64,000 bases of DNA, from positions 1 to 64,000 of the IMG/VR virus record IMGVR_UViG_3300030117_007673; one strand, given 5' to 3'. Source of the stretch: a virus. Below, piece after piece: positions 1 through 64,000 of this stretch; the first letter of the stretch is position 1, and each line of letters opens with the position of its first letter. The position numbers and the translations under genes are program-made. Below the pieces are notes generated by a model. It ran no database searches. It saw only the letters and a list, made by a program, of their open reading frames with translations, and had not been told where the DNA came from.

Positions 1-354
1 GATAATTTAATTTTACATAATTCGAATTATATTTCTCCAATTGATGCTTCGCAACTTTCAAAATTATTGCCACAAAATGATGTATATATCACTGCTTCGA
101 TTGAAGAGGCTGGCGCAAATCATGTTCTCGAAGCAATTGCTTCTGGCCTTCCGGTGGTTTACCATAAAGGCGGAGGAAGTATTATAGACTATTGTGAAGA
201 TTATGGGGAAGAATATTCAACTTTTGAACAAATGATTAGTTCAATTGAAAAAGTAGCAGATAATTACAGTTTTTATAAAGATAAAGTTTTGTGCTATAAT
301 GATCATATTGATAATGTTATTAATAAATACGTGGAAGTTATAAATGAATTATAA
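1..354 (+). CDS. GT-B glycosyltransferase, C-terminal part (5' end outside window)
   Basis: The frame is open from the first base of the window, so this is the C-terminal 117 residues of a longer protein. The visible segment has the nucleotide-sugar binding half of a GT-B (GT4-type) glycosyltransferase: an E-x7-E arrangement (E36 to E44 of the fragment) inside EAGANHVLEAIASGLPVV, followed by a Gly-rich turn. This motif normally contacts the donor diphosphate and sugar. A TTG at 67 could be read as a start but lies inside the conserved fold and is unlikely. The gene overlaps the next one by 11 bases, as is usual in this cassette. Donor and acceptor cannot be read from the sequence. Confidence 0.75.
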   Translation, partial: DNLILHNSNYISPIDASQLSKLLPQNDVYITASIEEAGANHVLEAIASGLPVVYHKGGGSIIDYCEDYGEEYSTFEQMISSIEKVADNYSFYKDKVLCYNDHIDNVINKYVEVINEL

Positions 355-1054
355 AGTTAATATAAGTATAGATGACGTGTCTCCACATCCGAGATCGTCG
401 ATAAAAGTTTTAGAACAATGCTATGATTTGATAGAGGTGTTTCCGGATATCAAATTTAGTTTGTTTGTTCCAGTTGCTTATTGGAGAACACAAAAGCCAA
501 TAACAATCACTAGAAGTCCTTTGATTCTGGATCAGCATCCGGGATTTTGCGAATATATTAAAAACCTGCCAAAGGAAAATTTTGAGATTGGTTATCACGG
601 GTATTACCATGGTATCCCCGGAAAAAATGATAATAACGAATTCTTGCATCTTGATTATGAGCAAGCAAAAAAAAGAATTGCACAAATGTACGAAGTTGTA
701 GAAAAATCAGGCCTAGGTGATACTTTTAAGTCCATGTTCAGGCCACCAGCTTGGAGGATGTGTCCAGCTGCGTTTGACGCTTTTAAAGATATGAATATGG
801 AACTGTTAGCAATTTCCGACATTGATTATGCTCTAGAGACTTATCAAGGAAAGGATAAAGAATATGGTAAAGTTACATACTCAAATGTGTTCCCACCATT
901 CAGAGAGCTTAAAATGCACGAGAAAACAGGCATTGTTTACCATGCTTGTGAGTGGGATAGAAATTATCTAAGTAAGCAATATGTAAGCGAGCTAGTTGAT
1001 TTCTTGACGCCGCTGAAAGATGAAGTAGAGTTTTGTTTTATGGATAAGTTTTAG
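344..1054 (+). CDS. Polysaccharide deacetylase-like protein (NodB/DUF2334-type fold)
   Basis: A 236-residue protein with the order of motifs seen in metal-dependent carbohydrate deacetylases. An Asp pair sits at the end of the first strand (D10, D11 in SIDDVSP). An H-x3-H metal motif follows (H85 and H89 in GYHGYYHG). A third motif, FRPPAW (132-137), carries the Arg-Pro that faces the active site. Family members remove N- or O-acetyl groups from polysaccharides or sugar precursors, and the fold also occurs in other hydrolases. No signal peptide is visible, so a cytoplasmic role on a precursor or lipid-linked glycan is more likely than cell-wall digestion. It overlaps both neighbours. Confidence 0.7.
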   Translation: MNYKVNISIDDVSPHPRSSIKVLEQCYDLIEVFPDIKFSLFVPVAYWRTQKPITITRSPLILDQHPGFCEYIKNLPKENFEIGYHGYYHGIPGKNDNNEFLHLDYEQAKKRIAQMYEVVEKSGLGDTFKSMFRPPAWRMCPAAFDAFKDMNMELLAISDIDYALETYQGKDKEYGKVTYSNVFPPFRELKMHEKTGIVYHACEWDRNYLSKQYVSELVDFLTPLKDEVEFCFMDKF

Positions 1055-1656
1055 TGGGAAGATCAGATCCATTTATTTCCAACTTTTATAAAACCAATAT
1101 CGCGCCAATTGGTGATGTGGCACTTTTAGGTTTTACAAATAACAATTTCTTCCACGGAGATTTGTACGATCTACAATTGAATAATTGGGATATTAATTCC
1201 GAATGGAAGTTGGATAAAAAATACGACACTATAATTTGCACACGATGTGCTTATTTTGCAAAAGATCCAGAAGGTTTGATTAAAAGATGTTATGATAACT
1301 TAAATGACGGTGGAAGATTGTATGTGGATTGGGGGCTGGGAGATCACTGGAGGTTTGAAAATTACAAAATCGGATGGATAAAGGATGGGGAACAGGAACA
1401 TGCTTACAAAGAGGATAATTTTTTATGGTCAGCAATTTGGGATGATTCATTTTTTGAAGATTACCAATTCGAATTATTTTCACGTAGAGTTAAAAAATTT
1501 GGCTATGACGATGTGAAAAAAGCTATCTTTGATGAAGTCCCGAAAGTTATGGATCTGAGTTATATTAAAGAATATTTTACAGCCTCCCACACAATGATGT
1601 CCCTGTGGGATGATGGTCCTCAACTTTATATTTTGGTTGGTGGAATTAAAAAATGA
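1054..1656 (+). CDS. SAM-dependent methyltransferase-like protein (paralogue of 48272-49141)
   Basis: A 200-residue protein starting at a GTG that shares one base with the preceding stop codon. The segment around residues 57-90 (YDTIICTRCAYF, then a helix, then NLNDGGRLYVDWG) resembles strands 4 and 5 of a class I methyltransferase. The usual Gly-rich first motif is weak (VALLGF near residue 22). A second protein in this window shares the opening MGxSDxFI, the LYDxxLxNWDINxEW block and the downstream YDxxIC and ENYxxxK segments. Given its neighbours, methylation of a sugar is the natural guess, but the substrate is unknown and activity is not proven. Confidence 0.55.
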   Translation: MGRSDPFISNFYKTNIAPIGDVALLGFTNNNFFHGDLYDLQLNNWDINSEWKLDKKYDTIICTRCAYFAKDPEGLIKRCYDNLNDGGRLYVDWGLGDHWRFENYKIGWIKDGEQEHAYKEDNFLWSAIWDDSFFEDYQFELFSRRVKKFGYDDVKKAIFDEVPKVMDLSYIKEYFTASHTMMSLWDDGPQLYILVGGIKK

Positions 1657-2609
1657 ATTTTATTGTCACAGAGATGACTTTCATGAGATATTTTATGCCA
1701 CTAATATTAGAAGGAAACAAGAGGTCCATCAAGTCCAGAATCTTTATTGCACCAAACGCAAAATATAATAATCCTTATAGATTTCAAGATGTTTTTAAGC
1801 ATATAAATGATAAACACGATGTAGATATTTTACAGTTGGCGCAAGTTAACAATTACCCAGATACCACATTTTTGATTGAGGGATGTGGAGTAGACTATAT
1901 TAATTATGAAAATAAAAAATACTCAATAACCTATATGACTGATTTCACAACAAGTTATGAAAACTATATTGACAAGGTTGATCATGTGATATTCCCGAGC
2001 AAACATATTGCAGAATATTATAACAAAGTGTCAGATAAAAACCTCTATCTTGGTTCTCCAAAGTATGGAGTAGAACTTAGTAAAGAGGAAATAAATAAAA
2101 AATATAATTTGGACGATAGCAAGAAGGCTCTGGTAATATTCCCTCGTACTCGAGACTTAAATAAAGTCGATTTAAATAAAATATATCGCAGCTTGCGAGA
2201 GATGGGATATAAGATTCTAGTAAAGACCCGAGGTAAAGATCTTGTTCAGGAACACTTGAAGGGAGACTATTATTTTATAGATAATTCTTGGTACCCGCAC
2301 ACAACAATGGAATTAATGGAAATATCTGATTTTGTTGTAAATTTTAGCTCGACTTCTATCAAAGAATGTGTTATACTAAGGAAACCTTTAATTAATTTTG
2401 ATATAAAACCTTTTAGACTATTGTTGGATTTTTTATATGATTATTCATATTGTAAGCAAATGAAAACAGATTTTAATTCTAGCGAGCTGCAAGAAGCGGT
2501 GAGAGATTTAATTAATAAAAGTCATGACTCGGAATTCAACGAAGCGTCTGAAAAATATCTTTTTAACAGAAAGGACGTTTGTAAAAACATATTAGATAAT
2601 GTAGGATAA
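1653..2609 (+). CDS. GT-B-like glycosyl- or glycerophosphotransferase
   Basis: A 318-residue protein with no signal peptide. Its C-terminal third looks like the donor-binding half of a GT-B enzyme: residues 219-250 contain MELMEISDFVVNFSSTS followed by ECVILRKPLINFD. This arrangement, with Ser/Thr after a hydrophobic strand, is common in CDP-glycerol glycerophosphotransferases and UDP-GlcNAc 2-epimerase-like folds. The N-terminal half is less conserved. It overlaps the methyltransferase by four bases and is one base from the NeuA-like gene, so all three are probably translated together. A transferase that adds the sugar made by the following genes is plausible. Confidence in the fold is moderate, and low for the reaction. 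Confidence 0.5.
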   Translation: MNFIVTEMTFMRYFMPLILEGNKRSIKSRIFIAPNAKYNNPYRFQDVFKHINDKHDVDILQLAQVNNYPDTTFLIEGCGVDYINYENKKYSITYMTDFTTSYENYIDKVDHVIFPSKHIAEYYNKVSDKNLYLGSPKYGVELSKEEINKKYNLDDSKKALVIFPRTRDLNKVDLNKIYRSLREMGYKILVKTRGKDLVQEHLKGDYYFIDNSWYPHTTMELMEISDFVVNFSSTSIKECVILRKPLINFDIKPFRLLLDFLYDYSYCKQMKTDFNSSELQEAVRDLINKSHDSEFNEASEKYLFNRKDVCKNILDNVG

Positions 2610-2610
2610 A

Positions 2611-3159
2611 ATGAAGATTGTAGCAATAATACCAGCCAAAGGAAGTTCCAGGAGGCTTTTTGAAAAAAATATACACCCCATTTGGGGAAAGCCAATGTTG
2701 TATTGGGCTATAAAGGCATGTAAAGATTCTAAGTACGACATTGAGCCTTGGGTTAGCACAGAAAGTGAAAAGGTTGCTAACATTGCTTTAAAGTATGGGG
2801 CAAAGATACATAACAGATCACCTGAGTTAGCAGATTCTAAAACTTACAAACAAGTTGTTATCAGGCAAGCCGCAAGAAACATCGCCCCGGCTGACATTTA
2901 TTTATCTTTGCAGCCAAATTCTCCAGAAATAACTGGAAAAGATCTTGACAACGGTATCGATACTTTGTTACAATATGAAAGAGATGAAGTTTTCAGTGTA
3001 GATTCAAATCTTATGCAAAACGCAGCTTTCCGTGTTTTCAAAGGTGATTATGTATTCCAAGAGGATTTGAGTACTAGTTGTGGTGTTGTTGTTTGCGAGC
3101 TGCATGACGTTCATACAATTGAAGATGTTGAATATATAGAAAATAGGGAAAAAAAATGA
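2611..3159 (+). CDS. Acylneuraminate cytidylyltransferase-like (CMP-sugar synthetase), short form
   Basis: A 182-residue protein opening with the nucleotidyltransferase signature IIPAKGSSRR (6-15), the P-loop-like segment that binds CTP in CMP-sialic acid and CMP-Kdo synthetases. The segment LSLQPNSPEITGKDLDNGI fits the family's LQPTSPLR-like substrate motif. Family members activate nonulosonic acids as CMP-sugars. This copy is shorter than typical NeuA proteins (about 220 residues or more), with loss apparently in the middle and C-terminal part, so it may have altered specificity. It lies two genes before a NeuB-like synthase, which supports a role in making an activated nonulosonate-type sugar. 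Confidence 0.75.
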   Translation: MKIVAIIPAKGSSRRLFEKNIHPIWGKPMLYWAIKACKDSKYDIEPWVSTESEKVANIALKYGAKIHNRSPELADSKTYKQVVIRQAARNIAPADIYLSLQPNSPEITGKDLDNGIDTLLQYERDEVFSVDSNLMQNAAFRVFKGDYVFQEDLSTSCGVVVCELHDVHTIEDVEYIENREKK

Positions 3160-4286
3160 AAAGTATTGTAGATAAAGTTTACGAATCAGTAGCAAATCAT
3201 AATACGAAAGAAATGGCAAAAGCTATTAAGAAAAATTTCGGAGATCAGGAGATAAGCGATATAAAGAAGCAGATATCAGAAGATAAAGAAAAATTTATTG
3301 AATTATATTCTGCTTTTGACGAAAAACAAGAAGACTATTTTTCTAAATTTGATTACGAAGGACAACTCAGAGGAGCTGTAGAAAGGCTTTTTCTGGGGGG
3401 CATAGTGAGAGTAGAGGGTTTCTTGTTTGATGAACAGGTCGAAGAAATTAAAGCTTTTCAAGATAGATTGTGTCAGTTGACTATGCCCTATAGCTGCACT
3501 TCTGGTCGAATACATTTGGGCTTGCCTCCAAATCCCGACTTGTTTTATTCTAATTGGAGAGATTTAATGCAGGTACCTCCTTTGCCTCCAAAGGCGATTT
3601 CGTTTGAAGAATTGTATCCTAATGATGGGCAAGTGAGGTTCCAATCAAAAGGTATAGGGGGTTTACATCCCCCCGGAGCGCACATTATAGCTGAACATTT
3701 ACATTTTCGTAAAATATTTGCACTATACAATAATTTACAAAGTGTCAAAATTTGCAGATCAAATATGGAATATGTTTCGCCAGCTCCAATTAATCATAAT
3801 GGTTGGCACCGTGACGTTGTTCCTCATCAGTTAAAAGCTATGCTGTTACTTGAAGACGTGGACAAATATGCTGCGCCAATGCTTTATGCCAAGGGTTCAC
3901 ATCGGATAAAAAAAGAGTTTGATAAAGAGCATCTTTATGATATGTTTGTTCGCAATCAAAAGACATATAAAAACAGTCGTGAAAATTGGCCAGAATATGC
4001 CACAAAGAAACCCGACAGTCATTGTGGATATTTGGATCCAAACAATGCCCCAAATGACATTCATCCCGATAACAGAGTGAACAATTTACCGGTAACTATT
4101 GGAGGCAGCGAATATGAGATGTTTGTCGCGACAGGAAAAGCAGGAGATATAATATTGTTTGATTCTTGCGGCCTCCACTCTGGAACTCGTGCCTGCATAG
4201 AGACTCGTAGAAATATTACTTTTTCTACTGTAACAAGTTGTTCTCCAAAGAGCAATTTTTTTAATTTACTAAATGGACGTTTATAA
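3156..4286 (+). CDS. Phytanoyl-CoA dioxygenase (PhyH) family Fe(II)/2-oxoglutarate oxygenase
   Basis: A 376-residue protein with the iron triad of this family: H218 and D220 in WHRDVV, and the distal H341 in FDSCGLHSG. R351 or R352 is well placed to bind the 2-oxoglutarate carboxylate. These enzymes hydroxylate or otherwise oxidise small molecules. The long N-terminal 200 residues show no recognisable domain. Its position between the NeuA-like and NeuB-like genes, overlapping the former by four bases, suggests a sugar or sugar-linked substrate, but PhyH proteins are diverse and the substrate cannot be predicted. The fold assignment is reasonably secure. Confidence 0.75.
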   Translation: MKSIVDKVYESVANHNTKEMAKAIKKNFGDQEISDIKKQISEDKEKFIELYSAFDEKQEDYFSKFDYEGQLRGAVERLFLGGIVRVEGFLFDEQVEEIKAFQDRLCQLTMPYSCTSGRIHLGLPPNPDLFYSNWRDLMQVPPLPPKAISFEELYPNDGQVRFQSKGIGGLHPPGAHIIAEHLHFRKIFALYNNLQSVKICRSNMEYVSPAPINHNGWHRDVVPHQLKAMLLLEDVDKYAAPMLYAKGSHRIKKEFDKEHLYDMFVRNQKTYKNSRENWPEYATKKPDSHCGYLDPNNAPNDIHPDNRVNNLPVTIGGSEYEMFVATGKAGDIILFDSCGLHSGTRACIETRRNITFSTVTSCSPKSNFFNLLNGRL

Positions 4287-4295
4287 GGAGGTTTA

Positions 4296-4997
4296 ATGTC
4301 AGTTTATATTATAAGTGAACTTTGTGGTCAATGGGGAGGTTCTGTAGATAAAGCTAAAGCAATGATTAATCAATCAATGCATGGTGGAGCAGATGCTGTG
4401 AAGGTGCAATTGTGGGACACCTATAGGATGCCTGGTGAAAATAGAGAAGCCTGGGAATATTTGACTATGACAAACAAACAGTTTCTTGATCTTAGGCAAT
4501 ATTGCGATACTTTGGGAATTGATTTCTTTGCTTCTCCATTTCACAAAGATCGTTATGAGTGGGTTTTAGAAGCAGGATTAGGAGTAAATAAAATTGCCAG
4601 CTCGATGTTAGAGTGGGACTTAGACCTTTGCCAGGAAATGGTCGATAATAAAGATTTATTAACATACTGTTCATTGGGTAAATGGGATAAGGAAGAGTTC
4701 CCTTTTGACAACGAAAATGTAAAATATATGCACTGTGTTGCTAAGTATCCTCATTCTTTGGAAGAGGCGATCAAACTAATGCCAGATAAATTTGATGATC
4801 CTTTAATAGGCTACAGTGATCATTCAATTGGTATTGAGGCATGCAAAGAGGCTGTTAGAAGAGGTGCCAAAGTCCTAGAGAAGCATTACACATTAAGTCA
4901 TAGTTTACAATGCAAAACTGAAAGTGCCCATGTTTGCTCTATGGTACAAGAGGAATTAATCGAACTGAGAAAATACTGTGATGGATTATCCAAATAA
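4296..4997 (+). CDS. N-acetylneuraminate synthase (NeuB)-like, TIM-barrel domain only
   Basis: A 233-residue protein preceded by a strong ribosome site (AAGGAGGT, seven bases before ATG). The sequence follows the NeuB barrel: ISELCGQWGG at the start, GADAVKVQL (31-39), FFASPFHKD (77-85), NKIASSML (98-105), GYSDHSIGIEA (172-182) and VLEKHYTL (193-200). Family members condense phosphoenolpyruvate with an N-acylhexosamine to form a nonulosonic acid. Full-length NeuB proteins are about 340 residues and end with an antifreeze-like SAF domain that closes the partner's active site. That domain is absent here and the next gene starts inside this one. Activity therefore may differ from that of standard NeuB. 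Confidence 0.75.
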   Translation: MSVYIISELCGQWGGSVDKAKAMINQSMHGGADAVKVQLWDTYRMPGENREAWEYLTMTNKQFLDLRQYCDTLGIDFFASPFHKDRYEWVLEAGLGVNKIASSMLEWDLDLCQEMVDNKDLLTYCSLGKWDKEEFPFDNENVKYMHCVAKYPHSLEEAIKLMPDKFDDPLIGYSDHSIGIEACKEAVRRGAKVLEKHYTLSHSLQCKTESAHVCSMVQEELIELRKYCDGLSK

Positions 4998-5664
4998 AAT
5001 ATTAGTTTTCGCAGCACATCAGGATGATGAGACAATTGGCTGCGGGGGAACCATTAGAAAATGGTCCTCTAATGGATCAATCGTTGATGTTGTCTTTATG
5101 ACTGACGGAGGTACAGGCGTAGACCAAAGCGGCAGGTTTGATAGTGATATTGTCTCTACAAGGAAAAAAGAGGCAGAACAGGCTGCAGAAATTTTGGGAG
5201 TTTCAAAGATTCATAATTTAAATTTAGAATGCCAGAATATTAAAAATTCAAAAAAAAACTTTCACAAGGTCATTTCACTAATAAGAGAGATTAAGCCTGA
5301 CTTGGTGATAACTCACTATACAAAAGATAAACATAGAGATCACAGGAAGACTGCTAAAATTGTATTAGAGGCCTGTTGGAAATCTAGTGAAAATATACAT
5401 AAAGAACTTGGCAAGCCTCACAAAGTTGGCGATGTGTGGACTTGTGAAATTACAGACCCTTTGCCAAAGGTTGATTTTATTGTTGATATATCTAAGACAT
5501 ATTCAAAGAAGATAGAGGCAATGAAAATTTACAATTCTCAAGAAAATGTTATTGATGGAATATTCAATTTTTTGGATGGGATTTCGAAAGTGCGAGGTTA
5601 TTTGATAAATAAGGAACGCGGCGAGGCTTTCAAAAGAGCTTCTTACATACCGATGGAGATATAA
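4981..5664 (+). CDS. PIG-L/LmbE-family N-deacetylase
   Basis: About 227 residues with the zinc-binding signature AAHQDDE near the N-terminus (H13, D15, D16 from this ATG) and a downstream HRDH whose histidine completes the metal site. Members hydrolyse N-acetyl groups from GlcNAc-type substrates such as GlcNAc-PI, mycothiol and bacillithiol precursors, and antibiotic sugars. A GTG immediately upstream (4978) is an alternative start adding one residue. The gene begins inside the NeuB-like gene and is followed at once by a formyltransferase. That order suggests the amine freed here is re-acylated with formate, an inference from neighbourhood and chemistry. Confidence 0.8.
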   Translation: MDYPNKILVFAAHQDDETIGCGGTIRKWSSNGSIVDVVFMTDGGTGVDQSGRFDSDIVSTRKKEAEQAAEILGVSKIHNLNLECQNIKNSKKNFHKVISLIREIKPDLVITHYTKDKHRDHRKTAKIVLEACWKSSENIHKELGKPHKVGDVWTCEITDPLPKVDFIVDISKTYSKKIEAMKIYNSQENVIDGIFNFLDGISKVRGYLINKERGEAFKRASYIPMEI

Positions 5665-5665
5665 A

Positions 5666-6361
5666 GTGAAATGTGTTATCATAACCTCTAATAATTTGCG
5701 ACATAAAGCATATGCTAAAATGTTGTGTGAGAATTTTGATGTGAGCATGATCATATTTCAACACAAAGAATATGATTCAGAAAATGCCCTGAAAAAGGAA
5801 ACACAATGGTTTAAAGACTGTGTAAATTGGAACTCTCCAGTGAGTAGTGCGACTTGCCTTATTGGAGATATAAACGGTAAAGCATACGAATCATTAATAA
5901 AATCGGTTAAACCAGATTTTATATTAACTTTTGGCTGCGGTTTATTAAAAGAAAATATATTCAATATAGCAGCAAAAGGAACCATTAATATACACACAGG
6001 AATCGTGCAATCTTACAGAGGGGTTGACAGTTCTCTTTGGGCGATTTATGAAGAGAACCCCGAAGCAATTGGAGCTACTTTACATTATGTTGACAATTCA
6101 ATTGATGCGGGAGATATCATTGCTCAAAAGAAAGCAGAATTAAAAGTTGACTATGATCTATATGATGTTTTTCTAAGTTCATGCGTTGCTGGATTTGAGC
6201 TTCTGAAGGAGAACCTGCCTTTGTTGGAAAGCGGTGAAATTTCGACGTATAAATTAGAAAACAAAGGAAAACTGTTCCAAAAGAAGGACAAAAATGAAGA
6301 AATCGTTAGAGTTGCAGAAGGCAAGTTGAGAAAAGTGTTGGGAGAATATTTAAATGATTGA
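5666..6361 (+). CDS. Formyltransferase-family protein (10-formyl-THF dependent, N-formyl sugar type)
   Basis: A 231-residue protein that starts at GTG right after the deacetylase stop. It has the catalytic triad of formyl transferases: N108 and H110 in INIHTG, and D147 in SIDAGD, at nearly the same spacing as in methionyl-tRNA formyltransferase. The PSYRG-like loop (QSYRGVDSSLWA) is also present. The C-terminal tRNA-binding domain of Fmt is missing, which matches the sugar N-formyltransferases of O-antigen and capsule clusters. It probably transfers a formyl group to an amino sugar. Fusion to other domains is not seen. The family call is firm and the substrate is inferred from context. Confidence 0.75.
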   Translation: MKCVIITSNNLRHKAYAKMLCENFDVSMIIFQHKEYDSENALKKETQWFKDCVNWNSPVSSATCLIGDINGKAYESLIKSVKPDFILTFGCGLLKENIFNIAAKGTINIHTGIVQSYRGVDSSLWAIYEENPEAIGATLHYVDNSIDAGDIIAQKKAELKVDYDLYDVFLSSCVAGFELLKENLPLLESGEISTYKLENKGKLFQKKDKNEEIVRVAEGKLRKVLGEYLND

Positions 6362-7199
6362 TGTTGTTATGTGCGCATATAATTCTGAGTCTACAATTAG
6401 GGAGGCGGTGGATTCAGTTTTAAATCAAACTTATGGGGATTTTAAATTATGGGTTTTCAACGATAATAGCCAAGATTCGACATTAGAAATTTTGAAGCAA
6501 TATGATGACGAAAGACTCGTTATATTGTCTTCTTCTAAAAATATCGGCACATATGCAGCAAAAAACTTTGCGTTGAAGAATGTAGGCGTCGGGAAATATC
6601 TTGCTTTACATGATGCTGACGATATAAGCCATCCAGAAAGATTTGAAAAACAAATTAGGTTTATGGAAAAAAATGATGTTGCTTGTCTCGGCACAGCTGT
6701 GAAAGAGTTTTGGGAGGGTGATTGGTTTCCGCATACCATCTCTATAGAGATAGTCGAGAACAATGAGAGAGTAAACAAATATGCTAAAAAGATTAAGAGG
6801 GATGAGCTTAAATCGGTTTTAACACACTTGACGAATGACTATGATAAATATATAAAGTTTAAATTTTGTATGAATGGCACGGTAATGTTTAGAAAAAGCA
6901 TTCTTTATAAATTGGGAGGTTGGGATGGTGAAGCTAGGGTGGGAGGCGATACTGATTTATTTATAAGAATTCTGGGAGAAGAGGACATTCACAACTTAAG
7001 CGAATGTCTATATTATAGAAGGTTCCATAAAAATTCTTTAACTGCCAATCCTGAAACAGGAATTAATTCAAGTTTCAGAAAAGAATATAATATCAAAAGA
7101 AAAGATGTTATTGCTGCTAGTTTAAGTGGCACTCCTGTAGTTAGAGATCTTTATTATCCAAATGATTTTTCCTGCAAGGTGATAACATGTGCGGCATAA
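6354..7199 (+). CDS. Family 2 glycosyltransferase
   Basis: A 281-residue GT-A enzyme. The N-terminal nucleotide-binding half reads MIDVVMCAYNSESTIREAVDS, followed by a TYGDFKLWVFNDNS strand and the DxD motif as DADD (87-90), which holds the divalent metal and donor phosphates. A later G-G-D-T-D segment fits the acceptor-binding region of GT2 enzymes. No membrane segment follows, so it acts on a soluble or membrane-surface acceptor. It overlaps the formyltransferase by eight bases and the AsnB gene by 13 bases. Donor sugar is unknown. Confidence 0.85.
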   Translation: MIDVVMCAYNSESTIREAVDSVLNQTYGDFKLWVFNDNSQDSTLEILKQYDDERLVILSSSKNIGTYAAKNFALKNVGVGKYLALHDADDISHPERFEKQIRFMEKNDVACLGTAVKEFWEGDWFPHTISIEIVENNERVNKYAKKIKRDELKSVLTHLTNDYDKYIKFKFCMNGTVMFRKSILYKLGGWDGEARVGGDTDLFIRILGEEDIHNLSECLYYRRFHKNSLTANPETGINSSFRKEYNIKRKDVIAASLSGTPVVRDLYYPNDFSCKVITCAA

Positions 7200-8809
7200 T
7201 TGGCTCTACAGCGTATAAGATAGAGGAAAGCAATCTAAATGAGCTAAACCACAGGGGTCCTAACTCAAATGGTATGTTTCATAACAAAGATATATCACTT
7301 GGTCACACCCGATTGTCGATCATTGATGTTGAGAATGGTCAGCAACCAATGGTTGTTGAAAAGGGCAATTTAACATTAGTTTTTAATGGTGAAATTTACA
7401 ACTACAGAGAGCTTAGAGATAGGATAAAGAATACCACATTTAAGACCGATTCGGATACAGAAGTTTTATTAGAGTATTATAGAAATTTTGGCCTTTATAA
7501 AACACTGGAGGACATTAATGGAATGTTTTCTTTTGCAATTTATGATAACGGCAAAACAATTTTAGTTAGAGATAGACTTGGTATTAAACCGCTTTTTTAT
7601 TACTTGAAAGATCAAGACCTGAGTTTTTGTTCTGAGCTTTCTCCGTTGAAAAATTTAATCGGTGTCGATAATCTTACAATCAATCCGCAAGCAGTATCCA
7701 TGTTCTTTAACACTTATTATATTGCTTCTCCAGATACTATTTGGAATGAGATAAAAAGTTTAGAACCGGGACATTATATTAAATTTGAAAAAGGTTCTGT
7801 GAAGGTTGAAAAATATTGGTCCTTAAAACAAGATGAGCGAAAATTCGAAGACTTAGAATATTTGGAATCTTTGATAAGTGATTCTGTTTTTCTTAGAATG
7901 CGCAGCGACGTCCCTTATGGAGCTTATTTATCAGGAGGAACTGATTCTTCTCTAGTTGTTAAGCATATGTCCAATCATGATAGGTGTAAAACTTTTACAG
8001 CTGAAATAAATGACGATGAGTTGAATGAAAGGAAATACGCAGAAAAAGTTGTAGAAAAGTGCGATACAGAACATACCAACTTGCCAATCAACTACGAAGA
8101 TATAAGTCTTGATTTTCTAAGAGGTTTGGTAAAGTATTTTGGTCAGCCATTTGCAGACTCTTCTATAGTTCCAACATATTTAATTTCCAAAGAGATATCA
8201 AAAAATGTAACAGTGGCGCTTGGGGGCGACGGTGCGGACGAAGTATTTTGTGGATATAATAAATACAATAACTTAAAAGACATTCGCAAGAACTTCTTTC
8301 GAAACACAAATAATGATTTTATTAGCGACAAATATAATAAAGACACTTATGAATATATGCTAACTAAGTTGCCTTACATCCCAGAAGATAAGAGCGAGAT
8401 ATTGAGACTTCTGGATATTAGATTTTTTTTGGAGGGGGATATTTTGCAAAAAGTTGATCGTTTGAGCATGGCCAATTCATTGGAAGTTCGTGTGCCGTTC
8501 TTAGATCACAGAATTGTTGAATATTCAAATAGCTTAACATATGATAAATTATTTGGTAAAATACGTAAGTACCCTATAAAAAAGATATTGGAAAAATACT
8601 TTAATAAAGACTTTGTACACAGATCAAAAATTGGTTTTATGTTAAATGTGGGAGAATGGATAGATAATTTTGATGGCTGGGTTTCAAAATCAAATGCTCT
8701 AAAAACAGAAGTTTTTGTTAAAAACTTTAATATCAAAAAGGTAAAAGATAAGTATCTTAAATTTGCTATTTTAATGTTCTGTCTATGGTACGAGGAGAAT
8801 TATGACTAG
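7187..8809 (+). CDS. asnB: Glutamine-hydrolysing asparagine synthase family amidotransferase
   Basis: A 540-residue, full-length AsnB-type enzyme. The N-terminal glutaminase domain begins with the nucleophile Cys2 (MCGIIG) and includes NHRGPNSNG and GEIYNYREL. The synthetase domain carries the ATP-pyrophosphatase motif LSGGTDSS (248-255). It could make asparagine. However, AsnB homologues in O-antigen and capsule clusters amidate the carboxylate of uronic or nonulosonic acids, and the neighbours here (dehydrogenase, NeuB-like, deacetylase, formyltransferase) favour such a role. It overlaps GT2 genes on both sides, so the three are probably translationally coupled. The reaction class is clear and the acceptor is inferred. 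Confidence 0.85.
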   Translation: MCGIIGSTAYKIEESNLNELNHRGPNSNGMFHNKDISLGHTRLSIIDVENGQQPMVVEKGNLTLVFNGEIYNYRELRDRIKNTTFKTDSDTEVLLEYYRNFGLYKTLEDINGMFSFAIYDNGKTILVRDRLGIKPLFYYLKDQDLSFCSELSPLKNLIGVDNLTINPQAVSMFFNTYYIASPDTIWNEIKSLEPGHYIKFEKGSVKVEKYWSLKQDERKFEDLEYLESLISDSVFLRMRSDVPYGAYLSGGTDSSLVVKHMSNHDRCKTFTAEINDDELNERKYAEKVVEKCDTEHTNLPINYEDISLDFLRGLVKYFGQPFADSSIVPTYLISKEISKNVTVALGGDGADEVFCGYNKYNNLKDIRKNFFRNTNNDFISDKYNKDTYEYMLTKLPYIPEDKSEILRLLDIRFFLEGDILQKVDRLSMANSLEVRVPFLDHRIVEYSNSLTYDKLFGKIRKYPIKKILEKYFNKDFVHRSKIGFMLNVGEWIDNFDGWVSKSNALKTEVFVKNFNIKKVKDKYLKFAILMFCLWYEENYD

Positions 8810-9422
8810 TCCAGAAGTATCTATTATTATCACAAATTACAACTATTCTAAATATCTTGCTAGATGTATAAGAAGTTGCTTAAGCCAACAAAATGTTAAT
8901 TGCGAAGTTATAGTTGTAGATGATTGTAGCACTGATAATTCTTTAGAAGTACTAGAACCTTTTATGGAAGAAATAAAAGTAATTCGTAATAAGAAAAATA
9001 TGGGAGTTGCCGCATCTTCAAATGCAGGGATTAAAAAATCTAGATCTCAATACGTCATCCGCGTTGATGCTGATGATTTTATAAATTCAGAAACCTGCTA
9101 TTTTATGAAATCTTATTTGGAAGCGAATCATGATGCTTTCGGATTGGCTTGTGATTATGTTTTGGTCGATAATCATGAAGATGTTATTGAGAGAAAAAGT
9201 GCTGAAAAAGATAACATATCCTGTGGTATAATGTATAGAAGAGACTTACTACTTGATATGGGTGGTTATAATCCGAAAATGAGACATAGAGAAGAAGAAG
9301 AACTTAGGAAAAGATTGGGAGAATTTTACAATATTCATTATTTGAAAATGCCATTCTATCGCTATAGGATGCACAACGATAACAAGACAAAAGAGCCCGA
9401 ATATAAAACTTGGAAAATATAA
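8802..9422 (+). CDS. Family 2 glycosyltransferase, short
   Basis: A 206-residue GT-A enzyme that begins with the standard SIIITNYNYSKYLARCI segment and has CEVIVVDDCSTDNS (34-47) and the metal-binding DADD (89-92). The later EEEELRKRL segment (GxMxREEEE-like) fits the acceptor region. It is shorter than the usual 250-330 residues, with the C-terminal helices trimmed. The start overlaps AsnB by eight bases. Downstream, only ten bases separate it from the dehydrogenase, with a clear ribosome site between. It probably adds one sugar of the glycan built by this cassette. Confidence 0.85.
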   Translation: MTSPEVSIIITNYNYSKYLARCIRSCLSQQNVNCEVIVVDDCSTDNSLEVLEPFMEEIKVIRNKKNMGVAASSNAGIKKSRSQYVIRVDADDFINSETCYFMKSYLEANHDAFGLACDYVLVDNHEDVIERKSAEKDNISCGIMYRRDLLLDMGGYNPKMRHREEEELRKRLGEFYNIHYLKMPFYRYRMHNDNKTKEPEYKTWKI

Positions 9423-9432
9423 AGGAGTAAAA

Positions 9433-10272
9433 ATGATTAAGGCAATTGGAATTGTAGGACATGGCTTCGTTGGCCAGTCAACATCTTTTGGATTCAGTCC
9501 AGTGGTACCGGTATACGTATACGATAGAGATCCTATGAGAAGTGCTAACACTTTGGAGGAGACAGTAAATAATTCAGATATTATTTTTGTCAGTGTTCCT
9601 ACTCCAATGAATTCTGATGGTTCTATTAATTTGGATATAATTCATAATGCGTTTAAACAAATTAGCGAAGTGAACAAAAGAAAGGACAATGTTGTAATAC
9701 TGAAATCTACTGTTGTCCCAGGTACAACAAAAAAGTTAGCAAAAAAATATAATAAATTAAATATTGTATTCAATCCAGAGTTTTTAACGGAAAGAAAAGC
9801 TAAATTTGATTTTCTAAACCAATCTAGAATTGTTTTAGGCGGAGACAAAGAGCACGTTGCCAGGGTTGAAGAATTATATAAAATGAGGTTTAAAAATCAT
9901 AACTTTGTTAGAACAGACTACAGGACAGCTGAATTTATAAAATATTTTGGCAATGTTTTCTTTAGTGTTAAGGTATCATTCATGAATGAAATGAAAAGAG
10001 TTGCAAATGAGGTCGGAGTCGATTGGCAAAAAGCTTTACATGGCTTTGTCTCGGACGGTAGAATTGGAGATTCGCATTTAAATGTTCCAGGGCCTGACGG
10101 CAAGTTGGGTTTTGGAGGAAGCTGTTTTCCAAAAGATATCAACGCCTTCATTAGCTTTGCAGAAGATCTTGGATTGAATGTGAATGTTATAAAAGCAGCT
10201 TGGGAAACAAATCTTGAAGTAAGGCCTGAACGAGACTGGGAAGGTTTGAAAGGCCGCGCAGTAATTGAATAA
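9433..10272 (+). CDS. UDP-glucose/GDP-mannose dehydrogenase family protein lacking the C-terminal domain
   Basis: A 279-residue protein with an N-terminal NAD-binding GxGxxG (G9, G11, G14 in VGHGFVG), the catalytic segment NPEFLTER (114-121), and the active-site cysteine C231 in GFGGSCFPKDI. The family oxidises UDP-sugars twice to uronic acids. Typical members are 390-430 residues. This one ends shortly after the catalytic Cys and lacks the C-terminal UDP-binding domain. It also has a shortened N-terminal region after the first strands. It may need a partner, use a different donor, or be less specific. It is the last gene of the glycan cassette and has a good ribosome site (AAAGGAG). Confidence 0.75.
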   Translation: MIKAIGIVGHGFVGQSTSFGFSPVVPVYVYDRDPMRSANTLEETVNNSDIIFVSVPTPMNSDGSINLDIIHNAFKQISEVNKRKDNVVILKSTVVPGTTKKLAKKYNKLNIVFNPEFLTERKAKFDFLNQSRIVLGGDKEHVARVEELYKMRFKNHNFVRTDYRTAEFIKYFGNVFFSVKVSFMNEMKRVANEVGVDWQKALHGFVSDGRIGDSHLNVPGPDGKLGFGGSCFPKDINAFISFAEDLGLNVNVIKAAWETNLEVRPERDWEGLKGRAVIE

Positions 10273-10289
10273 TAAAAAAGGAGAATAAA

Positions 10290-10511
10290 ATGAAACTTTC
10301 TAATCAAGCAATGGGTGCATTAATGATGGCGCTACAAAAATCTATCATGGATCAGAGTGATATGACTGGGCTATTAAAAGAACTTGACTTTTCTGTCGAC
10401 GAAAATGAACAACTGGTTGTTGAAAATCCTCCACTTGTTCGAGTTCCGAAAAAGGAAGTAGACGAGGATCCAATTATGCCAAGAGAGGACGATTTCTTCG
10501 GCAATGCCTAA
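10290..10511 (+). CDS. Small acidic protein of unknown function
   Basis: A 73-residue protein with a good ribosome site (AAAAGGAG, seven bases before ATG). The N-terminal half is amphipathic (MGALMMALQKSIM), and the C-terminal half is acidic and proline-containing, ending in MPREDDFFGNA. No catalytic motif is seen. It overlaps the next gene by eight bases and begins the block of small genes that leads to the late sigma factor. I do not recognise the family. The position suggests a virion-assembly or regulatory accessory protein, but there is no direct evidence. Confidence 0.6.
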   Translation: MKLSNQAMGALMMALQKSIMDQSDMTGLLKELDFSVDENEQLVVENPPLVRVPKKEVDEDPIMPREDDFFGNA

Positions 10512-10758
10512 GTATTTTTACCATTGTGAATCTTGCGATAAAAGATTTACAACTTTTCATCTAATGAGTGAAACATTGGAGCGCTGTGAAGAGTGCGGAA
10601 GTGAGGGTTTTTTGAAAAAACTACCTGTATTTCCTGTGAATGTAAAAAAGAAAAAAGGGCAAAAAAAGGTTGGCGAAGTGGTCAAGACACATATTGAAGA
10701 AACAAAAGTGGACATTAAAAAACAGAAAGAGGAGTTAAAAAAAGATTATAACCCATGA
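10504..10758 (+). CDS. FmdB-like zinc-ribbon protein
   Basis: An 84-residue protein with two CxxC pairs (C8/C11 and C28/C31) in the order MPKYFYHCESC ... LERCEEC, typical of the FmdB/CxxC_CxxC_SSSS regulatory zinc ribbon. The remainder is a Lys-rich tail (KKKKGQKK and onward) of low complexity. Such ribbons are common in phages and may bind DNA, RNA or a protein partner. It overlaps the preceding small gene by eight bases and the next by four bases. A role near late transcription is suggested by closeness to the sigma factor gene, which is inference. Confidence 0.7.
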   Translation: MPKYFYHCESCDKRFTTFHLMSETLERCEECGSEGFLKKLPVFPVNVKKKKGQKKVGEVVKTHIEETKVDIKKQKEELKKDYNP

Positions 10759-11054
10759 GTTATGTAATTATCACATTGTTGGCTCTGTTAAACGTAGGGC
10801 TAATTTGGTATATAAGGAGCATTCTTAATAAGTTTGTTTTCTTATCTGAGAATATTGATGACTTATTTTATGATCTGAATTCATTTTCTCAACACTTAGA
10901 ATCTTTATACCAATTGGAAACATATTATGGAGATGCTACATTGGAGGCTTTAATAAGTCATTCTAAAAGTGTTGTAGAGGGTGTTAATAAATTCAAAGAT
11001 GTTTATTCTTTGGAGGAGATAGAGGAAAACGATGGCGAAGAAGAGGAAGAGTAA
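10755..11054 (+). CDS. Small membrane-anchored protein
   Basis: A 99-residue protein with one N-terminal hydrophobic segment (residues 3-19, VIITLLALLNVGLIWYI), then a helical region and a strongly acidic C-terminus of consecutive Glu. This suggests a single-pass inner-membrane protein with a cytoplasmic or periplasmic helical tail. The Glu codons at the end overlap the start of the sigma factor gene by 23 bases. No family was recognised. The neighbours are FmdB-like and sigma-like genes. Confidence 0.6.
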   Translation: MSYVIITLLALLNVGLIWYIRSILNKFVFLSENIDDLFYDLNSFSQHLESLYQLETYYGDATLEALISHSKSVVEGVNKFKDVYSLEEIEENDGEEEEE

Positions 11055-11724
11055 ATCAAAAAGATATTATTTTACCAAAGTTCATGAAGAAGCAATAGTG
11101 GACTATGCTAAGACAAATGATATCAAAATAAGGACTGAACTTTATATAGTTTATATACAGCCTGCATTTAGCGAGCTGGTGGACAAGATTGTGTTTACCT
11201 ACAAATTTTCAAACCTACCCAATATAGATTTATTGCGAGATGAATGTAAAATTTGGCTAACAACTATTCTTGATAAGTTTGATCCAGAAAAGGGGTCAAA
11301 AGCCTTCTCATATTTTAGTGTTATCACAAAGAACTGGTTTATTCACAAAGTAAAGAATAACACACAGCGCCATAAAAGGGAGATTCAGTTTGAAGATCTG
11401 TCAAAAGACGTTGAACACAACCACATGTCTGTTAGCGATCATTATGATAAAAAAAGAGAACAGGTTGAGTTTTGGGATAACCTTTGGAAACAAATTGAAT
11501 TTTGGAGCCAGGAAAATCTACGCACCAACGAGAGAAAAGTTTTAGAAGCGATAAAGATCCTACTTGAGAATTCCGATGATATTGAGATTTTTAATAAAAA
11601 AGCTATCTATCTTTATTTGAGAGAATTGACGGGCTTAAACACTAAACAAGTGGTCAACAATTTGAATAAAATGAGGGCAAGATATCAGGTTTTTAAAAAA
11701 GATTGGAATGAAGGAAAAATATAA
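11032..11724 (+). CDS. Late-transcription sigma factor, T4 gp55-like
   Basis: A 230-residue protein rich in Lys and helices. The centre, KFDPEKGSKAFSYFSVITKNWFIHKVKN (about residues 82-109), fits region 2 of sigma factors as kept in T4 gp55 and its relatives: FDxxK, then an aromatic AxSYF, then an NxFIxKVKxxxQR-like basic helix. gp55 binds host RNA polymerase core, recognises a simple -10-like late promoter and works with the sliding clamp. T4 gp55 is about 185 residues, so this copy is somewhat longer, with a C-terminal part that may be a region-4 surrogate (ITGLNTKQVVNNLNKM-like helix). The gene is placed before the structural genes it would serve. Confidence 0.65.
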   Translation: MAKKRKSKSKRYYFTKVHEEAIVDYAKTNDIKIRTELYIVYIQPAFSELVDKIVFTYKFSNLPNIDLLRDECKIWLTTILDKFDPEKGSKAFSYFSVITKNWFIHKVKNNTQRHKREIQFEDLSKDVEHNHMSVSDHYDKKREQVEFWDNLWKQIEFWSQENLRTNERKVLEAIKILLENSDDIEIFNKKAIYLYLRELTGLNTKQVVNNLNKMRARYQVFKKDWNEGKI

Positions 11725-11727
11725 ATC

Positions 11728-11737
11728 ATTCTAATTA
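11728..11737 (+). promoter_or_regulatory. Candidate late-promoter element (ATTCTAATTA)
   Basis: In the 34-base gap between the sigma factor gene and the 94-residue gene, ATTCTAATTA has its TAATTA core 27 bases before the ATG at 11759. It matches the position of related elements before 19965, 40158 and 44322. A TATAAATC at 11720 also lies close by and resembles the T4 late box, so either may be the functional element. Confidence 0.3.
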
Positions 11738-11758
11738 CACTAGTAAGGAGCGATTTAT

Positions 11759-12043
11759 ATGAGCGAGCTGGACAAATATTTAGAAGAATCTATTGAAAAC
11801 ATTAGACAGGATAGAGATGTAACTAAATCTCTCCTGAAAGATGTCATGACATACCTTGCCGGCGATGAAACCAGGCATGGGCAAGTTGGCCAGATTGCGG
11901 CAAAATATGTTGAAACTCTACAAAGGTCAAACGAGCAGTTGGTGAAAATTGCAGCGTTAATCCAAAAGAAGACTAAATCTGATGTTGGTTTAACAGAAAA
12001 CGATAAGAACGAAATATTTGACTTAATTAAGGAATCTGGATAA
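11759..12043 (+). CDS. Small helical phage protein, possibly terminase small subunit-like
   Basis: A 94-residue all-helical protein preceded by a ribosome site (TAAGGAG) and a 34-base gap that carries a possible promoter element. The central segment GQIAAKYVETLQRSNEQLVKIAALIQKK looks like a coiled-coil or oligomerisation helix. The pattern recalls small conserved proteins of T4-like aquatic phages, and a terminase small subunit is one possibility, but I cannot confirm this without a profile search. The stop codon is immediately followed by the ATG of the hub gene, so the two are likely co-translated. Confidence 0.5.
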   Translation: MSELDKYLEESIENIRQDRDVTKSLLKDVMTYLAGDETRHGQVGQIAAKYVETLQRSNEQLVKIAALIQKKTKSDVGLTENDKNEIFDLIKESG

Positions 12044-13393
12044 ATGACTAAGTATGGTAGCGGTGATTTAAATCCTCAAGCTCGAGCATTAGTGACCAGA
12101 GAGTATACTTCTGATTCGACATTTGATACTTTTATCCGTGACGCAGCCGCCCGAGCAACGCAAGAAGATATTTTTGCAAACGCTGGTCCTTTTAAAGCTG
12201 AAGTTCTTCGCGTTTGGAAAGAAGACGGTACAAACATTAATTCAGGATTTTGGACAGCTTTATTTGATGATGGCGTCGAGGGCGAAATAATTTTTATAAA
12301 AGCAAGGATTCCTGAAATTCATACATACCCTGTCGACACGGACGATGTTAAAAGTATAGAAATGCACCCAACTTTTGTATCTAAAAAACCAGGCATGACT
12401 GAGCCTCAAGTAGGCACTATAGTTTGGGTTGATTACGAAGACAGAAGAAATCTTACATTTCCAATTTATTTAGGCCCAGTCAACAGCACAGACGATCAAG
12501 TATCACAACAACTAAGCGAAGGGATTAGACGCACCGCGAAAGAACTCTATAATAATCCTGCCTCTCCCAGAAAACCGTTCATCTTTGGCGGAGGAAATCA
12601 TAAAATGAGGATAGGAGATCTCACAATTCAGTCTGACGATGTTTTTATGAATCTTAGCACAAACAAGCCCAGCGGTTATAAAAGAAAAAAGCCTCCAGAT
12701 ACAATCATTATTCATGAAAGCGCCGCAGGTCGCGTTTCGTTTGACGCAGGAAAGATACCTGATGGAGGTCGGAAATTGACACATAAGGCTCTGGAAAAAA
12801 ATACTTTGGGAGTCCATTTTGGTGTTGATAGATATGGTAAAGTGTTTCAATCTGCAGATCCTGTCCACAGGGTCCTATCGCACGCCAAAGAGTTCAATCC
12901 CGTATCTGTTGCAATTGAAATATATAATCCATTCAACACAGGGCTTGCAAGTAATTACAAAAACACGCCTGAACCGACCGACATAGTTATGCCCGGAATC
13001 CCTTTAGGGCACAAAGGCAACATTCTAATACCAAGTAGAAAGCAACTAGAATCAGCCTATAAACTTATTATTCATATAACTTCAACTATACCTTCCATTC
13101 CTCTAGGGTTCCCAGCTTTAGATTCTTCAATGATCTACACATGGGGTAATATGGAAGGTTTAAAACCAGGCGTGTCTAAAGGTGTTATAGCCCATGGGCA
13201 TTTTCACCATTCTGATGGAAAAGTAATAGAGTTTTATTCCATATTGAGGATTATGGGCATTTCCCCCGACACTGCGTGGAACATACTTATGGAAGAGATG
13301 GGAAAATCTGTTATTAAAGGAAAAAAACTTAAAAAGACTAACCTTGGCAATTTTGGTGGCACGATAGCTCAAGCGTTCGATTATTTCAGTTAA
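12044..13393 (+). CDS. Baseplate hub protein, gp5-like OB domain fused to N-acetylmuramoyl-L-alanine amidase
   Basis: A 449-residue protein. Residues about 45-150 resemble the OB fold of T4 gp5: FKAEVLRVW, then IIFIKARIPEIHTYP, then GTIVWVDYEDRRNLTFPIYLGPV. Residues about 215-400 form an Amidase_2 (PGRP-type) domain. Likely zinc ligands are H224 in IIIHESAAG, H384 in AHGHF and D391 in SDGK, an H/H/D set as in AmpD. T4 gp5 carries a lysozyme at this place, so here a peptidoglycan amidase appears to replace it and would open the cell wall during tail contraction. The start directly follows the stop of the upstream gene. Confidence 0.75.
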   Translation: MTKYGSGDLNPQARALVTREYTSDSTFDTFIRDAAARATQEDIFANAGPFKAEVLRVWKEDGTNINSGFWTALFDDGVEGEIIFIKARIPEIHTYPVDTDDVKSIEMHPTFVSKKPGMTEPQVGTIVWVDYEDRRNLTFPIYLGPVNSTDDQVSQQLSEGIRRTAKELYNNPASPRKPFIFGGGNHKMRIGDLTIQSDDVFMNLSTNKPSGYKRKKPPDTIIIHESAAGRVSFDAGKIPDGGRKLTHKALEKNTLGVHFGVDRYGKVFQSADPVHRVLSHAKEFNPVSVAIEIYNPFNTGLASNYKNTPEPTDIVMPGIPLGHKGNILIPSRKQLESAYKLIIHITSTIPSIPLGFPALDSSMIYTWGNMEGLKPGVSKGVIAHGHFHHSDGKVIEFYSILRIMGISPDTAWNILMEEMGKSVIKGKKLKKTNLGNFGGTIAQAFDYFS

Positions 13394-13444
13394 GTACGGT
13401 AGCGGCGATAAAATTAAATTTGTATGATTTGAGGAAATTTTCAA

Positions 13445-14443
13445 TTGGCAGAAAAAAGAAAAAAAGTTGATCTTGCTAAGTTAAGAGAAAAGCAATTGAA
13501 GTACTTGCGAGAATTGCAAGGTCCTCCGACGAATGCTGGTGTTGGCAATAATCCTCGTCCTAATCCATATCCAATATATATTAAGGCTGCAAATGAAGTT
13601 GTTTACGGAAATGAAGGAACAGGAGCGCGTATTGTTCTCGGCGCGGATAGACCAGGGAATATTGTTAGCGGCCATGGCGGGATGGGAGAACAAAGATGCG
13701 CCGCAATTAGAATGGTCGCAGGTCCCATGGGAAGTTTTGCCACTTCAGTTGATATCAACACAGGAGACCAACTCTACGCAAGTCCCAGTAATGAATACGA
13801 CGCAGCAACTTGCTACGTAAGTGCTAATTCTGACGTTGATGACGACTTTAGACTTGCAGATGGTACAGTAGGAAACGTTAAAAATAGATCTGCTTTTGTT
13901 GCAAAAGCCGATGCTTTAAGGTTTATAAGTAGAGATGGTGGTATTAAGATTATTGCTGGAGGTGATAGGTACAACTCCAGAGGAGGGCAAATAGTTAGCG
14001 TTCCGGAAATTAATTTAATTGTTAACAATGACGAATCTGGTTTGCAGCCAATACCCAAAGGAGAGAACTTAAGAGAGGCTTTAATTAGGATGAATAAACA
14101 ACTACAAGATGTGACAAACGTTGTCAAGGGCCTCTTAGATTCTCAAATAGCTTATAATGCCACTTTGATGAACCACACGCACCCTATAGCTCCAACAACT
14201 ATTATGGTCCCCAATCCAGTTGGGCTGCCCCCATTTGTGCCAGGAGGCTTTATGGTTGGGACAACGACCCTTCCAAGTATAGAATGCGAGATACAAGGGG
14301 GGATTACAACAGGTATACAAAGCACTTTTCAGGCTCCTTCTTTGGCAATAAATGCAACAAATACAGCATTCTTTTCATTCAATTATTTTAGAAACCCCTC
14401 GAGCCCGAAATATATCAACAGCAGGAATGTAAAAACAACTTAA
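13445..14443 (+). CDS. Putative baseplate hub/spike protein
   Basis: A 332-residue protein read from a TTG start preceded by GAGG at a suitable distance. After a charged N-terminus (RKKVDLAKLREKQLKYLRELQG) it is rich in Gly and beta-strand-like stretches such as EVVYGNEGTGARIVLGADRP and DGGIKIIAGGDR. The second of these recalls the repetitive strands of a spike. A conserved-looking NHTHPIAP near residue 239 is similar to the THTHP segment found in phage spike and PAAR-associated proteins. It sits between the hub-amidase and a giant baseplate-region protein. The spike role is inferred, and the family is not named with certainty. Confidence 0.5.
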   Translation: MAEKRKKVDLAKLREKQLKYLRELQGPPTNAGVGNNPRPNPYPIYIKAANEVVYGNEGTGARIVLGADRPGNIVSGHGGMGEQRCAAIRMVAGPMGSFATSVDINTGDQLYASPSNEYDAATCYVSANSDVDDDFRLADGTVGNVKNRSAFVAKADALRFISRDGGIKIIAGGDRYNSRGGQIVSVPEINLIVNNDESGLQPIPKGENLREALIRMNKQLQDVTNVVKGLLDSQIAYNATLMNHTHPIAPTTIMVPNPVGLPPFVPGGFMVGTTTLPSIECEIQGGITTGIQSTFQAPSLAINATNTAFFSFNYFRNPSSPKYINSRNVKTT

Positions 14444-14444
14444 T

Positions 14445-17400
14445 ATGGCTACAATTTGGACAAAAAAAACTCCCGGACTTCCGTGGAAAGATGCAGAGAC
14501 AGGTGATTATCTCATTATCGCAGAGTTGACACCATCGATGGCTCAAGGTTCAATTCCCGGAACCGATATAGAATTTCATGAACAAATCGCTTTGCAGAAT
14601 GCACAAGATAACTTTTATGAATATTACGCTGCCAATCTTGTTGCAGTGGGGCAGGGAGATTCTATACCTTCAGCAGATAAAACTTTTGAAGTTGTAACAA
14701 AAAATGGAGTAAAACAAAAACACATTTCTCCAAGACCAAATGGTTCTGCTTTATACCTTATTCGTTATACAGGTGGAACAGGAGATCCGAAAGATATACC
14801 ACAGTTACCTAGGCAATCAATCACAGCTTTTTCGTCGAGTAATCCTGGTGTAGATACTAGTAACATATTAGTGTTTGATAGTTACAACGACTTTGCCAAG
14901 ATGATGGAGCTTGTGGCTAAAAAGTTAGAAGAATACGACAAGCAATTAAAAGAAGACAATCCGGACGGCATGAATTATTCTGGTCCAGCATTGTTGGGAT
15001 ATGGAAAATTTGATTTCTTAGCAGAAGCAGAGAGTTTAAGAAAGTTTTATACAGAGATATTTGATCTTTTTGAGAGAAACAATGTGCCTGAAACAGTGCC
15101 TTTCCAAATGTTGCACTCTGCAAATTTAATATCTGATGAACTGCTTCTAGGCCAGGGTTTGGAAAGATATTTAATTCAAGCTATCGCTTCGTTCGAAGAA
15201 AATGGAAATGGGTACGTTTTTAATGGCACAGAATACTTTTTTGGAGGCAAAACCCGCTGGAGAGCAGAATTTGGTTCTGAAGCCTCTACACTTCCTGGAA
15301 GAGAGCCCTTTACACTACCAAGAACAGCTAATTTTATTATAAACTTATCATCGATAGTAAACATCATGTTGTCAGGATATGGTGCAGACTCAATAGATGA
15401 TATTAATGTTGGCCCTGGTTGTAGTCTTCCACCACTAGCAGCGAAAGAAGAACCGATGCCACTGTTATCGTTTATGGAAAATGGTTTTGTGCAGCCAAAA
15501 CCTATTCTTTTGTTTAGCCTACAAGGGGATCCGATCAAGGTTTTCGATAAGCTGGCAAAACAAAATAAACCAGTTGTTAAAAAAAGCGAAAAAGATTCTA
15601 TTGAGAAGTTTATAAAAGAGGATCTGCTACGAGAGGCTGTAGCGAACAGAACTAAAAAAGCTGATGAATATGTTGGAGATTTTGTTTTTGAAAGTCTGCC
15701 TTCACCGCCAAACGATTTCCGAGAATTAAAAACTATTGATGATGTTTATGCATATATATTAAATCGTATCGACATACCGACTATTGCACAAGAGGCAATG
15801 GCATGTTTAGGACTTGTTTTATCTATTGAAGATTTGCTTGATATAGCCTGCGACAAATTATTGAGAGCTGTGTTTGGCGATATAAAAAGGCTTGAAAAAT
15901 TAATTGAATTTATGGAAAGCGGGGATCCTTTACTTGGAACAGCCTTTGCCGCCGCAGGTTTAGATCAACTTTCAAATGTCGACGCCGGCGGATCAATAGA
16001 CCAATTGACCAATGATTTAAGAAATTTTATAGCAGGCGAAATTGATACTGGAAACGATGTTGCCGATCAATTTTTCACAGAGGAGACATTAGGCGCTTTT
16101 GATGGCGATATAAAAGCTACAAAGAGGTTTATTTGCGAAGTTTTGATAATTGGCCCGTTTGTTGGCCTCGCAGCGCTTATTGCTTTGATAAAAAGATTAC
16201 GCCAACCCGAAAAACCACAACCTCCTGAAATACCTCCATTTAAAAAATGTGAGCCAGGTTTTACTATCCCTGATAATATTCCGATTCTTGACAGACTTTT
16301 GCAGTATTTGATAGATTTGGCTTTAGAAAAAGCAGAAGAATTATTAATGGAATTAATAATTCAACCGCTAAAAGAATTGTTGGAGAATTTATTTGCGGCC
16401 TGCCGCGATGACGACGAGTTTGAATATGGCACAACAGATCTAGATGACTTCCCTTATGATGACGACGTGTTTGACGCATATACAGATAACCTACCGGAAG
16501 ACTTTAATGTTAACGATTTTTTGAATGGCCTGTTCGCTTCTTTGACGCCAAATGAGTTGTGCTCTTTATATAAAGGCGAAGCAACAGAAGATTTATTAAA
16601 ATTTGTTTTAGATCATTTCAAAAACAACACCCCGGAAAATTCAAGTTTCTCACAAATAAACACTCTTGAAAAAGTTGTAATTTTCTTCATTGACTTGGGA
16701 GAAAAAACAGATTTGTCACGTTGTGATGAATTGTCCGAAGAAACAGATAGAGATTTAGATAGAACTTTGATAGACCTGTGTGATGATGGTACAGGATTTA
16801 GAGAAAGAATGATGGCTCAAGCTTTAATGCGGAGAGGATTGACAATAGAGGAAATAGAAGAACAATTATCACAAACAAATGAAATGAACAAAGATGTCGC
16901 AGGATCTTTATTGGATCTTCTGTCTGCAGCAGATCGAGCAGCAGAGATAGAAATAGACATGTCGGACGCCATGAAAGATTCAATTAAAGGTCCAGTGCTT
17001 AAAACACTGGAAGGTATGTTTGGAGCAGTTGAGAGACAATTTTTATCAGAAATGACATTATTTGTTCCTTTGGTTTCCACTAGAAAGCTTAATTTGATGA
17101 GATTCCTTGGTCTTGAACTTATTGAAAGCACGGACCCGTCAACCAACAACGGACTTTTTAGAGATATTTTAAATGATCAGACTGGTTATTATCACACGTT
17201 CGCATTAACCGCAAAGAAGCCTATTTTACTTCCCTATGGCGAAGGGATTAAAAAGCCGATTACTGATGTATATACGCCGTTCACAACGTCGGCGGCGAAG
17301 GGAGCCGTTTCAAAATATGAAGTTAGGTTTAGATTTTTAAAGCCTGGTGTAGATGATCCGTGGACCGGCGGCGCAGCCCAATCCAAAACCTCTATAGAAA

Positions 17401-19526
17401 TATATGATGTCGAAAAAGGAGCGACTACTGCATTTGGCACGTATGTCATAGACTCTAGCAAGCCCATAGCTGTCACGGGTTTTAACGGTCTGCACGCAGA
17501 AACACTAACGGGCAAATCCATAACAGGAGATAGTCCAACAGAGCCGCAACTTTTTGAGTTGATGGTTGATTTTAATTTGTTGCAGAGTTTTGATGATCTT
17601 TTATATAGAGAAGATTTACGTAGAATCTTAACAACAGAAGAAAACACAGCAAGAGCAGATTTATTTGGGTTAATTTTTAGAGACATGCTCAGGACGGTTG
17701 CAGAAAGAATCGACGCTCAGGTCGAATTAGCTCAGCTAGATAATGTGTTTAGGCAGTTAGATTTTTTCAAAGAAACGACAGATTTATACAATTTATCAGA
17801 ACTGAGGGAACAGATAGCTGAAGATTTTAGTTCCGAGGTATCGAAAACTAATTTTGAAAATTCATCTGATGCTCCAACTTTATTTGATTATTTGGTTGAT
17901 TGGCCGACCGCAGGGGCTACTCGAGCAATGATAAAGTTGTTTGCTGTGGAAGTGACTTTAAAATCTATATTGTCAATTGTAATCACCAGGCCCGATCAAC
18001 TTTTAGATTCAGAATTATTTTCAACATATCTTACAGGAACAATAGAAGAAAAAATTTGGGACTTTGCTGGTTCTGTTCTGACTGGAGTCAAAGGGATTAA
18101 TCTCAGAATAAACGAACTACCGCAAGAAGAATTAACAAAGATTATCAAAGATACTGTCAAGGATACATCTGATGCTGTTACTGAAATAATGGGAGATCAA
18201 TTTATAAACTATCGTTTGACCGAGGATGCGGCAACTAAACCTCCAATTGTCAGTTATCCTGAAATATATGATTGGTCAGAAAAAAGATACTCTACAATGC
18301 CTGATGATAAGAAACATAATTCTTATGATATGGTACATGGCCTTGTTGTCAACAAGGGTAAAGGCGACAATATTATGGACTGGAAAATGACTCAGTTTAC
18401 TAACCCAAGATTTTTTGCTTTCGATTATTCCACATATCAAGCCCCCGATATGAAAACATCAGGATTTGTTTTAGAAAAATGTGTCCGATATAAATTGTAT
18501 GATAAAAAAACGATGAGGACTGGGTATTTGTTAAGTAATCTTACTAGTGATGATTCGGTCTGGCAAGCATTAGCAAATGACATTGAAAATCTTTCAATGG
18601 AACTTATAGGTAGAGGGACCACAGTAGATGAAATTTTAGGTCCAAATCGACCTATGATGGAGCTGAGCTACAATGATTTTAACACGAAATGGAATATGGA
18701 ATTATTTAATTCTCATCCTGTATATCAAAATAATTTGAGGAGTTTCTTTGAAGAAATTGAAATTGGTTATAGGCTTTCTTATGTTTTCCCAGAAGACGTC
18801 GCTGGAGAATGGTGGGAGACACCACTAGCTGGTGCCCCGGATAAATTTTGGGACAGATTCAAAGAGTATAATTTGGACAGGCCATCTCTTAGGCCTGCAG
18901 AAAAATTTCGATCCGTGCCATTTATGGATATGAAAATTGATAAAGCTTTCTTTATGAGAGAAGCACCATTAGATTTTGAGAACGAGCCCCTAGCGGATCT
19001 TGAATTTACAAACTGGCCAAAAGTTTTTGTCTTACCGTTTGTGACTGTTGGGGTATCAATCAAGGTAACCAACTCAGACACTATGAAAAAAATAGGAAAT
19101 TATTTTGGCGGCGAACCTGGATGGGAATCAAATGCAGATAGGCTAGGATGGAATAAAATAAAAGAGACATTTGAATATAAAACCTTGTTTAATTTTATAT
19201 TCCCAATTGATAAAATTTTATCACTTATATCCATTAGAAATTCTATTTCTTTTGATTTGGCCATGGCGTCCATAGATGAAGAGTGTTTAGGTACTGGTCA
19301 CTTTTTCTCTTTGACTGAAGAGACAATTATGAACTTAATCAGACAAGCTAATAGATCTAAAGAAATAGAGAATTTGCACGACCTAAGTAAAGGAGACACC
19401 GGAATCCAGCAATATAAAAAAGAACTTAAGTCCGTTATAGATATGGAAAATAAATCTCCATGTAGATCAAAATTTGACCTAATGGGTATTTATAATGATA
19501 ACATTGTTATTCCGGAAGGAGGGTAA
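14445..19526 (+). CDS. Very large baseplate-region structural protein
   Basis: A 1693-residue protein of unknown family. It starts two bases after the preceding stop, with no strong ribosome site. The sequence is mostly acidic and helical. One strongly hydrophobic stretch (about residues 562-585, VLIIGPFVGLAALIALIKRL) is followed at once by a Pro-rich linker (RQPEKPQPPEIPPF), and an acidic run of Asp appears near 660-690. The last third has alternating aromatic and charged strands with many Trp. Its position between the spike-like gene and the gp25-like gene points to the baseplate. A tape-measure role is less likely from position but cannot be excluded because of the hydrophobic segment. Confidence 0.5.
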   Translation: MATIWTKKTPGLPWKDAETGDYLIIAELTPSMAQGSIPGTDIEFHEQIALQNAQDNFYEYYAANLVAVGQGDSIPSADKTFEVVTKNGVKQKHISPRPNGSALYLIRYTGGTGDPKDIPQLPRQSITAFSSSNPGVDTSNILVFDSYNDFAKMMELVAKKLEEYDKQLKEDNPDGMNYSGPALLGYGKFDFLAEAESLRKFYTEIFDLFERNNVPETVPFQMLHSANLISDELLLGQGLERYLIQAIASFEENGNGYVFNGTEYFFGGKTRWRAEFGSEASTLPGREPFTLPRTANFIINLSSIVNIMLSGYGADSIDDINVGPGCSLPPLAAKEEPMPLLSFMENGFVQPKPILLFSLQGDPIKVFDKLAKQNKPVVKKSEKDSIEKFIKEDLLREAVANRTKKADEYVGDFVFESLPSPPNDFRELKTIDDVYAYILNRIDIPTIAQEAMACLGLVLSIEDLLDIACDKLLRAVFGDIKRLEKLIEFMESGDPLLGTAFAAAGLDQLSNVDAGGSIDQLTNDLRNFIAGEIDTGNDVADQFFTEETLGAFDGDIKATKRFICEVLIIGPFVGLAALIALIKRLRQPEKPQPPEIPPFKKCEPGFTIPDNIPILDRLLQYLIDLALEKAEELLMELIIQPLKELLENLFAACRDDDEFEYGTTDLDDFPYDDDVFDAYTDNLPEDFNVNDFLNGLFASLTPNELCSLYKGEATEDLLKFVLDHFKNNTPENSSFSQINTLEKVVIFFIDLGEKTDLSRCDELSEETDRDLDRTLIDLCDDGTGFRERMMAQALMRRGLTIEEIEEQLSQTNEMNKDVAGSLLDLLSAADRAAEIEIDMSDAMKDSIKGPVLKTLEGMFGAVERQFLSEMTLFVPLVSTRKLNLMRFLGLELIESTDPSTNNGLFRDILNDQTGYYHTFALTAKKPILLPYGEGIKKPITDVYTPFTTSAAKGAVSKYEVRFRFLKPGVDDPWTGGAAQSKTSIEIYDVEKGATTAFGTYVIDSSKPIAVTGFNGLHAETLTGKSITGDSPTEPQLFELMVDFNLLQSFDDLLYREDLRRILTTEENTARADLFGLIFRDMLRTVAERIDAQVELAQLDNVFRQLDFFKETTDLYNLSELREQIAEDFSSEVSKTNFENSSDAPTLFDYLVDWPTAGATRAMIKLFAVEVTLKSILSIVITRPDQLLDSELFSTYLTGTIEEKIWDFAGSVLTGVKGINLRINELPQEELTKIIKDTVKDTSDAVTEIMGDQFINYRLTEDAATKPPIVSYPEIYDWSEKRYSTMPDDKKHNSYDMVHGLVVNKGKGDNIMDWKMTQFTNPRFFAFDYSTYQAPDMKTSGFVLEKCVRYKLYDKKTMRTGYLLSNLTSDDSVWQALANDIENLSMELIGRGTTVDEILGPNRPMMELSYNDFNTKWNMELFNSHPVYQNNLRSFFEEIEIGYRLSYVFPEDVAGEWWETPLAGAPDKFWDRFKEYNLDRPSLRPAEKFRSVPFMDMKIDKAFFMREAPLDFENEPLADLEFTNWPKVFVLPFVTVGVSIKVTNSDTMKKIGNYFGGEPGWESNADRLGWNKIKETFEYKTLFNFIFPIDKILSLISIRNSISFDLAMASIDEECLGTGHFFSLTEETIMNLIRQANRSKEIENLHDLSKGDTGIQQYKKELKSVIDMENKSPCRSKFDLMGIYNDNIVIPEGG
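19516..19523 (+). promoter_or_regulatory. Ribosome binding site deciding the start of the gp25-like gene
   Basis: AAGGAGGG lies seven bases before ATG at 19531. It is a near-perfect Shine-Dalgarno match and decides that the gp25-like protein starts at 19531, not at the upstream in-frame ATG at 19495, which falls inside the giant upstream gene. Confidence 0.8.
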
Positions 19527-19530
19527 TCGA

Positions 19531-19917
19531 ATGTCAGGTATATCTCCAAAATTACCATTGGGAACTGATGGTAGAGTTTCAAAATTTGCATCAAACATGA
19601 CGTATGTGGAAGCTATCAAACAAAATTTTAAACATTTAATATTGACGATCCCCGGGGAGAAGATGATGGACCCACAATTTGGTGTCGGTTTAATGTCTCT
19701 TTTGTTTGAAAATTACGATGGTCAAACTCTAAGAGATCTCGTTCGTTCCAAGATTCAGGAACAAATTAACACATATATGCCATTCATAAAAATAATCAAT
19801 ATTCAATTTATTGGGCTCGAAGAATCTGTAGAAGCTGATCCGAATGCTTTTCGTATGATTTTAGAATATGAAATCCCTAGTCTTGCCGCAAAAGATTTTC
19901 TAGATATAACTGTATAA
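19531..19917 (+). CDS. Baseplate wedge protein, T4 gp25-like
   Basis: A 128-residue protein with the gp25/lysozyme-like wedge signature. AIKQNFKHLILTIPGEKMMDPQFGVGLMSLLFEN matches the pattern NLLxTxPGERxxxPxFGxGLxxLLFE shared by gp25 and type VI secretion TssE. RSKIQEQINTYMPFIKI follows. gp25 joins wedge arms to the tail tube and sheath start. I chose ATG 19531 because of the strong ribosome site and the good fit to family length (about 130 residues); the longer form starting at 19495 would overlap the upstream gene by 32 bases. A 47-base gap with a possible promoter element separates it from the gp6-like gene. Confidence 0.85.
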   Translation: MSGISPKLPLGTDGRVSKFASNMTYVEAIKQNFKHLILTIPGEKMMDPQFGVGLMSLLFENYDGQTLRDLVRSKIQEQINTYMPFIKIINIQFIGLEESVEADPNAFRMILEYEIPSLAAKDFLDITV

Positions 19918-19931
19918 TAATCTAACAAAAG

Positions 19932-19942
19932 ATACTAATTAT
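19932..19942 (+). promoter_or_regulatory. Candidate late-promoter element (ATACTAATTAT)
   Basis: The 47-base gap before the gp6-like gene contains ATACTAATTAT; its TAATTA core begins 29 bases before the ATG. The same core recurs at 27-29 bases before three other structural-region genes (11759, 40158, 44322). If it is a -10 element for the gp55-like sigma factor, transcripts would start about 20 bases before the ATG. Suggestive only, as no experiment or motif statistics are available here. Confidence 0.35.
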
Positions 19943-19964
19943 CTAGAAAGGAACCAACTATAAG

Positions 19965-21761
19965 ATGTCAAACAAGAAATCAATCCCAATTAAATATACA
20001 AGCAGAGATTTTGATTCAATTAAAAATGACTTAATCGAGCATGCTAAAAGATATTATGCAGATACATATAAAGACTTTAGTGAAGCTTCCTTTGGTTCTT
20101 TGATGTTGGACACTGTGGCTTATGTAGGTGACATACTTTCTTTTTACTTGGATTATCAAGCAAATGAATCATTTATGGATACCGCAGTTGAGTATAACAA
20201 TGTTTTAAGGCACGCTAAACAGCTTGGTTACAAGTTTAAAAGAAATCAATCAGCCCATGGGATAGTCAGCCTGTATGTCTTGATTCCAGCTAGTGTAGTT
20301 GGCCTAGGCCCGGATAGAGATTTCATGCCGGTGCTTAGGAAAGGTTCAAAATTTCTATCAAGTACAGGAGTTTTATATACTTTGAATGAGAGTGTAGATT
20401 TTGGTTCCGAAAACAACGAGGTTATTGTGGCAAAAGTAGACGCACAAACAGGTCTGCCAACCCACTACGCAGTGAAAGCGTTCGGTCAAGTTATATCTGG
20501 CGAGATTGATAGAGAGATTATTGATATCGGACCATTTCAGAAATTTTTAAAGGTTAGGTTGGATGATAGAAATATCACTGAAATATTATCTGTCACAGAC
20601 TCTGAAGGTCATGATTATTTTGAAGTGGACTTTTTATCTCAAAATGTGGTCTACAGGCCAGTTATTAACAGGAATAAAGACAAAAACAATGCACCAGCAG
20701 TATTAAAGCCCTTTGTTGTTCCGAGAAGATTTACTGTAGAAAACGAACAAAGAACGACATTCCTTCAGTTTGGATATGGTTCTGATAATGAAGTACCAAA
20801 AGATTCTGTTGCAGATCCGAGCAATATTGTATTAGATGTTCACGGAAGAGATCATATACTTGATGAGTCTTTCGATCCTTCTAATTTACTAGCAACAGAT
20901 AAGTTTGGTATTGCACCCTCTAATACTTCGATTGTTGTCACATATAGAACTAATAAATCAACGGATCCCAACGCTTCAGTCGGTACTGTCAACAAAGTTG
21001 TATCTTCAAATTTTCAATTTGATAATAGAGCTAACTTGGATAACGCTAAAGTTAAAGAGGTCACAGACAGTGTTGAGGTATATAATGAAGAGCAAATAAT
21101 TGGTTCCACCTCTACTCCCGATTTGGAGGAGTTGAAACAAGTGGTAAAAAATAGTTTTGCCGCTCAGAACCGCGCTGTTACAAGAGAAGATTATATAAGC
21201 ATGGCCTACTCAATGCCATCTCAGTTTGGCTCAATAAAGAGATTGAATGTGATGCAAGATAAAGATTCTTTTAAAAGAAACTTGAATATGTACGTCGTAT
21301 CGGAAGACAAAAACGGAAAATTGATGACAGCATCTCAAACTCTAAAAGAAAACTTAAAAACTTGGATAAATAGAGGTAAAATGATTAATGACACCATTGA
21401 TTTATTAGATGCTAAAATCATTAATCTTCGTATTGATTTTACAGTCGTTAGCGAGTTGGGCGCAAACAAATATGATGTTTTGAGAGCGGCCACAACTAGA
21501 CTTCAAGGGTATTTTAACAGAGTGTATGAAATTGGAGAACCGATATTGGTAACAGAGTTATATAAAGCCTTGAATGACGTTACGGGAGTTGCAGACACTA
21601 TTGACATTAATATTGAAGATGTGACCGGAGGGTTTTATTCTGATATTGGTTTTAATGTTTTTGACAATCTTTCTCCTGACGGAAGAGTACTTTATATTCC
21701 AGAAGATTCAATTTTTGAAGTTAAATTTGTTACAGAAGATGTCAAGGGGACTATTAAATAA
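19965..21761 (+). CDS. Baseplate wedge protein, gp6/J-like
   Basis: A 598-residue protein with the gp6/baseplate-J N-terminal pattern: IKYTSRDFDSIKNDLIEHAKRYYADTYKDF, then a segment ending FGSLMLDTVAYVGDILSFYLDYQANESF. This helical bundle followed by strands is typical of aquatic T4-like gp6 proteins. A later QNRAVTREDYISMAY matches the family's NRAVTxxDY motif. The C-terminal region (ITVVSELGANKYDVLRAA) fits the last gp6 domain. gp6 forms the ring that links wedges in the baseplate. The next gene overlaps its last base. Confidence 0.8.
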   Translation: MSNKKSIPIKYTSRDFDSIKNDLIEHAKRYYADTYKDFSEASFGSLMLDTVAYVGDILSFYLDYQANESFMDTAVEYNNVLRHAKQLGYKFKRNQSAHGIVSLYVLIPASVVGLGPDRDFMPVLRKGSKFLSSTGVLYTLNESVDFGSENNEVIVAKVDAQTGLPTHYAVKAFGQVISGEIDREIIDIGPFQKFLKVRLDDRNITEILSVTDSEGHDYFEVDFLSQNVVYRPVINRNKDKNNAPAVLKPFVVPRRFTVENEQRTTFLQFGYGSDNEVPKDSVADPSNIVLDVHGRDHILDESFDPSNLLATDKFGIAPSNTSIVVTYRTNKSTDPNASVGTVNKVVSSNFQFDNRANLDNAKVKEVTDSVEVYNEEQIIGSTSTPDLEELKQVVKNSFAAQNRAVTREDYISMAYSMPSQFGSIKRLNVMQDKDSFKRNLNMYVVSEDKNGKLMTASQTLKENLKTWINRGKMINDTIDLLDAKIINLRIDFTVVSELGANKYDVLRAATTRLQGYFNRVYEIGEPILVTELYKALNDVTGVADTIDINIEDVTGGFYSDIGFNVFDNLSPDGRVLYIPEDSIFEVKFVTEDVKGTIK

Positions 21762-23365
21762 TGGGTATTAAGAGATACACAGCGGACTCCGACACTACTA
21801 TCACTAACGCTTTTGCCTCTAGTTTGCTGGAAAGAAGCAGAGGTACTGGCTCTAACATGGGCGCTTCGGACGTTGTTGAGGTTTTTTCCATTTATGATCA
21901 GGGTCAGCCAGGATATTTAAAATCAATAGATGATCGCGGCGCTCCCTCTTCGGGGTCCGTTGAGCTTACAAGAGCTTTGGTAAAGTTCCCAATCAGCGAC
22001 GTGTCCACAGCGAGAACCAATGGAGACATCCCAGCCAGCGGAAGTGTTAACTTTTATCTTCGAATGTTTAATGCTAAGCATGCTCATACATTACCAAGAG
22101 ACTTTAAATTGGTTATTTCACCAGTCTCACAGTCTTGGGAAGAGGGCACAGGCCTTGATATGGAAGAATATAAAGACAAAACTCACGAAGGCGAAGGCGC
22201 GAATTGGGTCCATAGAAGTTCCAATGCTACTTGGGCAACGAAAGGTGGATCATATCGTACTGATTTTGTGCAAACAGTTACTTTTTCCAGAGGCACTGAA
22301 GATCTAGAGACAGACATTACTCCTCTGGTTGAGAAATGGATTGCTGATAATGATTTTGATAATTATGGAATCGGCATTCGTTTGTCTGCAAGCTATGAGG
22401 GATATTTTTCTAGCTCTACTGGCGTTGATACAGGCTCTATCCTTCACAACGTTCATGGCGCTAAGAAATCATATTATACTAAAAAGTTCTTTGCCAGGGG
22501 AACTGAATTTTATTTCAAAAGGCCTCTCTTAGAGGCTCGTTGGGACTCGTCTAGAAAAGATGATCGAGCTAATTTCTTCTACAGTAGCTCATTAGCCACT
22601 GGTGATGATAATTTGAACACGTTGTATCTGTACAATTATGTAAGAGGTCAGCTGAAGGATATTCCAGGATTTGAAAAAGGTACAGGGAATACATTTTTTG
22701 TTTCTCTTTATTCTGGTTCAAATCCAGATAATAATAGCCCGAGTAATGAAAAGCTGGCGTTAAGTATAGGAGGCAATGTTGCAACCACGGGAGATTTTTC
22801 AGCTTCAGTGGGTCATACAGGAGATACTGGTATTTATTCAGCCTCTCTTGCAATAACTTCTTCAAATTCAATTCCTCAAATTACAAAACTTTTTGATGTC
22901 TGGTACAATGCTTCTGATACCAGCATACAATATCAGACTGGGACAATTACTCCCAAGACGCTTGATTCATCACCTCAAAATCCATCATCAAAATATGTAA
23001 CCAAAATCACGAATTTGAAATCAGTATATCCCAATGAAGAAAATGCAAGATTTAGAGTGCATGTGCGAGAAAAAGATTGGAATCCGACAATTTACAGCAA
23101 AGCCAAAGGGACTGTGCAAAATAACATAATTGATGATGCTTATTATAAGGTTATTAGAATAACAGATAACTTAACAGTTGTCAATTATGGCACTGGAAGT
23201 TCAAATCTGGATTATACAAGATTGTCTTTCGATGTTTCCGGAAATTATTTTGACTTTGATATGTCTATGTTGGAGACAGATTATTCATATGGTATTAAGT
23301 TTGCGTATTATGTCAATGGCTCGTATCGAGAACAGCCAGAGATTTTTAAATTTAGGGTCGAATAA
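21761..23365 (+). CDS. Virion structural protein with DNRLRE-like domain
   Basis: A 534-residue protein whose N-terminal third (about residues 5-230) resembles a DNRLRE-type beta domain. Key marks are DTTITNAF, LVKFPISDV, a SQSWEEGTG turn, a region of paired Trp (NWVHRSSNATWATKGG) and a closing strand DNFDNYGIGIRLS-like. This domain occurs in surface and adhesion proteins. The C-terminal part is rich in Ser, Thr and Tyr, with no recognised family. The gene begins on the last base of the gp6-like gene and ends two bases before the 3811-residue gene. A peripheral baseplate or tail-fibre attachment role is likely from position. Confidence 0.6.
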   Translation: MGIKRYTADSDTTITNAFASSLLERSRGTGSNMGASDVVEVFSIYDQGQPGYLKSIDDRGAPSSGSVELTRALVKFPISDVSTARTNGDIPASGSVNFYLRMFNAKHAHTLPRDFKLVISPVSQSWEEGTGLDMEEYKDKTHEGEGANWVHRSSNATWATKGGSYRTDFVQTVTFSRGTEDLETDITPLVEKWIADNDFDNYGIGIRLSASYEGYFSSSTGVDTGSILHNVHGAKKSYYTKKFFARGTEFYFKRPLLEARWDSSRKDDRANFFYSSSLATGDDNLNTLYLYNYVRGQLKDIPGFEKGTGNTFFVSLYSGSNPDNNSPSNEKLALSIGGNVATTGDFSASVGHTGDTGIYSASLAITSSNSIPQITKLFDVWYNASDTSIQYQTGTITPKTLDSSPQNPSSKYVTKITNLKSVYPNEENARFRVHVREKDWNPTIYSKAKGTVQNNIIDDAYYKVIRITDNLTVVNYGTGSSNLDYTRLSFDVSGNYFDFDMSMLETDYSYGIKFAYYVNGSYREQPEIFKFRVE

Positions 23366-23367
23366 GT

Positions 23368-26300
23368 ATGAGCATAAAAGATCTATTCAATAAAGAACCA
23401 TGGCCCAGAATTTTATCTTCTGATTCTATAAAAAATGTCGGCAAAGACGTTGAATCAGAGAGATATATTCAGGCTCATATTGTTGATAAAGATCAATTTG
23501 TGCCGTTTGTTGATTTCGAAGAGCCTGAAAATTTTGCAAAATTCGGTCTAGCCTCAGAGTATTACGAACAGTCAATAAAGAGAATCTATCAGACATATCC
23601 ATATGATGGCTCTTTATATGAAAAACTGCTTTGGCATAATAGCTCTTCTTATTTGGACAAGTTTATTTTTGAACACAAATATCCAAAAACCACTGGATAT
23701 GTAAATTTATCTGTAGCCGGCTGGACGAAAACTATATTAGATACGGAAACTGGTTACGGCGCTCCAGCTTCGGCGTCTCATGAATATATTTTATTCAAGG
23801 GAGGTCCGAATACCGGTTCGGCAGGCCTATCTTTACATGAAATGTTCCCATCTAATGATGGTGATGCAAATGTATTCAATGTTGGTCAAAACAGAGAATC
23901 TAATTTAACAATTGACGGTAATGAAGGAAACACAGTTGAATTCTGGCTTCATAAAAGCGCTTTCGATAATAGCAGAACATATAAGGAAGTTATCGTTGAT
24001 GTTATGCATACAGGCACTTCTGCTTCGCCAGTTTCGAAAAATACTTCTGCATATTCTCGCTTGAGGATTGAATTATCAGGTCACAGTCACGGTAGCGCAG
24101 CTAAGTCTCCATTTTATGTAACATATGTTTCTGGAGCCGGCGGATTCGGATGCACAAACATTGGACAAAATATTACAACCTCAAGCATTGCAGATTCTAA
24201 TTGGCATCATTACGCTTTCGTGTTCGAAAATACAGGAAGCAATGTACAGGCAAAATTATACATAGATGGTCGTTGCAATGATTCTATTATATCAGGATCG
24301 ACTGTCGATTATTTAAGTGGTGCTATGGTTGGCACCATCGGCGCGCTAGTTGATTCTCCAAAATATTATGCCGCAGATAACTCGAGTGACACTTCAGAAG
24401 TTTCTATATACAGCGGGAACGCTATTAAGCGTGGCTGGGGTAAACTATCTGCTTCTTTAGATGAATTCAGGTTTTGGAAGGTGGCCAGAACACCACAAGA
24501 AGTGGGACGTCACTGGAGAACACACATCGGTGGAGGCACAAATACAGATTTAGCCAACACGCATTTGGGAGTTTACTATAAATTTAACGAAGGCACCACA
24601 GGTGTAGCCAGTACAGATTCCAAAGTTTTAGATTATTCAGGTAGGGTTACAAACGGAAACTGGATCGGATATCCCGGTTCTAGTGCCCGCCATTCAGGAT
24701 CCGCTGTAACTATTGCAGGTCATGGTCAGGAAGAAAAAGATCCTATCATTTATTCGTCACACACTGATGTTGCTCAACTCTTAGACGACTTGAAAATCAA
24801 GGGTAAAGAGCATGATTACAGAAACAATTCTGCGATTTATAATAGTATACCTCAGTGGATTACGACAGAAGACGAAAACGGCGGCCTGAAAAACCTAACT
24901 CAAATCTTGGCCAGTTATTTTGATACTTTATCATTACAAATTTCAGCTTTACCAAAGATAAAGAACGCTAGCTATGTTTTGGATGGCTACGCCAGTGGAA
25001 GTGTTAGTGGAAGTTCAAAACCTCTACCTTTTGCAGAAAGATTGCTACAAAATTCAGGGTTTTTGACGTCAGAGATATTTGCCGGCGCACCTGTTATATC
25101 TAAAGTTCTATCAAGAGGCGAAGACAAATATTACGAAGAAAAACTTCATGATGTAAAAAACTTAATATACCAGAACATTTACAATAACTTAACTTACATA
25201 TACAAATCAAAGGGTACAGAAAAGTCTTTAAGAAACTTTATTCGTTGTTTTGGTATTGATGATGAATTAATTAAAATTAATGTCTATGGTGACAACACAA
25301 CTTATGATTTTACAGACAATTATAGATATACGGTAACTAAGAAGAAATACGCTAATTTTTTCCATACTAGTAGCATGGACGCTACAGTTTATCAGATGTC
25401 TTCCAGTACAAATGCTGATTCTGTATCTTACATATCTGGTACCTTGGGTACTGCAGAGCTTGAAGGAAAGTTAAGTAGGGGCTTTGCTCACACGATGGAA
25501 GCAGAGGTCATTTTCCCTAAAAAGATTAACAATTTGGAATCGTCCAATTTTTTCAATTCAAGTTTTAACGAAGCATCACTATTTGGTATTCGACAAGCAC
25601 AAGTCGATAAAAACGCTACTCAATACGCACAGGGCGGAAACACGACGTGGAAATCTCCAGATAATGCCAGTATACAAGTATTAGCTGTTAGAGATAAAGA
25701 AAGATCATCTGCAGCTTATTTTAAATTAACCTCAAGTGTTTTCACTCTTAATATTTCTTCATCAACTTTTAATGATGTTTATGATGACCAAAAATGGAAC
25801 TTTGCATTAAAAATATTACCAGGCGGTTCTGGCTCTGCCAATTTAACTAGCGGCAGTATACACAAAGATGCTAAAGTGGAATTAATTGGTGTTCACGCCA
25901 CTTCGGACCAAGTTTATAAAAAATTCAATGTATCAAGCAGCATTAGCACTACGGATTACGAAAAATTTGCAAATTCTGCCAAGAGGGTTTATGTTGGTGC
26001 TTCTAGAACAAATTTTACAGGAGCACTGGAAACTCCTAGTGATGTGAAAGTTTCTTCTGTTAAGTATTGGCTCTATGATGTACCAGGAAGCACAATAGAA
26101 GCGCACGCTCGAGACGCATCTAATTTTGGAATAAATGAACCATATCAGCATGCTTACTTATTTCAAAATGATGTCAAAGGCCAGTATATTCCGAAAATGG
26201 AAACCTTATTGCTTCATTGGGATTTTGAAACAGTAACAGGTTCAGATTCTAATGGGCAGTTTGTCGTTGAGGACGTGTCCTCCGGTTCAATTAAGACCGC

Positions 26301-29300
26301 TTCAGAAAGATATGGATGGTTGGGTCAGATATTAAAGAATCAACACACAGGACGTGGTTACGGATTTACTGCTAACAAGAGAACTGAAGTCATAGACAGG
26401 AACTATCTGCCGTCCGCAAAAAGTAAGTTACCAGAAGTTCTAAACAGTTCGGATATGACGTCTGTTAGGACTCAAGACGATATCAATTTCACAAGAGAGA
26501 CCAGACCGACAACTTACTTTATTTCAATTGAAAAAAGTATGTATCAGACAATTTCTGAAGAAATGATTAATTTCTTTGGAAGCGTAAAAGACTTCAATAC
26601 TTTAATTGGAGCACCTGTCAATAGATACAGGATGTCTTATAAAAGCTTAGACAAACTTAGGAATCTATTTTTTGAAAGAGTTAAGAACACTCCAGATCTT
26701 GAAAGATATGTTGAATTTTACAAATGGGTTGACCATTCTATAGACAGAATGATAGAGCAGTTAATTCCTGCGTCCGCTGCGACATCTGCCGGAATTAGAA
26801 CAATTGTGGAAGATCATATATTATCTAGAAGTAAATATCGTTCAAAAGCTACGGCTATTGAGCAAAAATTTGACGACCCGGAAGGCAGCTTATTTGGACT
26901 TGGCGAATTATCTTATAATTGGAAGTTCGGACATGCTCCAATTAATGATTTTATAGGAACTGGTGGCATCACGTATGATGTTTCTATAAATTACCTCCTT
27001 AATGAAAATTTTGAAGCCGCAGGGGAACAGGCAGGTGCAAGTGGTAGTCTCCCGCTTGGGTGGACTATTGGTGGCCCCACAACTGCTACTCATCCTGCAG
27101 GGTGGAGAACGATAAAGGGTCCAACACCTTCTCACCCTCAAACAGGCCCGACCGGATCATTCGATCAAGATCACTATATGTACGCGGAAACTTCGGCTCC
27201 CAATAATCCAGCAAAGGTCTTTGCATTACAAACTCCGTCAATTAATGAGCGTCAAGACATGGCTTCCGGCTCGAAAGGAGTTGGCGATTTCGGAGCTAGT
27301 TTTTACTACCATATGCATGGTGCAGATATAGGTATATTAAAGGTTCAAGCCATTGAAGTGGGGACGCCTTGGGTTAGTAGTTCTGATGTGCAGGTTGTTT
27401 GGGACGTTGGAGGGGCACATCAAACCTCGTCAAGACAATTGTTGGGACAACAACAGACGCATGCTTCTGCTGATTGGAGAAAGGCTTATATCGATCTAAG
27501 AGAATGGCAAAGCAGAACATTCAAACTTCAATTTCATTATACTGCAGGTGGTACATATCGTGGTGATGTGGCTATCGATTTGGTACAAATATCTGGAACA
27601 AATGACGATATTAGCGCGGAAACAGGAGTAACTAAAACCCCTGTTAGAGGTGACGATAATTGTCTTTGGTGGGATAAGCGAGCCGAAAGAAAGAGCGCAG
27701 CCTTTATAACTAAACATAGCGAATTCAGAGAAACTGTTAGAAGAATTAAGAACACTCAAGTAAGTGGAACAAGCTTTAGTGCTAGACACTTGTCACGACC
27801 ATATAGATTTAATGCTGACTTGCGAAAACCTTACACTCAAGGTGTGAATTTTGAAAACAAGAAGACAGATTTCGTAAAAGCCGCCCTTGCAGAAGTTAGT
27901 AGTTTAACAAGTAGTAATTACCTTTTTGTTAAAATGCTTAAAAATCCTGCGTGCAATGACGTTTATAATCCTAACAAGAAGACAAAAATTGCAACAAAAA
28001 TAACAAATGTGTCAGCAAAAGGGGATCTTCTGCTTCCGTTTGGATTATATGAAACCGACGTTAAAACTGGCTATAACCTATCGATAAAGAACAAATTATC
28101 TGGCAACTTGTCTTGGAATGCTGATGTGGGTGAGATGACTTGGGCCGAACAACCACCAGAACGGGCTAACGTCGATGTCACAAATCTTCACCATGATACA
28201 TATAGTAGCAACGGTGCAACTCTACAAGGTCCGTTTGCTGAAAAATATGTAGGCGGCATGGCCCATCGTCACACAGAATTAAATATTGGTGCTGTAGACA
28301 CCCAAGACAGCAGAGCAGAAGGGTTTTTAGTTGAATTTGCTTCCGGTAGTATTCGAATTGGTTCGCCAATGATCGATCTTAAAAGGCCACGATCACTTGT
28401 TTATAGAGATGAGGTGGCAAAACGGCCTGTCAATATTAAGAATATAAAACAAAAGATCACGCTGGACTCAAACCTTAATACAAAAAACGCTACAAAAATT
28501 GGCAACTACGAAAAAGATTATCAGATTGTGCAAACATCTGGTAGAACGTCGAACAGTAAATGGTTCGCACAAAATAATGGTGCTGTTTCATCTTCTGTTG
28601 CTTCAACGTATATATCAGGCGCTTTCCCAGATATGAAGATACTCAACGGAAGCGGAAGCGTAATTGATTTCGCCTTGCCAAACAGAACCAGACATTCGCA
28701 TGTCTTTGTGGAAAGATTCTCTGCACCTGGAGACCCCGCAACGATGGGGAGAGGCTATTTGGATGTCCTTGGGGAAGAATATTCAGTTTATAATGCGATG
28801 CCTTGGAGAAACTTGACAGTGAGAAATCCGTTGACAAGGTTGTTGTCGCAATCTTGTCCTCAGTTTGGAGGCGAATTCAAATCTGCAGCGATTGCGACTG
28901 TAGCAGTGGCTGATGGCGATGCAGCCAGCGGCATGACCGAGAAAGAACATATCACAATTACTGATACAAGTGGGCTAACAAAAAGATATGTCGTCACCGA
29001 CTCCGACAAAGACGGCTCAACGGCCACTGGCACTGTCTTAAATGATGCTGCCAACACAGACACTGGTGCCGGCACAGCTGGCGCAGCCGAAGATGGCGGA
29101 ATCGCTGTAAGTATTGACTTAACTGGGACTCCCGCTACTCAAAATACATTCTTGGTACAACTTAAAGCTGCAATAGAACACGCCAATGGTCACAATGGTT
29201 CGATCACAGTATCTTCAGTGCCAGGTTCTGCTGATGGCGCTCAACTAATTACGCTAACACAAGCTATCGCAGGTAACAACGGCAATACTGAAATTACCAC

Positions 29301-32300
29301 TGATATATCTCAGCTCACTGTATCTCCCAAGAGCCTCTCTACAAATGGTTTTTCTGGCGGCCATACCGGCCCACACAATGCAGGTACGACGGGCCGCGCG
29401 TCATATCACAAAGTACACAGAAACACAAGATACAGAATTGAACATTCTGCGTCGTTGCCAATCAGAGTGGAATCTTTCTCAGCGTCTGTGGGTCATAAAA
29501 CTGGCTCAGTTAACGACAATGCCTTCATAACCCGTCCAATTCCGCAAAGTGATTTGCAATATGCTTGGATTACATCTTCAGCCATGTATGTGACCGGTGC
29601 CTTTGCTGTGCCGGTCGCTGTCGGCCATTATAATACTAATTATAGTCAGGCTTCCGCAGGAAACCCCCATATGATTCGTACAAATGGCACTTCAAAGGTA
29701 CCATTTGGATATCAGCAGCCAGACCACTCGCTCGCTAGCAAGGCTTCAACTGATATTGTATTTCTTAGTCAAAGCGCAATGGGTAGTGGACAATATGCGG
29801 ACTGCGGAGGGGATGTTAATGAAAAACATCATCGTGCTTACCCGTATGCTTCAGACGAAAGCCTTGTTTGGTCGAACCGTCGATTCATTCCAGTAGATTT
29901 TGCTAATCTTAATTTTAATATATATGAGCCGGTAACATCAAGTCAAAACTTGTTGGGATATGAATCCCATGATATCCACTTTGTCGCCGCTGATACAGGG
30001 TGCGGTGGCCATTATCATGATTTTAATTACAAGGGTAGTTTAGCAAGCTTTGCAAACATACACGCTACGAGTCACCCTGGAACGTGGGCATATGCAGGTG
30101 CAGCCCGGGCAAACCAACAGTTAAAACGATTTTCTGCTACTTTCTTAAATTCAATTCTTCTAAATCGTAATGGTCCTTATGGCTGGCCTATTTTCAAGCA
30201 AATACAAGGTGGAAGGCACCCTGTTATTCGAGAGCATAATAAGACTAACACTTTTTCATATTTGCATCCGCAAGAAAATTTTGAAATTGCTCAGAACAGA
30301 ACAGATCCTGTCAGTTATAAAGAACAATTGCTTCCAAAAAATCAAGTTGTTGTACCTGTTACAAACAGATATAGACCAATTGAACAAGACGTATATGCGA
30401 CCACAAGAATGTCAACAGGACCTGCCGGTATCCCAGGGAAAAGCGATAACAATATTACTGTATTAAGATACACCCATGGTAATAATATGAATTATTTCCC
30501 ATCGTTAAAAAACGCTCCTGTAAGCGATTTGGATATGGCTTTTGGATTGGTTAAAAATGAAAAAACTCTTTATGATCATATAAAGAAGCAGATTAAAAAG
30601 CCTGCACCTTCTTTAATTTTAAATTCTATAAAGTATAAAGAAGTTGTTTTTCCTAGAGAAGAGAATACATATCGCAAAAGAAATAGAGGAAGAACGGATT
30701 ACGCTGAAGTTGCGGGGTATGAGTACAAAGGATTTGATCATGCTACGGCTTCAAATAGGTTCTGGAGAGATGAAAGATCAGACAGATTGAGAACAATGGG
30801 TCAAGCGAGAAATTCGATGGGGTACACAATTCTCTCGTCTTCCCATGATATGACCCCTAACAGTAGTGGGGATCCAAATCAGGCGATTCTAACCGGTTCT
30901 TGGTTCCGCTATGGGCTAAGTTCTTGGCCACTAGATTCGCAAATATCCTCTTTGTCTGGAGCTGCTAGCGCTTCGCAGACTGGAGAGTTGTTGGTTTGGC
31001 CTGGAAATACATTTAATAGAATTATGCATGGAAGAGGAACCAGGCAAAAAGAGCCTCCTTTTGTACCACACACTGCTTCACAAGCATTTTGCTATTATCA
31101 GCATTACGGATTGCATAATGTTGGAAAAATTGACACCGTTTCAATTGCTCCATATTATTATCAAACTTTGGCCACTCCTCCTCATACTGTAGGGGCTCAC
31201 TTTATGGGCGCGACCTCTATTAATGCCGGCGAATATTATTACTTATATCATTTTATGCCTAAGTGGAGAGCAGCAGAAATAGCAGGCAAAAATCCTTGGT
31301 ATGATACATATGAAGATTATGCAGATGATGTTAGATCAATCGGTCAAGAATATTCAATAGTTCCAGAGTTTAGAATTTCTCAACATATGGATTATCATTT
31401 GGATAAAGACAATTTCTTTGAAAAAAACAATAAGTTTTTGACATTGCAAGGGGGCGATATCGCTTCTAGCTCACTTACTCCAGCGTCTCCATTTGATCAC
31501 GATTTCTTTAAAGTTTATACACATTCTGATTTTATGAGACATTTTGAAGGCGTAAGAAGTGATTATGGAGAATTTCAAACAATTTCACTTACCTGCAAGG
31601 GCATAAAGAAGCTTCTTCCATATAACGGATTTTATCCAGTTAATAGAAGTGTACAATTAGGTTCTTTGTTCTCTGCTTCTTATTGTACTCCGCAACATGT
31701 TACTTCTTCAAATCCATTTGAATTCAGTCAACCCGAACTCGGGATTACTATCCCATGGGAAGGTCAGCCGAGCATCGCACAGAGAACTCAAACAATGATA
31801 CAACCATTTTTTGCTCCTGGGATTATGTATAACACAATCAAATCTGGAATTGCAGTTGACTGGCCCGCGTATACTGCATCCGCTGATGATTCCGATATAG
31901 ATTTCAACCCTCCAGCTGTATACTTTTATGGTCCGAGCACTACACACTATGCCCATCTCCCAGGTAAAGGTATAGGCGTATCAGGAGTCACTGGTCACAG
32001 TATGAGATTTCCTTTTGATGCTTTGCTAGCACCAGAGGTTTATTTTCCAAAGATTGAGAAGGATGGGCAAATTATTAAAAAAGGTAGATTACTAGGTGTT
32101 AACTTGCCAGTAGCTACTTCGATGTCTGGGGCAGCGGCAACGTCTAATTATCCTTACGTCTTGTCGCTGAACGACAACGCAATATGGCTAGGCAACAGCC
32201 CAAAACCGCAATATAGTCTTGCTATGCACAATTTCTTAGCTGAAGTTCCAAGATTCTTTTTGCAAGATGAGAGGTTAACTAGTTTTGTTTCCGACAAAGG

Positions 32301-34803
32301 GCCTTTCTCTTTAGCGGCAGGGACAAGCTATTATATGGATGTTGTCCTTAGTAAAAATAAAGAAATGATTATGTATGAAGGGCCACAGTGGGAATTCAAC
32401 GCCCCGGTCCAGGAATCTTCAGCTTCGATCATACTTGACTCCTTCGGGGGCGACGCTGCGTCCGCGCGCGCGACTCTGGACACAGACACCATAACAATTG
32501 TTGACAATGCGGGCACTTCAAAGGTTTATATTTTTGACGACGATAACGACGGCTCAACGGGTACCACAGATGGTTCTGGGAATGTTCGAATACAAATAAA
32601 TGGTCTGACAAGTTCCTGCGATGTAGCTATACAAGTACAGGCAGCCATTGAACACTCAAACGGTCATAATGGTTCGATCATTGTGCGCCGTGACGGAACC
32701 AACGCACGCGCAATTGCTTTGAGACAAAAATCTACTATCGTCGCTGCCACGGCTATTACCTATACAGCGAATGGCACCGGCGGCACCCCATACGATCTGA
32801 TCCACCAGTTTGCCAATTATAAAGGCGATAACCCTTCCGGGATCGCCTCACCAGGCAAATATTCTGGTTTCGGAGATAAGGATAGAGGCAATATGTTCAC
32901 TGGAAGCGCAAGAGGCATACATTATGGCCCGGCATGTGACGTCACTCAGTCAGCGCACACCGAAACCACCATACATATGAATAATGAGTTAGGCGTAGTA
33001 AACTGCAGAGATCCAGCCTATGCTCCTTACACTCCTCCATATTTTTATGGCGAATCAGTTGCTAGATTTAAGTTTACTCCTGAACAACATAGGCCAGGAT
33101 TGAGCGAAGGCGACATAGCAACTTTTTCAGTTGAGGAAATTATAAGAGGGGTCGAGATAGAAATGGAACAGGCTACTTCCGGCTTTAATCCCAATCTCTC
33201 TGCCAGCTTCAGAAATGCTTGGACAGTTCCACAAGAAGCGTCACTTTCACGCGATAGTCAAATGACAATTGATGCGTCAATTAATTTATTTGGCAGAGCT
33301 AGGCTTAAAGAGGTTGATTACAGAACTCCACTGGGCGTTTCTCGTCAACTTGGAGATACAGGTAAATCTTCTAGAGCATTTTTTGAGCCCATATCCGCAA
33401 AAGATCCTGAAAATCCTGACGCGTTTACTTCATGGGTTATTGGTCCGCATTTTGAAACTCCAATATTAAATTTTTCTGGTAATGCTGAAGGTTATCATAC
33501 TCGCGGAATGTGGTTTGGATATGGAGATGTACCAAAAGGAGAGGACGGAATATTCTTACAAATAAGAGAAAGTTTTCCTGAACTTATTGGTGGCAGCCTG
33601 GGTGTAGCAAATAGAGATGCTCGACTTAACGATACGACCTCTCAAAGATTAACAGGTTCTCTGAAAGAGATTCTTGGATTTGGAAAGTCTAGAACTAGTC
33701 CCACAAAGAAGCTTGGTAGAATTGCTGCACATAAAGAAATTTCGGAAGCGGTTGTTGCAATTCCTATATATAGGCGAGCCGGCCTAGACCAGTTTGTAAA
33801 CATCAGACAGGAAGAAATTGATAAAGCTTTGGGAATCATACCCGGAGAAACTGGTGTTTCAATACAAAATATGGTTGACACAATGAGGGAGTATGTCATA
33901 CCGCCACAACACAATTTCTTGATAAATGATCAAGTTGACCCATTCGTGATGTATATCTTTGAATTTAAACATACGTTGGATAAAGATGATTTGAAAGATA
34001 TTTGGCAAAATCTTATGCCAAAAATTGCCATGGCAGCAGAAAAAGATGAGGTTACTTTAACTCACGATCTCGGGCCTAATGAATTTTTCGGTTCTCGCCC
34101 AGATGTTGAGCCAGGAGACCCTGTTGTTCCAGAGAATTTGAGATGGGTGGTTTATAAAGTTAAGAAAAAAGCAAGTAATAACTATTATAACGTAACACTA
34201 GACAACAGAGACGATAAAAGATTCCAATTTGAATTCGCGGTTGATAGTGATACCAGACAGTTACCATACAGTTACAACTGGCCATACGACTTCTTTTCTC
34301 TAGTAGAGCTTGCAAAGATTGAAGCCGAGGTAGAAGTCAGGCGAGAAAAAGAAGTTGTTGGAGGGAATTCTGTGCTTAAAATCGATGGTACCACAGAAGA
34401 TCGCTACAACCCAGGGAGAGATTCTATGGATTCTGAGGTAATATCAGAAGATGAAGAAGTTGATGAGCTGCCACGGAAAATGGCGATAGCTGACGACGCT
34501 CCCGAACCCTCAATGCGGCAAACAGAAAGTTCTTCTGAGTCACCAAGGCGAGAAATACGAACTAGTAATTTGCTCACAACGAGGACAACAGAGGAAACAA
34601 CGGAAGAGGCTACAACAATGCAAACTCCTCCAAGAACTCAGACAAGGGGAGGGACTCAGATAAGAAGTGATCGAAGGGCTACAAGAGGCGGTGGCGGCAA
34701 TGGCGGCACAACAACTCGCAACCGCGATGTCCGTGGCGGCGGCGGAGGTGGTCGTGGCGGCGGCGGAGGCGGCGGTGGTGGTGGCGGTCGCGGTGGATAT
34801 TAA
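23368..34803 (+). CDS. Giant (3811-residue) tail/baseplate structural protein with LamG-like and repeated inserted domains
   Basis: One 11.4 kb open frame. Residues about 180-430 form a LamG/concanavalin-like beta sandwich (NTVEFWLHKSAF ... SNWHHYAFVFENTG ... LDEFRFWKVARTPQEV). A second sandwich-like region follows near 720-930. Two related domains lie at about 1838-1990 and 3017-3147 and share DDDxDGSTxT-like and AAIEHxNGHNGSI segments. The middle has many aromatic and His residues. The tail end (about 3700-3811) is disordered, rich in Ser, Thr and Arg, and ends in a run of Gly with a few Arg. The place after gp6-like and the size suggest a long baseplate-attached adhesin or gp7/gp10-type wedge. 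Carbohydrate binding is plausible for the LamG-like part. Confidence 0.6.
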   Translation: MSIKDLFNKEPWPRILSSDSIKNVGKDVESERYIQAHIVDKDQFVPFVDFEEPENFAKFGLASEYYEQSIKRIYQTYPYDGSLYEKLLWHNSSSYLDKFIFEHKYPKTTGYVNLSVAGWTKTILDTETGYGAPASASHEYILFKGGPNTGSAGLSLHEMFPSNDGDANVFNVGQNRESNLTIDGNEGNTVEFWLHKSAFDNSRTYKEVIVDVMHTGTSASPVSKNTSAYSRLRIELSGHSHGSAAKSPFYVTYVSGAGGFGCTNIGQNITTSSIADSNWHHYAFVFENTGSNVQAKLYIDGRCNDSIISGSTVDYLSGAMVGTIGALVDSPKYYAADNSSDTSEVSIYSGNAIKRGWGKLSASLDEFRFWKVARTPQEVGRHWRTHIGGGTNTDLANTHLGVYYKFNEGTTGVASTDSKVLDYSGRVTNGNWIGYPGSSARHSGSAVTIAGHGQEEKDPIIYSSHTDVAQLLDDLKIKGKEHDYRNNSAIYNSIPQWITTEDENGGLKNLTQILASYFDTLSLQISALPKIKNASYVLDGYASGSVSGSSKPLPFAERLLQNSGFLTSEIFAGAPVISKVLSRGEDKYYEEKLHDVKNLIYQNIYNNLTYIYKSKGTEKSLRNFIRCFGIDDELIKINVYGDNTTYDFTDNYRYTVTKKKYANFFHTSSMDATVYQMSSSTNADSVSYISGTLGTAELEGKLSRGFAHTMEAEVIFPKKINNLESSNFFNSSFNEASLFGIRQAQVDKNATQYAQGGNTTWKSPDNASIQVLAVRDKERSSAAYFKLTSSVFTLNISSSTFNDVYDDQKWNFALKILPGGSGSANLTSGSIHKDAKVELIGVHATSDQVYKKFNVSSSISTTDYEKFANSAKRVYVGASRTNFTGALETPSDVKVSSVKYWLYDVPGSTIEAHARDASNFGINEPYQHAYLFQNDVKGQYIPKMETLLLHWDFETVTGSDSNGQFVVEDVSSGSIKTASERYGWLGQILKNQHTGRGYGFTANKRTEVIDRNYLPSAKSKLPEVLNSSDMTSVRTQDDINFTRETRPTTYFISIEKSMYQTISEEMINFFGSVKDFNTLIGAPVNRYRMSYKSLDKLRNLFFERVKNTPDLERYVEFYKWVDHSIDRMIEQLIPASAATSAGIRTIVEDHILSRSKYRSKATAIEQKFDDPEGSLFGLGELSYNWKFGHAPINDFIGTGGITYDVSINYLLNENFEAAGEQAGASGSLPLGWTIGGPTTATHPAGWRTIKGPTPSHPQTGPTGSFDQDHYMYAETSAPNNPAKVFALQTPSINERQDMASGSKGVGDFGASFYYHMHGADIGILKVQAIEVGTPWVSSSDVQVVWDVGGAHQTSSRQLLGQQQTHASADWRKAYIDLREWQSRTFKLQFHYTAGGTYRGDVAIDLVQISGTNDDISAETGVTKTPVRGDDNCLWWDKRAERKSAAFITKHSEFRETVRRIKNTQVSGTSFSARHLSRPYRFNADLRKPYTQGVNFENKKTDFVKAALAEVSSLTSSNYLFVKMLKNPACNDVYNPNKKTKIATKITNVSAKGDLLLPFGLYETDVKTGYNLSIKNKLSGNLSWNADVGEMTWAEQPPERANVDVTNLHHDTYSSNGATLQGPFAEKYVGGMAHRHTELNIGAVDTQDSRAEGFLVEFASGSIRIGSPMIDLKRPRSLVYRDEVAKRPVNIKNIKQKITLDSNLNTKNATKIGNYEKDYQIVQTSGRTSNSKWFAQNNGAVSSSVASTYISGAFPDMKILNGSGSVIDFALPNRTRHSHVFVERFSAPGDPATMGRGYLDVLGEEYSVYNAMPWRNLTVRNPLTRLLSQSCPQFGGEFKSAAIATVAVADGDAASGMTEKEHITITDTSGLTKRYVVTDSDKDGSTATGTVLNDAANTDTGAGTAGAAEDGGIAVSIDLTGTPATQNTFLVQLKAAIEHANGHNGSITVSSVPGSADGAQLITLTQAIAGNNGNTEITTDISQLTVSPKSLSTNGFSGGHTGPHNAGTTGRASYHKVHRNTRYRIEHSASLPIRVESFSASVGHKTGSVNDNAFITRPIPQSDLQYAWITSSAMYVTGAFAVPVAVGHYNTNYSQASAGNPHMIRTNGTSKVPFGYQQPDHSLASKASTDIVFLSQSAMGSGQYADCGGDVNEKHHRAYPYASDESLVWSNRRFIPVDFANLNFNIYEPVTSSQNLLGYESHDIHFVAADTGCGGHYHDFNYKGSLASFANIHATSHPGTWAYAGAARANQQLKRFSATFLNSILLNRNGPYGWPIFKQIQGGRHPVIREHNKTNTFSYLHPQENFEIAQNRTDPVSYKEQLLPKNQVVVPVTNRYRPIEQDVYATTRMSTGPAGIPGKSDNNITVLRYTHGNNMNYFPSLKNAPVSDLDMAFGLVKNEKTLYDHIKKQIKKPAPSLILNSIKYKEVVFPREENTYRKRNRGRTDYAEVAGYEYKGFDHATASNRFWRDERSDRLRTMGQARNSMGYTILSSSHDMTPNSSGDPNQAILTGSWFRYGLSSWPLDSQISSLSGAASASQTGELLVWPGNTFNRIMHGRGTRQKEPPFVPHTASQAFCYYQHYGLHNVGKIDTVSIAPYYYQTLATPPHTVGAHFMGATSINAGEYYYLYHFMPKWRAAEIAGKNPWYDTYEDYADDVRSIGQEYSIVPEFRISQHMDYHLDKDNFFEKNNKFLTLQGGDIASSSLTPASPFDHDFFKVYTHSDFMRHFEGVRSDYGEFQTISLTCKGIKKLLPYNGFYPVNRSVQLGSLFSASYCTPQHVTSSNPFEFSQPELGITIPWEGQPSIAQRTQTMIQPFFAPGIMYNTIKSGIAVDWPAYTASADDSDIDFNPPAVYFYGPSTTHYAHLPGKGIGVSGVTGHSMRFPFDALLAPEVYFPKIEKDGQIIKKGRLLGVNLPVATSMSGAAATSNYPYVLSLNDNAIWLGNSPKPQYSLAMHNFLAEVPRFFLQDERLTSFVSDKGPFSLAAGTSYYMDVVLSKNKEMIMYEGPQWEFNAPVQESSASIILDSFGGDAASARATLDTDTITIVDNAGTSKVYIFDDDNDGSTGTTDGSGNVRIQINGLTSSCDVAIQVQAAIEHSNGHNGSIIVRRDGTNARAIALRQKSTIVAATAITYTANGTGGTPYDLIHQFANYKGDNPSGIASPGKYSGFGDKDRGNMFTGSARGIHYGPACDVTQSAHTETTIHMNNELGVVNCRDPAYAPYTPPYFYGESVARFKFTPEQHRPGLSEGDIATFSVEEIIRGVEIEMEQATSGFNPNLSASFRNAWTVPQEASLSRDSQMTIDASINLFGRARLKEVDYRTPLGVSRQLGDTGKSSRAFFEPISAKDPENPDAFTSWVIGPHFETPILNFSGNAEGYHTRGMWFGYGDVPKGEDGIFLQIRESFPELIGGSLGVANRDARLNDTTSQRLTGSLKEILGFGKSRTSPTKKLGRIAAHKEISEAVVAIPIYRRAGLDQFVNIRQEEIDKALGIIPGETGVSIQNMVDTMREYVIPPQHNFLINDQVDPFVMYIFEFKHTLDKDDLKDIWQNLMPKIAMAAEKDEVTLTHDLGPNEFFGSRPDVEPGDPVVPENLRWVVYKVKKKASNNYYNVTLDNRDDKRFQFEFAVDSDTRQLPYSYNWPYDFFSLVELAKIEAEVEVRREKEVVGGNSVLKIDGTTEDRYNPGRDSMDSEVISEDEEVDELPRKMAIADDAPEPSMRQTESSSESPRREIRTSNLLTTRTTEETTEEATTMQTPPRTQTRGGTQIRSDRRATRGGGGNGGTTTRNRDVRGGGGGGRGGGGGGGGGGGRGGY
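28881..29340 (+). repeat. Inserted beta domain, copy 1, within the giant structural gene
   Basis: This in-frame segment encodes about 150 residues, including ITITDTSGLTKRYVVTDSD, a DGSTATG-like turn and AAIEHANGHNGSITV. The same plan is found again at 32418-32810. Flanking sequence reads on as ordinary structural protein, so the domain appears inserted into it. The segment is visibly richer in G and C than its surroundings. Exact edges are estimated by eye. Confidence 0.55.
32418..32810 (+). repeat. Inserted beta domain, copy 2, within the giant structural gene
   Basis: This segment encodes about 130 residues with TITIVDNAGTSKVYIFDDDND, a GSTGTTDGSGNV turn and AAIEHSNGHNGSIIV. It is related to copy 1 at 28881-29340 but clearly diverged. 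It is GC-rich relative to neighbours (for example GCGTCCGCGCGCGCGACTC), which supports separate acquisition of the module. Boundaries are estimated. Confidence 0.55.
34686..34800 (+). repeat. Poly-glycine, Arg-dotted low-complexity tail
   Basis: The last 38 codons of the giant gene are almost all GGC, GGA, GGT or GGG, interrupted by Arg and a short TTTRNRD break, and end in RGGY. Codon choice for Gly is mixed, so this is maintained at protein level and not a simple DNA slippage run. Poly-Gly stretches occur in phage adhesins with polyglycine helices and in RGG-type disordered tails. Which applies here cannot be decided. Confidence 0.7.
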
Positions 34804-34822
34804 AGTATAAGGAACTGATAAA

Positions 34823-35887
34823 TTGGAATTTTTTGATAAAAAAGAAGAAGTTTTAGATATTCAGCTTACTCAATATGGTAAGCATCTATTGTCTTTAGGC
34901 AAATTTAAACCGACTCAGTATGCCTTTTTTGATAACGACATCATATATGATTTTGCGTATGCTAGCGGAAGCGAACAACAAAATAAAGCAGAAGAAAGAA
35001 TAAAGGAAGTTCCTAGAACAAAAACACAATATGTCTTCAGCGGAATAGAAACAGAAGTAAAAAAGATTAATCAAAGGGTTAGGCATGGCTCAATATACGG
35101 AGATACAGATTTAAAAACTCCAGGAGTTCAATTAGGACAAGTTGCGACAGCTGATCTCGCACCACCGGGTTCTGACTCAATTCAACCTGGCCCTGAAAAA
35201 AATTATAGTTTAATGCTCCCAATGGGAAATTCTTCGTTATCTAGTAGATATGCTCCAGCTTGGGATATGAAGTTTCTCCATAATTCAGCCTCTGTTTTTA
35301 CCGACTTCATTACAGGATCTCACTTCAAGCTTGTTAAGATTCCTCAAGGAGAGGTGCAAGTAACCTATAAGACGTACATCACCAAAGTTGATGAGTTTGG
35401 TACACCATCTCCAAATTATCTACTAGGCGATCCGGATCCTGGCGGTGTTGAAATTGGTGATGGCATTTCTGAGATAGCATTTCTTAGAAAATATGGAGAT
35501 GATACAACAATTCAAGTTGAAGAAGATTATATATTTTTAGATATTCTCGAGGAAAATGTAGAATTTAAGAAAGAAAATTTCGATATTGAGGTATTTTTGG
35601 TGGACGAACATGCAAATGAGACACAATTACAATTTGTTAGACCTGGCTCAGATTTAGACTCTTTAGATGAAGATGACAGAGGAAAATATGTAGAATGGTG
35701 GTTTGATATATTTGTTGACAACGAGATTGAACCAGACGTCTTCTGCAAAACCAGACAGGAAGATCGACGTAAAAATATATTTGCAGATCAATTTAGTTCT
35801 TTTGACTGTGAAGATCGACAAGAACTTGTCTCAGAGAATATTTATGAAGTAGAGTTAACAGACGAAGACTTCGAGGAGCCTTGTTAA
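34823..35887 (+). CDS. Virion structural protein with LTxxGxxxLxxGxFK N-terminal domain
   Basis: A 354-residue protein read from TTG (34823) preceded by TAAGGA. The N-terminus, EFFDKKEEVLDIQLTQYGKHLLSLGKFKPTQYAFFDNDIIYDFAY, shares its plan (LDxxLTxxGxxxLxxGxFKxxxFAxxDDxI) with the 44322 gene and is typical of tail proteins of aquatic T4-like phages. The remainder is acidic and lacks a named domain. It overlaps the next gene by a single base (TAATG). Function is probably structural, in the tail or baseplate periphery. Confidence 0.6.
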   Translation: MEFFDKKEEVLDIQLTQYGKHLLSLGKFKPTQYAFFDNDIIYDFAYASGSEQQNKAEERIKEVPRTKTQYVFSGIETEVKKINQRVRHGSIYGDTDLKTPGVQLGQVATADLAPPGSDSIQPGPEKNYSLMLPMGNSSLSSRYAPAWDMKFLHNSASVFTDFITGSHFKLVKIPQGEVQVTYKTYITKVDEFGTPSPNYLLGDPDPGGVEIGDGISEIAFLRKYGDDTTIQVEEDYIFLDILEENVEFKKENFDIEVFLVDEHANETQLQFVRPGSDLDSLDEDDRGKYVEWWFDIFVDNEIEPDVFCKTRQEDRRKNIFADQFSSFDCEDRQELVSENIYEVELTDEDFEEPC

Positions 35888-38800
35888 TGGCCATAGAGAT
35901 AAAAGAAGATTTTTCAAGTTATTTTCAAGATGCGTTGCCTGAAGCGAGTGTTGAGAAGGTTACTATTGCAGCCGGTGGGCCTCCATCTGTAGAACAGCTA
36001 AAGATGATATGGTCTGAAGATCCGCATGTCAAATCTGAGAGGCGTGGATTCATCATTGAACAGCTGAAAGGGCGATCTCATACTTCAGGAGTACCTGACG
36101 ACAAGAATGTACATGTAGAGCTGCAACTTACAATGAACGCCCTAATACCAAAGGCAAAGGATATATTTGCAAGTTTTATATATAATGAAGAATTTTTTAA
36201 ATATTTTAGAGTTTTTGTTATATCAAATGAAAATATGGAAACATATGAAAAAGTTCTTGCGACGAGTGTTCATGAGCCATTAAAACAAATTAAACAATTA
36301 AGAGATCAATCCGTATTTAAAGATCTTTTTCAATACGGCGGAAGCGATGCTAATCCTACAGTAACTTTAAAACCTATTGAAGAACTCGGAACCCGCGTAC
36401 AAACTTATTCTCCAAGTAGAGAGGCCGTCGACTCTGTAGATCATACATCTAGAGGCGCGAGAGCTACAGGTTTAAATAAGAAAACTGACAATGATGGCAA
36501 TACAATTATTTCCATTCCTATGGATTTTGATTTTAAATACAACAGCGATCCATATCATTTGTCCTACTTCACTATAACAATGCTGGATATTAATGAAATT
36601 CAAAAAGATTATCCGGATATTGACTCATTGGATTTAGAATTTGTTTCTAGAGTCATACCGACTCTTGTCCTTGCAGAGGGAAAGGTGCCCACAAAAAGGC
36701 CAATATATAAAATAATCCCAATAGGAACAGATCTTGGTAAATATCCAAAACAACCTAGGATTTGGTCAGGCCCAGTCCATCAAATGCCGGATGGTACATG
36801 GATGACTGGTCGATCACATAGTCCTGCAAGAACATTCGGACAAGTATATGAATATGAACGCGGCGCTGCTGAAGTACGCCTTCTTAAAGGTTCTATGCCT
36901 TTGGAGCGTATCGAAATTGATGTGTCAAACATTCAAGACTTTAGAATTATCACTTCGAATATTGACACAATGAGCGAATTTCTTGACGAAGAAATTGGTG
37001 GACAATATCAAGCACGCGGCTTAGGTAGACTACAACAAGGAGACATTAAATATTTAACAAACGATAGAGCAGACGTTGAAGAGAGTGTGCCGTATTTTTC
37101 TGATTTATATTCCTCTAAAGACTATCAATATGACTCATGTGTTCGACTTTTCTTTAGTATGGATTATCAATCTCTCATCGAAGACTTAGGAATATTTAGC
37201 TCTTTCCTTCGTGGCGATATTATTTTCTCTTCAAGCAAAGTGGAAAAGAACTTTTATAGAAATATATTGAACAACTCACAACTTTTGTCACTTAAAGTTG
37301 TTAGAAAAAGAGTAAAGCTAGAACATTCGGGAATAAATAAATTAGGATATCCAGCTTTGGAAGATTTTGACGAAGAAGAAACACCAACTTTAGTTGCATC
37401 TTATCCTCCTAATCCTGAGTTGATTCCTAAAATTAGAAGAGTTAACCTGGCAAGTTTAGGTGGAGCCACTGAGTCGCTTAACGATCCATATCTAAAGCAT
37501 TTTTCAGTTTTAGATACGGAGATCTCAGGTGTGTCATATGGCAATTATATCTATGGTGTAGAATTAGAAGCTGTAGACGGGACAGTAAAAGTGTTATCAA
37601 ATATTTTAAATTCTATATTGGATGATTATAATATGATTAAAAAATATTATGAATTGGCTTCTTCTGGAAACGAATACGGGCCTTATTATAGTAACAAGAC
37701 TAAGAAATTTCAAAGTAGCTTTAAAGCGGTCAGCGATACTACTGTGGCAGTCAGTCTTAATTTTTATACAAATTATCTAAACAAATGGGCGCTTCTTTCC
37801 GGACAAAAAAAAGCACGCAGCCGTAACAAACTTAAACCTGAAGATATTGCTGAAACAGCTAGAGCTATGTTAGCCAGCACTGATTCGACTAATGGTTCAT
37901 TAAAAGGCATAGAATCAGTGATGAACCATATGGAGAGGACGTATAAGCAGCTTGAGAAGATATTAGATGGCGCAGTTTCGGGACCAGTTAAAAAGACCCC
38001 GGTTGACGATGGCTCCGGTACAACTGCAGCTCATTTTAAATCTGACGCAACAAGAACGATTAAGATTAGGAAATGGTTTTCAGATTTAGATGAAGTTGTA
38101 GATGTGGATGTTCCAAAGAATACTGGTTATGAATTTTTATCAGGTGGTGGACTCATGCAGTTTCTTATAACGAGAAATGGAATCCCTGGGCTGGTGTCTA
38201 TGACTCCAGAAGCTTACAAAAATAGAATTTTGGCAGAAACAAAAAAACATTTTAAAGATGTTAATATTGAAACTGCTAATGCTTGGATGATTAAAACAGA
38301 TGGTACTCGGGCTCTAGCCGATTCTGTTAGTTTTAGTATGGGTCAAACTAAGTGGGGGTATTTAACTCCAGGTGTCGCTTTTTTCAGAAATAAAATAATT
38401 TCATTGGTTGACACCGATGACGTATTCATAAATGCAGGTATGTATGATAATGACATCTATTACGAAGTTTTGTTAAATTCTCTTCGATATAATAACTCTC
38501 TTGATATTTCAAAAGAACCATTTGGCCTAAACAATAATGATGAATTCATATCAAGTTTTCCAATTGAGAAGCAAAAGATACGCGGAGGTCTTATTGATTT
38601 ATTGGCAGCTAATAATTGTACTGTTAGCAGTATGAAAGAATTTAAGAATAATAAGGAAGATCTTGTTAACTTAAGTGCAGCTAGGTCATTAAATACTTCT
38701 AAACCCACACCAGGCGAGAAAATTTTCTCTCAATTGGCAAACCAACTTTCTCCAATATATAAAAATGTAGATCCTTTTGCCGTTAATGATCATGATCCTA

Positions 38801-40107
38801 GCCCCGAATTAGATACGATACTTAAATATTATGTGAATACAGGCGGCGCTTCAACACCAAAATCACACACCTTTGACTTAAACAGTTCAAAGAACACTTC
38901 CCTTACGTATTTTAAAGGTTATGAATCACAAATACCAAATCAAATAAAAGCATTGATTCTTTTCATGACAAATGCAGTGACGTATAAATACCCAGGTATA
39001 GATACCACATCTTATGCGAACGACTTAAGAATTGACATAAATCGTTTGATGGGCGGGTTACGAAAAAGGGACAATTGGACTAAGCAATCATCCTTTCCGT
39101 TTTTTTATTACAACTTTTATAACATAAACGAAATTCAATATATTAATGGATATGACAGATACCCCCTTGCTAATATGGCTATTCGTAGACGATACAACAT
39201 GAAAGCTCCATTGTGGAGGACAATGAATGGAAATAGTTTCAGAGCCCTCGAGACAAATTTGAATAATGCAGGTGACGTTACTTTATGTCGACAAATTCCA
39301 TATAAAAATCCATCTCTTGGATTGCCAGACTTTCCAAATATAGATATTCAAACTTATAATGAACATTTCTTTTTGGAAAACACTCCTTATCCAAAAATAG
39401 ATCAGAGAGAGGCCCTCGAGGCTATGAGGCAAGATATTCAAGATTCACCTCCCCCTACAGAAAACAGACTCGTGATAACTAAGGATATATCAAATATCTT
39501 ACAGGAGGCGGTCGAGCGAGCCCTAGGGGAGCAATTATCACAAGGCGCTATCGAGTCAATAAATCAAAACGTTAAGGCGCTGGGAGGAAACGTGTTTCGA
39601 GCTTTTGAATTTGAAGCCGGCTTAGATTTGTCGTTAACTCAAGAACAAGCACTGCAGTTAACGAATGCAGACGGTAAATTTAATTTTGAACCATTTCCGA
39701 TTAATGAAACTATAGATTATATTATAAAAAACGTAGACTTGACGACTTCTACTCTTGAGTTTTTACGTATGAAATCTATTGAAGCAGGCGGAAATCCGGT
39801 AGCATTCCACAATCATCTTTATGAAGAATTTGAAAGAAGAGTTGCAGCTACTGGTGCAGCCCCACCAAAAATATCGAGCGGTACGGAATTTTTGAGAGGT
39901 GACGTTCTTTCATGGGTGACCGAAGCCCTCCATCCAGCCGTCGCCCAACATCCAAACGCCAAAGCTCTTCCGTTTTCAGCCGAGATATTAGCAAGAATCG
40001 TAGACAAAGCCATTAAGGATAACTATGGTTATAACGGTGCAGCTAGGAAACAAGTGCAGGATGGAATGGCAGCTGAGAATACTTGGTGGCAGAATAGTCC
40101 GTATTAA
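35887..40107 (+). CDS. Very large virion structural protein, family unknown
   Basis: A 1406-residue protein. I chose ATG 35887, which overlaps the previous stop as TAATG, over the TTG six bases upstream, because this coupling pattern is repeated in the window. There is no membrane segment. The first 100 residues are helical and charged. The middle is a mix of strands and Tyr-rich segments. The last 200 residues are helical and include repeated acidic and Asn/Gln stretches. No enzyme motif is visible. It lies between two structural genes and is most likely a tail or baseplate component. Confidence 0.55.
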   Translation: MAIEIKEDFSSYFQDALPEASVEKVTIAAGGPPSVEQLKMIWSEDPHVKSERRGFIIEQLKGRSHTSGVPDDKNVHVELQLTMNALIPKAKDIFASFIYNEEFFKYFRVFVISNENMETYEKVLATSVHEPLKQIKQLRDQSVFKDLFQYGGSDANPTVTLKPIEELGTRVQTYSPSREAVDSVDHTSRGARATGLNKKTDNDGNTIISIPMDFDFKYNSDPYHLSYFTITMLDINEIQKDYPDIDSLDLEFVSRVIPTLVLAEGKVPTKRPIYKIIPIGTDLGKYPKQPRIWSGPVHQMPDGTWMTGRSHSPARTFGQVYEYERGAAEVRLLKGSMPLERIEIDVSNIQDFRIITSNIDTMSEFLDEEIGGQYQARGLGRLQQGDIKYLTNDRADVEESVPYFSDLYSSKDYQYDSCVRLFFSMDYQSLIEDLGIFSSFLRGDIIFSSSKVEKNFYRNILNNSQLLSLKVVRKRVKLEHSGINKLGYPALEDFDEEETPTLVASYPPNPELIPKIRRVNLASLGGATESLNDPYLKHFSVLDTEISGVSYGNYIYGVELEAVDGTVKVLSNILNSILDDYNMIKKYYELASSGNEYGPYYSNKTKKFQSSFKAVSDTTVAVSLNFYTNYLNKWALLSGQKKARSRNKLKPEDIAETARAMLASTDSTNGSLKGIESVMNHMERTYKQLEKILDGAVSGPVKKTPVDDGSGTTAAHFKSDATRTIKIRKWFSDLDEVVDVDVPKNTGYEFLSGGGLMQFLITRNGIPGLVSMTPEAYKNRILAETKKHFKDVNIETANAWMIKTDGTRALADSVSFSMGQTKWGYLTPGVAFFRNKIISLVDTDDVFINAGMYDNDIYYEVLLNSLRYNNSLDISKEPFGLNNNDEFISSFPIEKQKIRGGLIDLLAANNCTVSSMKEFKNNKEDLVNLSAARSLNTSKPTPGEKIFSQLANQLSPIYKNVDPFAVNDHDPSPELDTILKYYVNTGGASTPKSHTFDLNSSKNTSLTYFKGYESQIPNQIKALILFMTNAVTYKYPGIDTTSYANDLRIDINRLMGGLRKRDNWTKQSSFPFFYYNFYNINEIQYINGYDRYPLANMAIRRRYNMKAPLWRTMNGNSFRALETNLNNAGDVTLCRQIPYKNPSLGLPDFPNIDIQTYNEHFFLENTPYPKIDQREALEAMRQDIQDSPPPTENRLVITKDISNILQEAVERALGEQLSQGAIESINQNVKALGGNVFRAFEFEAGLDLSLTQEQALQLTNADGKFNFEPFPINETIDYIIKNVDLTTSTLEFLRMKSIEAGGNPVAFHNHLYEEFERRVAATGAAPPKISSGTEFLRGDVLSWVTEALHPAVAQHPNAKALPFSAEILARIVDKAIKDNYGYNGAARKQVQDGMAAENTWWQNSPY

Positions 40108-40130
40108 TGGTACAATATGTACGATACTCA

Positions 40131-40136
40131 TAATTA
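40131..40136 (+). promoter_or_regulatory. Candidate late-promoter element (TAATTA)
   Basis: Within the 50-base gap before the TTG-start gene at 40158, the sequence ATACTCATAATTACTTAG has its TAATTA core 27 bases before the start codon. It matches the position of similar elements before 11759, 19965 and 44322. The match is weaker upstream of the core (ATACTCA versus ATACT). Confidence 0.3.
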
Positions 40137-40157
40137 CTTAGACAAGGGAAAATAGAT

Positions 40158-43100
40158 TTGAGCGACGAAACAAAAGAAGAAAAAGAAATTACTGAAGGCA
40201 CAAATCTGCTTGTTCCGGACAAACTTACTTATTTTGATGATGATTTCAGACACTTATATGACTTTAAAAAAGAGAATTATGATTACCCAACTTTATTAGT
40301 ACCAAAACTTGATATTGGCTATCTAGGTGGGCCAAACGCGCCGATGTACGAAAAACAGGAAATGTATGTACAAAAGTTCAACTCTCACTCCGAAGATCCG
40401 GTAAGAACATATTTAGGAAAAATCTGGGTTCATTCAAACAATCAGGGTTTAGTTTTTTTCAAAGAACTTACTGATCCAAATTTTAATGGAGTTACACCGC
40501 TTAAAGATTATCACATATCGACTTACGCCCTAGCCCCTATTGGGCAGGCGGGAATGTTTATTAGAAAGGAAATGTTGACCATAAATTATGATGGTCCTTT
40601 GCCAGCTGAAAAAAATGCGCAAATGTATACGAGAATAAAGAATCAAGCACAAGTCGGCTCACAAAAGTACCATGTAGATTTCACTTCAGAGCACACAATG
40701 CCTTACAAATATGAGGAGCTTGAAGATATATCTAATGCTATAGGGACAAAAGCTGCGTATGTTAAGACAGATTCCACTTACAATTATCATATTCCAGCAT
40801 ATGAAAATTTAATAAGCACGCCAGGAAAGTTCAAGTTTCCACCGGATTTTTATAATTCAGATGGCTTGGAAGATTTTATTGAAAAGATACTGCCAGATAT
40901 ACAAACAGGTATAGTCGATAATGTTTCAGCAGACATGTCTCAAGCAGTAAATTCTCAAGGCTTCAAAGTTACCACAAGTAATATACTTTTAACAGACTTA
41001 CATTTGACTTTAGCTGATTATATTCAAGGCATGTTTAAAAATAGTTTAACTGATAAGGGGAAGTTAAAAAGAAACGTTAACAAGCCAAAATTCGGTTCTA
41101 AGAATGGGCTAGATGTTGAAAATGAAGGTCGATATTTTGAAATTTGGACAAAAGTGGTCAAAAAGATTTTAGAAAAAAGCCCAGAGATAGCAACAAGTCC
41201 AGCTTCTTTAACGAGAGTCATGAAGCTGTTTAGTATATATAAAACCAAAATATTGCCCGCAGCTACAGTGCCGTTATTAAACGAATATAATGGAAGAAAA
41301 TATCTTTATCCAATGTTTAACGAAATAGAATTTTCTACAGATACCAAAACCAGGCTTGCAGATCTTTTATCAGAGTTTAATCTTGGCTATTCAGTACTAA
41401 AATCTATTCGACAGGGTATTAATGGCGATCTGCAAGATTTTCCATCCACAACTGCTAGAGGAAATATTGACTTTCAACTGTCTGATAGTGCTTATGTGAC
41501 ATCTAAAGATAAAATTATGGTATATGGGCCTTCTCGAGAGTTCGCAGAGAAAGTAGGTCGGGAGTTGTTTTCTTTTAGGTTTCTTGATACCTCTAATGAT
41601 GATTGGATAGACGGATATTTAAAACCGAATTATGATTTTTATGCTTATGTTGATAGTGATAAATATAAAATAGCAGGATCATGGCCATTCACAGATCATG
41701 CTTTGTTATTGAAGCCTGACTCCTACCCAATACAAAGCCCTCCTAATTCAGTCGAATTACAAATGACAGATTTGGATAATATAGACAATAAACTTTTTAA
41801 GACCATTTATACAACAGTTTTTAAAAAGAGGCTTCAAGCTCTTATCCAAGAAAAGACCAGATCGTTTGAAGACATTTTGAATGGTAAAAAAGCTTATACT
41901 GAAACAATTGCATATAGAATTGAAAAATGGTCAGTAAAAGATGAACAACCGGATGAATTTATTCAAGATGTGTTGTTACAAAATACTAGTGAAATTGATG
42001 TTTTGAATTATGTCGATACACAAGTTAGATACGAAATACCTTACATATATAAAATATATTCTTGGAACGCGATATTTGGAACACAATATAGATATGCGCT
42101 AGCATCACCAGACCCCAACGATATGCAGCCAGAAGAAGCAAGTCAATCAAACAGTTCCCTTATCGGTATGATGGGGGTCATTCAAAATGCAGTTGTAGAA
42201 GCTGAACAAGAAGGTAAACTTCTGGAAGATGTTTATAGGAGAGCAGCACATTTGTTGGTCGCAGATCTAGCACAGAGGCTTTGGTTTAAAAAGAATCTCT
42301 CATCAAGCTACACCACTGGGGATTCGGATATGCCACCTTGGCAGCTTTCACCTGCAGATTTGGAGCTTTTGGATACTATAGCATGTGGCGCGCCGGTTGA
42401 TTATGAAAACAACTTCCCTGTTGGCTTCACAGGCGGCTCAATGCAATGCACGCATTCAAATGCTAGCAATTATTCATTGCCAGGGGTTAACAATATGGCA
42501 GGTTGTTGTACAAAATATAATGATTCTGATTTAAATACTTTTGAAAATGAACTATTTTCCCTATATTGTGATCATATGGACAATGCCCTAGGTAAGTCGG
42601 GAGATAAATTTAAATTTTCTTACGAGGACGCTCATTTCTCAATCGACTATAAAGATTATGGAAACGGAGACCCATATCAGGATATATTTTCAGCCACACT
42701 AAATTCTATCATAGCTCGGAGAGTTAGTTGGATGATAGAAAATGGGGTGACAATAGAAGCAACAGCGGACAACAACACCAGCCTTACAACTGCAGGTGTT
42801 TCTGGGGGCTTTGCTGATGGGCAGCAATTCCCATCTTGGTCTAAAAACAAAGGGTGGACTTCGGATCAACTCGATGCGCTTTCTAATCGTTGGGATGCGA
42901 TAAGAAATATAGTTGGAACAGTGGACAGCCCATGGTATGATAATACCCGCGTCAATAAGAAGTTTAATGTCGGGCAAGAAAGTAACACTGGCTTGTTTGG
43001 TATAGTTAGTGATAATTTCGCTGAATCAAAACTTGAGCAAGCGGGTAATTTTCCTGACAAATCGTTATCTTTTGACATTCCATTTGTTGATGCGTATAAA

Positions 43101-44252
43101 TTTTTAAGGGCGTTTGATTTGATGAAGTGTAAGCCCTACACTAGGGTCTTAGAGCCCGATACTGTACTCGGGTACAACCTTGGTAGTTCAGGTGATGAAG
43201 CTAAGTTTTACACCTTGTTTAACAGAGCTTTGATTCAATATGTCGCAGCGGTTGAAAAATATATTGAATTTAAAAACCCCGCACCCGCTCCGACGCCTCC
43301 AGCGGATCCTCCACAAGAACAACAGTTAGCAGAGTCTGGTACCACGAGTATCAAAGTCATTTCAAAACCGATAGTTAAAGTTGTGGAAATGCCTTATTTC
43401 ACGACTCCAGTTATGTCAGTTGAAGACTCGAATCCATTGTATCCAAATGTAGATATAATTCCATACAAAGGACACAATAACAAAATATTGATTAACCTTA
43501 ACTCTAACACTGGAGAGATAAGTGAACCACCAAATTTGTTTACTGAAAAAGGCATGAGAAATCTTTATAAAAAAGAATACGGAGAAAATTGGGAATCAAA
43601 ACGGATCGAATTCGCGCCGATCACTTTCAAGGGCGACGACGCGCCGAAAGAATTTATCATCAGAAAAAGAGATACAAGACCAAGCTCGATTGTAGATTTT
43701 AAAAGGGTAAATTCAAACGAAATTGTGTTGCCGTCAAATGGATATTCTGCAACATCTTTTGTTGACAATATTGTTCCGAATAAAAAATATTGGTACGGCT
43801 TTAGAACAAGAGATGTTCACAATCATGTTTCTAACATAGGGCCAATTTATCAAGTGGAGATGGTTGATACTGATGGTGCTATTTATTTATTAGTTGAAGT
43901 AATAGAACCCAAAGCAAAGGTTGAAAAAATTAAAACAAAGTCAGCAAGAAGATATCTCCAAGTACAACCTACAGTTCGCCATACTTTGCTAAATGAAGAG
44001 AAGACATTTGGAGAAGATATTGAAAATAAGAATGTTGTATCTGCAATTGGTAAAAAACCGGCTCTAGGAGATGCGTCTCCTTCGCTTTTCGACGCTGGCG
44101 AGACACAGAAGTTTAAAATAAGATTAACATCCAAGGACACAGGAAAGAAAATCGATCTAAATGTTAGGTTTGTTCATCAACATGAAAAAACTCCGACAGA
44201 GGAAAGTAATGATAAAAATACTAACTTAGATCCGGAAAATTCTAATGGGTAA
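40158..44252 (+). CDS. Very large virion structural protein with C-terminal FN3-like domain
   Basis: A 1364-residue protein read from TTG with AAGGGA upstream. Most of it has no recognised family. Two local features stand out. Near residues 761-788 is a Cys/Asn/Tyr pattern (QCTHSNASNYS followed by GCC and TKYND), resembling the CTxxxAxNYxxxAxxDxGxC module common in marine bacterial and phage surface proteins. Near residues 1190-1245, SFVDNIVPNKKYWYGFRTRD and the following strand look like a fibronectin type III fold. A Pro-rich hinge (PAPAPTPPADPP) at about 1040 divides the protein. The last 100 residues are Lys/Glu rich. It is most likely a peripheral tail protein. Confidence 0.5.
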   Translation: MSDETKEEKEITEGTNLLVPDKLTYFDDDFRHLYDFKKENYDYPTLLVPKLDIGYLGGPNAPMYEKQEMYVQKFNSHSEDPVRTYLGKIWVHSNNQGLVFFKELTDPNFNGVTPLKDYHISTYALAPIGQAGMFIRKEMLTINYDGPLPAEKNAQMYTRIKNQAQVGSQKYHVDFTSEHTMPYKYEELEDISNAIGTKAAYVKTDSTYNYHIPAYENLISTPGKFKFPPDFYNSDGLEDFIEKILPDIQTGIVDNVSADMSQAVNSQGFKVTTSNILLTDLHLTLADYIQGMFKNSLTDKGKLKRNVNKPKFGSKNGLDVENEGRYFEIWTKVVKKILEKSPEIATSPASLTRVMKLFSIYKTKILPAATVPLLNEYNGRKYLYPMFNEIEFSTDTKTRLADLLSEFNLGYSVLKSIRQGINGDLQDFPSTTARGNIDFQLSDSAYVTSKDKIMVYGPSREFAEKVGRELFSFRFLDTSNDDWIDGYLKPNYDFYAYVDSDKYKIAGSWPFTDHALLLKPDSYPIQSPPNSVELQMTDLDNIDNKLFKTIYTTVFKKRLQALIQEKTRSFEDILNGKKAYTETIAYRIEKWSVKDEQPDEFIQDVLLQNTSEIDVLNYVDTQVRYEIPYIYKIYSWNAIFGTQYRYALASPDPNDMQPEEASQSNSSLIGMMGVIQNAVVEAEQEGKLLEDVYRRAAHLLVADLAQRLWFKKNLSSSYTTGDSDMPPWQLSPADLELLDTIACGAPVDYENNFPVGFTGGSMQCTHSNASNYSLPGVNNMAGCCTKYNDSDLNTFENELFSLYCDHMDNALGKSGDKFKFSYEDAHFSIDYKDYGNGDPYQDIFSATLNSIIARRVSWMIENGVTIEATADNNTSLTTAGVSGGFADGQQFPSWSKNKGWTSDQLDALSNRWDAIRNIVGTVDSPWYDNTRVNKKFNVGQESNTGLFGIVSDNFAESKLEQAGNFPDKSLSFDIPFVDAYKFLRAFDLMKCKPYTRVLEPDTVLGYNLGSSGDEAKFYTLFNRALIQYVAAVEKYIEFKNPAPAPTPPADPPQEQQLAESGTTSIKVISKPIVKVVEMPYFTTPVMSVEDSNPLYPNVDIIPYKGHNNKILINLNSNTGEISEPPNLFTEKGMRNLYKKEYGENWESKRIEFAPITFKGDDAPKEFIIRKRDTRPSSIVDFKRVNSNEIVLPSNGYSATSFVDNIVPNKKYWYGFRTRDVHNHVSNIGPIYQVEMVDTDGAIYLLVEVIEPKAKVEKIKTKSARRYLQVQPTVRHTLLNEEKTFGEDIENKNVVSAIGKKPALGDASPSLFDAGETQKFKIRLTSKDTGKKIDLNVRFVHQHEKTPTEESNDKNTNLDPENSNG

Positions 44253-44288
44253 TAATTAATTTAAGATTTATGTCAATTTCGTTTTATA

Positions 44289-44299
44289 ATACTAATTAT
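44289..44299 (+). promoter_or_regulatory. Candidate late-promoter element (ATACTAATTAT)
   Basis: In the 69-base gap before the 44322 gene, ATACTAATTAT is identical to the element before the gp6-like gene, and its TAATTA core is again 29 bases before the ATG. It overlaps a TATAAT (44285-44290), so either a host sigma70-like -10 or a phage late -10 could be read. Two identical 11-base matches at the same spacing make this the best-supported pair of the set. Confidence 0.4.
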
Positions 44300-44321
44300 A
44301 AGAGAATAAAAGGAGAAAATT

Positions 44322-45353
44322 ATGGCTTTTCTTGACAACAGTGGCGACATTATTCTAGACGCCGTTTTGACAGATACTGGACGTATGCGACTGGCCAGAG
44401 GTGATGGCACCTTCAAGATTGCAAAATTCGCTTTGGGTGACGATGAGATTAACTATGAACTTTATAATAAAAATCATCCGAGCGGAAGTGCTTATTATGA
44501 TCTCGATATTCTCCAAACTCCAGTGTTAGAAGCTTTTACGAATAATACATCAATGATGAACTCAAAGTTGATGTCAATTCCTAGAACAAATCTATTGTAT
44601 CTTCCAATAATGAAGCTTTTTAGAGAAGGCAACTCAGCAACAAACGTTGCAAATGCATTGGCTGGAACCAACGGCAAATTTATAGTCGCCGTTGATGAGC
44701 AGTCAGCTAACACAACTGATGGTACATCTCCTCCTGGAAAGGGCTTGATGGCCAAAGGCACCAATGCTCCAGGTGGTGTTATTGACGGTTTTGGAACACA
44801 ACCGGGCGGAACTACTGCTTTCATTAGAGTCGACCAAGGATTGGATACAACTGAAATCAACCCCAACTTTAGCCTTGCTCAGGACTTAGTTGAGACTCAA
44901 TATATGATACAAATGGATAATAGATTAGGCTACATGGTTTCTGCGGGTCCAGTTGGCGGCGGCCAAGCAGGGTTACAGAATTATTCTGCAGGTACGGCTA
45001 ACAGCCCAGCAAAAGTTAGCTTTATTGATGATGATAATATCGCAACATACTATGTCAACCTTAGCACAGACCCTCAGTTTGTCGCAGATCTACAAAGCTG
45101 GACAGAAACTAACACTACCTCAATCGAAGGTCCCAGAGGAACTGCGTTAGTGTTTTCAATTAACTCCCAATTACAGCTTCGCCAAAGTGATTATCTTTTT
45201 GGCAAATTAGGAAAAAAGAGTCAGACCTGGACTGTTGATAGTACAGCCCTCACAGTTCATTATATTGACACGACAATTCGTGTAATGGGGGCGACAACAG
45301 GGTATAAGATCGATATTCCTGTTCGATATATGAAATATGTATCAGGTCACTAA
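44322..45353 (+). CDS. Virion structural protein with LTxxGxxxLxxGxFK N-terminal domain
   Basis: A 343-residue protein with a strong ribosome site (AAAAGGAG) and ATG start. N-terminal residues about 8-50 (DIILDAVLTDTGRMRLARGDGTFKIAKFALGDDEINYELY) share the plan of the 34823 gene. After this come a Gly/Ser-rich segment and a beta-rich C-terminus ending in RVMGATTGYKIDIPVRYMKYVSGH. No enzyme motif is seen. The strong ribosome site and the candidate promoter just upstream suggest high expression, as expected for an abundant tail protein, but its exact place in the virion is unknown. Confidence 0.6.
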   Translation: MAFLDNSGDIILDAVLTDTGRMRLARGDGTFKIAKFALGDDEINYELYNKNHPSGSAYYDLDILQTPVLEAFTNNTSMMNSKLMSIPRTNLLYLPIMKLFREGNSATNVANALAGTNGKFIVAVDEQSANTTDGTSPPGKGLMAKGTNAPGGVIDGFGTQPGGTTAFIRVDQGLDTTEINPNFSLAQDLVETQYMIQMDNRLGYMVSAGPVGGGQAGLQNYSAGTANSPAKVSFIDDDNIATYYVNLSTDPQFVADLQSWTETNTTSIEGPRGTALVFSINSQLQLRQSDYLFGKLGKKSQTWTVDSTALTVHYIDTTIRVMGATTGYKIDIPVRYMKYVSGH

Positions 45354-45378
45354 TAACATTTAAACAAGGTAAGGAAAT

Positions 45379-46521
45379 ATGGCAACCACATTTAAAACTT
45401 TTTCAAGTAACGATATCGTAAGCACTAGAACTCTTCTTCATGAAGCAATTCCAATGACTGGTACGATTGTTTCTGGTACTTATGGAACGTTCCCAAATGA
45501 GGAAAATATTAAGAATTATTCTCACAAGTATTTCCAATCCGTCTATGATTATCCATATTTAAGTTCTTCAGCTAATCATATTATGGATATTTCATTTGGT
45601 TATGGTGCAGGTTCTGTATATTCTGCTTCCGCTGGAGATGGCGGTTCTACCACAGCACAAAATAAAAAACATAACATTTATTATCAAATGGCACAACTTC
45701 TTATGGGCCATGAATCAGATGGCACTATTAAACAATTTAAGGTTCCAGGAAGTGCGGTAGTGATGGACACTGCCATTTTTGTAACTTTTTCAAGATTGCT
45801 GGTAAAAGACGAAATTAAGAAGGGTTCATTTAATTTTCGTTTTGCCACCAGTTCTGCTTATGATAATGATTTTGATAATGTTAGAAAATGGGCAGACACA
45901 AATGCATCGAATAATTTTTACACAGATTCCCCAGCTGGTGAATATGCAATTTTGACTTCATCAACCCATCGTGGTGACGACCCTTGGCTAGGCGGTGGTT
46001 CTGGAGAGGCTGGAGGTACAGAACAACCAGGCGGCGGCAATGGCTACAACGGTCTAGCACAAGGCTTGTTATTTTATCAAGCAGGAATTATGGTTCTGTC
46101 TGGATCTCGGCATCTTTTTAATCTTATGACAGGCAGTGTTCAAGCCGGCGCTCCTCAAGACAACGCGGCCAACCCGGGCACCTTCAACGCCATGGTAACC
46201 GGTTCTGAAATATCAGAAATTGCAGACGCTATTAGACATAGAATTGATTATATTTCATTCAACAACACAACAGAGTTGAACTCTACTATTCATTTCTGCC
46301 GTGTCAACCATAACGATTTTAATTATAGCGCAAATCCAACTTATTTAAGTGCCAGCAAAATCAGAATCAAAGACTCTGCATTGGATCAATCCGCTACATA
46401 CGTTACGACTGTTGGTTTATATTCTGCTGACAATGAATTGCTGGCTGCAGCTAAACTTTCTGAACCTCTAAAGAAAACTCCAGACAACGAGATGACACTT
46501 AGGGTTCGTTTGGACTACTAA
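45379..46521 (+). CDS. Virion structural protein, paralogue of the next gene
   Basis: A 380-residue protein with a ribosome site (TAAGGA) before ATG. Its C-terminus (about residues 310-380) carries NPTYLSASKIRIKD, then YVTTVGLYSADNELLAAAKLSEPLKK, and ends in MTLRVRLDY. The following gene ends the same way, so the two are paralogues with a shared C-terminal domain and differing N-termini. A Gly-rich loop (GGGSGEAGGTEQPGGGNG) lies near residue 205. The domain may mediate assembly into a common tail structure. No host-lysis or enzyme motif is seen. Confidence 0.6.
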   Translation: MATTFKTFSSNDIVSTRTLLHEAIPMTGTIVSGTYGTFPNEENIKNYSHKYFQSVYDYPYLSSSANHIMDISFGYGAGSVYSASAGDGGSTTAQNKKHNIYYQMAQLLMGHESDGTIKQFKVPGSAVVMDTAIFVTFSRLLVKDEIKKGSFNFRFATSSAYDNDFDNVRKWADTNASNNFYTDSPAGEYAILTSSTHRGDDPWLGGGSGEAGGTEQPGGGNGYNGLAQGLLFYQAGIMVLSGSRHLFNLMTGSVQAGAPQDNAANPGTFNAMVTGSEISEIADAIRHRIDYISFNNTTELNSTIHFCRVNHNDFNYSANPTYLSASKIRIKDSALDQSATYVTTVGLYSADNELLAAAKLSEPLKKTPDNEMTLRVRLDY

Positions 46522-46522
46522 A

Positions 46523-47716
46523 ATGCCGTACTACAAATTTGGGCCAGATGATATATTCCATAATAGGATAAAGGCTCATCCTAAGTGCGAATTTTTTGTA
46601 TATGATAGCCGCATATATTATAACAGCATTCCTAAAATAAGTGGTAGTCGAGTCGAGGAGATAACACATGCTCCAGATAGCGGTTTTGTTAGCTTGTATG
46701 AGATCAACATTGATCGAAACCCTTCTAATTTGATTTATCCTTTTGTTACAAAAGATGGAACACTGTCTGCCTTTAAATCTGTTTCTGTAACGACTCTTAA
46801 CGCAACTGATTATGGGGATGAATTTCAAGGCACATATCCTCAAACTGCAAGTATAAAGAGGGAATATTTTGTAGAAGGAAAACCAGATATTGGAGACAGA
46901 GATTATGGCAAATATCTTAATAAAAGTCACCTTGCAGCTCTGAAAAACACATTTAATGAATATGTTTACTTAAGCCCTCATTATGAATATGATTCAGAAA
47001 CTTGGAACAAAGGCCAACAAGCGTTAAGTTTAATAAGCATACCTTCGATATTTTATGGCTCTTCAATCAAAAAGGGCTCTGTAGATCTTAAATTTTATGT
47101 ATCCGGTTCATTGACAGGGCACCTTATAGACGAAGCAAAAAATGGCGAGTTAGTGCAAGTTGGCCCATATGGCAGCAATGGTTCTGGAAGTGTAGCAGGT
47201 GTTGTGTTATACAATGAAGGTTTCCTCGCGTTAACTGGCGCTTGGACTTTAGATTTTAATCACACAGACCAATACATTGGAACTGATTCTTATAATCCCA
47301 AATGGATATATTTCGGTGTCGGTGCTCAAGATGGTAAAGCTCCAGGCACCGTTCCATCTTCAAGTTTTTCAATTGCTTTTTCGGGAACAAATTATATCCC
47401 AACTGTAACAATGTTGGCCCATGCTCCAAAAGGAAAATTAAACCATTCCAACAATCCAACTTATGTATCTTTTGACAGTGTAATAACTTCAGGCTCCAGC
47501 GAAGTTCATTATAACGAGCCTGATAAAATGGAAATTAAAAATATTGTTTCAAGTTCTCATTGTGATCACACTGCATCATTTGAGAAACAAACTTTTATTT
47601 CACAAGTAGGTCTTTATGATGAAGACAAAAACTTGATCGGAATTGCCAAACTTGCAACTCCAGTGAGAAAAAGACATGAAGATGAATTTACTTTTAAACT
47701 TAAGCTAGATTTTTAG
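46523..47716 (+). CDS. Virion structural protein, paralogue of the previous gene
   Basis: A 397-residue protein starting one base after the previous stop. The C-terminal 85 residues match the upstream neighbour in plan: NHSNNPTYVSFDS, then TFISQVGLYDEDKNLIGIAKLATPVRK, ending in FKLKLDF. The N-terminal half (MPYYKFGPDDIFHNRIKAHP) is different, and the middle has a hydrophobic, beta-rich stretch. The pair looks like a tandem duplication followed by divergence. This is the last structural gene before the replication genes. Confidence 0.6.
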   Translation: MPYYKFGPDDIFHNRIKAHPKCEFFVYDSRIYYNSIPKISGSRVEEITHAPDSGFVSLYEINIDRNPSNLIYPFVTKDGTLSAFKSVSVTTLNATDYGDEFQGTYPQTASIKREYFVEGKPDIGDRDYGKYLNKSHLAALKNTFNEYVYLSPHYEYDSETWNKGQQALSLISIPSIFYGSSIKKGSVDLKFYVSGSLTGHLIDEAKNGELVQVGPYGSNGSGSVAGVVLYNEGFLALTGAWTLDFNHTDQYIGTDSYNPKWIYFGVGAQDGKAPGTVPSSSFSIAFSGTNYIPTVTMLAHAPKGKLNHSNNPTYVSFDSVITSGSSEVHYNEPDKMEIKNIVSSSHCDHTASFEKQTFISQVGLYDEDKNLIGIAKLATPVRKRHEDEFTFKLKLDF

Positions 47717-47728
47717 TATAATAGATAA

Positions 47729-48265
47729 GTGATTTTAGGGTTAGATATATCAACGTCAATTACTGGCGCAACTGTCCTTGATTACAGCGGCCAAGTGTTG
47801 TATTGCGAGGCTTGGGATTTAAGAAACAAAAGATACTTCCCTAATCTTTTTGCAAAAGTGCAAAGATTTAAACAAGTGATGGGTAACTTGTATCAAATAA
47901 ATAAATACCCAATAGATTCAATATTCATTGAACAATCACTAATGGCTTTCAGGCCTGGTTTTTCTTCTGCAAAAACAATATTGACATTGGCTAAATTTAA
48001 TGGTATACTGTCTTATGTTTGTCAACAAGATTTTGGAGTGGAACCACAATATATTGGAGCGTCAACAGCAAGAAAGTCTTGCGGTATCAAGATCCCCAAA
48101 GGTGAGAAAGCAAAAGAAGTTGTTCTTCAATATGTTCTTGACAACGAGCCAAGCTTTGTGGTAGAATATACAAAACAAGGAAACCCAAAGCCCGGCTCTT
48201 ATGATCGGGCAGACAGTTTAATTATTGCGAAAGCAGGTTACAATTTATATAAACAAAAAAAGTGA
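47729..48265 (+). CDS. RuvC-like Holliday junction resolvase
   Basis: A 178-residue protein starting at GTG. It shows the RNase H-like acidic set of RuvC: D6 in ILGLDISTS, E68 in IFIEQSL, and D159/D162 in SYDRADSLIIAKAG. RuvC-type enzymes cut four-way junctions. T4 itself uses endonuclease VII (gp49), so this phage appears to use a RuvC-type enzyme to resolve recombination or packaging branches. A GIKIPKGEKAKE segment (119-130) fits the basic DNA-binding face. It lies 12 bases after the last structural gene and directly before the second methyltransferase. Confidence 0.75.
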   Translation: MILGLDISTSITGATVLDYSGQVLYCEAWDLRNKRYFPNLFAKVQRFKQVMGNLYQINKYPIDSIFIEQSLMAFRPGFSSAKTILTLAKFNGILSYVCQQDFGVEPQYIGASTARKSCGIKIPKGEKAKEVVLQYVLDNEPSFVVEYTKQGNPKPGSYDRADSLIIAKAGYNLYKQKK

Positions 48266-48271
48266 ACATTT

Positions 48272-49141
48272 ATGGGAACATCAGATAGTTTTATATGTCT
48301 TCAGCAGCAAATTTTTATGAAATTGTTATTAGACTCCGGGCATATAATAAATAAAGATCAGCAAAATTTTAAGATAGCATATTTAGGAAACGTTGCTGAC
48401 AATTTTACGGTTACTTTTTGTAAAAAACTATTTCCAAATGCACAACATGATTTATATGATATTCTACTGAAAAATTGGGATATTAATGATGAGTGGGGAA
48501 TTGAAAATTATGATATTGTTATTTGCCATCGTACAACAATGTACGTTGAGGATTTAGATTTTTTTACAAAGCAATTAAAAAAGTGTATTTCTAAAAATGA
48601 AAATGTTATATTTGATTTTACCTTGTATGATGGATTTTTAGAGAATTACGCCATGACAAAGAAGAGATTCCCATCCAAGATGGATGAGAGTTTGTGCTTG
48701 ACTGCAAAGTTTGATTTCCGTAAAGCCTTTGAAGAAACTGTTCGCATTATAACTTTTTATGATGGCCAAAGATCGTCGCACATGACGATAGAGTCTTTTA
48801 TGGATCCCCAGGGAACTAATCCGACATGTCTAAAACAAGATTATTTTGATGCTACTATGACCAATTGTGTTACGGAAAGAACACTTGAAGAAAATAATAT
48901 TAAACCAAATGTATTAGTTAATGGCTATAACTTTTTTAAGGGAGACTTGATTACATATATGTTTTGGAATAAAAAACAAATGCAAGCATTTGCCTTGCCG
49001 AATCTTTTGATTACAATCCCGCCACCCGCTGAACAACCCTGGACCAACCAAGAATACCCGCAATTTTACGCACTCACCCAACGTGAAATTCCTAATTACG
49101 CACTCGCCCAACGTGAAATTTCTAAAGACAACAGGACATAA
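48272..49141 (+). CDS. SAM-dependent methyltransferase-like protein, second copy
   Basis: A 289-residue protein related to the 1054-1656 protein. Both open with MGxSDxFI and share HDLYDxxLKNWDINDEW, a YDIVIC strand and a downstream ENYAxxKKRF segment. The first 50 residues of this copy are longer, and it has a C-terminal extension that ends in a tandem ten-residue repeat. A class I methyltransferase fold is likely, but the first Gly-rich motif is weak (IAYLGN, about residues 36-41), so it could be a non-catalytic relative. Its placement among replication genes and not glycan genes leaves DNA, RNA, protein or sugar as possible substrates. Confidence 0.5.
   Translation: MGTSDSFICLQQQIFMKLLLDSGHIINKDQQNFKIAYLGNVADNFTVTFCKKLFPNAQHDLYDILLKNWDINDEWGIENYDIVICHRTTMYVEDLDFFTKQLKKCISKNENVIFDFTLYDGFLENYAMTKKRFPSKMDESLCLTAKFDFRKAFEETVRIITFYDGQRSSHMTIESFMDPQGTNPTCLKQDYFDATMTNCVTERTLEENNIKPNVLVNGYNFFKGDLITYMFWNKKQMQAFALPNLLITIPPPAEQPWTNQEYPQFYALTQREIPNYALAQREISKDNRT
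49066..49125 (+). repeat. Tandem 30-bp direct repeat (two copies)
   Basis: Two adjacent 30-base units, 49066-49095 and 49096-49125, differ at two positions. Each encodes ten residues, YALTQREIPN and YALAQREISK, at the C-terminus of the second methyltransferase. The exact codon multiple and the reading frame show a recent in-frame duplication. It is absent from the other methyltransferase copy. Confidence 0.9.
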
Positions 49142-49144
49142 TTC

Positions 49145-50086
49145 ATGGAAGGAGAAAAGCTCCAACTTCTAAAAAGTATTTTTGGGAACTTCCATCATTC
49201 CAATGACGAACACTTATTCTATTGCCCAAAATGCAAACACCACAAGCGAAAGCTTTCTGTTAATTTAGATAAAGACGCTTTCAAATGTTGGATCTGTGAT
49301 TATCATGGCCGTTCTCTTCGCCGTCTTGTGCGGAAATATAGTGACTTTCGCACATTACAACAATGGGACAAATTAAATGGTAGAGAAGATGTAACGAAAT
49401 TTGATGATATATTTTCAGAATATGAAGAAGTCGAAGAGATACAGAGAATTGACTTACCAGAAGAGTTTTTATCTCTTACAAGCCAAAGCCAATCTTTATC
49501 AATGATACCGGCAATAAATTATTTGAAAAACAGAGGGATAACAAAAAAGGATATCATCTATTGGAAAATTGGTTTTTGTATGCGAGGGGAATATAATAAT
49601 AGAATTATTATTCCTTCTTTTGATGAAGACGGGTATGTGAACTACTTTGTCGCGAGAACGTTTAATGGCGCATGGAAAAAATATCTCAATCCCCCTGCGT
49701 CAAAGGATATAATATTCAATGAGCTTTATCTAGATTTTGACAAGGATCTTGTAATTGTTGAGGGTATCTTTGATGCAATAGTTGCCGGCCCAAACTCTGT
49801 TCCAATTCTTGGCTCTACTTTACGCGAAAATTCGAAACTGTTCCAACAAATTGTAAAGAACGATACTCCAGTTTATATTGGTCTAGATGTTGATGCCGAG
49901 AAAAAATCAAAGAAGATAATAAAAGATTTATTAAATTATGGTATTGAAATTTATAAGATAGATACATCAGGGTTTGACGACATCGGTTCGATGACAAAAG
50001 ATGAATTCACAAAGAGAAAAAATGAAGCGGCATTATACGATTCTAATGACTACTTATTATACGAAGCGTTAGGAGAAATAAAATGA
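49145..50086 (+). CDS. DNA primase, DnaG/gp61-type
   Basis: A 313-residue protein with a zinc-binding N-terminal domain (C27, C30, C48 and C51 in YCPKC and CWIC) followed by a TOPRIM core. The first TOPRIM acidic residue is E206 in LVIVEGIFDAI, and a DxD follows as D248 and D250 (LDVDAEKK). These mark a primase that makes short RNA primers, as T4 gp61 does with helicase gp41. Its length is similar to gp61 (342 residues). No helicase domain is fused. It overlaps the following small Cys-rich peptide by four bases (ATGA), which suggests coupled translation. Confidence 0.8.
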   Translation: MEGEKLQLLKSIFGNFHHSNDEHLFYCPKCKHHKRKLSVNLDKDAFKCWICDYHGRSLRRLVRKYSDFRTLQQWDKLNGREDVTKFDDIFSEYEEVEEIQRIDLPEEFLSLTSQSQSLSMIPAINYLKNRGITKKDIIYWKIGFCMRGEYNNRIIIPSFDEDGYVNYFVARTFNGAWKKYLNPPASKDIIFNELYLDFDKDLVIVEGIFDAIVAGPNSVPILGSTLRENSKLFQQIVKNDTPVYIGLDVDAEKKSKKIIKDLLNYGIEIYKIDTSGFDDIGSMTKDEFTKRKNEAALYDSNDYLLYEALGEIK

Positions 50087-50187
50087 AAGGCTTTTTACAC
50101 AGAGTTAAATATATTTTAAGTGATGAACATTGCTGCTGCTGTTGTGGTTGCTGCGCCTGCGAAGATTGCAATTGCAAAAATAGATAA
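50083..50187 (+). CDS. 34-residue cysteine-rich peptide
   Basis: This small gene was found by reading the region by hand. ATG at 50083 overlaps the primase stop as ATGA and has AGGAGA eight bases upstream. The peptide has a basic, partly hydrophobic N-terminus (MKGFLHRVKYILSDEH), then ten Cys among residues 17-31: five in a row (17-21), then 23, 24, 26, 29 and 31. His16 precedes them. It ends in KNR. Such density suggests metal binding of metallothionein type or a disulfide-rich peptide. No signal sequence is clear. It could instead be a zinc-chelating accessory to the primase. The frame and ribosome site make it a real gene candidate. Confidence 0.65.
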   Translation: MKGFLHRVKYILSDEHCCCCCGCCACEDCNCKNR

Positions 50188-50209
50188 AGAAAAAAAGGAT
50201 TAATCTTAA

Positions 50210-50404
50210 GTGGATTTGAATACAACAGACAATCTAAGTGAAGGTGACAGAAGAGCTATCGTAGATCATTTTGCAAAAGAGGTGGTAAATATTACTCTTC
50301 GGAATACAAACGGTGATTTTAGTTTAGCAAAAAGCATCTTTTTTAAAGCTGCTTCTCAAATTCAAAAGCAAATAAAGGAAATGGAAAATGAAGATCTCGA
50401 CTAA
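50210..50404 (+). CDS. Small helical protein of unknown function
   Basis: A 64-residue protein read from GTG at 50210, with AAGGA about ten bases upstream (spacing on the long side). It is helical and charged (AKEVVNITLRNTNGDFSLAKSIFFKAASQIQKQIKEME). No catalytic or metal motif is seen. Its last 17 bases overlap the next gene, consistent with coupled translation. Family is not recognised. Confidence 0.55.
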   Translation: MDLNTTDNLSEGDRRAIVDHFAKEVVNITLRNTNGDFSLAKSIFFKAASQIQKQIKEMENEDLD

Positions 50405-50696
50405 TAGACTCAAACAAATTATTAAAGAAGAAATTGAAAATCTAGAAATGTCCGAACTAGACGAACAGGAAGAAATGCCTGGCGAGGAACCAGCAGCTGC
50501 AGAAAAGCATCAATCAGATGTGGAAAAAATAAAAATGCTTATTCCTAGAATTAACACTAGAATAGAAATGCAAGAGTTGTTGGAAGTCGCATTATCTCAC
50601 ATTGTTGTATCAAAAGATGGCCTCATGGCAATGAGAAACGTTCTTGGCTCTGCGATTGCTGGCGCTTTGGTTAAAAAGTTGGGCACTAAAGTATAA
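50388..50696 (+). CDS. Small protein with N-terminal LKQIIKEEI segment
   Basis: A 102-residue protein that begins MKISTNRLKQIIKEEIENL, followed by a Glu-rich stretch and a helical C-terminus (ISHIVVSKDGLMAMRNVLGSAIAGALVKK-like). The opening matches a segment found twice in the next protein, so this short amphipathic helix looks like a shared tag. Function is unknown. It ends on TAATG, coupled to the next gene. Confidence 0.55.
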   Translation: MKISTNRLKQIIKEEIENLEMSELDEQEEMPGEEPAAAEKHQSDVEKIKMLIPRINTRIEMQELLEVALSHIVVSKDGLMAMRNVLGSAIAGALVKKLGTKV

Positions 50697-51226
50697 TGAT
50701 GCTCACAAAGTCACACTTTAAACAGGTTGTCATGGAGTATCTTCTTAAAGAAGAAGATCTTGCCAGAAAAGTTCAAGACAACGAAGATTACCTTACCAGG
50801 CTTAGATTAGCGGTAAGTGAATTGTACGGCCATTATCGCGAGCTTAATGCAGATATAGACGACTTGCGAATAGATCTTAACGATTATATGAGCACGGGAG
50901 AGAAGCCAAGTAGATTTGCAGAACCGGATGTTATCCCTGGTAGGGCAAGTATGTCCATTGATACTAATCCCGGAGGGAAGCCAATGATGGAAAAAGTAAA
51001 ACTAACAAAATCAGAACTTAAAAAAATCATCAAAGAAGAGTTAGATTCAAGATATGAAAAAATGTATGAAAAGAATGATGCATCAGAACTTCGTTTATTG
51101 TATAATGAATTTGTTGATAGTCTTCGGGACACTATTACGTGGCATTCCGCGCTAATAGAGCTTGACGAGCGGATCAGAGACAAAATAGAATCAATTGAAA
51201 TAAGATTGAATGAGCTTGCAAAATAA
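50696..51226 (+). CDS. Helical protein with two LTKSxLKKIIKEEL-type segments and a possible internal start
   Basis: A 176-residue protein that overlaps the preceding stop (TAATG). The first segment, LTKSHFKQVVMEYLLKEE (3-20), is an imperfect version of a second, LTKSELKKIIKEEL (103-116). The second segment follows two consecutive Met codons at 97 and 98, and GGAGG lies seven bases before the first of these (50984). The second half could therefore be made on its own as an 80-residue protein, or two genes have fused. No enzyme motif is seen. A short spacer with a promoter follows. Confidence 0.55.
   Translation: MMLTKSHFKQVVMEYLLKEEDLARKVQDNEDYLTRLRLAVSELYGHYRELNADIDDLRIDLNDYMSTGEKPSRFAEPDVIPGRASMSIDTNPGGKPMMEKVKLTKSELKKIIKEELDSRYEKMYEKNDASELRLLYNEFVDSLRDTITWHSALIELDERIRDKIESIEIRLNELAK
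50972..50986 (+). promoter_or_regulatory. Internal ribosome site and ATG
   Basis: GGAGG (50972-50976) is seven bases before ATG 50984, in frame with the surrounding gene, just before the second LTKSxLKKIIKEEL segment. It could yield an 80-residue product (50984-51226). This is unusual within a gene and worth testing. Confidence 0.45.
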
Positions 51227-51229
51227 TTC

Positions 51230-51258
51230 TTGACAAGCAGATCACTTTATGTTATATT
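51230..51258 (+). promoter_or_regulatory. Sigma70-type promoter
   Basis: TTGACA (51230-51235), a 17-base spacer and TATATT (51253-51258) lie in the 58-base gap before the SbcD-SbcC gene. The -35 is perfect, the -10 has five of six consensus bases and the spacing is ideal for host sigma70. A transcript would start near 51265, about 20 bases before the ATG, with AGGAGA as the ribosome site. This points to early transcription by unmodified host polymerase. Confidence 0.65.
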
Positions 51259-51284
51259 GTTAATAGAGGCAAAATAGGAGACCC

Positions 51285-54200
51285 ATGAAGTTCGCCCATC
51301 TTGCGGATACGCATATTCGCAATTTAAAATATCACTATGAATATCGTGCGATATTCGAGCAAATATATAACAAACTACGAGAAGAAGAAGTGGACTATAT
51401 TGTTCATTGCGGAGATCTCGCACACACAAAGACGCAACTGAGTCCTGAATATTTTGAGATGGCATCAAGCTTTCTTAAAAATCTGGCAGACATTGCGCCC
51501 ACCTATATAATCCCCGGAAACCACGATGGAAACCTGCGAAATTCTAATAGACAGGATGCCATCACTCCAATCGTTGAGGCCCTAGAGCACCCAAATCTGT
51601 TCCTTCTGAAGGCATCTGGTGAGGCACAAATAGACGACAAGTTCACTCTTAATGTGCTTTCCGTTTTTGACGAAGAGAACTGGATCGATCCATCTAATGA
51701 AGATAAAATAAATATTGCACTTTACCATGGATCCATTTCCGGAGTCAAAACAGATCTTGGATGGACGATGGAACACGGCGAAAATGACGTGTCAATCTTC
51801 AATAAATTTGACTTTGCTTTTCTTGGAGATATTCACAAGACAAATCAAATATTAGATCGCAAAGGCACAATTCGATATCCTGGAAGTACGATTCAGCAGA
51901 ACCATGGAGAGTCCAATGATAAAGGTTTGTTGATTTGGAATATCCGTGAGCGAGACGATTTCGACGTCAAACATATTTCTTTTATAAACCCAAAGCCATT
52001 TATCACAGTCAATCTTACACCAAAAGGCAGAATCCCAAATAAGACAGAAGTTCCAGAGGGTGCTCGACTTCGTTTGGTTTCTAATAACAATCTTTCATTA
52101 GATGTTCTTAAAAAATCAGTTGACGTTGCAAAAGCTAGATTTAAACCAGAAAGCGTAACGTTCTTGAACAGGGCTTCTGGAGACAGAACAGATATTACAG
52201 ATTCAATTAATAATATATTTCAGGAGAACCTGAGAGACTCTGCTGTACAAAAAAGACTGATCAAGGATTACTTAAAAGATTATAGCCCTACTGATGATGT
52301 GGTAGAGAATGTATTAGAACTTAACAAAAAATATAGCTCCGCTGTAGAGGAAGATGAAGAGGTCGCTAGAAACATTAATTGGCGTCTCAAAAGTGTTGAA
52401 TGGGATAATCTATTCAATTACGGCGAGAGTAATAAAATTGATTTTGAAAAATTAAATGGAGTTGTAGGAATCTTTGGGAAGAATTTTTCTGGCAAATCTA
52501 GCATTATCGATAGCATGCTATATACAGTTTATAATTCTACCTCCAAGAACAACCGAAAGAATTTGCACTTAATCAATCAGACGAAAGACTCCTGTCGAGG
52601 TAAGGTTGAGATTACCGTTGGTCACAATGTTTATGAGGTTGAGAGAATTTCGGAAAAGTATGAGAAAAAGCTTCATGGCAACACAACGGTTGAAGCAAAG
52701 ACGGATGTTGAGTTTTCAAAGCGCGATGAAGTTGTTGGAGAAGATATCAGTCTAAATGGCTTATCAAGGAACGATACCGATAAGAATATCAGAAAGATGT
52801 TCGGCACGATGGATGATTTTTTGCTTACTTCAATGGCCTCTCAGCTTGGCTCTCTTATGTTTATTAGCGAAGGTTCAACAAGAAGAAAAGAAATCCTTGC
52901 CAAGTTTCTTGATCTTGAGATGTTTGAGCGAAAGTTCCGACTAGCAAAAGAAGATGCTTCTGATCTCAGGGGCATGCTTAAAAGACTGGAGGGGACAGAG
53001 TTTGATGAAAAAATCGAAGAAGTGAAAGAACAACTTAATAATATTGAAAATGAAGTTGAGAAACAAGAAAACTCTTGTGATGAAATTACAGACAAGATAG
53101 AGAACTATCAATTACAAGTAGAGGCTATTAATGAAAAGATAAAAGTCATTCCAGTTGAGATAATTGATATAGAAGAGGTGGAAAAATCCTTAGAAGACAA
53201 GGGGAAAGAAAAAGATTTATTAACCGGCAGAAGCAAGAAGTTTTCTGATAATATCAAAAATAATAAAGATCTTCTAGAAAAGATTAAAAAATTCTTGAAT
53301 AATGATTTTGATATTGAAGAGATTAAAAACAACAAATCTATCGTTGTTGATAAGCAAAATCAATTAAATTTAATTTGTAATGATATCAAAGTTCATGAAA
53401 CTAAATTAAAAGTAAAAGAAGGCAAAGCTGCTCTTTTAGAAGAAGTACCTTGTGGTGAAGAGTTTTCGCATTGCAAATTTATTAAAGATGCTTACGGTGC
53501 ATTACGACAACTTGATGAGGTCAAGAAAGAGATAGCGGAGTTAAGAACATCAGAAGAAAAAACATCCGACGAAATTCAAGAACTAAATCCAGAAAAGATT
53601 GAAGAACATATTGAGAAATATGATGAGTTGCTTAAAAAAGAGAATGAGTTAAATTCTGAAATCTCTTCATACGAATTGGAGATTCAAAAAAACAAAACGA
53701 AAATTGTTGGATATAAAAAAGAGATTGAACAATTGAATGAGAAGGTGGTAGAATATAATAAGAACAAGATGGCGATTGAAGATTTGGAAGCCCTAAATTT
53801 TGAGAAAGATAATTTTTTGAGAGCTGTAGTGGAAGAAAAGGAAAACTTGTCGACATGTCAGAACCGTCTTATTGAGCTTTCCAAGGAGCATGGATCGATT
53901 GAACAAGCTCTTAAAAATCTTGAAGATGATAAACAGGAGCTTCACGATCTTCGTGAGGAGTATGCTGCTTTCGATCTCTTTATGAGGTGTATGCACTCAA
54001 ATGGTATTGCTTACGATATCATTAAAAAGCGTCTTCCGATTATTAATTCAGAAATTGCAAAGGTGTTAGCAAATATTGTAGACTTCGAGGTCTTCTTTGA
54101 AGCAGAAGACAAAAAGCTTGAAATATTTATCAAGCACCCAAAATTTGATGCGAGACCGATTGAATTAGGGTCTGGTTCAGAAAAGACAATTGCTGCCATG

Positions 54201-54440
54201 GCTATTCGCTTGGCGTTATTGAACGTTTCTAGCCTTCCAAAACCAGATCTTTTTATTCTTGACGAACCAGCAACCGCGCTGGACGAAGAGAATATGGAAG
54301 GCTTTATCAGAATTTTGGATATGGTTAAATCATATTTCAAAACCGTTCTTCTAATCTCTCATCTGGATACATTAAAGGATTGTGCAGATATGACGATTGA
54401 GATTGAGAAGAAAGACAACTATGCTTATGTTAATTATTAA
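51285..54440 (+). CDS. Fused SbcD-SbcC (gp47-gp46) recombination nuclease and ATPase
   Basis: One 1051-residue protein combining both halves of the Mre11-Rad50 pair. Residues 1 to about 350 are SbcD/gp47-like: FAHLADTHIRN, VHCGDLAH, IPGNHDGN and FLGDIHKT supply the metal-binding Asp, His and Asn. Residues about 370-1051 are SbcC/gp46-like: Walker A GKNFSGKSS (about 396-404), long coiled coils, a hook with C723 and C730 (a CX6C and not the usual CxxC), signature ELGSGSEKT, Walker B LFILDEPATALD and SHLD. In T4 and Escherichia coli these are two genes. The complex resects DNA ends for recombination-dependent replication. A strong promoter precedes it. Confidence 0.9.
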   Translation: MKFAHLADTHIRNLKYHYEYRAIFEQIYNKLREEEVDYIVHCGDLAHTKTQLSPEYFEMASSFLKNLADIAPTYIIPGNHDGNLRNSNRQDAITPIVEALEHPNLFLLKASGEAQIDDKFTLNVLSVFDEENWIDPSNEDKINIALYHGSISGVKTDLGWTMEHGENDVSIFNKFDFAFLGDIHKTNQILDRKGTIRYPGSTIQQNHGESNDKGLLIWNIRERDDFDVKHISFINPKPFITVNLTPKGRIPNKTEVPEGARLRLVSNNNLSLDVLKKSVDVAKARFKPESVTFLNRASGDRTDITDSINNIFQENLRDSAVQKRLIKDYLKDYSPTDDVVENVLELNKKYSSAVEEDEEVARNINWRLKSVEWDNLFNYGESNKIDFEKLNGVVGIFGKNFSGKSSIIDSMLYTVYNSTSKNNRKNLHLINQTKDSCRGKVEITVGHNVYEVERISEKYEKKLHGNTTVEAKTDVEFSKRDEVVGEDISLNGLSRNDTDKNIRKMFGTMDDFLLTSMASQLGSLMFISEGSTRRKEILAKFLDLEMFERKFRLAKEDASDLRGMLKRLEGTEFDEKIEEVKEQLNNIENEVEKQENSCDEITDKIENYQLQVEAINEKIKVIPVEIIDIEEVEKSLEDKGKEKDLLTGRSKKFSDNIKNNKDLLEKIKKFLNNDFDIEEIKNNKSIVVDKQNQLNLICNDIKVHETKLKVKEGKAALLEEVPCGEEFSHCKFIKDAYGALRQLDEVKKEIAELRTSEEKTSDEIQELNPEKIEEHIEKYDELLKKENELNSEISSYELEIQKNKTKIVGYKKEIEQLNEKVVEYNKNKMAIEDLEALNFEKDNFLRAVVEEKENLSTCQNRLIELSKEHGSIEQALKNLEDDKQELHDLREEYAAFDLFMRCMHSNGIAYDIIKKRLPIINSEIAKVLANIVDFEVFFEAEDKKLEIFIKHPKFDARPIELGSGSEKTIAAMAIRLALLNVSSLPKPDLFILDEPATALDEENMEGFIRILDMVKSYFKTVLLISHLDTLKDCADMTIEIEKKDNYAYVNY

Positions 54441-54455
54441 GGAGGAAAACATATA

Positions 54456-54656
54456 ATGCAAACAGCTGAAGAATTTGTTAATAATGGCGTGAATGAACTT
54501 TTACAAAAAGTATCCAAATTGGAAAGGATTGCCGAGTTAGCGTCACAATATAAAGAGATACACTCTGACAAATTTGCTTCGTACAATGAGAAAGAATATG
54601 CTCTTGAGAAGCTTGGCGAAAGCCTAGAGGAATATGAGTTGTTTTTAAGTAAATAA
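54456..54656 (+). CDS. Small helical protein of unknown function
   Basis: A 66-residue protein with a good ribosome site (AAGGAGG) before ATG 54456. It is acidic and helical with heptad-like Leu and Ile (VNELLQKVSKLERIAELASQYKEI), suggesting a coiled coil. No known family is recognised. It follows the SbcD-SbcC gene by 15 bases and is separated from the lysis-like genes by a 30-base gap containing TATAAT. Confidence 0.6.
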   Translation: MQTAEEFVNNGVNELLQKVSKLERIAELASQYKEIHSDKFASYNEKEYALEKLGESLEEYELFLSK

Positions 54657-54663
54657 GACTAAG

Positions 54664-54669
54664 TATAAT
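54664..54669 (+). promoter_or_regulatory. Possible -10 box before the lysis genes
   Basis: TATAAT lies 23 bases before the ATG at 54687 in the 30-base gap. The best -35 match (TTGTTT at 54639) is 19 bases upstream, and a TAAGTA at 54660 sits 27 bases before the ATG, the same spacing as the candidate late elements elsewhere. Either reading is weak. Confidence 0.25.
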
Positions 54670-54686
54670 ATTAAAGGAGAATTATT

Positions 54687-54890
54687 ATGGCTAGAATAAA
54701 AGCTTTTATGGATAAGCACGTTGAGAGATTTATAAGTAGGAAATTTTTGGCATGGCTAACAGCAACTGGGCTCGCTATTCATGGTTCCGTTACCAGCGAC
54801 AACTGGGTCGCTGTAACCTTGGCTTATATCGGAACTCAAGCATTGGTTGATATGGCGACAGCCTGGAAACATGGATTTAAAGATCAATGA
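54687..54890 (+). CDS. Small membrane protein, holin candidate
   Basis: A 67-residue protein with a good ribosome site (AAAGGAG). It has a basic N-terminus and two weakly to moderately hydrophobic segments (about 20-33, FLAWLTATGLAIHG, and 39-57, NWVAVTLAYIGTQALVDMA). Size and topology fit small phage holins, and the following two genes are also membrane proteins. Holins form inner-membrane holes that time lysis. The assignment rests on size, hydrophobicity and context, so an unrelated small membrane protein is possible. Confidence 0.45.
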   Translation: MARIKAFMDKHVERFISRKFLAWLTATGLAIHGSVTSDNWVAVTLAYIGTQALVDMATAWKHGFKDQ

Positions 54891-55291
54891 GTTGGTTAGC
54901 CTTTAAACTCTTTGTTCAAAAGAGTTGGCTTTGGTTAAAAACTTATTGGTATTTTCCAGTAGCTATCGTCTATGCTCTTGTTATATGGCTTGTTTTTAGA
55001 AAAGACACTAGCGCTGCTTTAGGGGCACTGGATATAAAAAGCGATAGTTTTAAAAAACAAATCGACGTTCTTAATAAAGTTCATGAGGAAGAAATAAAAG
55101 AAAAAGAAAATTTAAATAAAGTTTTTAATGAAACAATTGAGAAAGTTGAGGTAGAATTAAAAAAGAAGAATGAAGCTCTTGACAAAGGCAAGAAGAAAAG
55201 AGTTAAAGAAATTGTCAAAAATCATTCTAACAATCCAGAAGAATTGGCAAGATTAGTTAAGGAATCGTTTGGTTTTGAAATTGTGGAATAA
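54887..55291 (+). CDS. Membrane-anchored coiled-coil protein, inner spanin-like candidate
   Basis: A 134-residue protein overlapping the holin candidate by four bases. Its N-terminus holds one membrane segment (about 20-37, YWYFPVAIVYALVIWLVF), followed by a long charged helix rich in Lys and Glu (about 60-110) that should form a coiled coil. This architecture fits inner-membrane spanins, which span the periplasm and join inner and outer membranes at lysis. No lipoprotein partner is obvious, although the next gene has a signal peptide and overlaps by 23 bases. The spanin call is structural inference. Confidence 0.45.
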   Translation: MSWLAFKLFVQKSWLWLKTYWYFPVAIVYALVIWLVFRKDTSAALGALDIKSDSFKKQIDVLNKVHEEEIKEKENLNKVFNETIEKVEVELKKKNEALDKGKKKRVKEIVKNHSNNPEELARLVKESFGFEIVE

Positions 55292-55730
55292 AATAATAAT
55301 AATTGTTTTGGTTGTTATATTTCCTGTGTTGACGTTTGCAAGCGACACGCCAAAGATTAAGCCAATGAACGAAGGAGAGATCGCTCCTTTTACAGGAGTT
55401 CTTTTTAATTCCGCTGCAATCGCTCAGACTGTTGCTGAGAAAGAATACAATGCTGAGCAATGCAGACTAAGAATTGAACATCTGGAACAGAAAGAAAAAG
55501 CAAAGTGCGATCTTTTAATTGCGACAACAAAGGTGGAAATTGATTTTTTAAAAAAGAAGTATGATTCAATTTTAAAAATTAAAGATGAAGAAGTCGAAAG
55601 ATTTCAAAAACTTGCTTTAGAAAAACCGAATAAAAATTCTCACTGGTGGTTTGCTGGCGGAATGGTCACTGGCATTGTTACTTCAGTTGTGATTTTTTAT
55701 GCAGCGGTAGAAATAGGAGACAAGAACTAA
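55269..55730 (+). CDS. Exported coiled-coil protein with C-terminal membrane segment, lysis-region protein
   Basis: A 153-residue protein read from TTG (55269), with AAGGA six bases upstream; no ATG precedes the hydrophobic N-terminus in frame. Residues 8-24 (KIIIIVLVVIFPVLTFA) look like a signal peptide or anchor with a likely cut near A24. A helical charged region with two Cys (about 68 and 81) follows, and a C-terminal membrane segment (about 126-150, WWFAGGMVTGIVTSVVIFY). The PFTGVLFNSAAIAQ segment is a recurring feature of phage lysis-region proteins. It may act with the preceding gene as a spanin pair. Confidence 0.5.
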   Translation: MVLKLWNKIIIIVLVVIFPVLTFASDTPKIKPMNEGEIAPFTGVLFNSAAIAQTVAEKEYNAEQCRLRIEHLEQKEKAKCDLLIATTKVEIDFLKKKYDSILKIKDEEVERFQKLALEKPNKNSHWWFAGGMVTGIVTSVVIFYAAVEIGDKN

Positions 55731-55915
55731 TGTGCTTAATATGTGTTGAATATAATAAAAAAAAATTGACTTTGAGCGAAGCTTGGAAAAATCTTCACGA
55801 GATGAGAGAACAAATTGGCGAAGAACATGCTTGGGAAGTCATTGATAAACTCTGGGAAGAAGAGCTAAAAAATGAAAAAGAAAGAGAAAGATCCAAATTT
55901 AATAGCAAAGTTTGA
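55730..55915 (+). CDS. Small protein with N-terminal CxxC
   Basis: A 61-residue protein starting at ATG 55730, overlapping the previous stop (TAATG) with AGGAGA eight bases upstream. An earlier in-frame start at 55646 lies inside the upstream gene and would add a Cys/Trp-rich shadow sequence, so I reject it. The peptide opens MCLIC and continues as a charged helix (LSEAWKNLHEMREQIGEEHAWEVIDKLWEEEL). The two Cys could bind a metal with a partner. Family not recognised. Confidence 0.6.
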   Translation: MCLICVEYNKKKLTLSEAWKNLHEMREQIGEEHAWEVIDKLWEEELKNEKERERSKFNSKV

Positions 55916-56267
55916 ACTTGCTATTGAAAAGCAGTATGGTAAAGAAGCAATTGTACACCCGAGAAGCAATTGGGACGATGCCAAGGAGCAATCTTATTTG
56001 GAACAAGCGGAAGAAGTTTCTAAAAAAAATAGGATAAAAAAAGAGAAAACTGAAAAGATTGAAAAAGACGGGTTTTTGATCAGCAAGAAACTACTTACAA
56101 AGAGGAGTAGTAGGACTTGTCCAGTTTGCGAAACGTATTCTTTCGATATTAAAGACGATGTTTATATGAACAAGTACGACTGTTGTTACAGGTGTTACAT
56201 TCAGTACGTTGAAGATAGAGAAGAGCGTTGGGAAACCGGATGGAGACCAAATCAAGGAGAAGAATAA
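55872..56267 (+). CDS. Zinc-ribbon-like protein
   Basis: A 131-residue protein overlapping the upstream gene by 44 bases. The N-terminal two thirds are Lys/Glu-rich and helical (about 1-75). The C-terminus has a metal-binding pattern: TCPVCETYSF, then CCYRCYIQY about 25 residues later, giving two Cys pairs. A single zinc ribbon is likely, possibly for nucleic acid or protein contact. The end is followed directly by the ATG of the next gene. Confidence 0.55.
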   Translation: MKKKEKDPNLIAKFELAIEKQYGKEAIVHPRSNWDDAKEQSYLEQAEEVSKKNRIKKEKTEKIEKDGFLISKKLLTKRSSRTCPVCETYSFDIKDDVYMNKYDCCYRCYIQYVEDREERWETGWRPNQGEE

Positions 56268-56843
56268 ATGGCTACTGTGTTAGATGTTATAAGAGGAATT
56301 TCACAAGCTGCTGCAAACGCTTATGATGGTTCACATGATGAGCGTTATATGGCAGACGGCGAGGCAAAAAAAGCCGGCCTTCGAAGAGAAGAAGGTGATT
56401 CTGTTTTAGAAAGCAGAGAGATTGATGGGTTTAATGTTCGTTTCACAGGAAACAAGATAAATATTTTATATCACGCTGAAATTAAACTTAAAGAGACCCA
56501 TGATAGAAACAAATTTGAAAGCACGATTGCAGCTAGTATCAATGACATAGCCAATTATTTGAAAAGAGAATATAAAAAAGTCACTGGCGACAATCTCACT
56601 CTCACAAAAGAAGGCGAACCGGATATTTTAGTTCAGCACATCAGTAACATTAGAAGTAATTGCCAAGCATCATGTACGTACAAAGTCGGCAATCTAGATG
56701 GTGTTTTACCTGTCGAAGAAGGTTCTTCTGCAAAAGAAAAGTTAGACCAAGTTACAAAAGACTGGCTTGCATACAATAAGAATTTCGAAATTGGCAAAGG
56801 TAAGAATCACGCCAGAAACGTAACCAGGAAAAAAGAACAGTAA
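56268..56843 (+). CDS. Conserved-looking phage protein of unknown function
   Basis: A 191-residue protein that starts on the base after the previous stop, with AAGGAG nearby. It opens MATVLDVIRGISQAAANAYDG and contains KKAGLRREEGDSVLESREIDGF and a FKxGNKxNILYHAEIKLKE-like strand. The last third is helical and basic at the end. It recalls small conserved structural or accessory proteins of large aquatic phages, but I cannot name the family with confidence. It lies nine bases before the sulfotransferase-like gene. Confidence 0.5.
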   Translation: MATVLDVIRGISQAAANAYDGSHDERYMADGEAKKAGLRREEGDSVLESREIDGFNVRFTGNKINILYHAEIKLKETHDRNKFESTIAASINDIANYLKREYKKVTGDNLTLTKEGEPDILVQHISNIRSNCQASCTYKVGNLDGVLPVEEGSSAKEKLDQVTKDWLAYNKNFEIGKGKNHARNVTRKKEQ

Positions 56844-56852
56844 GAGGTAATA

Positions 56853-58106
56853 TTGAAAGACTATAAAGAGCTTGCAAATTTAAAACATATAAAACAAGTA
56901 GAGAGTAGGTTTACAAACAAGAAATTAGCGGCATTTATATCTCCCGCTGGAGGAGGTGGTTCTCACTTTGTTTTGCACAAGATGCAAGGTCATCCACATT
57001 TAATGGCACTAGTGGAAGATGCTTTTGCTATTAAGGCTCCAGAAGGCGGAGTAACTACAGCTGAATTTAAACAGTATTTTACAAGTAATTTTTTTCCTGG
57101 GCGCTTGCTTAGGCAGCAACTTGAACCCAGAAAAAACGACGTAGAGATTAATAATGTCAAATGGTTGATAATGAATAAGCCAGAACTTGGTCGTATAGCT
57201 TATCATAGAAATTTTCATTATAACGATATTTCTTTAATCTATTGTTTTAGAAATCCAATATCTTTTTATTACTCATGGTTAGAAGGCTGGAAAAGTTATG
57301 GCAGCGGAAAATATGGCATCACACCAGATGAAAAAATGATACAACATTGGTTTGAAAGAACTATAATGAGTTCGTTGTACGAGTTTGCACAATTTTATGA
57401 TCCAGATAAAGATCATATTGTTAACTTAGAACAATTTTCATCCAATATCGACGGAAGCTTAGAAAGTCTTTTCAATTTCCTAAAAGTTCCAGCCCTTAAG
57501 AATGACGACTTAGCAACCGTCAACACTTGCAGAAACGAAATAGCAAGAGAAATTCAAGGTTTGGATAATACTAATAGTAATAAATTCTCACGAGACAAAA
57601 TTACTGCAAATTTTGATAAAGGCACGCTTAAGTTGAGTTATAATCTTGATCGCTCAACAACAAAGCCAGGTACTCATGAAATCTTATTTAGCTCCTTTGT
57701 GGGTTCTTGGCAATTGCCACCACGAGTGCAATCTGATGATATCGATATGGGGGTAGAGTGTGATACCCTTTACGCAAAAACATGCAACAACCACCCACTT
57801 ACGAAAAAAATGCACACGATCCAAGCAGATAGAAAAAACAGAACAGAAGAAGTGCTGTATTGTGAAAAATGTGAAACCCCGCATCTTGGCCCAGGGCATT
57901 ACAATTATATAAGAAAAGAAGACAGCAGTTTTTTCAACAATTGGAAGAACAAGGAAGACTCAAAACAAATCTATAAAAGGTTTAGTGAGAAGATAGATCC
58001 AGGTATCATGAATTATTTTGCAGAAGAATTATATTTATCAGACAAAGATGGAACTGAGTTTACAAAAAGAATGAAAAATTGTCTGACTAGGTTATATAAT
58101 TTCTAA
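56853..58106 (+). CDS. Sulfotransferase-like protein
   Basis: A 417-residue protein read from TTG (56853) with GAGG upstream. It shows both PAPS-binding motifs of the family: a 5' phosphate loop, SPAGGGGS (30-37), after a hydrophobic strand, and a 3' phosphate motif, CFRNPISFYYS (131-141). These enzymes move a sulfo group from PAPS to sugars or other alcohols. The C-terminal part has a CEKCETPH segment that may bind zinc and is not part of the usual fold. It sits directly before the fibre genes, which suggests sulfation of a glycan on the fibre or on the host, an inference. No signal peptide. Confidence 0.65.
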   Translation: MKDYKELANLKHIKQVESRFTNKKLAAFISPAGGGGSHFVLHKMQGHPHLMALVEDAFAIKAPEGGVTTAEFKQYFTSNFFPGRLLRQQLEPRKNDVEINNVKWLIMNKPELGRIAYHRNFHYNDISLIYCFRNPISFYYSWLEGWKSYGSGKYGITPDEKMIQHWFERTIMSSLYEFAQFYDPDKDHIVNLEQFSSNIDGSLESLFNFLKVPALKNDDLATVNTCRNEIAREIQGLDNTNSNKFSRDKITANFDKGTLKLSYNLDRSTTKPGTHEILFSSFVGSWQLPPRVQSDDIDMGVECDTLYAKTCNNHPLTKKMHTIQADRKNRTEEVLYCEKCETPHLGPGHYNYIRKEDSSFFNNWKNKEDSKQIYKRFSEKIDPGIMNYFAEELYLSDKDGTEFTKRMKNCLTRLYNF

Positions 58107-58142
58107 CAACAAATATGGCTATGAAATAATCTAAGAACTATT

Positions 58143-58150
58143 TATAATAG
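58143..58150 (+). promoter_or_regulatory. Possible -10 box before the fibre genes
   Basis: TATAATAG lies 34 bases before the ATG at 58177 in a 70-base gap, flanked by the inverted arms CTATT and AATAG. No -35 is visible at the usual distance. It could serve host or phage sigma factors, but the evidence is one box only. Confidence 0.3.
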
Positions 58151-58176
58151 AAATCTTTTATCTGGAGAAATAGTTT

Positions 58177-61100
58177 ATGCCAAGTTATGCTTTTATTGGA
58201 GTTGGGGAACTAACAGGTAGTTGGAATCCAGCTACGAACAGCGGTTCTCTCAATAGCGGATTACCCCTCGAGAGTTCTGGCGGTCTAGGCGATAATATTT
58301 TTGCACATAGCGCTTCCGCTCCAAGAGGAACAGGCGGATATCATTATAGTACAAATCTTACTGCGGCAGTAGGCGATTACTGGGAAGTAGCCAACACTGC
58401 GGACTTCACACTTGACGAAAATAGATCTTTTTCAAGTTTAGATTGGGTTATTTATGACGGAGAGAAATGGATAAGAGTAAGTAATTCAGACAAAGTTGGA
58501 AGTGTATTAGTAGGAAACACAGGCAATCAATTAGAAGTAGTAACAAACGATTTGGACATTGAAGGTGGCCTAGATGTTAACACCAACAATGGAAATAATG
58601 ATTTCACTGTTAGTGCAGAAGGCGTAGAAAAGGCTCTTTGGGTCGACGCCAGTGCCAACTATGTCATAATGGGCACGGGATCAACAAACGTAGGCATTGG
58701 AACTGCGACCCCAAGTTCTGAATTACATGTAGTAGTCCCAACCGCTTCACCAGGACACGGTACAAACGCTGTAGTTATTGGAGAGGGGAACGACAATGGT
58801 CACTTTGAACTTAGGTTGGGTACCGGTCGAGCGGGTGGCAACTACGGTTGGATTTCTGCTATAAACAGGGGCACTGGAGTTCTTCCACTGGTCCTTAACG
58901 GAACTGGCGGTGAAGTAGGAATCGGCGTTTATCCTCCCACTGAAAAGCTCCACGTAGATGGAAACATTCTTCAAACTACCGGAGATTATCTTGCCACTGA
59001 CAAAGTAAGAGCCATCGATGGTGATGGTTTATCTTTACAGGATGATGGAGGCAATGATGGACTCTTTATTGAAGACGGCGGTAATGTTGGAATAGGCCAT
59101 GCTGCGCCAGATTCTCAGTTGCACGTAAAAGTTACAGCCGCTACACCAGGGCACAGTACGAATGCTGTGCTCATTGGGGAAGGCACGTCATCTGGAGATA
59201 TGGAAATTAGGTTGGGTGTTAACGATAGCAGCGGTGGTGCAGGTTGGATTTCTGCTATAAACAGAGGTACGGGAGTTATTCCGTTGATTCTACAGGGAAG
59301 TGGCGGCGCAGTCGGCATTGGGGCCTCTCCAAACGCACTTCTTGATATTCAAGGCGAATCTAACACTGGTTCGCCATCATTGATTGTTGATCATGACGAC
59401 ACGGATCAAATTGCAATTTCTGTTGCCGCTGCCAATGTTGACGCAGATGTGCTTGATATCACGGCAGACGCAGTAACAACAGCTAATGTAATTGACATAA
59501 CAGCTGATGGTCTAACTTCCGGAGCCGCGATAAACATCACAAGCACTAGCACAAGCACAACCGCTGGTTCTGTGGTCAAAATTGCAGCGACCGGAAATCG
59601 CGGAAGCGATAGTAACGCTGTTGTTGGTTTAGACCTTGATTTTGATTCTACGGCAGGAACTGCAACCAGAGCATTTAGAATTGACTCTGAACAGACAACT
59701 GGCGTTGTTGCTGAAATTAACGGCGATGCACTGACAACTGGAACTGGAATTGACCTTTCAACTGATGCGAGAACAACTGGAACTGCATTAAATATTTCAG
59801 ACTCTGCAACTAATGACAACGCCGGCAGCTTAGTTAAAATAGCTCAAGCAGGCTCTAGAGCAGGCTCTGCCGCAAGTATTGGTTTAGATATAGACTTTAA
59901 TACAGCAGCAAATGACAACGCAAGAGCATTTAGAATTGACTCTGAACAAACAACAGGCATAGTTTTTGAACTTGATGCCGATCAAATAACAACTGGGTAT
60001 GGCCAAGCTCTAACAGTCGATGCTTTGACAACTGGACAAGGACTTTATGTTCAGAGTGTAAGTGCTAACTTAGACGGAGCAAAGCTTGGCACTTTTATGG
60101 TTAACAGTACTAGTACAGATGATCATACTATTCTTCATATCTCAAAGGTTACTTCAAATCTTTCTGACTCAAATGCAATAGTTGGCTTGGACATTGATTT
60201 TAATGGAACTGCCGGCACAGCAGGTAGAGCATTTAGAATTGATTCCGAACAAACAACTGGCAAGGTCTTTGAACTTGACGCAGGCGCAGTAACAACTGGA
60301 AGAGCACTAGAGATCAGTAACACTGCTCTAACAACTGGATATGGCCTTTATTGTTATAGCACAAGCAATGCTTTAAATGGAGCAAAGATTGCTGAATTTG
60401 TAGCCACTGGCACCAGTACAGATGATTATACTGTTCTCAATGTCTTAAAAAATGCTTCAAACCTTTCTGACTCAAATGAAATCATTGGCTTAAACATTGA
60501 CTTTAATGGAACTGCCGGCACAGCAGGCAGAGCTTTAAAGATTGATTCCGAGCAAACAACTGGCAAGGTCTTTGAACTTGACGCGGAAGACATAACAACT
60601 GGTACAGCTTTAGAGATTAATAACGCTGAGTTAACAACCGGATATGGTCTTTATTGTTATAGCACAAGCAATAATTTGAATGGAGCAAAGCTTGCTGAAT
60701 TTGTAGCCACTGGCAATAGTACAGATGACTATACCGTTCTTAGCGTCGTAAAAAATGCTTCAAATCTTTCTGACTCAAATGCAATAGTTGGCCTGGATAT
60801 CGACTTTAACGGAACTGCCGGGACGGCAGGAAGAGCACTTAGAATCGATTCCGAACAAACAACCGGCATCGTTGCCGAGATTAATGGTGATGCCATTACG
60901 ACTGGCAAGGTCATTGACATTTCGGCTGACGCTCTTACAACCGGAAACGCCTTATATATTGATGATAACTCATCAAACACAGGAACAAGATCTACAGTCA
61001 GCATTATTCAAAATCACGCTTCAGCAACAGGAGCAACTGCGTTAACGTTGCAGTCAGATGGTGGAAACATCGGCATGACACTTGATAAAAACGCATCTGG

Positions 61101-61710
61101 CGATGCAGCACAAGATGCAATCGGTTTGAAGCTTGATTTTGACAGAACAGTCGCGTCCTCCGGAACCGCTGCGCACAACGACATAGGTATAGATTTAGAC
61201 GTCAACTCACGAAGTTTGGGAACCTCCACTGTAAAGGGTATGGATATTGATGTTGTTGGTCACACAGATGGCACCCATACAGCATATGGTATTGACTTGG
61301 ATGTTGATAGCGCAGACACCAACATCGGTATCCAAATTAACACAGCTGGCACGCACTTGAAGTTGATCGCCAATGCAGATACAGATGACTATGCAACAAT
61401 TGCTGTTGCAGATACAGGAGATTTGACCATAGCAACAGTTGGTGATGGGACAACCGATTCCGATATTACATTGTTTGCTGACGGAGACATTATTTTGAAG
61501 CCTGCAGGCGGAGATGTTTTGCCAGATGCAGACACCAGCAGAAATCTTGGATCCGCTTCAAAGCGTTGGGCAAATATTTATACCAATGATCTTCATTTGA
61601 AAAATGAAAGAGGAGATTGGACAATTATCGAGGAAGAAAACGATTTGACTATTAGAAATAACAAAACAAACAAAATGTATAGATTTAAATTAGAGGAGAT
61701 TGAAGATTAA
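58177..61710 (+). CDS. Tail fibre protein, repeat-rich (first copy)
   Basis: A 1177-residue protein with GGAG upstream. After an N-terminal domain with Trp-rich strands (about 1-130) come two related blocks (about 170-290 and 304-400) marked by NVGIGxAxPxSxLHV, WISAINRGTGV and VGIG. A long array of AFRIDSEQTTG-type strands follows (about 480-900), including near-perfect 101-residue units. The C-terminus reads LGSASKRWANIYTNDLHLK, then GDWTIIEEENDLTIRNNKT, an ending typical of marine phage fibres. There is no S74 protease domain. It probably recognises a surface glycan. It overlaps the second fibre gene by one base. Confidence 0.75.
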   Translation: MPSYAFIGVGELTGSWNPATNSGSLNSGLPLESSGGLGDNIFAHSASAPRGTGGYHYSTNLTAAVGDYWEVANTADFTLDENRSFSSLDWVIYDGEKWIRVSNSDKVGSVLVGNTGNQLEVVTNDLDIEGGLDVNTNNGNNDFTVSAEGVEKALWVDASANYVIMGTGSTNVGIGTATPSSELHVVVPTASPGHGTNAVVIGEGNDNGHFELRLGTGRAGGNYGWISAINRGTGVLPLVLNGTGGEVGIGVYPPTEKLHVDGNILQTTGDYLATDKVRAIDGDGLSLQDDGGNDGLFIEDGGNVGIGHAAPDSQLHVKVTAATPGHSTNAVLIGEGTSSGDMEIRLGVNDSSGGAGWISAINRGTGVIPLILQGSGGAVGIGASPNALLDIQGESNTGSPSLIVDHDDTDQIAISVAAANVDADVLDITADAVTTANVIDITADGLTSGAAINITSTSTSTTAGSVVKIAATGNRGSDSNAVVGLDLDFDSTAGTATRAFRIDSEQTTGVVAEINGDALTTGTGIDLSTDARTTGTALNISDSATNDNAGSLVKIAQAGSRAGSAASIGLDIDFNTAANDNARAFRIDSEQTTGIVFELDADQITTGYGQALTVDALTTGQGLYVQSVSANLDGAKLGTFMVNSTSTDDHTILHISKVTSNLSDSNAIVGLDIDFNGTAGTAGRAFRIDSEQTTGKVFELDAGAVTTGRALEISNTALTTGYGLYCYSTSNALNGAKIAEFVATGTSTDDYTVLNVLKNASNLSDSNEIIGLNIDFNGTAGTAGRALKIDSEQTTGKVFELDAEDITTGTALEINNAELTTGYGLYCYSTSNNLNGAKLAEFVATGNSTDDYTVLSVVKNASNLSDSNAIVGLDIDFNGTAGTAGRALRIDSEQTTGIVAEINGDAITTGKVIDISADALTTGNALYIDDNSSNTGTRSTVSIIQNHASATGATALTLQSDGGNIGMTLDKNASGDAAQDAIGLKLDFDRTVASSGTAAHNDIGIDLDVNSRSLGTSTVKGMDIDVVGHTDGTHTAYGIDLDVDSADTNIGIQINTAGTHLKLIANADTDDYATIAVADTGDLTIATVGDGTTDSDITLFADGDIILKPAGGDVLPDADTSRNLGSASKRWANIYTNDLHLKNERGDWTIIEEENDLTIRNNKTNKMYRFKLEEIED
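58687..59330 (+). repeat. Tandem stem repeats in fibre 1
   Basis: Two units, about 58687-58935 and 59086-59320, encode related sequences: NVGIGTATPSSELHV and NVGIGHAAPDSQLHV, then PGHxTNAVxIGEG, RLG, WISAINRGTGV and a VGIG close. They differ in most third codon positions, so they are an older duplication. Boundaries are by eye. Confidence 0.65.
59610..60870 (+). repeat. AFRIDSEQTTG repeat array, with exact 303-bp units
   Basis: Repeat starts at 60166, 60469 and 60772 are exactly 303 bases (101 codons) apart, each beginning with the codons for DSNxI(V/I)GLxIDFNGTAGTAGRA. The third is partial. More diverged units precede them from about 59610 (DSNAVVGLDLDFDSTAGTATRAFRIDSEQTTG). All units stay in frame. 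This is a coding repeat of a fibre shaft and not a CRISPR or DNA iteron. Confidence 0.85.
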
Positions 61711-64000
61711 TGCCACTTTATACAACAGGACCAATTTCAGGTTCATCAACTGATACAGTTCGGTTTAGCCATGATGTCGAGATTGTTGGGGGGAACTTAG
61801 CTGTTTCTGGTTCAATTTCAGGATCAGCAGTTGATTCAATTTTCTTTGGTTCGGACGTCCAAATCGTTGGAGGAAACTTAGTTTGTTCCGGCTCAATAAA
61901 GTCTGGCGATGGGTTCATAGGCAATATCGTAGGCGGTACCGAGATTAGCGGAGATGTAGTTTTAGGCAATAGTGGTAATAGAAGTATTACCGTAGCGACA
62001 ACAGCTGAAAGCACTGCAGGAAAAGATCTCACAATTCAGGCTGGCTCTACAACGAATGGTTCCAGTAATACTGATGGTGGTGATTTAATATTAAAAGCTG
62101 GACAAGCAGACGGTACTGGAAATTCATCGATTGTGTTTCATACGCAAGTAAACGATGGTTCCGGAGATGTATCTGAGAGGATGAGGATTCATACCAATGG
62201 CACTATTGGCATTGGCACCAATAATCCAACTGCAAACATGCATATTAAGCAGGGCTCATCTGGTGGACTGACGTTGTTAACGTTGCAAAACGAGGATACA
62301 GACAAGAAAGCGTTGTACATTGATGCAGATAACATTGATGCAAATGTAATTGACATTGCAGCAGACGCAGTAACAACAGCTAATGTAATTGATATAACAG
62401 CTGATGGTCTAACTTCCGGAGCCGCGATAAACGTCACAAGCACTAGTACAAGTACAACCGCTGGTTCTGTGTTCAAAATTGCAGCGACCGGAAATCGCGG
62501 AAGCGATAGTAATGCTGTTATTGGTCTAGATCTTGATTTTGATTCTACGGCAGGAACTGCAACCAGAGCATTTAGAATTGACTCTGAACAGACAACAGGT
62601 ATTGTTGCCGAGATTAATGGTGATGCCATTACGACCGGCAAGGTCATTGACATTTCAGCAGACGCCCTAACAACTGGAATAGCGTTAAACATTTCGTCCG
62701 ATTCCAGCAGCACAAGCTCACGTAAATTAGCAAGCATTGTAAACGATAATACCGCTGCAGTGGGCGTAACACCCCTATACATAAAAAATGATGCGGCAAT
62801 ACCGGCATCAAGTGGAGCTACTTTGTTAGTTGACGTAGACTATCAAGCTACGTCAACTCTGAGTGGCGGCGATATCACTTCGCCAGGTCTGTTCATTGAT
62901 TATGACCTGACAGGGGTGATTGCATCAAGTCAATTTGCGTATCCAACGGGTATGAGAATCGATCTCCATCATAACGCTCCCACGATCAACGCGTCTGGCG
63001 TTATATCTTCAACCGGGATTGATATCAACATGGTCGGCGGCACCAGTGGGGTACAAACTGTGGATGGGATTAATGTAAATGTAGATGGAGGCGACGCCAA
63101 CACCGGGTTGTACATTGACGCTCCAGCATACGATGCCACTAACAGGCATATTAGATTGGCATCTGCAGCGGACAGTGGCGACTATTGGGAGATTGGTGTT
63201 GGTGCAGCTGGATCAACCACCATTGCCACTGTTGATGATGATGGAACAAATGCTCATTTATCTTTAAGTCTCGATGGTTATTTCGCCGTCGACACCGCGC
63301 TTGGAGTGATATTTAACGAAGCCGGCAACGATAGAGATTTCCGTATTGAATCTAATGATGAAGAATACATGTTCTTTCTTGATGCCGGCAATAATAGAAT
63401 CAGTATTGGTGATTCAACAAATGATCCTGCCGCAACACTTGAAATTACAAATCATGCTTCAGCAGGCGCAACCGGGGTTCCCTTACTTCAACTCAATAAT
63501 AACGATGTTGATAAAATTGCATTAGACATTAATGCTGCCAATACGACAGCGCCTGTAATCGACATTACTGCCGATGCAGTCGAAGATTCATACGTTATTC
63601 ATATGTCAGCGGACGCTCTAACAACCGGCGGAGCTTTATTTATTGATGACGATTCGTCTGACACTGGAACGAGATCAACGGTCGACATCCGTCAGAACCA
63701 TGCTTCAGCGACAGGAGCAACTGCATTAACGGTAATATCTGATGGTGGAAACACCGGTATGACACTTGATAAAAACGCATCTGGTACGGCAGCGCAAGAC
63801 GCAACCGCTCTGCATGTTGATTTCGATAGGACCGTTCCGGGCTCTGGAACCAACGCACATAACGATATCGGTATTAACCTGGATGTTAATTCACGAAGTC
63901 TAGGTACATCAACTGTAATTGGTATGGATATCGATGTCACTGGACATAGTGACGGGACCTCTACAGCCACTGGGCTTACAGTTGATGTGGGTTCTGCTGA
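61710..64000 (+). CDS. Tail fibre protein, second copy (3' end outside window)
   Basis: An open frame of 763 codons from ATG 61710 (overlapping the previous stop as TAATG) that runs to the window end without a stop. The N-terminus has a tandem pair of strands, VRFSHDVEIVGGNLAVSGSI and IFFGSDVQIVGGNLVCSGSI. A GIGTNNPTANMHI segment follows, then blocks almost identical in DNA to fibre 1 (62361-62597 and about 63700-63900). Between them, about 62690-63690, is sequence not found in fibre 1 (for example DYDLTGVIASSQFAYPTGMRID). It is probably an alternative or paired receptor-binding fibre. The gene is incomplete here. Confidence 0.7.
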   Translation, partial: MPLYTTGPISGSSTDTVRFSHDVEIVGGNLAVSGSISGSAVDSIFFGSDVQIVGGNLVCSGSIKSGDGFIGNIVGGTEISGDVVLGNSGNRSITVATTAESTAGKDLTIQAGSTTNGSSNTDGGDLILKAGQADGTGNSSIVFHTQVNDGSGDVSERMRIHTNGTIGIGTNNPTANMHIKQGSSGGLTLLTLQNEDTDKKALYIDADNIDANVIDIAADAVTTANVIDITADGLTSGAAINVTSTSTSTTAGSVFKIAATGNRGSDSNAVIGLDLDFDSTAGTATRAFRIDSEQTTGIVAEINGDAITTGKVIDISADALTTGIALNISSDSSSTSSRKLASIVNDNTAAVGVTPLYIKNDAAIPASSGATLLVDVDYQATSTLSGGDITSPGLFIDYDLTGVIASSQFAYPTGMRIDLHHNAPTINASGVISSTGIDINMVGGTSGVQTVDGINVNVDGGDANTGLYIDAPAYDATNRHIRLASAADSGDYWEIGVGAAGSTTIATVDDDGTNAHLSLSLDGYFAVDTALGVIFNEAGNDRDFRIESNDEEYMFFLDAGNNRISIGDSTNDPAATLEITNHASAGATGVPLLQLNNNDVDKIALDINAANTTAPVIDITADAVEDSYVIHMSADALTTGGALFIDDDSSDTGTRSTVDIRQNHASATGATALTVISDGGNTGMTLDKNASGTAAQDATALHVDFDRTVPGSGTNAHNDIGINLDVNSRSLGTSTVIGMDIDVTGHSDGTSTATGLTVDVGSA
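62361..62597 (+). repeat. Dispersed repeat shared with fibre 1 (59464-59700)
   Basis: These 237 bases align without gaps to 59464-59700, with about ten mismatches by hand count. They encode the ADAVTTANVIDITADGLTSG to FRIDSEQTT segment. Such DNA identity in a fast-evolving fibre implies recent duplication, gene conversion or recombination between the two genes. Confidence 0.85.

Follow-up and report, generated by a model that had tools for sequence, protein, structure and literature searches.

A conserved ten-cysteine micropeptide family of uncultured phages and its putative metal-thiolate cluster

The closest described counterparts of the phage peptide analyzed here are the bacterial metallothioneins of the SmtA/BmtA type (Pfam Metallothio_Pro) and the copper thioneins. 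SmtA/BmtA proteins are very small and cysteine rich, and they combine Cys with His ligands in a number similar to that available in the phage peptide; in SmtA, the ligands are nine Cys and two His. In yeast Cup1, a Cu(I) cluster is held by ten cysteines, which is the same number of thiols as in the phage family. The similarities do not extend to sequence. SmtA/BmtA proteins show no sequence match and carry spaced CxC/CxxC motifs, whereas the family described below is phage-borne and has a packed CCCCCGCCxC run preceded by an N-terminal amphipathic helix. Likewise, a sequence relation to Cup1 or to the mycobacterial copper thionein MymT was not found; these proteins differ in cysteine spacing and lack the helix, and metal binding by the phage peptides is putative. 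A comparison of another kind is offered by the internal head proteins of phage T4 (IPI-III and Alt), which are likewise small, non-essential phage proteins. They are diverse, with only a capsid-targeting-type sequence common to them (PMC3012670, PMC9958956).

The window analyzed here is a stretch of 64,000 nucleotides that forms part of a 132,130-base IMG/VR virus record. On its plus strand, positions 50083..50187 encode a peptide of 34 residues, MKGFLHRVKYILSDEHCCCCCGCCACEDCNCKNR, directly downstream of a 313-residue DnaG/SPO1-like DNA primase (49145..50086, plus strand; phrog_47, E=6.6e-43). The start codon at 50083 and the TGA stop of the primase gene overlap as ATGA, and an AGGAGA Shine-Dalgarno sequence (50070..50075, plus strand) lies within the 3′ end of the primase gene. 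Residues 1–16 (50083..50130) comprise the N-terminal amphipathic helix and an invariant histidine, His16, and residues 17–31 (50131..50175) comprise the Cys block, CCCCCGCCACEDCNC, which is the putative metal-thiolate cluster. Its ten cysteines occupy positions 17–21, 23, 24, 26, 29, and 31, all within 15 residues of the translation. The DNA pattern of the Cys run has a single occurrence in the window, and 100 dinucleotide shuffles produced no copy of it. The original prediction had described this reading frame, including the five consecutive cysteines, the ATGA overlap, and the ribosome site, correctly throughout. Reading frames of such small size are usually passed over by gene finders. At the other end of the size scale, a single 3811-residue ORF is present at 23368-34803 of the window, downstream of a baseplate wedge gene.

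Homologues were sought in IMG/VR viral sequences. The short pattern CCCCGCCxC gave about 120 matches on viral contigs, most of them unrelated TGC-repeat frames without common flanks, and cysteine density is therefore weak evidence of a gene. Degenerate DNA patterns yielded 78 viral stretches, and a helix-based pattern added a few members, some of which lack the canonical Cys block. After removal of duplicates and chance frames, 74 distinct full-length peptides remained, with about 75 distinct relatives overall. They range from 31 to 49 residues and share one architecture: a cationic amphipathic helix with the consensus MKxxLH[RK]LxNLFNxxH, then CCCCCGCCxC, then two cysteines at varying positions. 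A profile built from 59 members matches the window peptide at E=4e-12. The absence of conservation that was to refute the original prediction was not observed: small ORFs resembling the window peptide were found at the same position behind related primase genes (L003, L004, L005, L007, and L008), with both the cysteine spacing and the ribosome site conserved. In a further locus (L001), a cut-off copy lies behind an inserted tagged gene and is matched by the profile at E=4.5e-4.

The degenerate DNA pattern demanded the first eight cysteines, so their conservation is partly selected. The helix lies outside that pattern, with the exception of His16, and its conservation is thus independent evidence: H(-10) is retained in 71/74 members, L(-8) in 69/74, and F(-4) in 68/74. 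Comparisons of close pairs indicate purifying selection, with a pN/pS of 0.21 in the helix and of 0.034 in the Cys block, the latter value being partly selected by the search pattern. Conserved cysteines are encoded freely by TGC and TGT, which indicates that selection acts on the protein. Translation signals accompany the family, a Shine-Dalgarno sequence of at least 4 nt preceding 88% of members compared to 18% of random ATGs. Operon placement is equally consistent; the upstream gene shares the strand of the peptide gene in 75/75 cases and overlaps it or lies within 40 nt of it in 61/75. Late-promoter-like motifs were found upstream of only four members. The gene is usually present in a single copy, as 22 of the 23 motif-bearing records contain one motif copy and the remaining record contains a second, degenerate one. 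In L135, on the reverse strand, the intact gene and such a degenerate second Cys motif are separated by about 140 bases (~1589 and ~1729). Because the helix and the Cys block recur in about 75 distinct peptides that have start codons and ribosome sites, the suspicion that a real small gene had been overlooked is borne out, and the ORF at 50083-50187 almost certainly represents a new, conserved family of phage micropeptides.

In IMG/VR, dozens of bacterial viruses that are large and uncultured carry the gene. Searches with tblastn in phage records gave no match, although low-complexity masking probably hides the Cys block from such searches; ten whole records were for this reason searched with the profile, and no member was detected in immuto, Mel-JY01, HTVC008M, P-SSM2, T4, P-TIM40, C48C1, S-SZBM1, VH7D, or a 484-kb uncultured phage. 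A distant blastn search with one member as the query also gave no match. When 84,980 bacterial and archaeal genomes were scanned for the exact pattern, one chance frame and one true member were returned. The true member lies on a contig of 101,404 bases in a Halobacteriovorax MAG; the contig is also listed as viral in IMG/VR, as judged from equal length and an equal sequence pattern. A profile scan of 369 genomes from the phylum of this MAG recovered only the same member. The bacterial chromosomes and the reference phage genomes covered by these searches thus yielded no relatives.

Scans against Pfam, NCBIfam, PHROGs, and the PDB gave no family match other than weak AT_hook matches to the tails of a few members. 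Among the 59 members scanned, none was matched by a metallothionein model of Pfam or NCBIfam at E<=1, and none by a Pfam zinc-finger model. A literature search on phage metallothioneins, or on the N-terminal tags of neighboring genes described below, returned no relevant report. In a general sense, the peptides resemble metallothioneins, being small and about 30% cysteine (29% at 34 residues to 32% at 31 residues in the common untailed members). They do not resemble classical zinc fingers, which have spaced pairs (CxxC ... CxxC) in place of a CCCCCGCCxC run with drifting distal cysteines; the Cys block is too compact for such a fold, in agreement with the initial assessment of its density. The peptide may act like a metallothionein, yet it lies outside every described metallothionein family.

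The total number of cysteines is ten in 67/74 members and nine or eleven in the other seven. After position +10, two distal cysteines are present in 69/74 members and three in 5/74, never fewer, and they occur in 15 arrangements, such as CxxCxxxC, CxxxCC, and CCC. Since the thiol number is fixed while the distal geometry drifts, number appears to matter more than geometry, which is the behavior anticipated for a metal-thiolate cluster. Such a cluster tolerates changes of geometry at a constant count and a disulfide framework or a zinc finger does not, although the nearly even cysteine counts would fit disulfides as well. An extra histidine in the Cys domain is found in 2/3 members with nine cysteines and in 3/71 others (Fisher p=0.011, post hoc), and L145, the sole member without the helix histidine, carries eleven cysteines; these observations are hints of metal ligation and do not prove it. 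The helix has a net charge of +1 to +4, mostly +2 to +3, and a mean hydrophobic moment of 0.64, and its polar consensus residues His6, Asn10, and Asn13 are conserved nearly as strongly as its hydrophobic residues. Because the helix is cationic, strongly amphipathic, and conserved in polar positions too, its probable role is docking, either to the surface of a membrane or to a partner. AlphaFold2 (AF2) predicted a helix at residues 2–12 and little else, at a low confidence (pLDDT 63) that lends the cluster no geometric support.

Based on these features, we infer a ten-cysteine metal cluster and docking through the helix. In this model, the ten cysteines, together with His16 and the helix residue His6, would enclose a small number of soft metal ions (Zn or Cu(I)) in a single metal-thiolate cluster in the course of infection. 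This cluster would be docked by the cationic amphipathic helix to a membrane or to a single conserved partner protein, and the docked peptide would buffer, deliver, or withdraw metal at that site. Judged from the sequences, the proposal that the family consists of such docked, intracellular metal-thiolate peptides stands about an even chance of being correct. Metallothionein-like metal binding, as the original prediction had it, is accordingly retained as the best-fitting reading in view of the fixed thiol count and drifting spacing, while membership of a known metallothionein family is not. Whatever its activity, the gene is missing from two close relatives (L002 and L006), indicating that it is not essential in that lineage.

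The gene neighborhoods bear on alternative functions. In the window, the peptide gene is followed on the plus strand by a 64-residue ORF (50210..50404), a conserved downstream neighbor that also occurs in L003; by a gene beginning MKISTNRLKQIIKEE... (50388..50696), whose N-terminus resembles a capsid-targeting tag; by another tagged gene beginning MMLTKSHFKQVVMEY... (50696..51226); and, in the same gene cluster, by a 1051-residue nuclease (51285..54440). The nuclease joins SbcD-like and SbcC-like parts in one protein, with PHROGs matches to phrog_100 (residues 1-365, E=1.3e-31) and phrog_77 (residues 289-1050, E=1.1e-49). Across the family, the peptide gene lies directly after a primase gene in only 14 loci. 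In five loci (L040, L082, L141, L174, and L175), a Peptidase_M50 site-2-type membrane protease is encoded directly upstream (E=4e-57), and in four the gene abuts the prohead protease (L139 and L185) or lies in the portal region (L054 and L138). Other sites are near a PHP-domain polymerase, a baseplate gene, arrays of small genes that include tagged ones, or a tail sheath-like gene, the sheath being assigned by eye from a fragment without a Pfam match.

The tags of the downstream genes take the form MKITKxQLRQIIKEE or MKxLLxEWRKYLxE. Both forms have an [LI]xE end and are similar to the capsid-targeting sequences of T4; by analogy, they look like a capsid-targeting system of these phages' own that would be cut at [LI]xE by a gp21-type protease. 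Consecutive small genes with common tags and unrelated bodies occur at 50388-51226 of the window and in L176, L188, L022, L023, and others, with about a dozen in series in L176 and L188. In L058, a 664-residue protein encoded ~2.9 to 0.9 kb upstream of the peptide gene combines an HD domain (HD_4, E=3e-7) with an N-terminus that resembles the tags (NWQKYLRE); it may be a virion-borne nucleotide hydrolase.

The surroundings of the gene could point to a virion-packaged internal peptide that is produced alongside the head proteins, travels in the capsid, is injected with the DNA, and acts on the new host in the manner of T4 internal proteins, whose diversity beyond the targeting sequence would match. 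Tags are enriched at the downstream positions d1-d4 (73/228, or 32%, compared to 28/257, or 11%, farther away, in loci that are mutually related, so that the significance is overstated), 25 of 28 searched records encode a T4-type prohead protease (PF03420), among them the record that contains the window (at record positions 70595-71047), and the prohead protease and portal placements are in keeping with such a role. Unlike the T4 proteins and its own neighbors, however, the peptide has neither an N-terminal tag nor the [LI]xE cleavage end. Its helix was considered as a tag of the neighbors' type and rejected: scored with the helix profile, which fails to recognize the neighbors' tags, QII tags fall below unrelated N-termini and EWR tags slightly above them. 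A strict head role is also at odds with gene positions near a DNA polymerase, the site-2 protease, or a tail sheath, and we regard packaging as unlikely.

A regulator of nucleic acids or the transcription machinery, in the form of a small Zn-cluster protein with DNA or the host RNA polymerase as its target, is suggested by the C-terminal tail of four distinct full-length members (L003, L004/L005, L152, and L162) and of the N-terminally cut L119. This tail is basic and contains an AT-hook-like RGRP core, the feature shared with AT-hook proteins (PF02178). The tail reads RRRGRPRK in these sequences, and the window member ends before it, as about 70 of the 74 members lack it. The best PF02178 match (E=0.18, 12.2 bits) is below the cut-off of 17.4, and known zinc fingers are less compact than the Cys block, which makes a regulator of this kind quite improbable.

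Alternatively, the charge and hydrophobic moment of the helix would suit a membrane-active, toxin-like peptide that inserts into the host membrane with a disulfide-stabilized Cys head, as would the even cysteine number in 67/74 members. Parity was rejected as proof of disulfides, given the seven members with nine or eleven cysteines, and the drift through 15 distal arrangements is unlike a disulfide framework. The cytoplasm is reducing, no signal peptide-like segment is evident by inspection, and the conserved polar residues of the helix suggest a specific contact. The disulfide-rich toxin put forward originally thus has less support than metal binding, and we consider it improbable.

The translational overlap in the window and the 14 loci directly behind primase genes speak for a primase accessory that supplies zinc to the primase zinc finger, a zinc supplier to the primase having been raised in the original prediction. 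The gene is elsewhere in most carriers, however; G003 encodes both genes far apart, and records of several primase relatives (L002, L006, and L010-L015) contain no copy, so a zinc supplier is very unlikely. The near relatives G001 and G002 lack the peptide gene, which marks the post-primase site as a place of small-gene exchange. Finally, a chance Cys-rich frame in TGC-repeat-like DNA, conceivable only in that the Cys pattern by itself matches many unrelated repeat frames, is refuted by the homologue set, with its conserved helix, synonymous drift, Shine-Dalgarno sequences, operon coupling, and homologues at the same position.

The family therefore adds a gene that uncultured phages conserve, usually as a single copy, and that is absent from the protein-family libraries searched. 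More tentatively, and with somewhat less than even confidence, its sequences suggest a new class of phage metal-thiolate micropeptide, docked to a membrane or a partner, that would control the Zn or Cu supply of the infected cell in many uncultured T4-like phages. The peptides are short enough for synthesis, and the key tests would be quick. If metal is bound, the peptide would be a phage-borne metallothionein-like peptide, and viral control of Zn or Cu would become directly testable.
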